Positions 1 to 38,729 of a DNA stretch of 38,729 bases are shown one piece after another. The position numbers were made by a program, and so were the translations under genes. The DNA is from Candidatus Thorarchaeota archaeon (GTDB lineage Archaea; Asgardarchaeota; Thorarchaeia; Thorarchaeales; Thorarchaeaceae), in the NCBI GenBank assembly GCA_030612365.1, contig JAUWOA010000009.1, forward strand, positions 1-38,729, written 5' to 3'. The notes under the pieces were generated by a model. The model saw nothing but the letters and a program-made list of their open reading frames with translations. It was not told the DNA's origin and made no database searches. Numbering within the stretch: the stretch's first letter is position 1; each line of letters opens with the position of its first letter.

Positions 1-276
1 CAATCTGAGCTGGCCAAGATCGCGTTGGTAGCTCCTGACGCAACAATCAATATCATACAAGACGGAGAAGTTGTCAAGAAGACAAGAGTGGAACTCCCCG
101 ATAGCATAACGAACGTCGTTGCGTGTCCCAACAAGAGGTGTGTCACCAACAAGGAGCGAGAGCCCATACAAGCCAAGTATCAAGTAGTGTCCAAGAGGCC
201 AACAGTGCTGAAATGTCACTATTGTTGGACCTTGATTGAAGAGGACGACATAATAGCTCAGTTCATGGACCACTGA
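1..276 (+). CDS. pyrI: Aspartate carbamoyltransferase regulatory subunit, C-terminal part
   Basis: This is the C-terminal part of PyrI, the regulatory chain of aspartate transcarbamoylase in pyrimidine synthesis; the gene begins before the window. The frame is open from base 1 (Q-S-E-L-A-K-I-A-L-V-A-P) and reads through TTG 25, which is therefore probably not a start. The remembered family pattern ALxAPxATINxIxxGEVVxK is present. The zinc domain follows, with a CPNKRC pair (C-x4-C) and a KCHYC pair (C-x2-C), the four cysteines that bind structural zinc and contact the catalytic chain PyrB. The stop is TGA at 274-276. The allosteric nucleotide-binding domain lies outside the window. The identification is secure; only the 5' end is missing. 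Confidence 0.93.
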   Translation, partial: QSELAKIALVAPDATINIIQDGEVVKKTRVELPDSITNVVACPNKRCVTNKEREPIQAKYQVVSKRPTVLKCHYCWTLIEEDDIIAQFMDH

Positions 277-354
277 AGGTGTAAGTGGCATATTCCATAG
301 CATTTTCCCTTACATACCAGAATACATACTTTGCAAACGCTTTTTAGCGAAATT

Positions 355-384
355 TCAGCAGACAGCTCGAACCACGACTGCTGA
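355..384. repeat. 7-bp inverted repeat just upstream of atpF
   Basis: TCAGCAG (355-361) and CTGCTGA (378-384) are perfect inverted repeats around a 16-base spacer. They end 9 bases before the ATG of the ATPase F gene. In RNA this would be a hairpin in the leader. A smaller stem, CGCT-TTTT-AGCG, lies close upstream near 338-350. The function is unknown; it may simply mark the pyrI/atpF boundary. Confidence 0.3.
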
Positions 385-393
385 GTGAGTTTC

Positions 394-717
394 ATGGTTA
401 GCGATAAGATTGCTGTAATAGGTGATAGGGACACAGTCACCGGTCTTCGAATGGTGGGAGCCACCCAACATTTCATGCCCAAGTCTCCTGAGGAAACTCG
501 CAGTAAGCTGCTTGAGTACTTCAGAGACCCAAAGATGGGGCTGGTTATCATAACTGAGCCCCTTGCCAAAATGGTTGAAGACACAATCCTTGAACTCTCA
601 GAAGCTCCCGTACCAGTGATTCTATTGATACCTGATAGATACGGGCCAACTGGCGAGTATGAAACGATATTGAAGGAGCTTATACGCAGAGCGGTTGGCA
701 TTGAGATTAAACTATAG
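394..717 (+). CDS. atpF: V/A-type ATP synthase subunit F
   Basis: Subunit F is a small soluble central-stalk protein that contacts the A3B3 head and regulates ATP hydrolysis. The 107-residue product has the expected CheY-like fold signature: an N-terminal KIAVIGDRDTVTGLRMVG strand-loop-helix, a central LGLVIITEPLAKMV-like core and a C-terminal PVILLIPD strand, followed by the conserved late segment near the end. Length fits the family (about 100 residues). I prefer ATG 394 over the in-frame GTG 385 because the family motif begins at once after it; neither has a strong ribosome-binding site. The atpA gene follows 25 bases later, as in other archaea. Upstream subunits (H, I, K, E, C) are absent here, because pyrI precedes it. 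Confidence 0.88.
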   Translation: MVSDKIAVIGDRDTVTGLRMVGATQHFMPKSPEETRSKLLEYFRDPKMGLVIITEPLAKMVEDTILELSEAPVPVILLIPDRYGPTGEYETILKELIRRAVGIEIKL

Positions 718-742
718 CATGATAATTCCAGAGGAGCTAGCA

Positions 743-2551
743 ATGAAGCCTGACATCGGATATATCGAGAACATCGCAGGGCCTGTCATCAAGGCGGGTG
801 GCCTCCCCTCGGCTCGCATGTATGAAGTAGTTCGAGTGGGCAAAGAGCAGCTCATCGGCGAAGTGATTGAAGTAGGAGAACATTTCTGCATTATACAGTG
901 CTATGAAGAAACATCAGGCATAGCTCCTGGGGAACCAGTTGCTGCAACTGGGGATACACTATCAGTGGAACTCGGCCCTGGCTTGCTTGGGGCCATTTAT
1001 GATGGCCTACAAAGACCCCTGCCAGAGTTGAAGGAGATTTCAGGCGATTTCATCTCAAGGGGACTCACAGTCGAGGGTCTTGACAAGGAGAAGAAGTGGA
1101 AATTCACTCCTGTAGTCAAGGTTGGCGCGAATGTTGTTCCCGGGGATATAATCGGCGAGGTTCCAGAAACTGGAATAATCACTTCCAAGATCATGATCCC
1201 CCGGGGTATAGAGGGGGAGATAGTCGAGATTGTTGCGAAGGGAGAGCATACAGTAGTTGAAACAATCTGCAAAGTCAAAGACATGCATAATACTGTTCAT
1301 GAAGTCATAATGATGCAGAAGACTCCCGTACGTATAGGACGCGCCTTCAAAGAACGAGTTGCATTCGATACTCCCCTCCTCACCGGGCAGCGAGTAATCG
1401 ATACTTTCATGCCTCTAGCAAAAGGCGGCACAGGAGGGATTCCTGGAGGATTCGGAACTGGCAAGACGGTCACTCTGCATCAATTTGCGAAATGGGCTGA
1501 TGCCCAAGTCGTTGTCTATGTTGGTTGCGGCGAGCGCGGAAATGAGATGACCGAGGCTCTTGAGGAATGGCCTAAATTGAACGACCCTCAGAGTGGAAAG
1601 CCTCTGATGGATCGCACAGTCCTTATCGCGAATACGTCCAATATGCCTGTTGCTGCTCGAGAGGCGTCAATTTACGTTGGTGTAACCATTGCCGAGTACT
1701 TCAGAGACCAGGGCTTTGATGTTGCACTCATGGCCGATTCCACTTCACGGTGGGCAGAAGCACTCCGCGAGATATCTGGTCGTCTAGGCCAGCTACCATC
1801 AGAAGAAGGCTATCCCGCCTATCTTGGGTCGAGGCTTGCACAGTTCTACGAGCGTGGTGGTAGAGTCAAGCCCTTAGGTTCCGATGATCGGCTTGGGTCA
1901 ATCACAATCTGTGGTGCTGTGTCACCACCTGGCGGCGACTTCTCAGAACCGGTTACTCAGGCCACACTCAGAATTGTCAAGGTATTTTGGGCTCTGGACA
2001 AAGACCTCGCTGCTAGGCGCTTCTTCCCAGCAATCAACGTACTGACTAGCTATTCTCTCTATCACATTACACTCGAGCAATGGCACAAGGAAAACTTGGG
2101 TCCTGATTGGCCAGAGTTGGTGAGGGATTCCTTAGCACTACTCCAAAAGGACCAAGAGCTGAGAGAGATTGTGCAACTTGTGGGGCCTGATGCACTACCT
2201 GAATCCGAACGAGCGGTCCTTGAAGCGGCTCGGATGATTAAGGAGGACTTCCTAACCCAAAGCGCCCTACATGAGATAGACACCTATTGCCCAATAGGGA
2301 AAACCTACCGGATGCTGCGTACAATCGTCAAGTTCTCCAGACAAATGGCGGCTGCAGTAAAGCTGGGTGTGAGTGTAAGGCGGATTCTGGAGTTCAGTGT
2401 TCTCGATAGTATCGCACGAATGAAGACTATACCTTGGGATTCCTACGAAGGAACAATTGATGCGATAGACGACAGGATTGATCGGGAGTTCCAGTCGCTA
2501 TTCACAGAACCTGATGGTTCTGGAGTGTTAATGCCCGGCGTTGTAGAGTGA
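743..2551 (+). CDS. atpA: V/A-type ATP synthase catalytic subunit A
   Basis: Subunit A is the catalytic nucleotide-binding subunit of the archaeal rotary ATP synthase. The 602-residue product is full length. It shows the N-terminal barrel (IENIAGPVIKAGGL), the A-specific bulge insertion, the P-loop GGFGTGKT at residues 235-242 with Lys241, the catalytic-glutamate motif [29 protein letters not shown], and the LPSEEGYPAYL and GSITICGAVSPPGGDFSEPV motifs. No intein interrupts the P-loop. The start is ATG 743 because GAGGAG lies at 731-736, six bases upstream; upstream in-frame codons overlap atpF. The P-loop differs from the usual archaeal GPFGSGKT at two positions (Pro to Gly, Ser to Thr). The next gene is not atpB but a small membrane protein. 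Confidence 0.96.
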   Translation: MKPDIGYIENIAGPVIKAGGLPSARMYEVVRVGKEQLIGEVIEVGEHFCIIQCYEETSGIAPGEPVAATGDTLSVELGPGLLGAIYDGLQRPLPELKEISGDFISRGLTVEGLDKEKKWKFTPVVKVGANVVPGDIIGEVPETGIITSKIMIPRGIEGEIVEIVAKGEHTVVETICKVKDMHNTVHEVIMMQKTPVRIGRAFKERVAFDTPLLTGQRVIDTFMPLAKGGTGGIPGGFGTGKTVTLHQFAKWADAQVVVYVGCGERGNEMTEALEEWPKLNDPQSGKPLMDRTVLIANTSNMPVAAREASIYVGVTIAEYFRDQGFDVALMADSTSRWAEALREISGRLGQLPSEEGYPAYLGSRLAQFYERGGRVKPLGSDDRLGSITICGAVSPPGGDFSEPVTQATLRIVKVFWALDKDLAARRFFPAINVLTSYSLYHITLEQWHKENLGPDWPELVRDSLALLQKDQELREIVQLVGPDALPESERAVLEAARMIKEDFLTQSALHEIDTYCPIGKTYRMLRTIVKFSRQMAAAVKLGVSVRRILEFSVLDSIARMKTIPWDSYEGTIDAIDDRIDREFQSLFTEPDGSGVLMPGVVE

Positions 2552-2700
2552 AATGAGTCTTCAACAGTTTGCAAGTAGGTGCAGTGACACTTATCGGCAG
2601 GGAGCACACCAACATTTGAGATGAATCGGGTAGAGATGTTGAGAGGTCTATCTTTAGTGGTGAATATATTCCAATATTGCGATGCACACCCGTGAGGTCC

Positions 2701-3213
2701 ATGGATCCATCTAGTACAGCCTATCAATTGCTCCAACAACCCGTGTTTGACGGGCCTTTCACATCTTGGTCGGACTTCATCAGCTTTGTATTGAATATCA
2801 CGTTCGCCCTCTCGATTCGTGGATACTTGATTTTCGTGCTTATCGGACTCATGATCTACATGACCGGACTCAGCGATAGTCTGAGCAAGACACTGGTCAT
2901 CATGGGAATCGCATTGTATCTACTCAGCCCTTTCATCTTGGATAACCTTGCGGAGGTGGCCGGTGTGGTCCCAATCACTCTGGAGAGCGCAACTTACGCT
3001 TGGATAGGCTTGGTCGGCATAGCGGACAACGAGCTGATTGCACTCCTTGTTTTCTTGGGAGATGCGCTAATGGCCCTCTGCATATTGATTGGGGCCATTT
3101 TGTACTTCACCCCTACATCAAACGACCTTACGACAAGAGGGCAGTCACTGATAGTTCGAGCCTTGATATTGGTTCCAGTCCTTGTATTCTTTCATTTGTC
3201 GCCATGGCTCTGA
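2701..3213 (+). CDS. Unknown four-helix membrane protein between ATPase A and B genes
   Basis: I do not recognise this 170-residue protein. It has an amphipathic N-terminal stretch of about 40 residues and four likely membrane helices near residues 41-58, 64-82, 112-136 and 149-166. A short, less hydrophobic segment lies around 90-108. There is no signal peptide cleavage pattern, no cysteine pair and no acidic proton-carrier residue in a helical-hairpin setting, so it does not look like the c/K ring subunit. ATG 2701 is chosen because GTGAGGT precedes it by a few bases; the ORF extends further upstream without a better site. It sits between atpA (150 bases away) and atpB (91 bases away), on the same strand. 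An accessory role at the ATPase is possible but is only inferred from position. Confidence 0.75.
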   Translation: MDPSSTAYQLLQQPVFDGPFTSWSDFISFVLNITFALSIRGYLIFVLIGLMIYMTGLSDSLSKTLVIMGIALYLLSPFILDNLAEVAGVVPITLESATYAWIGLVGIADNELIALLVFLGDALMALCILIGAILYFTPTSNDLTTRGQSLIVRALILVPVLVFFHLSPWL

Positions 3214-3235
3214 AGAAATTCAACTTGGAGTACGT

Positions 3236-3247
3236 AAATCTTAAAAC
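3236..3247 (+). promoter_or_regulatory. Possible TATA box for atpB
   Basis: The A/T-rich element AAATCTTAAAAC lies about 60 bases before the atpB ATG and just after the stop of the membrane-protein gene. It resembles an archaeal TATA box and would place a transcript start near 3270. If real, atpB could be transcribed separately from atpA. No clear BRE is visible, so this is a weak call. Confidence 0.25.
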
Positions 3248-3304
3248 GTCGCGTCTTCTACGAGCTTCAAACGGGTTATTTGACCTCCGTTGGTGCTTCC
3301 TCCA

Positions 3305-4705
3305 ATGACAAAGGAGTCTTCAATTGTCTACCGCACAGTTTCAGACGTACGTGGTCCTCTCCTAATTGTGAAACATACACACAACGTCGGATACAACGAG
3401 GTAGTCAAGATTAGATCTCCAAGCGGAGAGATGCTGACAGGGACTGTCCTTGAAACTGGTCGTGGAAAGGCAGTCATCCAGGTGTTCGAAGGAACCCGAG
3501 GTCTTGATGCGGATAAGACTGCTGTACGATTCACCGGTGATACATTGAAACTGCCGGTTTCAACGGAGATTCTCGGGCGTGTTTTGGATGGCTCTGGAAA
3601 TCCCTTGGACAAAGGCCCGCCGCTCACGGCTGAGGACCACCGGGACATTAACGGTTCCCCAATCAATCCATATGCGAGACAGTACCCTAGGCAACCGATT
3701 CAGACTGGATTGTCAGTCATTGATGGGCTCAACACTCTAGTCCGGGGTCAAAAGCTTCCCATTTTTTCCGGCTCTGGCCTACCACACAACCGGATTGCAG
3801 CACAGATTGTTAGACAGGCGGAAATTCCTGGGGAAAAGAGCGATTTCGCCATTGTATTCGCAGCGATGGGCATCACAGCGACTGAGGCACAGTTTTTCAT
3901 GAATTCCTTTGAGGAAACTGGCGCACTCGAACATACCGCACTATTCCTTAATCTCGCAAATGATCCTGCAATTGAGCGAATCATAACGCCACGTGCTGCA
4001 TTAACTGCAGCAGAATATCTGGCCTATGAAGCGGATTTGCACGTTCTCGTGATTCTTACGGATATGACTAACTACGCGGAAGCTCTCCGCGAGATAAGCG
4101 CGGCACGGTCAGAGGTTCCTGGCAGGCGTGGTTACCCATGTTATCTCTACACAGATTTTAGCATGATATACGAGAGAGCCGGAAGGATTAGGGGCAGAAA
4201 AGGGACAGTCACTCAGATGCCAATCCTATCAATGCCACAGGATGACATGACTCATCCAATCCCCGACCTTAGTGGGTACATCACTGAAGGGCAAATGATT
4301 GTTGCCCGTGACCTTCATAGACGCGGCATCTATCCGCCAATTGATCCGGGTCCATCACTGAGCCGCCTGATGAAGGAAGGCATTGGCAAGGGTATGACAC
4401 GCTTTGATCATAAGGAGCTTCAAGCACAGCTCTACTATGGATACTCTGAAGGAAGGGATTTTCGAGACCTCGTTACAGTAGTAGGCGCTGAGGCTCTCAC
4501 AGACCGAGATCAGAAGTATCTCGCATTCGCAGATAGGTTCGAGCAAGAGTTCATCAATCAAGGTGATCACGAGAATCGGTCCTTTGAGGAAACCCTTGAC
4601 CTTGGATGGAATCTTCTGAGTGAATTTCCTGAGAGAGAACTGAAGCGGTGCGATACCAAGACGATAGGTTGGGCGCGGGAGCGAGGTGTATACGCATACT
4701 CGTAG
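3305..4705 (+). CDS. atpB: V/A-type ATP synthase subunit B
   Basis: Subunit B is the non-catalytic partner that alternates with subunit A in the A3B3 head. The 466-residue product is full length. Diagnostic motifs are GPLLIV near the N-terminus, [36 protein letters not shown], the degenerate B-type loop [15 protein letters not shown] in place of a Walker A motif, and the region [23 protein letters not shown] with [19 protein letters not shown]. The start ATG 3305 lies five codons after an in-frame TTG 3290; GGTG at 3292-3295 is the only ribosome-binding candidate. The gene ends facing a minus-strand gene. The usual downstream subunit D gene is missing here, so the operon is incomplete or dispersed. 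Confidence 0.96.
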
Positions 4706-4790
4706 ATTCCTGCGATTGCTAGCTCCACGAGAGAGTTCTGAATGGCATTGAACAAGTATCATCAAATTGTACTCAGGAGTTCATGTTGTG

Positions 4791-4809
4791 CTTCTAAATT
4801 ACTTAGAAG
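4791..4809. terminator. Perfect 7-5-7 hairpin between convergent genes
   Basis: CTTCTAA (4791-4797), five bases, then TTAGAAG (4803-4809) form a perfect inverted repeat between the end of atpB and the end of the minus-strand small-protein gene. Its position between convergent 3' ends suggests transcript termination or 3'-end protection on both strands. There is no long T run, which archaeal terminators normally need, so the call is tentative. Confidence 0.35.
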
Positions 4810-4818
4810 AAACGTAAA

Positions 4819-5154
4819 TCACTCACTGACCCCATGATGCAGATAATGGTCCGTTTCCTTCTTAGTTCCGAAACTTCTAAGGCCCTGTGCCTTTAGTTGC
4901 GACTTGAATTCTCGCGCTTGCTTCGTATTGATTTCGCCACGTTTTAGCATGTAGTTGATAATCTCAACTGCTTGATCCATGGTATCGCATCGCCGTATGT
5001 AGTCCACTACATCTGGCAGAAATCTCTCAGTAGAAGAAGTATCGGTTTTCTCTGACATTGTGCGGACCCCGTCAATCCCAACCTTGGCAGTTCCTGATGC
5101 CAGTTCCTTGTTTAGTGCAGGATATGCGGTTCGGAACTTTTCATCGTCAGACAT
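4819..5154 (-). CDS. Small conserved archaeal protein (DUF2095-like)
   Basis: This 111-residue soluble protein has a characteristic core, FLPDVVDYIRRCDTMDQAVE, followed by IINYMLKRGEI and ending in a LKAQGLRSFGTKKE segment. I recall this pattern from an uncharacterised archaeal family, probably DUF2095, but cannot verify the number. It contains no catalytic motif and one cysteine. Predicted structure is mostly helical. The start ATG 5154 has GGTGA nine bases upstream. It lies 135 bases downstream of the radical SAM gene on the same strand and could be cotranscribed with it, though an A/T-rich element near 5178-5190 may be its own promoter. No function can be assigned. Confidence 0.75.
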   Translation of the reverse strand: MSDDEKFRTAYPALNKELASGTAKVGIDGVRTMSEKTDTSSTERFLPDVVDYIRRCDTMDQAVEIINYMLKRGEINTKQAREFKSQLKAQGLRSFGTKKETDHYLHHGVSE

Positions 5155-5289
5155 TGATATTCACCAATTTGCCAATCCCGCAATTAAGAACGGTGCATTC
5201 CATAGATGAGTTCGAAAAACGCCTTATAGACCTTAGCCTGAGGGATGTCGTTCATTGTAAGTCCACCTTTGCACCAGCTACTTACTAGG

Positions 5290-6822
5290 CTATCTTTGCT
5301 TTTTTATTATTGACCACGGAAGAGTTCCTTGAAGACGCTGAACATCATTCGCCAATGAGAAGAATGGGGTGTTTGTTTCCTTTTCGGCGCGTCTCCACCC
5401 GCTGAGTCCATCATACGACGCAGCTTTGCGAATAACTTTCCCGATGGATCTATCTCCCAGTGACAGTGCAGCCTGAATGCGTGCGTTTCTCGGATCAAGT
5501 GACTCCATATTTACGCGGGGCACATTTCGCAGGCCCCTCTCAACCGTTCTAATCTTGTGACGAATTACCTCTATGGGGGGTTGCGCATTGCGTTGAAGTC
5601 GCGTTTGTGCTTTCGGTATAAATGGGTTGATACCTACTGAGATTCGCAAACGTCTTCCGCTGGACAGGCGTTTCACCATCTCTGGAATTGCTTCTACATC
5701 CTCATCGGTTTCTCCAGGCAGACCTACAATGAAGTAGAGCTTAATCGCCTTGTAGCCCGCCTGCGCCGCCAGACTCACAGCATTCTCAATAGCATCATCA
5801 CTCAGTCCCTTGCCCATGGCAGACCGCAAGCTCTCCGATCCTGTTTCAGGAGCAATTGTGAGTGTTCGCTGTCCACCGGCGACCAAAGATGCCAGCAAAC
5901 CTTCGGTGACGATATCCGCTCTTAACGATGGAGCTGACATTTGGAGTTCCTGCGTTACAATCCAGTCCGCAAGGTCTTCCAGCTCCTTGAGATCGCCAAT
6001 AGAGGATGCTATCAGAGCGATCTTGCGCACTGGAGTTTCCTGCAGCCCAATCTCAATAATCTCCTTCAGACGACCAATGCTTCTGACCCTTCTAGGCTGA
6101 CAGATGTGGCCAACCAGGCAGAACTTGCATGAGTGACCGCATCCCCGTGCCACTTCCAGAAGAAAGGATTTGCCGAATACAGGTTCAAGTTTGGCGCCAA
6201 CGGGGACGTCTGGAACGATCTGCGCAGTCGGATGAAAGATTGAATCAATATCCTTCATTATGAGCCTAGTCACAGAAGAAGGATTAGCAGCTGGAACGTA
6301 GATGCCTTTCAGAAGAGCAATCTTCTCCAAAGCACCCTCCCTTGAGATAGATTCCCGTACGATATCGATTATGTCATGTAGTACAAGGTCCCCCTCACCA
6401 ATAACGAAAGCATCTGCGAAATCAACGTAAGGCTCAGGATTCGAATTGACAACAGGTCCTCCCGCGAGCACGATGGGGTGTTTGTCCTCTCTATCCCTCG
6501 CCAAGACGGGAATGCCTCCAAAGTCAAGCATCTGAATCATACCAAGAATGTTTTCCTCGTAGGTGAGGGAAAAGCCCACAATGTGATTATCATGTAGAGG
6601 GCGTGCGGTTTCTACTGAATGAGCCGGTGAGGGAACATCGTACCTGAAGTAGCGTTCGCACGACGTATCTTCACGGGCGTTCAACATCGAGTAGAATATG
6701 TGAGTGGCAAGTCCAGTCATCCCCACTCTGTATGTTGAGGGATAACAGTAACCAAAGAGAACGTCCACTTTCCTGATGTCCTTTATGACCGCATTAAACT
6801 CCCTTAAACGGGCTGTGGGCAC
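5290..6822 (-). CDS. B12-binding-type radical SAM protein
   Basis: The product (510 residues from GTG 6822) is a radical SAM enzyme. An N-terminal Rossmann-like B12-binding-type region carries LFGYCYPSTYRVGMTGLA and the family hallmark AGGPVVNSNPEPYVDFADAF. The cluster motif is CGHSCKFC, giving Cys228, Cys232 and Cys235 (C-x3-C-x2-C) for the SAM-binding 4Fe-4S cluster. The TIM-barrel follows with TIAPETGSESLR and LYFIVGLPGETDEDV, as in methylthiotransferase-like enzymes. No TRAM domain is visible, so a MiaB-type tRNA enzyme is unlikely. GTG 6822 is chosen because GAGGG ends seven bases upstream. The GlmU-like gene ends ten bases upstream on the same strand, which indicates cotranscription. 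The substrate is unknown. Confidence 0.87.
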   Translation of the reverse strand: MPTARLREFNAVIKDIRKVDVLFGYCYPSTYRVGMTGLATHIFYSMLNAREDTSCERYFRYDVPSPAHSVETARPLHDNHIVGFSLTYEENILGMIQMLDFGGIPVLARDREDKHPIVLAGGPVVNSNPEPYVDFADAFVIGEGDLVLHDIIDIVRESISREGALEKIALLKGIYVPAANPSSVTRLIMKDIDSIFHPTAQIVPDVPVGAKLEPVFGKSFLLEVARGCGHSCKFCLVGHICQPRRVRSIGRLKEIIEIGLQETPVRKIALIASSIGDLKELEDLADWIVTQELQMSAPSLRADIVTEGLLASLVAGGQRTLTIAPETGSESLRSAMGKGLSDDAIENAVSLAAQAGYKAIKLYFIVGLPGETDEDVEAIPEMVKRLSSGRRLRISVGINPFIPKAQTRLQRNAQPPIEVIRHKIRTVERGLRNVPRVNMESLDPRNARIQAALSLGDRSIGKVIRKAASYDGLSGWRRAEKETNTPFFSLANDVQRLQGTLPWSIIKKQR

Positions 6823-6832
6823 AGTTTTTCCC

Positions 6833-8113
6833 TCATTCCTGACGCACGTCAACTATCGTTCTGGGTTGGTCAGTCAGCACAAGTTTTCCTGGTTGTACAT
6901 CCTTGCCCACAATAACGCCCATTCCTGTGCGCGAGCCTTGGTGTAAAACAATCCCCGGTGCAATCAGCGTACCTATCCCTGTCTTGACGTTGTCACCAAT
7001 GACTGCACCCATCTTTCGACGTCCCGAATCGATTCTCTTACCCTTGACAGAAACTTTCACACTCTTGTTGTTGTGTCTTAGATTCGCCGTTATCGTTCCT
7101 GCACCGAAATTCACCTTGCGACCTATCACTGAGTCGCCCACATACGAGAGGTGACCAACATTGGTGCCATCCATAATTATGCTATTCTTGATCTCGACCG
7201 CATTTCCAATCTTGACTTGTTTGCCCACTGAAGTGTGTGCACGCAGGTAGCAATTTGGTCCGATGGTTGAACCTTTACCTATGTAGACCGGACCTTCAAT
7301 GTACGCTCCGCTTCTAATGGTGGCCCCTTTTTCAACAAGGACCTCTCCCTTTAGTACAGCTCCCTCCTCAACCTCCCCTGAGATGTACCCAGTCGCATCA
7401 TTCAGAATCAGCTTGTTTGCCTCAAGCAGGTCCCAAGGCTTGCCAATATCCATCCACCACGACGGAATCTCATACGCGCCTACCTTCCCCTGATCAATCA
7501 TCATCTTAATCGAGTCTGTTATCTCAAGTTCTCCTCGACTCGAGAGCTGAGTTTTATCTATCGCGTCCCAAATCTCGGGCCCCGCAGCAAAAATCCCTGC
7601 ATTGATCAGATTGCTCACCATCTGCTCCGGCTTTGGTTTCTCAATCAGGTCGACTACCTTCCCCCCCTTTACGACAACGATGCCATAAGCAGAGGGGTCA
7701 TCAACTGGCTTGATTGTCATGGTAAGACTTCGCTTACTTCTTCTGTGGTGTTCTACCAGTCCTTTGAAAGTGCCGGGCCCGCTCAATACGTCGCCGTACA
7801 TCAATATGATGTCATCATCTAGCGCGAATCCTTTTGCATACCGAGCTGCATCTGCTGTGCCTTTCCTTTCCTTCTGCAGAATGCATGAGATACGCATCGG
7901 TTTCCAGTCCACAGAGTCTATGGCCTCTTGGAGGTCCTCCCCTCGGTAGCCGTAGACAATCAGGGTTTCCTTGATGCCGGCATTGCGAAGCGCCTTAAGG
8001 TTATGAAAGATCAATGGTTCTCCCGCAATTGGCAATAAGTGCTTGGAGATATTCGCTGAAAGTGGCATCATCCTTGTGGAATCGCCTGCTGCAAGTAGAG
8101 CGGCCTTCTTCAT
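6833..8113 (-). CDS. GlmU-like sugar-1-phosphate nucleotidylyltransferase/acyltransferase
   Basis: This is a bifunctional enzyme of nucleotide-sugar synthesis, 426 residues. The N-terminal nucleotidyltransferase shows LLAAGDSTRMMPLS...KHLLPIAGEPLI, a slightly altered signature of the usual GxGTR(M/L)xPLT pattern, plus IILMYGDVLSGPG and ELEITDSIKMMID. The C-terminal third, from about residue 270, is a left-handed beta-helix with hexapeptide repeats and the GlmU-like GHLSYVGDSVIGRKVNFGAG and GAVIGDNVKTGIGTLIAPG. It probably makes UDP-GlcNAc or a related NDP-sugar, as archaeal relatives with this architecture do. The frame is open far upstream, but ATG 8113 begins exactly at the conserved N-terminus, with GAGA upstream. 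UDP-GlcNAc would feed the GlcNAc-1-phosphate transferase at 34.0 kb. Confidence 0.9.
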   Translation of the reverse strand: MKKAALLAAGDSTRMMPLSANISKHLLPIAGEPLIFHNLKALRNAGIKETLIVYGYRGEDLQEAIDSVDWKPMRISCILQKERKGTADAARYAKGFALDDDIILMYGDVLSGPGTFKGLVEHHRRSKRSLTMTIKPVDDPSAYGIVVVKGGKVVDLIEKPKPEQMVSNLINAGIFAAGPEIWDAIDKTQLSSRGELEITDSIKMMIDQGKVGAYEIPSWWMDIGKPWDLLEANKLILNDATGYISGEVEEGAVLKGEVLVEKGATIRSGAYIEGPVYIGKGSTIGPNCYLRAHTSVGKQVKIGNAVEIKNSIIMDGTNVGHLSYVGDSVIGRKVNFGAGTITANLRHNNKSVKVSVKGKRIDSGRRKMGAVIGDNVKTGIGTLIAPGIVLHQGSRTGMGVIVGKDVQPGKLVLTDQPRTIVDVRQE

Positions 8114-8285
8114 CGTTTCTCGATGGTAGAGTCTGTCTGCGTCATTAAAGAGTTTGCCACAGATATCTGCGGCGCACGCTCTCATCAACTCGCACAATCT
8201 ACCTTGATAACAGCAGGTCGATAGCACTCTGCAAGCCAAGAATCTACCGCGGTGAAGGCCCGCGATACGAAACTCCAGACTGCGA

Positions 8286-8302
8286 TACATTAATATAGCT
8301 GA
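8286..8302. promoter_or_regulatory. TATA-like element between divergent genes
   Basis: The A/T-rich stretch ACATTAATATAGCT contains a TATA-like core readable on both strands. On the plus strand it would start transcription near 8320, exactly where the ATTGTAA palindrome lies. On the minus strand it could serve the GlmU-like gene with a leader of about 150 bases. Confidence 0.35.
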
Positions 8303-8321
8303 TTGCGGCAAAAGCACATGT

Positions 8322-8338
8322 ATTGTAATTTTTACAAT
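8322..8338. promoter_or_regulatory. Perfect 7-3-7 palindrome, likely operator
   Basis: ATTGTAA-TTT-TTACAAT is a perfect inverted repeat of 17 bases. It lies about 30 bases after the TATA-like element and about 18 bases before the AGGTG ribosome-binding site of the winged-helix gene. That is a classic place for a dimeric winged-helix repressor to block initiation, so autoregulation by the next gene product is the simplest idea. Confidence 0.45.
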
Positions 8339-8371
8339 CGTTAACTTGGATAAGTAGGTGAACAATAATTG

Positions 8372-8614
8372 ATGACAAATGAACAACTCGCCGAGGAACT
8401 GAAAGGCATGAAGCTCACTAAGAGCCAAATGATCGTCCTCGATATTTTGCGAAGCAGTGGGAGAAATGGTGTGACACCCAAGCAGCTCTTGGACAAAGTG
8501 TCTTTTGCTCCTAGAACGGTCCGTTACGCACTTAGGAAGCTTTTGAAGAAACAATTGATCAAGAGAGTGCCCTGTCTGCAAGATATGCGTCAGTGGATTT
8601 ACGTCCCCGTATAG
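8372..8614 (+). CDS. Small winged-helix DNA-binding protein
   Basis: The product is an 80-residue single-domain winged-helix protein. Its core reads LTKSQMIVLDILRSSGRNG (helix 1), VTPKQLLDKV (helix 2), SFAPRTVRYALRKLLKKQLI (recognition helix) and a wing ending KRVPCLQDMRQWIYVPV. The pattern resembles MarR/ArsR-type or replication-initiator-type small archaeal regulators. AGGTG at 8356-8360 fits either the TTG at 8369 (spacing 8) or ATG 8372 (spacing 11); I list the ATG. The gene is divergent from the GlmU-like gene and is preceded by the ATTGTAA palindrome. It is probably a local transcription regulator. Targets are not visible beyond its own upstream region. Confidence 0.8.
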   Translation: MTNEQLAEELKGMKLTKSQMIVLDILRSSGRNGVTPKQLLDKVSFAPRTVRYALRKLLKKQLIKRVPCLQDMRQWIYVPV

Positions 8615-8652
8615 AAGGCAATAGCAACGCACGAACTTGAGAAACATCAGAC

Positions 8653-8687
8653 CACCGCCGGAGGCTATTAGGCCAATGGCGGCGGTG
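8653..8687. terminator. GC-rich hairpin after the winged-helix gene
   Basis: CACCGCC (8653-8659) and GGCGGTG (8681-8687) form a 7-bp stem around a 21-base loop that itself contains GGC/GCC complementarity. It lies 39 bases after the stop of the small winged-helix gene and upstream of the next promoter, so a 3'-end role is plausible. No T run follows. Confidence 0.25.
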
Positions 8688-8721
8688 AAGCATCTCTTCG
8701 AAAAGGGACATTTCTGAATCC

Positions 8722-8746
8722 TTATAGTACTAAGAGCCAGTATACT
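8722..8746. promoter_or_regulatory. TATA-like box and two 8-bp palindromes upstream of the ArsR-type gene
   Basis: A TATA-like TTATAGTA overlaps the palindrome TAGTACTA (8725-8732). A second palindrome, AGTATACT, is at 8739-8746. Their centres are 14 bases apart. Transcription would begin near 8748, just ahead of the GGAGG at 8756-8760. Paired dyads over a promoter fit binding by the ArsR-type protein encoded next. Confidence 0.35.
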
Positions 8747-8755
8747 ATCTATCTC

Positions 8756-8771
8756 GGAGGAACACAAACTG
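8756..8771 (+). promoter_or_regulatory. Strong ribosome-binding site 8 bases before an in-frame CTG
   Basis: GGAGG at 8756-8760 is the best Shine-Dalgarno match in this region. Eight bases later is CTG 8769, in frame with the downstream gene, with no ATG, GTG or TTG before GTG 8805. The extra residues (D-T-L-K-I-L-T-G-Q-E-A) look like the normal start of this protein type. A CTG start is therefore plausible. Confidence 0.45.
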
Positions 8772-8804
8772 GACACTCTGAAGATCCTGACTGGTCAGGA
8801 AGCA

Positions 8805-9437
8805 GTGGACGCTGTTCACGCGCTCAATGAAGAGAGCCGTCGACAGATTCTTCATGCACTCAGAGCAAAGCGAATGTCTACTTCCGAGCTTTGCGATTTC
8901 TTAGGGCGACAAGAGAATCAGAAGGAAATCAAGCCTCAGACGGTTCGTTACCACCTGAAGGAATTGAAGAAAGCTGGACTCATCGAGCAAGACGGCCACG
9001 AACCGGTTGGTAACGGCAGTACGCACATCATGAAGAAGCTCTGGAGGGCAACTGCAGAGAACATCTTCATTGCCACTGGGGACATGAACAATCTCCCGGA
9101 GCGGTACCCCCTCGATATGGACCGGCTACTCGATATTGTCGGAGTCATGAAGAACCTGGGATTTGACTTACCCACTGATGATAGCACTCAACAGCTCGCT
9201 GATGACTTCAGTGAGCGGGATCGCTATGCAAACAAGGGCAGCGAAGGGGCAAAGAACACACTCAAAGAGGTCGCTGAGATTGACCCGGCAGTCTATGCAA
9301 GGATGTATAGAATCCTGAGTGTCATTCAGCTCGAAGATGGTGACTATAAGAGATACTGGGAATTGAACCGGAGCGTCACAGACAGGCTCAGAGAGGCGTA
9401 CAGCAAGGGCGTTGGAAAGAATCCGGAAGTTTACTAG
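8805..9437 (+). CDS. ArsR-type winged-helix transcription regulator
   Basis: The N-terminal domain is an ArsR-like winged helix: ALNEESRRQILHALRAKRMS, STSELCDFLG, then KPQTVRYHLKELKKAGLIEQ with the recognition helix, and a wing containing GSTHIMKKLWRAT. The remaining 120 residues are a helical, charged domain with no recognised motif and no metal-binding cysteines. The listed start is GTG 8805, the first standard start codon (210 residues). Translation may really begin at CTG 8769, which is in frame and has the strong GGAGG site; that gives 222 residues. The gene ends five bases from the convergent hef gene. Autoregulation through the upstream palindromes is possible. Targets are unknown. Confidence 0.87.
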   Translation: MDAVHALNEESRRQILHALRAKRMSTSELCDFLGRQENQKEIKPQTVRYHLKELKKAGLIEQDGHEPVGNGSTHIMKKLWRATAENIFIATGDMNNLPERYPLDMDRLLDIVGVMKNLGFDLPTDDSTQQLADDFSERDRYANKGSEGAKNTLKEVAEIDPAVYARMYRILSVIQLEDGDYKRYWELNRSVTDRLREAYSKGVGKNPEVY

Positions 9438-9442
9438 AGCAA

Positions 9443-11809
9443 TCAAGAATCCTCTTCACTGCTCTCATTGTAATCTGGATGCTTGGTTGTAAGCAGCCTT
9501 CGAATTCTAGATGCAATCTTTTTCCCTACTCCACTGACCCTTTGGAGATCTTTCTCTTCTGCAGAAAAGACCTTGTCTAAGGTTCCGAACTCTGCTAGAA
9601 TCGCACGCGAGATGACTGTGTCAACCCCCGGGAATCCTGACAGAATGTACTCCAGTGACTTAGCATCAGTTCCCATTGTTTCTCCGGATCTTGTTCTGAG
9701 AGTTTTCTTTGCGCCTATCTGCTCAAGGTGCGCCATGCGATATAGAACGAGAGCAGTTTCCTCAGCATTCCGTGTCCAGATAATCGGTACCTGAACCCTA
9801 ATTGCGATGGATGCTAGCGCGCCATAGATTGCAGCTGGATTGACTGCTCTCAAACCAATGAGCTGCTCTCCCTCCATGATAAGCACCGGCCTCCGATAGG
9901 CTGAGCGGAGCGCTACCAGCTGGTCGAAGAGTCGTCCATCGATCATTGACTGGATGAAATCTCCCATTTCCTTCCGTTCTACAGCCACGTCTTCTGAAAC
10001 TATGTAGTCCCCAATCTTCAAGCTTTCATCTGAAATTTCGACGTTTAGACGTGTAAGCTCCCGAGCCACACCCGTAGGAAGCTCCCTAGAGTCCACAATG
10101 AGCCTTATCGTATCGTCTGTCTTAGACACGCGAGCGGCCCCTGTGCTGGGAATGCTCGACTCCTCACCAGCTTCGCTGACGAAATCATCCAAGCTAGTCT
10201 GCTTATCATCTGGTTCTTCCTCTGCCTCTTTCAAGGCGTCAGGCATCTTCTTCAACTTCCTAATCACGCTCCAATGATAGAACTCATCGTGTGTTCCCTT
10301 TGCTACAAAAATCACTACGCGCCCTGGAGCCCTACGTCCTGTTCTTCCTTTCCGCTGAATATACGGCACAACAGATGGGACACAGTCGTAAAAGACAACA
10401 AGATTGCACTCTGGAATGTCTAGGCCCTCTTCTCCTACTTGGGTGGCGACCAAGACGTTGAACTCGTTGTTCCGGAACCCCTCAAGGATTTCCACCTGTT
10501 TCTTTTGGCTGAGTCCCTTGTCTGAGCCTCTCGTGCTTTGGCCCACAAACCGACTAGCACGAGTTTCGTCTAGTTGGTTCAGTGTTTCAACGATCTCGAT
10601 TGCCGTGTCACGAAAGCGCGTGAATATCAAAATACGCGAATCCTGATTGACAGAGAGCTGTTCACTGACTATCTCTAGAATTGCATCCGCCTTAGGATGG
10701 CGATATCCTTTCGCTACCATTGCTTGCAGCAGGTTCTCAAACTGCTTGAACTCAAGGCGCGAAATTAGGTCCTTGACACCCTTGGAGCTCTTCTTGTTGC
10801 GAACTTCTTCGTACATCCCTTGGATGTACCTGTGAGTAGGTGCTAGTCCCTGTGTACCAACGAATTCTAGTAGATGCACAATGCGTAGTGATGCAGTCAG
10901 GTTACGCATGACCAAATAGAGCTGACGAGGGGGCTTGGTGTAGGAACCAATCTCTCGACGCACTTCGCCCTGAGCCTTCAGTATCTCCTTCTTGCTGAGT
11001 CTACGCCCGTCAGGAAGCGAGAAGCCATTGCTTACGACTGGAGCGATGTAGTCGTTCAACAGTGAGTATAGGATGTCTCTCAGAACTTCGATCTCTGGGG
11101 GAAGAGTGACGTATCGGATTGTGCTTTCTACTGAAACGATATAGTCACGTACATCGGGACTCTGTTCATCCCTCACCTCAACATGAACTAAGCGAAGGTT
11201 GTCACATACAGTCTTGATATGCTCTGCTTGATGCCCCGGGGATGCTGTAATTCCCAGTGACAGAGCGTTCTCTCTCTGCTTCTCATACATTTCAGCAATG
11301 AATGTGTATGCGTAGTTGCCGACTCCACGGTGAGCCTCGTCATAGATAATCAATGAAACTTCAGCCAGATCATAGCTTCTCCGCACGAGGTCATTCTGCA
11401 ATGCCTGAGGCGTCATCACAATCACTTGAGAGTTAGCCCAAATGGTTCGCCTATTCTCGGGTGAGTCCTGCCCAGTCATGCAAACAATTGAATCAGCATT
11501 AATTTCGAGGACTCGTCTAAGGAACTTAGCCTGTTGATCGACAAGAGGTCTAGATGGCGCAAGGAAGAGTACTTTGCTGTCTTGATGGAGTTTCAAGCGT
11601 TTAGCAGCAATAAGAGCTGCGATTACTGTCTTGCCAAGTCCGGTGCTTAACACGACCATCGTGCTCTCTTTCTCAGCAATCTCCGCAATATTGACCTGAT
11701 ATGACCTATACTCAATACTATCCTTTTTGACAAGCGGCAAATCGACAAAGGACGCTCTCTTAACCAACAGTCTTTCCTCATATAGGCAGAAGCGCCATTC
11801 AGCGCTCAT
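9443..11809 (-). CDS. hef: Hef-type helicase/nuclease
   Basis: Hef processes stalled forks and branched DNA and is related to eukaryotic XPF and FANCM. The 788-residue product has the complete set of domains. The SF2 helicase carries motif I STGLGKT at 55-61 and DEAH at 157-160, with a helical insertion from about 240 to 350. The second helicase lobe shows EEGLDIPECNLVVFYD and the motif VI segment QRKGRTGR. The XPF nuclease follows, with DSRE at 573-576, GDY near 600 and VERK at 610-613. Two helix-hairpin-helix motifs end the protein (ILSGFPGVDTV and LQRVSGVGKKIASRI). All nuclease acidic residues are present. ATG 11809 is preceded by GTGAG. It is divergent from the PRC-barrel gene; the two starts are 65 bases apart. 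Confidence 0.95.
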   Translation of the reverse strand: MSAEWRFCLYEERLLVKRASFVDLPLVKKDSIEYRSYQVNIAEIAEKESTMVVLSTGLGKTVIAALIAAKRLKLHQDSKVLFLAPSRPLVDQQAKFLRRVLEINADSIVCMTGQDSPENRRTIWANSQVIVMTPQALQNDLVRRSYDLAEVSLIIYDEAHRGVGNYAYTFIAEMYEKQRENALSLGITASPGHQAEHIKTVCDNLRLVHVEVRDEQSPDVRDYIVSVESTIRYVTLPPEIEVLRDILYSLLNDYIAPVVSNGFSLPDGRRLSKKEILKAQGEVRREIGSYTKPPRQLYLVMRNLTASLRIVHLLEFVGTQGLAPTHRYIQGMYEEVRNKKSSKGVKDLISRLEFKQFENLLQAMVAKGYRHPKADAILEIVSEQLSVNQDSRILIFTRFRDTAIEIVETLNQLDETRASRFVGQSTRGSDKGLSQKKQVEILEGFRNNEFNVLVATQVGEEGLDIPECNLVVFYDCVPSVVPYIQRKGRTGRRAPGRVVIFVAKGTHDEFYHWSVIRKLKKMPDALKEAEEEPDDKQTSLDDFVSEAGEESSIPSTGAARVSKTDDTIRLIVDSRELPTGVARELTRLNVEISDESLKIGDYIVSEDVAVERKEMGDFIQSMIDGRLFDQLVALRSAYRRPVLIMEGEQLIGLRAVNPAAIYGALASIAIRVQVPIIWTRNAEETALVLYRMAHLEQIGAKKTLRTRSGETMGTDAKSLEYILSGFPGVDTVISRAILAEFGTLDKVFSAEEKDLQRVSGVGKKIASRIRRLLTTKHPDYNESSEEDS

Positions 11810-11874
11810 TGATAATACTCACTGTAAAAAGCCTCCTACTTCTTCTGCATCTTGGAACAAGGAGTCGAGATGTT

Positions 11875-12210
11875 ATGTCTACCAAGGAGTCTATGCCCAG
11901 CATCGAAGCAGAGCTCTACGAACTGAGCATGCCCGGTCGTCTTCTAGGAAAAGAAGTTCTTGACAATAGAGCGCGAAGAATCGGAATCGTAAGGAGCATT
12001 AGAATCGGGCTCCATCCAACCCGCTCTGAGCTTATAGTGAAAGGCGCAGAAGTTGAGTTTCCCGTTGACTTCGAAAGGATTGACGCTGTGGGAACGGTAG
12101 TACAGCTCAACTCGGTCGTCAAGGACGCTGAAGAAATCGAGGTTCACGATGTTTTGCGACTTCAAAAAGAAGTACTAGACGACATCCGAAGCTATCTTGG
12201 TTCGAGGTGA
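11875..12210 (+). CDS. PRC-barrel domain protein
   Basis: The 111-residue product has a PRC-barrel-like core: MPGRLLGKEVLDNRARRIG followed by IVRSIRIG, an alternating beta pattern through ELIVKGAEVEFPVDFERI and VVQLNS. The C-terminus is a short helix rich in acidic residues. Archaeal PRC-barrel proteins are small beta-barrels linked in some lineages to RNA metabolism or cell division, but no role can be read here. ATG 11875 is preferred; GGAG at 11861-11864 lies ten bases upstream, and the long upstream extension of the frame overlaps the hef promoter region. It is 72 bases upstream of deoC on the same strand. Whether it belongs to that operon is unclear. Confidence 0.75.
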   Translation: MSTKESMPSIEAELYELSMPGRLLGKEVLDNRARRIGIVRSIRIGLHPTRSELIVKGAEVEFPVDFERIDAVGTVVQLNSVVKDAEEIEVHDVLRLQKEVLDDIRSYLGSR

Positions 12211-12282
12211 CCGTCTAGCTTCTCTTCATTTCGAAGGGATTAATAGCGGTGAGAGATGTTTTCCAAAACCGGAGGCACTCTC

Positions 12283-13104
12283 ATGGACCTCACAGTTGAA
12301 GATCTGGCCAAAACGATTGACCATACAGTGCTAAAGCCTGAAGCAAAGCAGTCCAAAATCAAGCAGCTCTGTGAAGAGGCTCTCATGTATGAATTTGCTG
12401 CGGTGTGCATCAATACTACACATGTTGAGTATGCTGCAGAGCTACTCAAGGACTCATCCGTAAAGGTCTGTTGTGTTATCGGATTCCCTCTAGGTGCTAA
12501 TCTAACACAGGTGAAGGCCATGGAAGCTAAGGAGGCTGTCCGTTTGGGTGCTCATGAAATCGATATGGTCATCAACGTTGGGGCTCTCCGCGATAAGAAC
12601 TATGATTTTGTCCGCAAAGACATCGAAGCTGTAGTAGAAGCGTCAGGAAACGCGCATGTGAAAGTGATTCTAGAAACCGGTCTTCTGATTGACGACGAGA
12701 AGCGTCAAGCATGTTTGTTAGTGAAAGAGGCTGGTGCAGACTTCGTCAAGACATCAACTGGCTTTGGTCCTATGGGTGCGACTCCACACGATGTAAGGCT
12801 CATGCGAAAAACAGTTGGCGATTCCATGGGCGTGAAAGCGGCTGGAGGTATCCGCAATTTCAAGGATGCAATCAAGATGATTGATGCAGGCGCCAACCGT
12901 CTCGGAACTAGCGCGGGAGTTGCCATTGTAGAAGACTTTCGTTGGACCCAATATAGCGATGCGTGGATGCAACCAGATAGACCATGCTGGGATTGCCCAA
13001 GCCGTCATGCTAGTATGGCCAAGCAACCCAAAGAGGTCTATCTCTGGTACAAGGAACGATGTCTCACATGTCCCCACCGTGAACATAATGTTTTCAACGA
13101 CTAG
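12283..13104 (+). CDS. deoC: Deoxyribose-phosphate aldolase with C-terminal four-cysteine tail
   Basis: DeoC cleaves 2-deoxyribose-5-phosphate to glyceraldehyde-3-phosphate and acetaldehyde. The TIM-barrel core (residues 1 to about 218) shows [22 protein letters not shown] with Asp94, the Schiff-base lysine Lys156 in [11 protein letters not shown], and Lys185 in [10 protein letters not shown]. Archaeal enzymes usually end near residue 220. Here about 54 more residues follow, with Cys235, Cys238, Cys260 and Cys263 as CWDC and CLTC pairs, spaced like a zinc ribbon or iron-sulfur knuckle. The tail also has several aromatic and basic residues. ATG 12283 has GGAGG seven bases upstream. The stop overlaps the AGGAGG of the next gene, the aldehyde oxidoreductase, so translation of the two is probably coupled. 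Confidence 0.93.
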
Positions 13105-13116
13105 GAGGAATCTTGT

Positions 13117-14904
13117 TTGTCAAAGCAAACCTATACCAATGCAGCGATTCTTCGTGTGTCACTGACTGATGGTTCCATTCGCAGGGACCAGATATCCTCT
13201 GATGATTTCGCACAGTATCTTGGGGGACGAGGTCTCGGAGTGAAACTCCTCTACGAGAACCTGCCTCCCGGGATCGATCCACTGTCCCCGGATAATTGGC
13301 TCATCTTTGCTGTGGGCCCAATGACTGCGACATCCGTTCCTACTGCTGGACGCTTTGTTGTGGTGACCAAGTCCCCGTTGACAGGCACCATCTTCGACTC
13401 ACATGCAGGTGGTTACTTCGGGGCTCAGTTGCGAAAGGCTGGCTACATCGCCGTTATTTTCGAGGGCGCTTCATCTTCACCAGTCTATCTTTGGATTAAT
13501 GATGGCGAGGTGGAGTTGAGGGATGCTTCGAAACTATGGGGAAAAGACACTGCTGTGACTACTGGGGATCTTCTCAAAGAAACCGATTCTAAGGCTCAGG
13601 TTGCTTGCATAGGGCCTGCTGGCGAGAACCAAGTCAAGCTCGCCGCAATCATGACCGACCTGCATAGAGCTGCTGGACGCGGCGGTGTAGGCGCAGTGAT
13701 GGGATCCAAGAAGTTGAAGGCTGTTGTCGTCCGTGGAACCGGTGACGTGGCAGTATATGATAGTGATCGACTGAGCGATGCGGTGAAGCGTGCACGGCGA
13801 CTCATTAAGAAAAACCCAGTCACAAGCAAGGCACTTCCAGTCTACGGAACTCCAGTGTTGGTGAATGTCATAAACGAGTTTGGCATGCTCCCTACCTTTA
13901 ACTTCCAAGAGGGAAACTTCAATGATGCTGTGGCAGTGTCAGGCGAGAAGCTATTGGAGCGCCTCTCGGTGAAGCGTTACAACTGTTACGGATGTCCCAT
14001 TGGTTGTGGGCGCGTCAGTACTGCCTATGGTCAAGAGGTTGGAGGCCCAGAGTACGAAACGATTTGGGCCTTTGGTCCTCAGTGCGGTATTAACGACCTA
14101 GAATGGATTGCGATGGTGAATCACCGCTGCAACCTATTGGGTGTTGACACAATATCGGTAGGAAGCACTATCGGGTGTGCCATGGAGCTCGTTCAGAAGG
14201 GCAAAATGGAAGCCCCTCTCAAGTTTGGTGACACGACAGGAATCCTTGACCTGATTGAGGATATCGCGCTTGCACGAGGTCTCGGTGCAGAACTGGGTGA
14301 GGGTTCCCGTACTCTTGCTTCGCGATATGGTGCACCTGAGCTTGCTATGCATGTTAAGGGGCTTGAAATTCCCGCATATGATCCGAGAGGAGCTCAAGGT
14401 CACGCTCTTGGGTACGCAACATCCAACCGTGGGGGATGCCATCTACGATCCTACTTGATTGGTCCAGAGATAATGGGCTCCCCAGTCCGAATCGACCGTG
14501 ACAAAACTGAGGGGAAGCCGGATCTTGTCATTCTCTTCCAGAATCTCTCTGCTGCAATGGACTCCTTTGTGGTCTGTCGTTTTACGAACTTCGCTTGGAC
14601 TGTTGATGATTACGCTGATATGGCGGCTGCCTGCACTGGGTTGCCCATAGATGGCTCCGCCTTACTCGCCCTTGGTGAACGAATCTGGAATCTAGAGCGC
14701 CTCTTCAACCTCCGCGAGGGTCTTACTGCAGAGGATGATAGGTTACCAGAAAGATTCTCCACGGCTCTTTCAGAAGGGGGGTCTCGCAATCGTGTGGTTC
14801 ATCTTGAGGAGATGCTTGCAAAGTACTATGCGTTGAGGGGCTGGGACAAAACGGGTCAACCCACTAAGAAGACCCTCAAGAATCTGGACATTCCCATATC
14901 ATAA
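13117..14904 (+). CDS. aor: Aldehyde ferredoxin oxidoreductase
   Basis: The 595-residue product is a tungsten-pterin enzyme of the AOR family, which oxidises aldehydes to acids and reduces ferredoxin. The N-terminal domain has the family motif YLGGRGLGVKLLYENL and GPMTATSVPTAGRF. The 4Fe-4S ligands are Cys290, Cys293 and Cys297 (NCYGCPIGC) with the distal Cys487 in FVVCRF. AAGRGGVGAVMGSKKLKA and the pterin-binding-type DPRGAQGHALGYATSNRGG are present. The start is TTG 13117, eight bases after AGGAGG (13103-13108). The subtype (AOR, FOR, GOR or other) cannot be decided by eye. The upstream aldolase makes acetaldehyde and glyceraldehyde-3-phosphate, both aldehydes, which suggests a substrate. 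The next gene lies 17 bases downstream. Confidence 0.94.
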   Translation: MSKQTYTNAAILRVSLTDGSIRRDQISSDDFAQYLGGRGLGVKLLYENLPPGIDPLSPDNWLIFAVGPMTATSVPTAGRFVVVTKSPLTGTIFDSHAGGYFGAQLRKAGYIAVIFEGASSSPVYLWINDGEVELRDASKLWGKDTAVTTGDLLKETDSKAQVACIGPAGENQVKLAAIMTDLHRAAGRGGVGAVMGSKKLKAVVVRGTGDVAVYDSDRLSDAVKRARRLIKKNPVTSKALPVYGTPVLVNVINEFGMLPTFNFQEGNFNDAVAVSGEKLLERLSVKRYNCYGCPIGCGRVSTAYGQEVGGPEYETIWAFGPQCGINDLEWIAMVNHRCNLLGVDTISVGSTIGCAMELVQKGKMEAPLKFGDTTGILDLIEDIALARGLGAELGEGSRTLASRYGAPELAMHVKGLEIPAYDPRGAQGHALGYATSNRGGCHLRSYLIGPEIMGSPVRIDRDKTEGKPDLVILFQNLSAAMDSFVVCRFTNFAWTVDDYADMAAACTGLPIDGSALLALGERIWNLERLFNLREGLTAEDDRLPERFSTALSEGGSRNRVVHLEEMLAKYYALRGWDKTGQPTKKTLKNLDIPIS

Positions 14905-14921
14905 AGCCTGAATGGGGGCCG

Positions 14922-16880
14922 ATGCAACTGCGTAGTACGAGCCGTACAAGAAGGAAATTTCGCAGAGGACATGCACCATATCTAGGCAAGATACGGTTGT
15001 TTTGGTGTGATGAGTGCAATGTTCCACGATTCGAGGAAACGGAATGCAGTAGCTGCAAGTCGATGCCTCGAAAAGTCCCCATCTCTCCCCCAGGTGATCC
15101 ATTCCCAGCAATGGACGGCCACCTTGAGCGTGCTATCTTGGCGATAAATCGCCAATTCGGTGAAGGCATTGGCGAGAGAGTTCTCCCTCCTGACAAGACT
15201 ATCGTGATGAATAAGATATCATCCTTGGACGCAATGTATGAAGTAGTGGTCGATGGGCATATTTTGGGCCGACTGCGATTCGATATTCCCGAACACAATT
15301 ACACATTCCTGCTCACACTCGAGGGAGGTCGACGGATCGGGGCTCTCACGAGGGAGAAATGGGTTTCGCTTCACGATGGTGTATTGAAGTTTCTCAAGGA
15401 TGGAGCTAACCTCATGGTCCCGGGGGTGGCTGGTTGCGACTCGGGAATCAAGGAAAATGATGAAGTCATGCTTATGGACTCGGATGGAGTCGTTGTTGGC
15501 GCAGGAATCGCGAGAATGAGCGGGGCGGACATGGCGCGCGAGGAGAAGGGCTACGCAGTCAAGATGCGCGGCGTTGCTGACGCAAGTGCTCCAAACATCA
15601 ATCCCAAGACATCATCATGGGACGATGCTGTGCAGGCCAATGAGAACGATCTGATTTTGATTGAAGAAGAAGCCATCAATTTCATCACGCGCACGGCGCA
15701 GAGAGAGGATGCACCTGTGGTCGTGGGGTTCAGCGGGGGTAAAGACTCACTCGTGGTCTATCTTCTTGTTGAGAAGGCTCTGGGCCTTAGTCCGCCCATG
15801 TTCTTCGTGAACACCGGCTTAGAGTTTCCTGAAACAATCCGCCATATCGAGGAGTTTGCAGAAACCCACAATGTAGCAATAATAGGTCATGATTCGGGAG
15901 AACAGTTCTGGGAATCCGTTGATGTCTTTGGTCCCCCCGCGCGAGACTTTCGCTGGTGCTGTAAGGTCCTAAAGCTGGGTCCTGCAGCCAAGTCGATAGC
16001 GGAAAAGCTGGGCGGACATGTGCTCACCTTTATGGGTCAAAGGAAACTGGAGTCATTCCAAAGATCCCAGGAATCCCGCGTATCTTCTAACCCTTGGGTG
16101 CCCGGTCAGAAGTCCGCTAATCCGATTCAGAAGTGGAACGCTTTGGAAGTCTGGCTGTACATCTTCAGGGAGAAGGCGCCATTCAACCCCCTTTACAACA
16201 GAGGATATCACAGAATGGGGTGTTACCTCTGTCCCTCTTCCCCTCTGGCAGAATTGGATAGTATACGTGAAACCCATCCTGGCCTCTATGAGCGATGGAC
16301 GGGGAAGCTTAGAACTTGGGCGAAGCGATACGGGTTTGCAGATGGATGGGCGGAACATGGTTTCTGGCGTTGGAAGAACCTTCCTCAGGGTCAACAGAAT
16401 CTGGCTGAAAATCTTGGACTCGACATAAAGAGCACTCGAGAAGGACCCAAGGACCAATTGGACCTTAGCATTGTGAAAGGCGTGTCACCATGCAAAGATT
16501 CAGGTTTCAGCTTGGAGGGGCAGTTCTCTGCGGGAGTAGACCTCAACCGTGTATCGAGAGTCATGCCCATCTTTGGCAGCACGAAAGTTTCTGAGAGCTT
16601 AGGTGCGTTGAGGACCAAATCTGGAGAGAACTCAATCACGATGTTCAGCTCTGGCTCTCTCGTCGTCAGAGGTAATGATGAAAAATCAATCGAGCGGCTA
16701 GCGGGCCAAATCGGTCGTGCCGTGCAGAGGGCAGTATTCTGTCAGGCCTGCGGATCGTGCATACCTCAGTGTGAACACGGAGCTCTGAACTTGAACGAAG
16801 GCAAGGTGTCAGTTGATCCAGAGAAATGCGTTAACTGTCTGAAGTGTGATAACTGGCCATGCCCCACCTACTTGGGCTAG
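14922..16880 (+). CDS. Zinc-ribbon/PUA/PAPS-reductase-like/ferredoxin fusion protein
   Basis: This 652-residue cytoplasmic protein has four modules. A zinc ribbon comes first (Cys29, Cys32, Cys42, Cys45). A PUA-like RNA-binding domain covers roughly 140-215. A PAPS-reductase-family PP-loop ATPase has SGGKDS at 271-276, a Cys346-Cys347 pair and Cys434/Cys437. The C-terminal ferredoxin has two 4Fe-4S sets (Cys607, 610, 613, 617 and Cys636, 639, 642, 647). The PP-loop activates a substrate with ATP; the PUA domain suggests an RNA substrate, perhaps sulfuration, rather than sulfate assimilation. Similar fusions exist in archaea and have no settled function, as far as I recall. The ferredoxin could accept electrons from the aldehyde oxidoreductase encoded just upstream. 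GGGGG lies three bases before ATG 14922. Confidence 0.88.
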   Translation: MQLRSTSRTRRKFRRGHAPYLGKIRLFWCDECNVPRFEETECSSCKSMPRKVPISPPGDPFPAMDGHLERAILAINRQFGEGIGERVLPPDKTIVMNKISSLDAMYEVVVDGHILGRLRFDIPEHNYTFLLTLEGGRRIGALTREKWVSLHDGVLKFLKDGANLMVPGVAGCDSGIKENDEVMLMDSDGVVVGAGIARMSGADMAREEKGYAVKMRGVADASAPNINPKTSSWDDAVQANENDLILIEEEAINFITRTAQREDAPVVVGFSGGKDSLVVYLLVEKALGLSPPMFFVNTGLEFPETIRHIEEFAETHNVAIIGHDSGEQFWESVDVFGPPARDFRWCCKVLKLGPAAKSIAEKLGGHVLTFMGQRKLESFQRSQESRVSSNPWVPGQKSANPIQKWNALEVWLYIFREKAPFNPLYNRGYHRMGCYLCPSSPLAELDSIRETHPGLYERWTGKLRTWAKRYGFADGWAEHGFWRWKNLPQGQQNLAENLGLDIKSTREGPKDQLDLSIVKGVSPCKDSGFSLEGQFSAGVDLNRVSRVMPIFGSTKVSESLGALRTKSGENSITMFSSGSLVVRGNDEKSIERLAGQIGRAVQRAVFCQACGSCIPQCEHGALNLNEGKVSVDPEKCVNCLKCDNWPCPTYLG

Positions 16881-17902
16881 GCAGAAGGGAACTTGGCTTT
16901 CCATCTCTTTGAAAGCTCTGCTGACGTGAGAATCTCCGGGTCCGCCTCGATGATGATGGATAGCAATTCTTTGTATGCCTTGTGGTGCTTTGGATGACCG
17001 AAGTCTTCTTGATCCGGATGAATCACGAACACTGCGAGACCCCCTCTTGACTTGATGTAGTCTAATTTCTTCTTCCAGACCTTCAGCATGGACTGCTCTG
17101 AAAGGCGGTAGTAGTAGAGTAGAGTCCAGTCCTGAGGCATTGAAACTGGGAATTCCAACATGCCGCTTCTTTGCCATTCGGTTCCGTTGAAGTACAGCGG
17201 ATAGAATGGAAAGATCGTTCTACTCCCAGTAGAGGCGTAGCCGGTTGTTGATGCATCGGTATCAGGAAAGGAGGAGTCCCAATGAAAACCCTCCTCAGTC
17301 AAGATCCGCACCATCTGCTTGGTGCGATGTAGTAGAGGTGCCCTGTAACCAAGAACTGATACCCCCAACCTTCTTCCAATGGAAGCAGCCTCTTTGATTC
17401 GTTCCCTCTGCTTCGATGGTGTTAGATATGCGAACTTCCCGTCATGATGAAGGCCATGAATGCCCACATCAAAGCCATCATCTAATAGCGATTTCACTAG
17501 CTGTTTTGAAACGTCGTATTCATAGGATTTGGGCACAATATTGAATGTGGACACGAAGTTCATCTGCTTCTCAATCTCAACAAACTTGGCAAGTCCGTAA
17601 TTATAGCCAAGACGTGTATCCACATCATGAGTCATCAATACACCAAAGTCTTTGTCCCAGAATTCTCTCTTCTCCTTAGTAGTGGGATCCAACCTGTCCG
17701 CAAGGTCGTCTATTGGGAATGATCTCCTTGGCTCACCTGAAGACCGATTCCCCATGATGGACACGAGTGAAACAAACTTATCCCGGACTTGGTACGGGAT
17801 GTACTGAATCAGATTGAGGTTCATCCCGATCTGAAATCCTATACCTGGATCATAGGGTATGTCCATCTCGTTCCTGTAGTAGTCACTCTTTGAGATTTTC
17901 AA
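16877..17902 (-). CDS. Polysaccharide deacetylase-family protein
   Basis: The 341-residue product is a NodB/PgdA-type carbohydrate esterase or relative. The motifs are MTHDVD (catalytic Asp and metal Asp), HGLHHD (the H-x3-H metal ligands), GYRAP (motif 3 Arg) and VIHPDQ (motif 5 His). No signal peptide or transmembrane segment is seen, so it may act in the cytoplasm on a lipid-linked or nucleotide-linked sugar. The start is TTG 17902, with GGTGGAG close upstream. The acyltransferase gene ends 18 bases upstream on the same strand, so the two form an operon. The 3' end overlaps the convergent PAPS-reductase-like gene by four bases. The deacetylase plus acyltransferase pair suggests modification of a surface glycan. 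Confidence 0.87.
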   Translation of the reverse strand: MKISKSDYYRNEMDIPYDPGIGFQIGMNLNLIQYIPYQVRDKFVSLVSIMGNRSSGEPRRSFPIDDLADRLDPTTKEKREFWDKDFGVLMTHDVDTRLGYNYGLAKFVEIEKQMNFVSTFNIVPKSYEYDVSKQLVKSLLDDGFDVGIHGLHHDGKFAYLTPSKQRERIKEAASIGRRLGVSVLGYRAPLLHRTKQMVRILTEEGFHWDSSFPDTDASTTGYASTGSRTIFPFYPLYFNGTEWQRSGMLEFPVSMPQDWTLLYYYRLSEQSMLKVWKKKLDYIKSRGGLAVFVIHPDQEDFGHPKHHKAYKELLSIIIEADPEILTSAELSKRWKAKFPSA

Positions 17903-17920
17903 GCTCTCTCCACCATCAAT

Positions 17921-19405
17921 CTAAGACATGTATTTGAGCCAGTGACCATATCTGCTCAGAAAACCGCTCATCATAACGCTTACATTTGTGTGTAATCCGC
18001 CCCATTCGCTGGTTTCGAGGTCAAACCACCAGTTGCCTTCTTCCTCTAACTGCTTCCTCTGTGTTTCATCAATTGCGAAGAGTGACACCACCAGAGTCCT
18101 GTCCTTCACTAGACTCCATATGTCATCTGTGTTCTCAAACATGAACAGAATGTGGTTATCAGCCTTTGATGAGGGGCCCTTAGGAGTTCTAAATACGGCG
18201 GCCGCATAGCTCTCCTCAAATTTGGGGTCTTCAATGGTCCAATCTTCGATTCTAAGATAACCAACTAGGTCAACTAGTATATTCCTCAGAATCTCGTGTT
18301 TTTCTGCGTCCGTGAACCTCTTGATGTACTCTTCATCTCTGCGAAGTACCTTTGCGGGAACTCCTGCAGCAAGAGCGCGTGCAGGAACATCCTTGTTCAC
18401 AACAGCGCCTGCACCAATGGTAGCTTCTTTGCCTATGTGCACATTAGGTAGCACGAACACTCGCCATGGAAACCAGACACCATCTTCAATCGTGATTGGT
18501 CCAAAAGCCACTGGAAATCCATCCAGAATGGGTTGCCATGTGCCATGAGTGAAGAGGTAGTTGTAGCCTCCAATGCCAACCCTCTTGCCAATCTTGATTG
18601 AATGCGTGGGGTTCAGCACACTACCCGAGAATATCATGGATAGGTCTCCAATTTCAATGACTGATTTGTCAGTCTTCAGGCCTCCGATGTAGACCTGTTC
18701 CTGTATCGTGACCTCTTCTCCGATTGTTACCTTGTGTGTATCGATAATCACGAGCATTCCAAGTTTTGAATATCTACCAAGATGGAACTCGTTTGCTCTG
18801 ATCATGCATGCTATCCCTATCTTCGCATGATCTCCAATCACTACCTTCTTGCACTCAAGAATCGAGAGCAGGCCCATTGAAACGCCCTCACCTATCTCTG
18901 CACCTTTCCGTCTATAGTATGCTATCTTGATTCCTGATGGGAGCAAACCAATAGTTGCCATCTTGCCAATGGGCATACTAGTTAGGTCTGGGTCGTCTTC
19001 AGGAATTTGTCCGAAGAAACGTGGACAGAGGAAAACCACAAGCAGCACGATAAGGCCGAAACGACCTGCAAATGCATCGTAATCAGACAATACGCCATCC
19101 AGTGGAAGAGCAAGAAAGTAGAGTCTGTACACTAGATTGAATGCGAAGAAGAGAATCGCCCAAATGAATCCAATCCGAAATAGAACTCGGCCATTGTATT
19201 CCGAGTTAATCGTTCGGAAGAATATCCGCGACACAAGCAGAATGAGCAGGATTAGCACCAATGATTCTAGGGTATATGATGTGTAGGCATCCATCAGGGA
19301 GTGTACGTATTGCTGCCAGAGGATGCCCAATACCATTGTTATGAATGGCAACACAATCCAGAAGGCCAGCGCATGGGCATTCCTGTTCATGTTCGTCTGA
19401 TGCAT
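17921..19405 (-). CDS. Membrane-anchored hexapeptide-repeat acyltransferase
   Basis: The 494-residue protein begins with about four membrane helices (near 10-32, 44-62, 75-98 and 112-130). A left-handed beta-helix follows at about 165-350, with the typical end GAGAVVNKDVPARALAAGVPAKVLR found in sugar O- or N-acetyltransferases. A C-terminal domain of about 140 residues is unfamiliar; it ends in an amphipathic, aromatic stretch. The membrane helices are unusual, since most hexapeptide acyltransferases are soluble. This could transfer an acyl group to a lipid-linked glycan. The start is ATG 19405; a second ATG is five codons inside. It is divergent from the glycosyltransferase at 19639 and forms an operon with the deacetylase. 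Confidence 0.85.
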   Translation of the reverse strand: MHQTNMNRNAHALAFWIVLPFITMVLGILWQQYVHSLMDAYTSYTLESLVLILLILLVSRIFFRTINSEYNGRVLFRIGFIWAILFFAFNLVYRLYFLALPLDGVLSDYDAFAGRFGLIVLLVVFLCPRFFGQIPEDDPDLTSMPIGKMATIGLLPSGIKIAYYRRKGAEIGEGVSMGLLSILECKKVVIGDHAKIGIACMIRANEFHLGRYSKLGMLVIIDTHKVTIGEEVTIQEQVYIGGLKTDKSVIEIGDLSMIFSGSVLNPTHSIKIGKRVGIGGYNYLFTHGTWQPILDGFPVAFGPITIEDGVWFPWRVFVLPNVHIGKEATIGAGAVVNKDVPARALAAGVPAKVLRRDEEYIKRFTDAEKHEILRNILVDLVGYLRIEDWTIEDPKFEESYAAAVFRTPKGPSSKADNHILFMFENTDDIWSLVKDRTLVVSLFAIDETQRKQLEEEGNWWFDLETSEWGGLHTNVSVMMSGFLSRYGHWLKYMS

Positions 19406-19493
19406 GTCTTCACGTTCCTAGTCATCATTATCCAATAGCCCGATATGAAGATTCAATCAAGATGAATCGTATGTGGAGTAAACCTCGGTTACG

Positions 19494-19505
19494 CGTTATA
19501 TATTA
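19494..19505. promoter_or_regulatory. Symmetric TATA-like element between divergent glycan genes
   Basis: CGTTATATATTA lies in the 233-base divergent region. The TTATATATTA core reads as a TATA box on both strands, about 90 bases from the acyltransferase start and about 135 from the glycosyltransferase start. A 6-7-6 inverted repeat (GATTCA/TGAATC, 19450-19468) lies on the acyltransferase side. Assignment to either gene is uncertain. Confidence 0.35.
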
Positions 19506-19638
19506 CCATTGTCATAACTCGTTCTCTGCAACTCAGTGAATGAATACTATAGGTCATTCCCCGAAGTTAGAAAAGGTTAATTACCAGCGATAGGGGTGAT
19601 TTGCGAAACACCCATTCTGGCATGGCGGTTACAAGAAG

Positions 19639-20985
19639 ATGCTCAGCGCAATCTCTCTAAGCATATACGAGTTCAGAAAGTACCTCGTGCTGAGTCTTGT
19701 CATCTCAATACTTGCAATCCCTATTGCAGATGCGATGGTCATCGAACGTGATCGCAACAGAAATGAGATGTACGGAGAAGCATTCTGGATATATGGCTTC
19801 GGCGTATACAACATGACAGACCAAGAGCTGGCTGAAGCGCTTCCCCCAGAGTGGGGTTACAACGATGGTGAACACGTACTTCCAGGATATCTTGGCAACA
19901 TTACTTACGAGTATCCTGTGTTTGGACTAATCTTTTTTGCAATCGCAACTTGGCTTTTTCCTGGTGTGAATGAACTACAGCCGCTCTGGATAAACTTCGT
20001 TCTTGTGCTTGTGTTCAACCTGAACTTGGTCCTCATTGCGATTTTGCTCCGTGATAAAATTTACAAAGTGCAATGGGCTCGTTTATTCTTCGCTGGGTAC
20101 TTCATCTACGGTCTGGTGATGTCTGCAGGCGGAGGGAAGCTGGAGCCAATTGTGGACTGTCTCCTTCTGATGGCATTAGTATTGCAGAAAGAGGGTAAGA
20201 TGAACAAAGCGATGCTCACCCTGGGCTTGTCGGTGCAGACCAAGATTTACTCTGGAGTGGCATTCCCATTGATGTTCTTGGCCGCCCCCAGTGCGTCGAT
20301 TTGGTTCTTCTTGTCATCTCTGCTAACGATAATTCCCTTCACCTTTTTTGGAGCCAGTTTTGATTCGCTCATGTCACATTTCTTCAATACTTCTGCGTAT
20401 AGCACAGAAATAGTCAATCCGATGTATCCCGGATTGCTCTTCACGTCGCCAACAACAGGTCCGCTTGCAGGAGTGACGTATCTCTGGCCTCCAGCATTGA
20501 TTCCACTTATAATCTACACAGCTTTCATGCTCCTCACAGTGGGGAAATACTTCCCCCATAAGGAGAAATTCATTGAAGCCTCTTGGCGAGAGAAACTGAA
20601 TCTTCTTGTGCCGCTCTATGTCTATATGCTTCCGGCAATCCTCTTCTATTTCCGTTGGGAAATGCCATGGTATGTCTTCTGGTTAGGTCCCATTGCAATC
20701 TTTCTCAAGGATGATGAACAAGCCATGGGTTATCTCAGGCAAATTGCTTTGGTAGCTCTCCTCTATACTATCGGAGTCTTCATCAACTGGCCTTACTTCA
20801 TTGCAGGGCCATTACCAGATTTTTCAGAACATTTCAAGACCGGATGGTGGGCTCTGGGTGGACTAGCACTAATGATAGGGCTAACTGGAGTTTCCTATCT
20901 CCTATGGAAGGCCACATTTGACCGTAGAGAACGGTTAGCTACCAAACGGCATGATGCAGAGGCACGTGGCGAGCTAATAATCTGA
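19639..20985 (+). CDS. Multi-pass glycosyltransferase, GT87/mannosyltransferase-like
   Basis: The 448-residue protein has roughly ten hydrophobic helices. An acidic loop follows the first helix, as in GT-C glycosyltransferases that use polyprenol-phosphate sugars. The segment LTLGLSVQTKIYSGVAFPLM matches the conserved 'K-x-Y' region of the GT87/PIG-M-like group, and a YEYPVFGLIFFAIA motif precedes it. Glycosyl transfer would take place at the outer face of the membrane. ATG 19639 has no good ribosome-binding site; the protein begins well there, but a different start is possible. It is divergent from the acyltransferase and deacetylase genes, so the three may build one surface glycan. It ends four bases from the convergent ribL-like gene. 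Confidence 0.8.
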   Translation: MLSAISLSIYEFRKYLVLSLVISILAIPIADAMVIERDRNRNEMYGEAFWIYGFGVYNMTDQELAEALPPEWGYNDGEHVLPGYLGNITYEYPVFGLIFFAIATWLFPGVNELQPLWINFVLVLVFNLNLVLIAILLRDKIYKVQWARLFFAGYFIYGLVMSAGGGKLEPIVDCLLLMALVLQKEGKMNKAMLTLGLSVQTKIYSGVAFPLMFLAAPSASIWFFLSSLLTIIPFTFFGASFDSLMSHFFNTSAYSTEIVNPMYPGLLFTSPTTGPLAGVTYLWPPALIPLIIYTAFMLLTVGKYFPHKEKFIEASWREKLNLLVPLYVYMLPAILFYFRWEMPWYVFWLGPIAIFLKDDEQAMGYLRQIALVALLYTIGVFINWPYFIAGPLPDFSEHFKTGWWALGGLALMIGLTGVSYLLWKATFDRRERLATKRHDAEARGELII

Positions 20986-20989
20986 GTAG

Positions 20990-21451
20990 TTAGCGGGCTC
21001 TGCCATTCTCTCTATAGTAGTCGATTATTCGCTTTCTGATTAGTGTAGATGAGCAAAGACCGTCCGCTTTCATTTTCTCAAGCCTGACAATTTTCGTGCT
21101 CAGTCCGGCTTTGGACAGCCGCTCCTCAATGGCGTCTGTATTGGCATTCTGATCATATCCAAGAGCCACGATATCTGGCTTGATGTCATGCACAATGACG
21201 GACTGATCCTCATTATCATATCCGAGAACCGCCCTATCAACGGCCTCTAAGGATTCAACAATTCGACGTCTTTGCTCCTGCGGGAAGACTGGCGGAGCGC
21301 CTCTCTGCTTTTCTATGGTCTTATCGAGCGCTATAACGACTACTAGCTCGCCATCCTCACCTGTTAGTTGTTTAGCTTGGTTTAGGTATGCAAGATGTCC
21401 AAGGTGTAGAATGTCAAACTTTCCCGCTGCTAGGACTCTCTTACCAGGCAT
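20990..21451 (-). CDS. ribL: RibL-type FAD synthase / cytidylyltransferase-like protein
   Basis: The 153-residue product belongs to the nucleotidylyltransferase superfamily. It has the HxGH signature in AAGKFDILHLGHLAYL, the GAPPVFPQEQRRRIVESL region, IKPDIVALGYDQN, and a C-terminal SSTLIRKRI that matches the ISSTxIR motif. The overall pattern is like the archaeal FAD synthase RibL, which adenylates FMN. A different cytidylyl or adenylyl acceptor cannot be excluded. ATG 21451 is chosen because GGTGAG lies six bases upstream; the longer reading frame would run into the upstream gene. It is the last gene of a cdc48, winged-helix, ribL run on the minus strand, 28 bases after the preceding stop. 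Confidence 0.83.
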   Translation of the reverse strand: MPGKRVLAAGKFDILHLGHLAYLNQAKQLTGEDGELVVVIALDKTIEKQRGAPPVFPQEQRRRIVESLEAVDRAVLGYDNEDQSVIVHDIKPDIVALGYDQNANTDAIEERLSKAGLSTKIVRLEKMKADGLCSSTLIRKRIIDYYRENGRAR

Positions 21452-21479
21452 AGGATTCTCACCTTGGCGCCAAGCCGCA

Positions 21480-21740
21480 CTAGTCCTCATCCACTGCAAG
21501 AAACTCTCTGCCCTCTCCAACGACTTCTATGCGACGCTTAGTCCTGGTGATTTGACTGACATGTACGAGGCCGTTGATTTCAAGCTGCATTAGAGCCGAG
21601 TTAAGCTCAGCCTCACTGGGTTCTTTGCCAATCTCCTTCTTCAACGCCCTTCTGAGCTCATCTTCTAGGATGACTCCATGACGTTTCCTTAGTATGTTTA
21701 CCACCAAATTCCTAAGCGGTATTGCTGTCCAAGTCGCCAA
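21480..21740 (-). CDS. Small winged-helix-like protein
   Basis: The 86-residue product has a winged-helix pattern: LRNLVVNILRKRHGVILEDE (helix 1), ELRRALKKEIGKEPS, EAELNSALMQLEINGLVHVS (recognition helix), then a wing TRTKRRIEVVGEGREFLAV. Small conserved archaeal proteins of this sort are common next to information-processing genes; I do not know a specific name. The start is TTG 21740, with a weak GTGATG upstream and no in-frame ATG near the expected N-terminus. It lies 21 bases downstream of cdc48 and 28 bases upstream of ribL on the same strand, so it is probably cotranscribed with both. It may regulate this unit or bind RNA; neither is shown. Confidence 0.72.
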   Translation of the reverse strand: MATWTAIPLRNLVVNILRKRHGVILEDELRRALKKEIGKEPSEAELNSALMQLEINGLVHVSQITRTKRRIEVVGEGREFLAVDED

Positions 21741-21761
21741 TTCATCATCACTTTCCGTTAT

Positions 21762-23960
<2,199 letters not shown>

Positions 23961-24098
23961 CTAAACGCAACCTCCATAATGTGAGTTTGCAGTCCAGAAA
24001 CAAGGACGGTAAATCCCTATTCAATGAATGCCGTCTTGTTACTCTGTCCTAGTTTTCCGCTAAAGAGTATTTCTCTACCACCGATATATTCTGGTATG

Positions 24099-24113
24099 TA
24101 ACAACTCTTGTTA
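24099..24113. promoter_or_regulatory. 6-3-6 palindrome upstream of cdc48
   Basis: TAACAA-CTC-TTGTTA is a perfect inverted repeat in the 248-base gap between cdc48 and the EF1-beta gene. On the minus strand it lies just upstream of a TATA-like GAATATATCGG (near 24081-24091), so it may be a regulator site for cdc48. The rest of the gap shows no gene. Confidence 0.3.
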
Positions 24114-24205
24114 TATGACCGCCGCGCGCTAGCGTCCAATATAAACTCTAACTTGCCTGCTATCGTAGCCTTACGTAATCATGTTACCAATGGTTGAACT
24201 CATAA

Positions 24206-24472
24206 TCACATTCGTGAAACCATCTCGACCTCTACCTGCGCAACGCCATCTAGGGCGGTTATGGCTGCTTCGATGTCGTCGGTTCCCCCCATTGATTCCT
24301 CTCTGATTACGTTCATTCTGAGCGCCTTGAGACCAAACGCTACTGGAATAACCTCGTTGGCTCTGACATCAGTGCCCTCCGGAATGGCGCCTTTTACGCG
24401 TTCCAGCAAGTCATCCATATTCACATCAATGCCATCTGGCATAATCTTTAGCGTGATAACTACTCTTGCCAT
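24206..24472 (-). CDS. aef1B: Translation elongation factor 1-beta
   Basis: aEF1-beta is the guanine-nucleotide exchange factor for aEF1A. The 88-residue product is full length and has the expected ferredoxin-like fold: MARVVITLKIMPDGIDVNMD, then IPEGTDVRANEVIPVAFGLK with the conserved PVAFGLKAL segment, and a C-terminal strand DGVAQVEVEMVSRM. The start ATG 24472 agrees with the family N-terminus. The zinc-ribbon gene ends 20 bases upstream on the same strand; this pairing is common in archaea. Together they form a small translation operon. Confidence 0.95.
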   Translation of the reverse strand: MARVVITLKIMPDGIDVNMDDLLERVKGAIPEGTDVRANEVIPVAFGLKALRMNVIREESMGGTDDIEAAITALDGVAQVEVEMVSRM

Positions 24473-24492
24473 TCTGCTTCACCGCTGCCTAT

Positions 24493-24660
24493 CTATGGCC
24501 CTTCGAATCCACAGTTGGGACACTTGTACTTATTCGAGAAACGTCTACAAGACTCACATCGCCAAATCACGAATGCACCACAAGATGGGCAGTTGAATTT
24601 CACACTGCCTTCGTGCGGTGAAATCGACCCGTGGCACGAAGTACATCTGATCGCTTGCAT
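24493..24660 (-). CDS. Zinc-ribbon protein linked to translation (COG2888-like)
   Basis: The 55-residue product contains four C-x2-C pairs (RCTSC, NCPSC, RCESC, KCPNC) and ends in CGFEGP, the typical end of a small archaeal family of paired zinc ribbons found next to EF1-beta. It probably binds RNA or a protein of the translation system. The frame is open upstream to ATG 24714, but a TATA-like TTTATAA at 24726-24732 would start transcription near 24705, after that ATG. I therefore chose ATG 24660. TTG 24669 with GGTGA four bases upstream is an alternative that gives three more residues. It is divergent from the FEN1 gene. Confidence 0.85.
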
Positions 24661-24725
24661 ACTTGACAAAATATCACCAGAAGGTCTCTTCTTAGACCAG
24701 TTTCTGGCTTTCATTTGCGGATTTG

Positions 24726-24732
24726 TTATAAA
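24726..24732 (-). promoter_or_regulatory. TATA box of the zinc-ribbon/EF1-beta operon
   Basis: On the minus strand this reads TTTATAA. A transcript start about 25 bases downstream (near 24705) falls after the in-frame ATG 24714 and before ATG 24660. This decides the start of the zinc-ribbon gene. Confidence 0.45.
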
Positions 24733-24821
24733 CCTAGCGAAGCGGCATGCCAGTCACCTCTAGAGAAGCGAACAACTTATGACTAAACACTGGATGCAGA
24801 CCGGACGAAGGCGAAAACCTG

Positions 24822-25856
24822 ATGGGCACAAAGCTCGGTGACATAATCAGAGCAGAAACAATCACACTGAATGACCTAGCAGGTCGAGAGCTTGCCGTTG
24901 ATGCATTCAACACACTCTATCAGTTTCTCTCAGGCATTAGGCAGCCAGATGGCACTCCGCTGATGGATCGAAGCGGCCAAGTAACGAGCCACTTGAGTGG
25001 GCTGTTTTACCGGAATGTGAATCTTCTCGAAAGCGGCATTCGCCCGGTCTATGTCTTTGATGGCAAGGCACCGCAACTCAAGGCTGATGAGGTGAAGCGA
25101 AGGCGAGAAATTAGAAAGGCTGCCTACAAGACATGGGAGAAAGCAAAGGCGGAGGGGCGGATTGAAGACGCCCGGAAAGCAGGACAGGCCAGCTCACGAC
25201 TGACTTCTGATATGATTGAGGAGAGTAAGAATTTGCTCACTGCCTTGGGGATACCAGTTATTCAAGCCCCGTCTGAAGGGGAAGCACTCGCAGCACAGAT
25301 GGCTCGTGAAGGCTTCGTATGGGCAAGTGCAAGTCAGGATAATGACTCTCTCTTATACAACTGCCCTAGAATGATTCGCAACCTATCCATCTCTGGTCGT
25401 CGCAAAGTCGCTAGATCTAAGGCCTACAAGACAGTACACCCCGAGGTCATAGACCTAGACCTCAACCTCAAGCTATTGGGTATCACCAGAGAACAGCTAG
25501 TGGACATTGCCATTCTAATCGGCACTGATTACAACGAGAAGGTTCCTCGTGTCGGTCCGAAAACAGCTCTGAAGCTAGTGAAACAGTATGGTTCGCTTGA
25601 GAAGATCGAATCTGAGAAAGGAATGGAGCTGAGATTCCCTTACGAGGAAATAAGAGAACTATTTCTAAATCCGCCCACGCTAAAGATAGAGAAATTGAAA
25701 TGGCCTGATCCGGAGCCGGATGCGATAAAGCGGATTCTGTGCACGGAACATGACTTTGGTGAGGATCGCGTTCAGAGCACACTCAATAGGCTCTTCAAAG
25801 CGTTAGAAGAACTACACGGGTCGACTAAACAGAGTGCGTTGAGCGATTTCTTTTGA
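24822..25856 (+). CDS. fen: Flap endonuclease 1
   Basis: FEN1 removes 5' flaps during Okazaki-fragment maturation and repair. The 344-residue product is full length. It has the N-terminal MGTKLGDII, Asp27 in the VDAFN motif, YVFDGKAP, EGEALAAQMA, the paired aspartates in SQDNDSLLY, IGTDYNEKVPRVGPKTALKLV with the helix-2-turn-helix, and the PCNA-binding PIP box QSALSDFF as the last eight residues. SQDND replaces the more common SQDYD; the metal-binding aspartates are kept. ATG 24822 has AAGG ten bases upstream. It is divergent from the zinc-ribbon gene and followed by an RPA32-like gene, a replication context. Confidence 0.96.
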   Translation: MGTKLGDIIRAETITLNDLAGRELAVDAFNTLYQFLSGIRQPDGTPLMDRSGQVTSHLSGLFYRNVNLLESGIRPVYVFDGKAPQLKADEVKRRREIRKAAYKTWEKAKAEGRIEDARKAGQASSRLTSDMIEESKNLLTALGIPVIQAPSEGEALAAQMAREGFVWASASQDNDSLLYNCPRMIRNLSISGRRKVARSKAYKTVHPEVIDLDLNLKLLGITREQLVDIAILIGTDYNEKVPRVGPKTALKLVKQYGSLEKIESEKGMELRFPYEEIRELFLNPPTLKIEKLKWPDPEPDAIKRILCTEHDFGEDRVQSTLNRLFKALEELHGSTKQSALSDFF

Positions 25857-25912
25857 CATCAAAACAATCATTTTCATCAAACATTGCAATTTATCCTGCT
25901 GCTTGAGAAGTG

Positions 25913-25939
25913 TTCTCTGGCCTCAGAGAATGGTTTATA
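25913..25939 (+). promoter_or_regulatory. 6-6-6 inverted repeat and TATA box before the RPA-like gene
   Basis: TTCTCT (25913-25918) and AGAGAA (25925-25930) are perfect inverted repeats. They end four bases before TTTATA (25934-25939), a good archaeal TATA box 40 bases before the ATG of the OB-fold gene. The dyad occupies the place of the BRE and could be a regulator site, or the 3' hairpin of the FEN1 transcript. Confidence 0.45.
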
Positions 25940-25978
25940 CAGCTGAACAATAACTAGTGTCCAAGGACGGACTACTGA

Positions 25979-26674
25979 ATGCAAGAACGAATGACTGCCG
26001 TGCGAACATCAGTTGCTGACATTATTCGTGGGACGTATAACGCAGAAGATGGTCATCACGTTGTGTCTACTCAAGGCGTCGAGCTTCGGCGTGTCGTTTT
26101 AGTGGGTTTCATAGTTCGTCAGTATGTGGGCCAAGGAAGCTTCGCCAGCATAACAATCGATGACGGAACTGAAACAATTAGAGCAAAAGCGTGGGGCGAA
26201 ACACAATCACTTGAACAAGTTGAAACCAACACACTTGCAATGATTGTAGGAAAAGTACGGGAATATGAGGGTGAGGTCTACATAGTGCCCGAAATTGTGC
26301 GGACTCTGGATGACGCAAACTACATGACACTTCATCAACTGGAGCGCTATAGAGCTATTCTCACTCGCATTGGTATCTCAACTCCCAGTGAGAGTGAGTC
26401 TACGGATGATGTCCAAGAAACCCTCAAACCGGCTAAGAGCAAGAAATCGGCCTCGACTAGCAAGGCCAAATCCCCTAGAACGCTGGCCAAAAAGATTCTT
26501 CAATTCATCAAAAAGAACGTATCGCCGGATGGCGTCTACCTTCAGGATATCGTATCACACTTCGAGAAACAAGGTAGTAGCAAATCCGCTATCACACTAA
26601 AGGTCATTGATCTCATGGATCAACAGAAGATTCGCGAAGTGAAGATTGGATACTATTTACCCATTGATACATAG
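25979..26674 (+). CDS. RPA32-like single-stranded DNA-binding protein (OB fold plus winged helix)
   Basis: The 231-residue product has an OB-fold at about residues 33-115. It shows LRRVVLVGFIVRQYVGQGSF, ITIDDGTETIRAKAWG and MIVGKVREYEGEVYIVPEIV, which is the RPA2/tRNA-anticodon-type OB pattern. A Ser/Lys-rich linker covers about 127-160, and a C-terminal winged helix about 163-231 (ILQFIKKNV, SPDGVYLQDIVSHF and a wing ending IGYYLPI). This order is the same as in eukaryotic RPA32. It is probably an accessory single-stranded DNA-binding subunit working with a large RPA encoded elsewhere. ATG 25979 starts 40 bases after the TATA box; ATG 25991 is an alternative. It lies after fen and before the aIF2-beta gene. 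Confidence 0.85.
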   Translation: MQERMTAVRTSVADIIRGTYNAEDGHHVVSTQGVELRRVVLVGFIVRQYVGQGSFASITIDDGTETIRAKAWGETQSLEQVETNTLAMIVGKVREYEGEVYIVPEIVRTLDDANYMTLHQLERYRAILTRIGISTPSESESTDDVQETLKPAKSKKSASTSKAKSPRTLAKKILQFIKKNVSPDGVYLQDIVSHFEKQGSSKSAITLKVIDLMDQQKIREVKIGYYLPIDT

Positions 26675-26725
26675 TGCATTGACACGAGCAGAACCTTCAA
26701 TAGCAGAAACGGTGTGAGTCAACTC

Positions 26726-27139
26726 ATGGACGACTATGATAGCCTTCTCGATAGAGCAAGAAGCCAAATTCCGGAAGATGCCTTCAAGCGATCAGGTGAG
26801 CGATTCCAGGTTCCCAACGTGCAGCTCATAGTTCAGGGCAACCGAAGCATCTGGCAGAACTTCCAAGAGATTATCATGGTTCTGAACCGGCCTGGAAAAG
26901 AAGTCATGAAATTCGTTTCGGGGCAACTCGCCACTGCGGGAAACTTCGAGGGGAGCACAACAGTCTTCCAAGGCAAGTTCACTGCTGAAGGTATTGAGGA
27001 CGTTCTGAAGCGCTACATAGAAGCCTACGTCACTTGCCCCGTGTGTGGACGACCAGACACAACTATAGGCAAGGAGAAAAACGCTTACTATTTGCATTGC
27101 AGTGCGTGTGGAGCTCGTACAGCTATCAGACCCGTCTAG
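26726..27139 (+). CDS. aif2B: Translation initiation factor aIF2 subunit beta
   Basis: aIF2-beta is part of the heterotrimer that brings initiator tRNA to the ribosome. The 137-residue product starts with MDDYDSLLDRARSQIPEDAF, then FQVPNVQLIVQGNRS, NRPGKEVMKFVSGQLATAGN and the C-terminal zinc domain with CPVCGRPDT and HCSACGA. It lacks the lysine blocks of the eukaryotic N-terminus. ATG 26726 is chosen because GGTGTGAG lies eight or nine bases upstream; GTG 26714 is in frame but sits within that site. The DUF424 gene starts 16 bases after the stop, an arrangement common in archaea, which supports cotranslation. Confidence 0.95.
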   Translation: MDDYDSLLDRARSQIPEDAFKRSGERFQVPNVQLIVQGNRSIWQNFQEIIMVLNRPGKEVMKFVSGQLATAGNFEGSTTVFQGKFTAEGIEDVLKRYIEAYVTCPVCGRPDTTIGKEKNAYYLHCSACGARTAIRPV

Positions 27140-27155
27140 CAAAGGTGATCTTTCA

Positions 27156-27455
27156 ATGCTGTCCGTCTACATGCGAGTTCGAGCAACCCATGATCATCTA
27201 CTCGTATCAATTTGTGATGAGGACTTGTTGGGACGCACTCTAGTCGAGGGCAATCTGAAGTTCAAGGTCAGCGAGGAGTTCTATGGTGGGGAACTCGTGG
27301 ACATGAAGAAGTGCTTTGTGCAACTCAAGGATGCCACGATTGCGAATATGATTGGACAGACTACCGTGAAAGCAGCAATAGATGCTGGCTTTGTTCATGA
27401 GAGTGCCGTGATATACATAGAAGGCCATCCACACGCACAGTGGGTGCGCCTGTAA
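27156..27455 (+). CDS. DUF424 family protein
   Basis: The 99-residue product matches the archaeal DUF424 family: CDEDLLGRTLVEGNLKF, EEFYGGELVDM, ATIANMIGQ and the C-terminal IYIEGHPHAQWVRL, in particular the E-G-x-P-H-A-Q motif. Function is unknown. Its regular position after aIF2-beta, seen here 16 bases downstream, suggests a role in translation initiation or tRNA handling. ATG 27156 is chosen because GGTGAT lies seven bases upstream; the frame is open earlier but overlaps the aIF2-beta gene. It ends convergent with the DUF134 gene. Confidence 0.9.
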   Translation: MLSVYMRVRATHDHLLVSICDEDLLGRTLVEGNLKFKVSEEFYGGELVDMKKCFVQLKDATIANMIGQTTVKAAIDAGFVHESAVIYIEGHPHAQWVRL

Positions 27456-27500
27456 GTGCATTCGACATATGAAGATGGATCTCGGTTACTTTTCATCCGC

Positions 27501-27989
27501 TTATGCAGGGTCCAGATCTTCGGTTTCCCATCTGTTCCATCGCAGATTGGTTGAACCACATTTGGGACAGAAGCTTCTGTCATCCGATTTCATGTCAAGT
27601 GCGTATCTACAATCAATACACTCCAATACTCCTGAGCCATCTTCAAGAAGATAGCGTCCCCCCTCAATCCGCAGAACATCACCCTGAACCAATCCCTTTG
27701 CGATTTTGCTTCTGGCAGATGATAACACTCGGTTAAACGTAGGCTGACTGATCTGCATTGTGACGCTGGCTTCTCTCTGACTCATGCCTTCAAAATCCGC
27801 CAGTCGGATTGCCTCGAACTCGTCCACAGTTATCAGAATCTCGTCAAGATCCCTGGCAGGTATGCCTGCAGGCTTGAAGACTGAAACTGGTGGTTCCCGA
27901 TGGACCCTTCTATGTAGTTTCTTTCGAGGAATCGCACAAACCCCCTTGGCTCTTGCTAGCTTTACTCCCTGACATAGAATTGTTTTCAT
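27501..27989 (-). CDS. DUF134/UPF0251-type DNA-binding protein with zinc ribbon
   Basis: The product (162 residues from ATG 27989) has a basic N-terminus ending in KKLHRRVHREPP, the family motif VSVFKPAGIPARDLDEILIT, VDEFEAIRLADFEGMS, and a sigma-like helix-turn-helix (QREASVTMQISQPTFNRVLS) followed by GDVLRIEGG. A C-terminal zinc ribbon (CIDC and CPKC) extends it beyond the short bacterial forms. It is a predicted transcription regulator with unknown targets. The frame reaches GTG 28031, but the TTTAAA box at 28034-28039 would start transcription near 28010, so ATG 27989 or ATG 28013 is more likely. It is divergent from NMD3 and shares that A/T-rich region. Confidence 0.83.
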   Translation of the reverse strand: MKTILCQGVKLARAKGVCAIPRKKLHRRVHREPPVSVFKPAGIPARDLDEILITVDEFEAIRLADFEGMSQREASVTMQISQPTFNRVLSSARSKIAKGLVQGDVLRIEGGRYLLEDGSGVLECIDCRYALDMKSDDRSFCPKCGSTNLRWNRWETEDLDPA

Positions 27990-28031
27990 CCTTGAAGCAT
28001 GTCTAGCGTTCATAAGGCACATTTCATCCAC

Positions 28032-28043
28032 ATTTTAAAGGTT
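28032..28043. promoter_or_regulatory. Shared palindromic TATA box between DUF134 and nmd3 genes
   Basis: ATTTTAAAGG contains the self-complementary core TTTAAA (28034-28039). Measured about 26 bases each way, it would start the nmd3 transcript near 28062, just before TTG 28069, and the DUF134 transcript near 28010. The absence of a ribosome-binding site before TTG 28069 agrees with a nearly leaderless nmd3 mRNA. Confidence 0.4.
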
Positions 28044-28068
28044 TAACGATACTTCTCAATCGATAACA

Positions 28069-29151
28069 TTGCCAGCACCCTGTTACCTCTGTGGCGAAGA
28101 TGCAGTCCTAGAGGGACTGTGCGCTTCATGCTATGCAAAGGAGCACCCTCTAATTCATGTGGACACTCCGCTTCAAATTCGCACATGCAAACGTTGTGGG
28201 GCAGTGAAGGTGCCAGGTGGCTGGAAAGTGATTACTGGGCCTCTTCCAGCTAAGGATGAGCTGATTGAGCAACAACTGGAGATGTTGCTACACCGGAGCG
28301 TGAAGCGCAACGTTTCGGGTGTTGAGATTTCGCTTGAAGAGGAGAATCGGCTCGATAGGGTATTGCACATCAGGGTGAATGCATCAGGCCGCTCTCACGA
28401 CTCTCTTCCTTCCCACGAAGAGAGTTATCCAGTAGAGGTCAGATTCAGTCATGGGACTTGTGATACCTGTGGAATGATGAGAGGAGGTTATTATAACGCC
28501 ATTCTCCAGATACGAGCCGACAATCGCTCACTTACTGAATACGAAGAAGAGAAAATCAACACCATTGTCACTCAACGAACAGTGGAAGCATACGGGAAAG
28601 ATGTCAAGGCTTTCATCACCTCGGCGAGCAAGGACCGGTACGGTCTCGATTTCCGAATTGGTTCAGAACACCTCTGTCGACGTCTTGCAGAGGAGATTGA
28701 ACGCACGTTCTTGGCAGATAAAAAAGTGAACTACAAGTTGGTTGGGCAGAAAGGTGGCAAGGATCAGTATCGAACCACAATCTTGCTTAGGCTTCACAGA
28801 TTTGTTACTGGTGATTTCATAAGGGTCGCCACGAAACCCTGTCAGATTCAGTCCATGAGCAAGAGCGGCATCTCATGTTATGATCTCGCTGAGAGCTCCA
28901 CTTTCACAATCAATCCAAAGAGTTCCAAATGGAAGGGAATTGAGTTTCTTGCTCCATCATCTGAGAGTCGGCAATGCATGGTTATCTCTCGCCAGCGTGG
29001 ACAGCCTGCTCAGCTCATGGACTCGAAGACGTATGAAACACTAGAGGTTGAGGATCACCTCTTGAATCCTGAGAGCAAAAATGGCAGTGTTGTTCATGTC
29101 GTGCTAATCGACGGACGTTTCTACCGTTGCCCGAAACCTCGTCAATCCTAG
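28069..29151 (+). CDS. nmd3: NMD3-like 60S/50S ribosome export/assembly protein
   Basis: The 360-residue product is an archaeal NMD3, a large-subunit biogenesis factor in eukaryotes. Its N-terminus has treble-clef zinc knuckles: Cys5/Cys8, Cys18/Cys21, Cys40/Cys43 and a CDTCG pair near residue 134. Then come the NMD3-specific RGGYYNAILQIR segment, the ferredoxin-like region DVKAFITSASKDRYGLDFRI and the VNYKLVGQKGGKDQYRTTI segment. The C-terminal part is OB-like. The start is TTG 28069, without a clear ribosome-binding site, perhaps because the mRNA is nearly leaderless. No further gene follows for 453 bases. It fits the neighbouring ribosome-assembly genes RIO1 and Dim2. Confidence 0.93.
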   Translation: MPAPCYLCGEDAVLEGLCASCYAKEHPLIHVDTPLQIRTCKRCGAVKVPGGWKVITGPLPAKDELIEQQLEMLLHRSVKRNVSGVEISLEEENRLDRVLHIRVNASGRSHDSLPSHEESYPVEVRFSHGTCDTCGMMRGGYYNAILQIRADNRSLTEYEEEKINTIVTQRTVEAYGKDVKAFITSASKDRYGLDFRIGSEHLCRRLAEEIERTFLADKKVNYKLVGQKGGKDQYRTTILLRLHRFVTGDFIRVATKPCQIQSMSKSGISCYDLAESSTFTINPKSSKWKGIEFLAPSSESRQCMVISRQRGQPAQLMDSKTYETLEVEDHLLNPESKNGSVVHVVLIDGRFYRCPKPRQS

Positions 29152-29203
29152 ACATCAAGGTCCTGAACTGATGTTCGGTTCCTGCTTCATCGAGGCTGCC
29201 TCA

Positions 29204-29219
29204 GCAAGCTGAGGTCTTA
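29204..29219 (+). repeat. Small hairpin after nmd3
   Basis: The region CTGCCTCAGCAAGCTGAGGTC contains CCTCAG and CTGAGG around CAAG, a 6-bp stem with a four-base loop, about 55 bases after the nmd3 stop. It may be a 3' structure of the nmd3 transcript. It is not followed by a T run. Confidence 0.25.
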
Positions 29220-29454
29220 CCTCCTCTCCATGGGCATTTTGCGTCCCCGGCCAACTGATGGTGACGGTAGAGTCATCCTTGGACTTGGTTCTCGTCCTGG
29301 ATTGACACTATATGTACAGATTCTTCTCTGAAGTATATTAACACCTACGAAAAAGGGTCTTCGATTCGTTATTCATCTAAGAGATGTCCAGATTTGTACA
29401 GGTTTTCTGCAGCTGTTTCATACCCTCTGCCAACTGAGGACTAGGAATCCCATC

Positions 29455-29514
29455 GCGAAATCGTAGATAATCTATTCTCCCGCTTTTTGCTGCAATAAGG
29501 TCATACGATTTCGC
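29455..29514. repeat. 11-bp perfect inverted repeat in the gap before aIF1A
   Basis: GCGAAATCGTA (29455-29465) and TACGATTTCGC (29504-29514) are perfect reverse complements, separated by 38 bases that include the pyrimidine-rich CTCCCGCTTTTTGC. The pair would fold into a stem-loop of about 60 bases on either strand. It is the longest perfect inverted repeat I noticed in the window's intergenic DNA. Possible roles are a non-coding RNA, a terminator of an unseen transcript or a regulator site. Confidence 0.5.
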
Positions 29515-29604
29515 TCATGTGTAGGTACGCTTAAATGGCCCTCCAATGCGTATTCTTTCGAGGCCATTAGACTGAGCAGTCTGGCTTCTAACTGGAGGAT
29601 TAAG

Positions 29605-29958
29605 TTGCCCCCAAGAGGAAAAGGAAAAAGCAAAGGAAAGCGCGGTCGCAGAGGCGCTCCCACAACTGGCGAAGAAATAATGCGAGTGCGGACGCCAAGG
29701 AGAGATGATGGAGAGCTCTTTGGCATCATCGTTCAGATGTTGGGTTTTGATAGAGTCAGAGTAAGATGTGAAGACGGAGAGATTCGAGTAGGTCGTATCC
29801 TTGGTCGCATGAAGAAGCGAGTCTGGATGCGAGTTGGGGACACTGTTCTGGTTGTTCCGTGGGAGTTTCAAACCGATGCCAAGTGTGATGTGGTATGGCG
29901 CTACAGAGGCAATGAGATTGAGTGGCTCCAGAAGAAAGGCTATCTGAAGATGTTCTGA
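29605..29958 (+). CDS. aif1A: Translation initiation factor aIF1A
   Basis: aIF1A binds the ribosomal A site during initiation. The 117-residue product has a basic, Gly/Arg/Lys-rich N-terminal tail (about 1-20), an S1/IF1-type OB-fold (GELFGIIVQMLGFDRVRVRC, GRILGRMKKRVWMRVGDTVL, VVPWEFQ) and a C-terminal helix ending KKGYLKMF. The start is TTG 29605, with GGAGG at 29594-29598 six bases upstream. TTAAAT near 29531 is a possible TATA box. The RIO1 gene follows 83 bases later. Confidence 0.95.
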   Translation: MPPRGKGKSKGKRGRRGAPTTGEEIMRVRTPRRDDGELFGIIVQMLGFDRVRVRCEDGEIRVGRILGRMKKRVWMRVGDTVLVVPWEFQTDAKCDVVWRYRGNEIEWLQKKGYLKMF

Positions 29959-30041
29959 TAGTTCCAAGACTTTTTCTTCTTACGGGGCTATTTTCGACAT
30001 TGGATTCCCATAGACTCTGCAATCTGGAGTGACAATTCGAT

Positions 30042-30827
30042 TTGAAACGTGTTGAGACCAAACGCAAACAGATAGACGATAAGCTAGAGCGCCGTAGGAT
30101 GAAACGCAGAAAAGACGCTGATGAGTTCAAGGTGGTTGAAAGCGTAATCGATCCGCCTACTCTGAAGATTCTCTACAAGCTGTTCAACCGCGGGACGATT
30201 CATGAGCTGCATGGTGCTATCAGTACTGGGAAAGAGGCCAATGTGTATCGAGGCGTAGACCCCGAAGGCAACTCGGTTGCTGTCAAGGTATACAGAATAA
30301 GCACTGCAGAAACCAACTGGATGCGTGAGTACATCGTTGGTGATCCTCGGTTTCAGCGCGTTGCCAAGCGAAGTCGGTCTCTGATTCCGCAGTGGGCAAT
30401 GAAAGAATACAAGAACCTGATGCGGTATCACGAGGCCGGAATCAGGGTTCCAAAACCACTAGGCATTGAGCGCAATGTCTTAGTCATGGAGTTCATCGGA
30501 GATGAACAGGGTTTTCCTGCGCCACTACTCAGAAATGTTGAGCTAGAATCTCCAGTTGAAGTCTTCAACCAGCTGATCGAGATGGTCGAGCAAGGTTACA
30601 AGGAGGCCGGTCTTGTGCATGCAGACCTTAGCGAGTACAATATACTATGGCTAGACGGGCCGGTTATCATCGATGTTTCCCAGGCCGTGCTTAAGGGTCA
30701 CACTAGCTCTCGACGGTACCTGTTCCGTGACATTAAAAACATAACCCAATACTTCAGGAAGCTAGGGGTCGAAACAGAAGACCCTAAGATCATAACCAAG
30801 TATATTCTCTCTTCTGGTGAGAAATGA
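30042..30827 (+). CDS. rio1: RIO1-type serine/threonine protein kinase
   Basis: RIO1 is an atypical kinase needed for late small-subunit maturation. The 261-residue product has STGKEANVYRG (the RIO1 nucleotide loop), Lys82 in AVKVYR, the catalytic Asp195 in HADLSEYN and the metal Asp211 in IIDVSQAV. The flexible loop after SKRSRSLIPQWAMKEYKNL-like residues is also as in RIO1 rather than RIO2; no N-terminal winged helix is present. The start is TTG 30042, with GGAGTGA nine bases upstream. Its stop lies one base before the ATG of the Dim2-like gene, so the two are translated together. Confidence 0.94.
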   Translation: MKRVETKRKQIDDKLERRRMKRRKDADEFKVVESVIDPPTLKILYKLFNRGTIHELHGAISTGKEANVYRGVDPEGNSVAVKVYRISTAETNWMREYIVGDPRFQRVAKRSRSLIPQWAMKEYKNLMRYHEAGIRVPKPLGIERNVLVMEFIGDEQGFPAPLLRNVELESPVEVFNQLIEMVEQGYKEAGLVHADLSEYNILWLDGPVIIDVSQAVLKGHTSSRRYLFRDIKNITQYFRKLGVETEDPKIITKYILSSGEK

Positions 30828-30828
30828 G

Positions 30829-31392
30829 ATGCGGTACAGCGAAACTGTTAGAGTGCCAGCCGAACGGCTTGGCGTCATTGTTGGTAGGAACGGGCGAGTG
30901 AGGAAGCGGGTTCAGAAACTCACTAATGTCAAGATAGAGGTAAGTCCAGAAGGTATTGTGACCATCACCAGTCCTGAGAAGACCGAGGATCCTGTGCTTG
31001 CCTGGAAGGCACGTGACATGATTCGCGCTATGGCTCGAGGCTTCAGTCCGAAGAGGGCGCTCTCACTTATTGATGAGGACACTCGACTAGTTGTGATATC
31101 ATTGCGCGACGCTGTGGGGACATCACCGAACCAGCTGAAGCGAGTAGCTGGCAGAATAATCGGGGAGAATGGTCGCACCCGCAGAGCAATCGAAGAAATT
31201 ACAGAAACCAAGATTTCGATCTACGGTCGTACAGTTTCAGTGATTGGTGCTGACCCGGGGCTTGAATTCTCAAGTCGCGCAATAGATATGCTCATTGGAG
31301 GCGCTCCCCACGGCACAGTCTACAGGTATCTTGAGAAGATGCGCAGAGAGATGAATCGTCAGAAGGCGGAGCTATGGGAAGAGGACTTTTGA
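30829..31392 (+). CDS. Dim2/Pno1-like KH-domain rRNA-processing protein
   Basis: The 187-residue product has two KH domains with G-x-x-G loops: GVIVGRNGRVRKRV near residues 15-28 and GRIIGENGRTRRAIEE in the second. A helical region ending RGFSPKRALSLI lies between them, which is the Dim2/Pno1 pattern. Eukaryotic Dim2 binds the 3' end of pre-18S rRNA and works with RIO1 and Nob1; the archaeal gene next to rio1 agrees. ATG 30829 is chosen because GGTGAG (30816-30821) lies seven bases upstream; GTG 30817 lies inside that site. The start is one base after the rio1 stop. Topoisomerase VI subunit B follows 54 bases later. Confidence 0.92.
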   Translation: MRYSETVRVPAERLGVIVGRNGRVRKRVQKLTNVKIEVSPEGIVTITSPEKTEDPVLAWKARDMIRAMARGFSPKRALSLIDEDTRLVVISLRDAVGTSPNQLKRVAGRIIGENGRTRRAIEEITETKISIYGRTVSVIGADPGLEFSSRAIDMLIGGAPHGTVYRYLEKMRREMNRQKAELWEEDF

Positions 31393-31446
31393 GAGCTGTA
31401 ATACCTCGTCTAATATGAAGTTGAACGCCTTTTCATTCGGAACGGT

Positions 31447-32964
31447 ATGAATCAAGATAACTCCCTGCACGGGGAATTCAGCAGCATCTCACCTGCAGAA
31501 TTCTTCTATCGTAATCGCCAGATGGCAGGCTTTGGTAATCCGAGTCAGGCAGTGTACTCGACAGTTAGGGAGTTGGTGGAGAACAGCATTGACGCATGCG
31601 AGGAGGCACGTAGGAAGCCTGACGTGCGAGTGAGCATAGATGAAGAGCGGTCCGGCATCGTAAGGGTCACGGTGTCTGACAACGGCACTGGAGTTCCATA
31701 CGGTGAAGTTCCCAATGCCTTCGCCCGGGTACTCTACGGCGATAAATTCACGGCACGACAAAGGCGTGGAACCTTTGGCCTTGGAGTGACCATGGCGGCG
31801 CTCTATGGGCAAATCACTACGGACTCTCCTGTGATTGTAGTGACTCAAACTAGTCATACGACTGGAAGATGCTACCAGCTTCTCATTGACATCGAAAACA
31901 ACCAGCCTGTGGTTCTGTCTGACGAATCACATGAGAGAGAGGGTCCAGGCACTGAAGTCACAATCCGGCTCAAAGGCGATCTCAACCGATCGAGAGAACG
32001 CGTATACGACTATCTGCAATTAACTACGGTAGCTTCTCCGCATGCACGCGTAGAACTTACAATCAATGGGTCTTCTATAATGAGGATGGGCTGGTGGCAC
32101 CAGATGCTTCCAGAGCCAACCACAGCATCAAAACCGCACCCTCATGGTGCTGATTTGGAATTGCTTCGGCGGCTTGTTGCTGACGCAGGCGAACGGAGTC
32201 TTCATAGTTTCTTGGTTGAATCATTTCAACGGATTGGAACACGTACTGCTATGCGTTTTCTCAAGTTCTTGGCAATCAATCCACGGCAGGCTGTGAATAC
32301 GCTTGGTCGGGAAAATCTCTCTCGTCTTAGTTCTGCACTTCGCTCCTTTGACGGACTCGGTCGTCCCGATGGCAAATGTCTCAGTCCGATTGGAAAAGAC
32401 GCCTTTCTTGCTTCAATTGAGTCTGTATTCGCCCCCTCAGCTCTGACCTACGGAAACAGAGGGCCTACCGAATGGAGTGGTAATGCATTCATTGTCGAGG
32501 GCGTGGCGGCGATTGGTACGGGCGCACGCGGGGCAGATGTCCCGACACTGTACAGATTCGCCAACCGGGTTCCGCTCTTGTACGACAGTGGTGAAGATGC
32601 TCTTACAAAGATGCTAAAGCGCGTGAACTGGGTTCAATATGGGGTCCGGTCAACCACCCCAGTCTCAATTTTCCTTCATCTATGCTCGACGAGAATTCCC
32701 TTCAAAGCCACTGGAAAGCAGTCGATTGCCTCTTTGCCAGAGATCGAGCACGAAGTGCTCTCATTGCTTAGGGAATTGGGAAGAAGCCTGAAGAAAACTC
32801 TCAAGAGGGGCGAACGTTCAGTGCGCGATGCGCAGAAGAAACGTGAATTTGATAAGGCAATGAAACAAGTGGCACAGTTCAGTGCGGAATTGGCAGAATG
32901 CGATGCGATTCCATCAACAACTGAACTCGTTCACAGACTGTTCGAGGTGGACCATCATGTCTGA
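31447..32964 (+). CDS. top6B: DNA topoisomerase VI subunit B
   Basis: This is the ATPase subunit of topoisomerase VI, a type IIB enzyme that relaxes and decatenates DNA. The 505-residue product has the GHKL fold: N-box ELVENSIDACEEA with Asn46, DNGTGVP at 78-84, and GTFGLGVTMAALYG at 108-121. The helix-two-turn-helix and transducer domains follow, with a conserved RVPLLYDSGEDALTK segment. At 505 residues it is a little shorter than many family members (often 530 or more) and lacks a C-terminal Ig-like domain. ATG 31447 has GGAACGGT upstream. The stop overlaps the top6A start by eight bases. Confidence 0.96.
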   Translation: MNQDNSLHGEFSSISPAEFFYRNRQMAGFGNPSQAVYSTVRELVENSIDACEEARRKPDVRVSIDEERSGIVRVTVSDNGTGVPYGEVPNAFARVLYGDKFTARQRRGTFGLGVTMAALYGQITTDSPVIVVTQTSHTTGRCYQLLIDIENNQPVVLSDESHEREGPGTEVTIRLKGDLNRSRERVYDYLQLTTVASPHARVELTINGSSIMRMGWWHQMLPEPTTASKPHPHGADLELLRRLVADAGERSLHSFLVESFQRIGTRTAMRFLKFLAINPRQAVNTLGRENLSRLSSALRSFDGLGRPDGKCLSPIGKDAFLASIESVFAPSALTYGNRGPTEWSGNAFIVEGVAAIGTGARGADVPTLYRFANRVPLLYDSGEDALTKMLKRVNWVQYGVRSTTPVSIFLHLCSTRIPFKATGKQSIASLPEIEHEVLSLLRELGRSLKKTLKRGERSVRDAQKKREFDKAMKQVAQFSAELAECDAIPSTTELVHRLFEVDHHV

Positions 32965-34009
32965 TCAGTCCAAATCATTGAGCATCCTCAAAGACCTCGG
33001 AACTGCCATAGTTCAATCAATCGATAACGAGGAATTTCCAACGCTCAAGTTTCCCGGTCGCGGAACTGGGAATCTCGTGTATGATGAAGAGAGTAAACAA
33101 TTCGTGCTTGGCAATACCCAAGTCATACGGGACTCTAGCAACCTTCGTCATATCAAGAGTTTCACACAACTTGTTTGGGTCGCTTCCTACGCCAAACAAC
33201 TGCTACAGGCTGGCAGAACCTCTTCTCTAAGAGACCTCTACTACTCAAGTGAAGCATTCGGCGTAGAATTTTCAGACCAAGCCGAATCAGATCGAACTGT
33301 GACAGATCTCGAGTGTTTGACAGGCATTGCCAGAGAAGCATTTGGTGTGTTTCCGGAGGAGCGATCGTCAATCTATGGTCAGGTGACAATGCGCTACACT
33401 GTTGCGGGATACGAAGGACGGGATGTGGACCTCACACTCAGTCCTGATGGACTACCGATAGGTCCGGCACTAGTAACTGCGGACCCGGTCGAATCCAATG
33501 CCGAGTTGATTCTGGCAGTTGAATCCGGAGGTATATTCTCTCGTCTGATTGAAACAAGAGCTTGGGAACGTTTCAATGCAGTATTGATACACTTGGGAGG
33601 CCAGCCCCCACGAGCCACGCGTCAGTTGATACGTCGACTACATGACGATCTGGATCTGCCAGTGTACGTCTTTACGGATGGAGATCCTTGGGGAATGCAT
33701 ATTGCAAGAGTTATCTCCACAGGCAGTGCCAACGCCGCGCATATCCAGGGGTTAACAACTCCGGATGCGGAATGGATTGGAGTCACTGCTGATGATATAA
33801 CCAAATACTCCTTACCATCGGAGCCACTAAACAATGCTGACCTGAAGCGCTTGGATGAGCTTTCAAGAGACGTGAGATATTCTGATTCTATGTGGCAAGA
33901 CTACATCCGTGATTTCCGTCAGTTGCAGAGGAAGGCGGAACAGCAGGCATTCAGTAGGCATGGTATGGACTATGTTGTGGACAAATATCTCCCAGAGAAA
34001 ATCCACTAA
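32957..34009 (+). CDS. top6A: DNA topoisomerase VI subunit A
   Basis: Subunit A is the Spo11-like DNA-cleaving partner. The 350-residue product has the winged-helix catalytic tyrosine motif SLRDLYYSSEAFG (Tyr95/Tyr96), the toprim domain with AVESGG and TDGDPWGMHI (Asp241, Asp243), and ITKYSLPSEPLNNADLKRL. ATG 32957 is chosen because GAGGTGG lies six bases upstream; it overlaps the end of top6B in another frame, so the two are translationally coupled. The last four bases overlap the convergent minus-strand transferase gene. Confidence 0.96.
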   Translation: MSDQSKSLSILKDLGTAIVQSIDNEEFPTLKFPGRGTGNLVYDEESKQFVLGNTQVIRDSSNLRHIKSFTQLVWVASYAKQLLQAGRTSSLRDLYYSSEAFGVEFSDQAESDRTVTDLECLTGIAREAFGVFPEERSSIYGQVTMRYTVAGYEGRDVDLTLSPDGLPIGPALVTADPVESNAELILAVESGGIFSRLIETRAWERFNAVLIHLGGQPPRATRQLIRRLHDDLDLPVYVFTDGDPWGMHIARVISTGSANAAHIQGLTTPDAEWIGVTADDITKYSLPSEPLNNADLKRLDELSRDVRYSDSMWQDYIRDFRQLQRKAEQQAFSRHGMDYVVDKYLPEKIH

Positions 34010-35043
34010 AACAATCCCACTCCCCACGGGTAAGCTATGAGAAGAAGGAACACTGCTCCATATGCCAAGAGTGCTTGGACGATGACAAGAATAATGACAT
34101 TCTTCTTCTCGGTCATGTTCTTGAAAAAGTGAGGTAACACCCAATACAAGGTAAATGGGCCGACTACCTCCAAAGTCCCATCTTCTCTGGGACTGGCAAA
34201 CTTGACGTAATCCATCCCCGTCCTGTTCACATGAATCCTGTACAGGATGTAAAGCAGGAAATTCACTGCAAAGGGTGCAAAGATGATAATTGCAAGCCTA
34301 TCCATGTTTCCCAGAATCAACGCCGCGGCAATTGCTGCACCAATCGGCAGTCTTCCAACATCACCTAGCAGAATCTTTGCGGGGTATTTGTTGTAAACAA
34401 GAAACGCTAACGCCGCGCCCAGTAGAGCGGCTGCAACTGTGCCGGCATCTATCTGGCCCTGCATGATTGCTTTTCCTGTGAATAATGGAAGAAGAAGCAC
34501 GTACGAAACCACGGCTGATGAGTTCACAGTTGCCAACCCCGCCTCCAATCCATTCATGCCCCCATACATGTTAGTGGAGTCTATGATGAATGTCATCATC
34601 AATGGCACAATAATCAATGGATAGATAACTCCAAATTCTATCGCTCCCACGAGAGGAATCGAGATGGTGGTCGTCCCCACAGCCATTACAGCCATTGGAA
34701 TTGAAGCGATGAGTGGTAGTGCTATCTTTGTCCTGTTTTTGAAATCAATAGTATCATCGAGAAGTCCAATCATACCTGCCATCAGTATTGATACCAACGC
34801 AGCCAAGATTGCAGGGTCTACTGCCTCGGTCCTGAGGAATGTGGTGTAACCGATGACGACTAACAGACTTGTCACAATCGCTAAGAGGACTATGTAGCCG
34901 CCCCCCTTTGCCACTTCCGGCTTCTCGGACTTATGGACATCAATTCCTACTTGGCCCCTCGCTTTGAGAGTTCGGATTGTGGTCGGCATTGCTAGGAGAA
35001 CAATGAGGAATGCAATTATGACGGCGATAACGATTGTATACAA
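34006..35043 (-). CDS. GlcNAc-1-phosphate transferase (GPT/ALG7/AglH-like)
   Basis: This 345-residue membrane enzyme, with about ten helices, belongs to the polyprenol-phosphate glycan-1-phosphate transferase family. It would move GlcNAc-1-phosphate (or a related sugar) from its UDP-sugar to dolichol phosphate, the first step of N-glycan assembly. Motifs are LLDDTIDFKNRTK (residues 94-106), STNMYGGMNGLEAG, and LLGDVGRLPIGA. GxGG near residues 47-49 (KGGGYI) is also typical. The start is TTG 35043, with AAGGAG nine bases upstream. The gene is convergent with top6A (four-base overlap) and divergent from the large ribophorin-like gene. That neighbourhood supports an N-glycosylation role over a cell-wall role. 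Confidence 0.9.
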   Translation of the reverse strand: MYTIVIAVIIAFLIVLLAMPTTIRTLKARGQVGIDVHKSEKPEVAKGGGYIVLLAIVTSLLVVIGYTTFLRTEAVDPAILAALVSILMAGMIGLLDDTIDFKNRTKIALPLIASIPMAVMAVGTTTISIPLVGAIEFGVIYPLIIVPLMMTFIIDSTNMYGGMNGLEAGLATVNSSAVVSYVLLLPLFTGKAIMQGQIDAGTVAAALLGAALAFLVYNKYPAKILLGDVGRLPIGAAIAAALILGNMDRLAIIIFAPFAVNFLLYILYRIHVNRTGMDYVKFASPREDGTLEVVGPFTLYWVLPHFFKNMTEKKNVIILVIVQALLAYGAVFLLLIAYPWGVGLF

Positions 35044-35118
35044 CTGGACTATCTCCTTGTTTACCTGCTCATTTGATATCCGTTTTACACTTTTCGGGAT
35101 GAACCACGCACAGTACGA

Positions 35119-35138
35119 AGATTTCCTTGCCGAAATCT
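35119..35138. promoter_or_regulatory. 7-6-7 palindrome in the divergent region, next to a TATA-like box
   Basis: AGATTTC-CTTGCC-GAAATCT is a perfect inverted repeat of 20 bases. It abuts CTATTTTAAC (35137-35146), TATA-like on the minus strand toward the transferase gene. It may be an operator or a shared control site of the two divergent glycosylation-linked genes. Confidence 0.35.
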
Positions 35139-35201
35139 ATTTTAACAGACCCGAAGTTGGGGCGCAACGTTTGCGGTCCAGTGAGACCTGAGCCTGCATA
35201 C

Positions 35202-35211
35202 TGTAAATATA
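35202..35211 (+). promoter_or_regulatory. TATA box of the ribophorin-like gene
   Basis: GTAAATATAT lies about 25 bases before TTG 35231. The GGTGAT ribosome-binding site (35220-35225) is close to the start, so the leader must be very short or the box sits slightly upstream. It is the best TATA match in this gap. Confidence 0.45.
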
Positions 35212-35230
35212 TCAAATTCGGTGATTCATC

Positions 35231-38182
35231 TTGAGCCTGCTACGTAGAAGAATAGCAACAGTTGCGTTACTGGCGATATTTGTCATCAGTGGCGTCGCGT
35301 TGACTATTCCTGAGTTAAATTCTTGGAATCCCACGACTTCGGCTCACACCACCCAACAGGACTACTCCTATGCAGAGTCGATGCTAAACGCTTCAATACC
35401 CTATGTTGATGTCCACTATGGTTCCGCTGACGGGATAATCGATCCAAGAGAGTACTCGTACAGCTACATAGACTCAGCTACTGGAGTTACCATTTACCTT
35501 GAGCACAACTCAACACTCCTCTATGTCGGACTCTCAGCTACCACTTCCGGCTGGATTGCGCTTGGCTGGCAGAACTACACGTCAGATTTCACAAGCAGCG
35601 GTCTCAACGGCAGTGACTTGATATTTGGATGCGCTCCAGGTGAGCCGCACGCGAGCTATACGAGAGTGACTGGCATTGATATTGTCACTGTCCACTACAA
35701 GCTGTATGACCGGAATGGAACCCTGATACAGGAGAACGATGCTCCTACCGATGATTCTACAACCCCAATAGAAGACGAACGATTACTCCAGGGTTACATA
35801 GATGAAATAATCGGCATGAGACTTGGTGAAGAACGTCATTTCATCATTCCTGCTGAAGAAGGCTACACTACAATTAACCATGAAATGTATGGGCAGGACC
35901 TTGAATATGTCATAACTCTGACACGACTCGGGTCCAATACAAACAACCCTGCTAACGCAAGTCAAATCGTCTACAGGGATGACTATGCCATAGGCACATT
36001 CCAACATCTTCCGGATGCTGATCAAAGCCGGATTGTTGCAGCGAATGGCAGTGATGATGGCATCACAACACAACTAGAGTACATCATTAAAATGAACAGT
36101 ACCGATCCCAATGACATTCCTCTGTTCAATGCAACAGATGTACAGTTTCCTTTCACCCTGATGTTCGGAGGTTCTGAGAATTTTGATGAACTCCCCGTAC
36201 AGCACACTGATTGGGCAAATCCCCTTATGGTTGACTTCGTGGGCAACACAGCGCCATCCATTGTTGTGGAAAGCCCAGCTCTGGATGAAGTTCTTGGTTT
36301 GGTGGCAGCGTTCAAAATTAACGTGACAGATAACACATACGTACGAACTGCTCACTACCGGATTGATGATGAGAACTGGACACAGATATTTTACAACTTC
36401 CAGTCCGACTTATGGGAAGTCAAGGTTGACCTCTCTGAATACGAGATTGGAAGTCACCAAGTCTGGTTCAACGCAACTGACGTTTCCAATGTCACCAGTA
36501 CAGCAATAGTGAATGTCACAATTGATTGGCCTTTTACTCCACTCATTGGAATGCACCTTGATGTCGATAGGAGCTTTGTGACACGTCTGTATCACAACAC
36601 GAAGATTGAGGACCAATACATAGTCCGCAACAACGGAACGGCCCCGATTGGGGCATTGGAATTCTTCCTTCCGCAACCATGGACGAGCTATTTCCTCTCA
36701 GTGTCGGCGGAAGACAGTGCTGAGAACGAGCTTGAGTTAGTGCAACTGGATGATGTCAACGGAATGATGCACTTCAGAGTCTATTTCATCGAACCAGTTG
36801 GATTTCAGGACTCCCTAGCATTTACGACGACAATGGTAATGCATTCGTTACACGATCTTGTGGAAGGCAACATCTACAACGTTACATATCTGAAGTATCC
36901 CACTGTACCCTATGTTCTGAAGACTGCGTCTATGAAAGTCAGTTTCAGGAGTGGTGATTCTATTCAAGGCGATATTCCTGATACTGATGATATCAATGTG
37001 GCTCCGATGAGCATTGAGGAGTTTGACTTCTCGCTACGGTCGTACACCCCGTTGATTGATGCTGAACGAACTACTCAAATTGTAGTCGACGCGTGGGGAT
37101 GGCTCTCTTATAGCGAAACTATCAGCATAGAAAATATTGGCCCTTCAAAGGAAAACTACTTCGCATTCACGATACCTGCCTACGCAGCCAATCTCCGGAT
37201 CTATGACGAAGTTGGAACTCTTGCGGAGTCGATGCCCCGCGGAGAGCTGACGTTTAATAATACAATCGAGCTTAGGATTGATCTCAGAAGTGACCGCTTT
37301 GGTTACGACGGATTCTGGCCCGGACACACGTATACATTCTGGATTGACTACGTTATACAGGCTTCAAGCTACTCCGATGCTATTCCATCAGGTAGCCAGT
37401 TGGAGGTTCCGATAGGAACGTTCGGTGAAATACTCGTCAGCAAGCATACAATCGATATTGTGTTTCCAATCTCAACCAACCTCGTAGAAACTTCAGGCGA
37501 TTACCAGCTCATTTATGGTGTATTCGACACGTCGATCAGTTACACAGTCTATAACACAACAAAGGAGAACCCACTCAATATCGTGCTGGTATACCAGGTT
37601 TCGATAGGAGCTGCCGCTCGACCTATCCTCTTTGCACTGATGGCGGGTTTCATTGCCCTCATCTATGTAATGTACAGAAAAGTGGATTTGCCTGAGGAAA
37701 TTACCGGTTCGGGCGAAGAAGAACCAACTGCAGCTGAGGCCAAATCTACGGGTGCGCCTCCAGAGCTTCTGAGGGAGTTTGCTACTCTCTATTCTAAGAA
37801 GACCACTTTGAACATGGATCTTGAGAAGATTGAGTCCTCTCGAAGAAGAGGAAAGGTCAAGAAGAGGGAGTTCATGATTCGTCAGAAGGACATCAAGTCG
37901 CAGATGGAAAAGATTGACTCTCAGCTCCCATCGTTGAAGGATAAACTCGTCAGCGAAGGCGCGAGATACAGAGACATCGTAGCTCAGCTCGAGCTTCACG
38001 AAGAACGTATCGAGGGCGCAAAGGCCGGTCTCCGACAGCTCCTTCTTAGGAAGAAGAAGCAGAGGATTAGTCGTGCCGCTTTCGAGAAGGCTCGACAGGA
38101 CTATCTGAAGGTCATCAAGAAGAGCACCAGCGCCACAGACCGCATTCTGCTCTCAATTCAGGAAGAGGCTGGAGACATCTAG
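35231..38182 (+). CDS. Ribophorin-I-like membrane protein with split DOMON/FKBP ectodomain
   Basis: The 983-residue protein has an N-terminal signal or anchor helix (8-28). A DOMON-like domain starts near 58 (YVDVHYGSADGIIDPREY, GWIALGWQNY) and resumes near 243 (IVYRDDYAIGTFQHLPDADQ, GITTQLEYIIKMNSTDP). Between them, about 145-234, lies an FKBP-like domain: IVTVHYKLYDRNGTLIQE, LLQGYIDEIIGMRLGEERHF, IIPAEEGY. An Ig-like segment covers about 340-435. Residues 440-790 resemble the ribophorin I lumenal region, including AWGWLSYSETISIENIG at 621. One membrane helix (797-816) is followed by a highly charged helical tail (840-983). Many N-x-S/T sites are present. The ribophorin match is from memory and needs a profile search. 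TTG 35231 has GGTGAT five bases upstream. The divergent neighbour is the GlcNAc-1-phosphate transferase. Confidence 0.8.
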   Translation: MSLLRRRIATVALLAIFVISGVALTIPELNSWNPTTSAHTTQQDYSYAESMLNASIPYVDVHYGSADGIIDPREYSYSYIDSATGVTIYLEHNSTLLYVGLSATTSGWIALGWQNYTSDFTSSGLNGSDLIFGCAPGEPHASYTRVTGIDIVTVHYKLYDRNGTLIQENDAPTDDSTTPIEDERLLQGYIDEIIGMRLGEERHFIIPAEEGYTTINHEMYGQDLEYVITLTRLGSNTNNPANASQIVYRDDYAIGTFQHLPDADQSRIVAANGSDDGITTQLEYIIKMNSTDPNDIPLFNATDVQFPFTLMFGGSENFDELPVQHTDWANPLMVDFVGNTAPSIVVESPALDEVLGLVAAFKINVTDNTYVRTAHYRIDDENWTQIFYNFQSDLWEVKVDLSEYEIGSHQVWFNATDVSNVTSTAIVNVTIDWPFTPLIGMHLDVDRSFVTRLYHNTKIEDQYIVRNNGTAPIGALEFFLPQPWTSYFLSVSAEDSAENELELVQLDDVNGMMHFRVYFIEPVGFQDSLAFTTTMVMHSLHDLVEGNIYNVTYLKYPTVPYVLKTASMKVSFRSGDSIQGDIPDTDDINVAPMSIEEFDFSLRSYTPLIDAERTTQIVVDAWGWLSYSETISIENIGPSKENYFAFTIPAYAANLRIYDEVGTLAESMPRGELTFNNTIELRIDLRSDRFGYDGFWPGHTYTFWIDYVIQASSYSDAIPSGSQLEVPIGTFGEILVSKHTIDIVFPISTNLVETSGDYQLIYGVFDTSISYTVYNTTKENPLNIVLVYQVSIGAAARPILFALMAGFIALIYVMYRKVDLPEEITGSGEEEPTAAEAKSTGAPPELLREFATLYSKKTTLNMDLEKIESSRRRGKVKKREFMIRQKDIKSQMEKIDSQLPSLKDKLVSEGARYRDIVAQLELHEERIEGAKAGLRQLLLRKKKQRISRAAFEKARQDYLKVIKKSTSATDRILLSIQEEAGDI

Positions 38183-38235
38183 CCCCCTCCTCCCACTTCG
38201 CAAGTCTTATCAAATGAACCGTCACAAGAGAATGT

Positions 38236-38246
38236 CCCCCTGGGGG
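38236..38246 (+). promoter_or_regulatory. Small GC hairpin over the putative ribosome-binding site
   Basis: CCCCC-T-GGGGG can fold on itself (for example four pairs around CTG). The G run is the only purine-rich site before ATG 38254, seven bases away, so folding would hide it. This could lower translation of the HD-domain gene. Confidence 0.25.
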
Positions 38247-38253
38247 CCTAGTC

Positions 38254-38729
38254 ATGAACGAGCATCAAGTTTTCAACAGAGATGAGGTCACCGTCAGTGA
38301 ATTACTCGAGCCCAACTCAAAGGCTCTAGAGATGTATCAGTACCTCAAGAATTCGCCAAAGGTTCAATCCTTCCTTCGAACGGCGAACAGAATGGCTGTT
38401 TCTCGACTGGGCTATACAGACCACGGGCCTGTTCATGCGGAGGTGGCAACTTGGAACGCTATCAAGATATTCAATATTCTTGACGACACCTTCAGGCCCA
38501 ATGTTGTGGCTGAGGGCATAGGTGACACTGATGACGCTCGCCTAATCGTGCTAGCATCGACATATTTGCATGACATTGGAATGACGGTACACCGAGAAGA
38601 ACACTACCAAGCCTCGCTCCAACTAGCGGTTCCAATCCTTGAGCCAAAGCTAGAGGAAATTTACTCGGATGTGTCATTGGCGACTGACATAATGTCCTTC
38701 ATAATGCACGGCATCTACTCCCACGATGA
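38254..38729 (+). CDS. HD-domain phosphohydrolase, N-terminal part
   Basis: The frame is open from ATG 38254 to the window end (158 residues plus two bases), so the gene is truncated by the window. The HD-domain ligands appear in order: TDHGPVHAEV (His57, His61), YLHDIGM (His106, Asp107), and later His152 in FIMHGIYSHD. This is the pattern of metal-dependent phosphohydrolases of the archaeal COG1418-like type, cytoplasmic, substrate unknown. The 37-residue stretch before the first His is helical. The protein would continue past the last base. The upstream gene is the ribophorin-like protein, 71 bases away on the same strand, possibly unrelated. Confidence 0.85.
   Translation, partial: MNEHQVFNRDEVTVSELLEPNSKALEMYQYLKNSPKVQSFLRTANRMAVSRLGYTDHGPVHAEVATWNAIKIFNILDDTFRPNVVAEGIGDTDDARLIVLASTYLHDIGMTVHREEHYQASLQLAVPILEPKLEEIYSDVSLATDIMSFIMHGIYSHD

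Follow-up and report, generated by a model that had tools for sequence, protein, structure and literature searches.

What does a 983-codon open frame with a TTG start, on a contig from a Thorarchaeota metagenome-assembled genome (MAG), encode, if its larger C-terminal part resembles ribophorin I (OST1) and its first 440 residues do not? The frame lies near the end of a stretch of 38,729 nucleotides, here called the window, from an assembly of 2.32 Mb in 188 contigs that is 88% complete. The nearest named records belong to Candidatus Thorarchaeota, with 95, 95, and 88% identity to residues 440-983. The first-pass annotation of this DNA had read the encoded protein as an archaeal form of ribophorin I, with two beta domains outside the membrane, one membrane helix, and a helical tail in contact with the ribosome, and had added that ribophorin-like proteins were already reported from Asgard archaea. 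The addition was accurate: ribophorin has been called universal in the known Asgard phyla (PMC8813620) and is elsewhere listed as previously reported (PMC10307638), and the four-helix bundle of a Lokiarchaeal OST1 pulls down ribosomes, which its outside part does not, and its tail binds human ribosomes (PMC11417166). The ribophorin I reading is confirmed, and it is known in kind. The coordinates given with that reading omit the 440-residue N-terminal extension, which is the unusual part of the protein. For the Thorarchaeial extension, with its FKBP domain, we found no earlier description.

Results

Layout of the protein

The features of the gene and of its divergent neighbour are collected in Table 1. 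From the N terminus, the predicted order is a signal peptide or signal anchor, a DOMON-like sandwich interrupted by an FKBP domain, an Ig-like domain, the ribophorin I outside domains, one membrane helix, and a cytosolic four-helix bundle. The membrane helix, previously put at residues 797-816, moves only slightly in our hydropathy scan, and the charged helical tail, estimated before at about 165 residues, has 167 (K+R 36, D+E 29), is predicted to be helical, and forms the best-confidence part of the structural model (pLDDT mostly 70-86). N-glycosylation sequons are abundant in the ectodomain: it has 18, where 1000 shuffles lead one to expect 7 and reach 14 at most.

Table 1. Features of the Thorarchaeial OST1 gene and its neighbour, in window positions
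Feature	Position	Strand	Evidence
UDP-GlcNAc:dolichyl-phosphate GlcNAc-1-P transferase-like (Alg7/DPAGT1/AglH), divergent neighbour	34006..35043	-	Glycos_transf_4 1.7e-28
OST1/ribophorin I homologue with DOMON-FKBP-Ig extension, 983 aa	35231..38182	+	Joined frame in 32 Thorarchaeial proteins; homology
Predicted N-terminal signal peptide or signal anchor, residues 8-26	35252..35308	+	Hydropathy peak 2.6
DOMON-like beta sandwich, probable first half, residues 55-142	35393..35656	+	DOMON matches in homologues, intact or with FKBP removed
FKBP domain, likely inserted in DOMON-like domain, residues 143-236 (Pfam match 148-230)	35657..35938	+	FKBP_C above cut-off
DOMON-like beta sandwich, probable second half, residues 241-336	35951..36238	+	Match across junction after FKBP removal
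Ig-like domain, residues 337-433	36239..36529	+	Big_7 in 14/21 homologues, best 2.1e-10
Ribophorin I outside (lumenal-type) domains, residues 440-795	36548..37615	+	Non-Thorarchaeial Asgard OST1 profile; colinear with human RPN1
Membrane helix, residues 796-814	37616..37672	+	Hydropathy 1.99; aligned with RPN1 helix
Predicted cytosolic four-helix bundle, residues 842-983	37754..38179	+	8WHN E 4e-8 by sequence; top of fold search

Residues 440-983 and ribophorin I

Judged by sequence, residues 440-983 are a true homologue of ribophorin I, beyond a look-alike. To stop the window protein from riding along in its own profile, a held-out profile was built from 15 non-Thorarchaeial Asgard OST1 sequences. 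Against this profile, residues 440-795 alone score 157 bits (E 4.3e-45) and the tail alone 108 bits (E 3.2e-30); human RPN1 scores 159.5 bits (E 9.4e-46), whereas 400 sequences made by shuffling these two segments of the window protein, at constant composition, do not exceed 3.8 bits. An Asgard-wide alignment of 24 sequences is colinear with human RPN1 from residue 26 to 606 (E 2.7e-45), through the outside domains, the helix, and the tail, and it also matches yeast Ost1 (E 2.5e-17). Homologues of OST1 were found in 50 of the 59 genomes searched, including all 22 of the good ones.

The strings quoted earlier as ribophorin-like are where they were said to be: RSFVTRLYHNTKIEDQYIV begins at residue 447, RNNGTAPIGALEFFLP at 466, VDAWGWLSYSET at 619, and IENIG at 633. 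The guess that the protein shares a conserved HWGN...EE stretch with the eukaryotic subunit was a good one, as AWGWLSYSETISIENIG falls on human RPN1 SHWGNIAVEENVDLKHTG in the Asgard-wide profile alignment; the 'NNGxxPV' motif named alongside it does not occur literally in the human sequence. A search against the Pfam Ribophorin_I family had been suggested as a check, and its outcome depends on the route taken. The window protein, taken singly, has no match to PF04597 at E<=10, and single-sequence searches of Pfam and NCBIfam return no ribophorin match; 15 of the 24 aligned Asgard homologues do match PF04597 (best 4.6e-32). The window protein is too diverged for a direct match; intermediate Asgard sequences are needed. 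A Thorarchaeial-only profile is weak against human RPN1 (outside part E 1.1e-4, hhalign probability 91%), and in a PDB search it reaches 8WHN, the cytosolic domain of Lokiarchaeal OST1, with RPN1 not listed at E<=1.

Structure prediction was informative for the tail. The AlphaFold model of residues 440-983 has a pLDDT of 41.5, from an alignment of four near-identical sequences, and is reliable in the tail alone. In a fold search with this model, 8WHN, which is also matched directly by the bundle sequence of the window protein (Table 1), ranked first, at E 1.6e-4 and a target-based TM-score of 0.82. Second was human RPN1 in 8b6l (E 0.013, rmsd 33), to be read with the reliable region of the model in mind.

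An extension found in Thorarchaeial OST1

An ectodomain extension of about 440 residues is present in all 32 Thorarchaeial copies examined. Among the 196 Asgard genomes searched, it was found in 44 Thorarchaeial genomes and, at full length, in none outside the Thorarchaeial family; the closest OST1 proteins outside that family (in the genomes of loci L031 and L032) are without it. Of its parts, the FKBP domain is the most readily recognized. The FKBP_C match in the window protein has an E-value of 7.4e-8, the family is matched in 21/21 aligned extensions, and with an Asgard FKBP profile the domain is found in 32/32 full or partial Thorarchaeial proteins. The Ig-like domain is recognized in fewer of the aligned extensions (Table 1). 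DOMON is matched in 4 of the 21 when they are intact (best 1.8e-4); once the FKBP domain is removed and its flanks are joined, six of nine match DOMON across the junction in one register (best 0.0028), all of these matches being below the Pfam cut-off of 32.7 bits. Insertion of the FKBP domain into a DOMON-like sandwich is therefore likely but not proven. The AlphaFold model of the extension (pLDDT 33) was set aside. In the literature searched, which included few subscription journals, there was no description of a Thorarchaeota FKBP or of an Asgard OST with a peptidyl-prolyl isomerase. A 586-aa DOMON-FKBP-Ig protein that lacks the ribophorin part and ends in a membrane helix is encoded at locus L101 (G023:C125, 630-2390), in a Thorarchaeial MAG with 9% contamination.

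The pocket of the fused FKBP domain

Pocket positions were counted over 29 Thorarchaeial copies in FKBP12 numbering. Tyr26 is kept in 29/29 and Tyr82 in 28/29, and three further positions carry substitutions that are themselves nearly constant, Ile56 to Leu (28/29), Trp59 to Tyr (27/29), and Phe99 to Tyr (26/29); positions 59 and 99 thereby stay aromatic. The position of Asp37 is Gln or Glu in 28/29 copies, and that of Phe46 is Ser in 26/29. Since the pocket tyrosines are near-invariant, binding of peptides by this domain is plausible; since the equivalent of Asp37 is lost, proline isomerisation is probably slow or absent, and efficient isomerisation is doubtful. Orthology with human FKBP11 is not supported by the scores: FKBP11 (9n9j_A) is matched at E 0.067, against 6e-6 for FKBP2 and 5e-7 for plant FKBPs.

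Stand-alone membrane FKBPs in other Asgard families

Outside Thorarchaeia, the Asgard FKBPs that most resemble the fused one are for the most part proteins in their own right, with a predicted signal peptide, an FKBP domain, a membrane helix, and a cytosolic tail. These occur in at least families f15, f17, f20, f21, and f28, and their tails are basic in one case (L099) and CxxC-rich in many others. The loci concerned are L092-L094, L096-L100, and L122-L130, and f17 has several tandem, diverged copies. A tree places the fused FKBPs beside the membrane forms of f21 and f28, at a fork that is weak (81/94), and sets the cytosolic FKBPs apart as a group (98/82). Among the neighbours examined of the stand-alone membrane FKBPs there is no translocon or OST gene; they include AAA, ParB-like, and RNase E/G genes and, by eye, RNA-polymerase-like sequences.

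Genomic context and other OST components

The first enzyme of N-glycan synthesis is the Alg7/DPAGT1 GlcNAc-1-P transferase. The divergent neighbour of the OST1 gene appears to encode an enzyme of this kind: it is GPT-like by sequence, and among solved structures its best match is human DPAGT1 (5lev, E 6.2e-16, versus 1.4e-12 for MraY, 4j72). Such a gene adjoins OST1 in 19/19 Thorarchaeial loci with sequence on that side, and the order TopoVI, GPT, OST1, HD protein (window 31447-38727) is largely constant across Thorarchaeia. An association of the two genes is also seen in other families, with the Alg7-like transferase two genes downstream of OST1 in f2, about 3 kb from it in f13, and upstream of it in f9, where genes for a hexapeptide transferase and a GFO/IDH/MocA enzyme accompany the transferase gene. 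Locus L037 (3478-9410), from an Asgard family other than that of the window, is a sugar-building cluster: the OST1 gene comes after those for a GFO/IDH/MocA enzyme and a hexapeptide transferase, and an Alg7-like gene lies further upstream. Elsewhere in the window (19639-20985), a 448-aa multi-helix membrane protein that matches no Pfam family at E<=1 is encoded near hexapeptide transferase and nucleotidyltransferase genes.

Co-occurrence with STT3 and OST3/6 homologues had also been suggested as a check on the ribophorin reading. In the MAG of the window, an OST3/6-family protein scores over the cut-off; it has 162 residues and is without the thioredoxin domain. STT3 was not found in this MAG, at its 88% completeness, and it was found in 52 of the 59 genomes searched (51 over the cut-off), including five of six other genomes of the same genus. 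The 162-aa protein (L070, G000:C61) resembles the DC2/OSTC type of subunit. A 540-aa membrane protein of the same MAG, with a signal peptide (L142, G000:C96, frame from 379) matches TRAP_beta at 4.5e-7; as a TRAP-beta candidate it was rejected, since it matches DUF11 and CARDB about equally and the match is not specific.

Discussion

Taken on sequence, the best explanation of this locus is that it encodes the OST1 (ribophorin I) subunit of a Thorarchaeial oligosaccharyltransferase. The closest characterized relative is the OST1 of the Lokiarchaeon MK-D1, Ca. Prometheoarchaeum syntrophicum (WP_147663064.1, PDB 8WHN; PMC11417166), which shares the ribophorin outside domains, the single membrane helix, and the cytosolic four-helix bundle. 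The OST1 proteins of the other Asgard families searched are, at about 560-660 residues, without the DOMON-FKBP-Ig head, unlike those of Thorarchaeia, which run to about 985. Human RPN1 is part of OST-A at the ribosome-bound translocon. Both it and yeast Ost1 (PF04597) are colinear homologues of the Thorarchaeial protein over the outside domains, helix, and tail, but lack its FKBP, DOMON-like, and Ig-like extension.

For the role of the FKBP domain, which we infer, the nearest parallel is human FKBP11, which likewise combines an outside FKBP domain with a single membrane helix and a tail in the cytosol. Cryo-EM places FKBP11 at the translocon formed with OST-A and Sec61, where its tail contacts the ribosome and CCDC134 buries its pocket; its role as an isomerase has been doubted (PMC12804085; PDB 9n9j, 9ygy). 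The difference is that FKBP11 is a separate protein with a short tail, whereas the Thorarchaeial FKBP is part of OST1; the stand-alone Asgard membrane FKBPs share the FKBP11 layout. The parallel would be one of arrangement, and descent is not implied.

We think it probable that Thorarchaeial OST1 comes to the ribosome-bound translocon with an FKBP head of its own, which would serve there as a tethered factor for holding or folding. The tail of OST1, to go by the ribosome binding of its Lokiarchaeal relative's tail, would hold STT3 and the rest of the OST at the ribosome and the Sec channel; with the OST held there, the FKBP head would sit over the channel exit. From that position the head could take hold of stretches of the chain as it emerges and is glycosylated by STT3, and may act in folding or in holding. 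The fusion would then join in one protein the same pairing that eukaryotes make with the separate FKBP11.

A stronger version, in which the domain is an active, tethered proline isomerase with nascent chains as its substrates at the channel exit (cis-trans isomerisation), could appeal to the above-cut-off FKBP_C match and the nearly invariant pocket tyrosines. However, Asp37 and Phe46, two residues that matter in FKBP12, have given way to others in nearly every copy, and human FKBP11 has a buried pocket and a doubted isomerase role (PMC12804085), and we regard catalysis of this kind as unlikely.

Alternatively, the extension could be a cell-surface or glycan-binding head, with its DOMON-like and Ig-like domains binding sugars, cofactors, or the S-layer and the FKBP domain only structural. 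Many proteins of the cell surface, or that bind sugars or haem, have DOMON or Ig-like folds, the sequon-rich ectodomain fits an external location, and the L101 protein shows that the DOMON-FKBP-Ig unit occurs in one MAG apart from the ribophorin part. However, the FKBP insert is the most confidently recognized part of the extension and is present in every copy, whereas an insert that served only as decoration should have disappeared from some copies; this argues against a purely structural role, and we give such a head little credence.

The remaining alternatives concern the protein as a whole. That it is a generic archaeal surface protein, alike to ribophorin only in composition (a beta-rich ectodomain, one helix, and a coiled-coil tail), might be argued from the missing Pfam Ribophorin_I match of the single sequence and the weakness of the Thorarchaeial-only profile against human RPN1, but it is very hard to reconcile with 157 bits for the outside part in the held-out profile where shuffles reach 3.8 at most, with a colinear match over the whole length, and with OST1 in first place in the fold search. 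Finally, an assembly or gene-calling artefact joining two genes, conceivable for a single metagenome contig, is negligible given the same joined frame of about 985 residues and the same gene order in more than 30 Thorarchaeial MAGs.

The interest of the fused FKBP head is that proteins joined by gene fusion are often working partners, and that the corresponding partners in human cells, FKBP11 with OST and Sec61, were not seen together in a structure until 2025. A further step, that an outside FKBP coupled to the ribosome-bound glycosylation translocon predates eukaryotes, with the Asgard membrane FKBPs working there and the Thorarchaeial one having become fused, we put forward tentatively, as possible though rather doubtful. 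Asgard homologues of ER chaperones are reported to be without signal peptides, and a folding compartment has been argued against (PMC11417166). With outside membrane FKBPs in several Asgard families and one within OST1 itself, folding help at the translocon may predate the ER. If this is true, Asgard cells would have a site at the cell membrane given over to protein folding, a functional forerunner of the folding apparatus of the ER.
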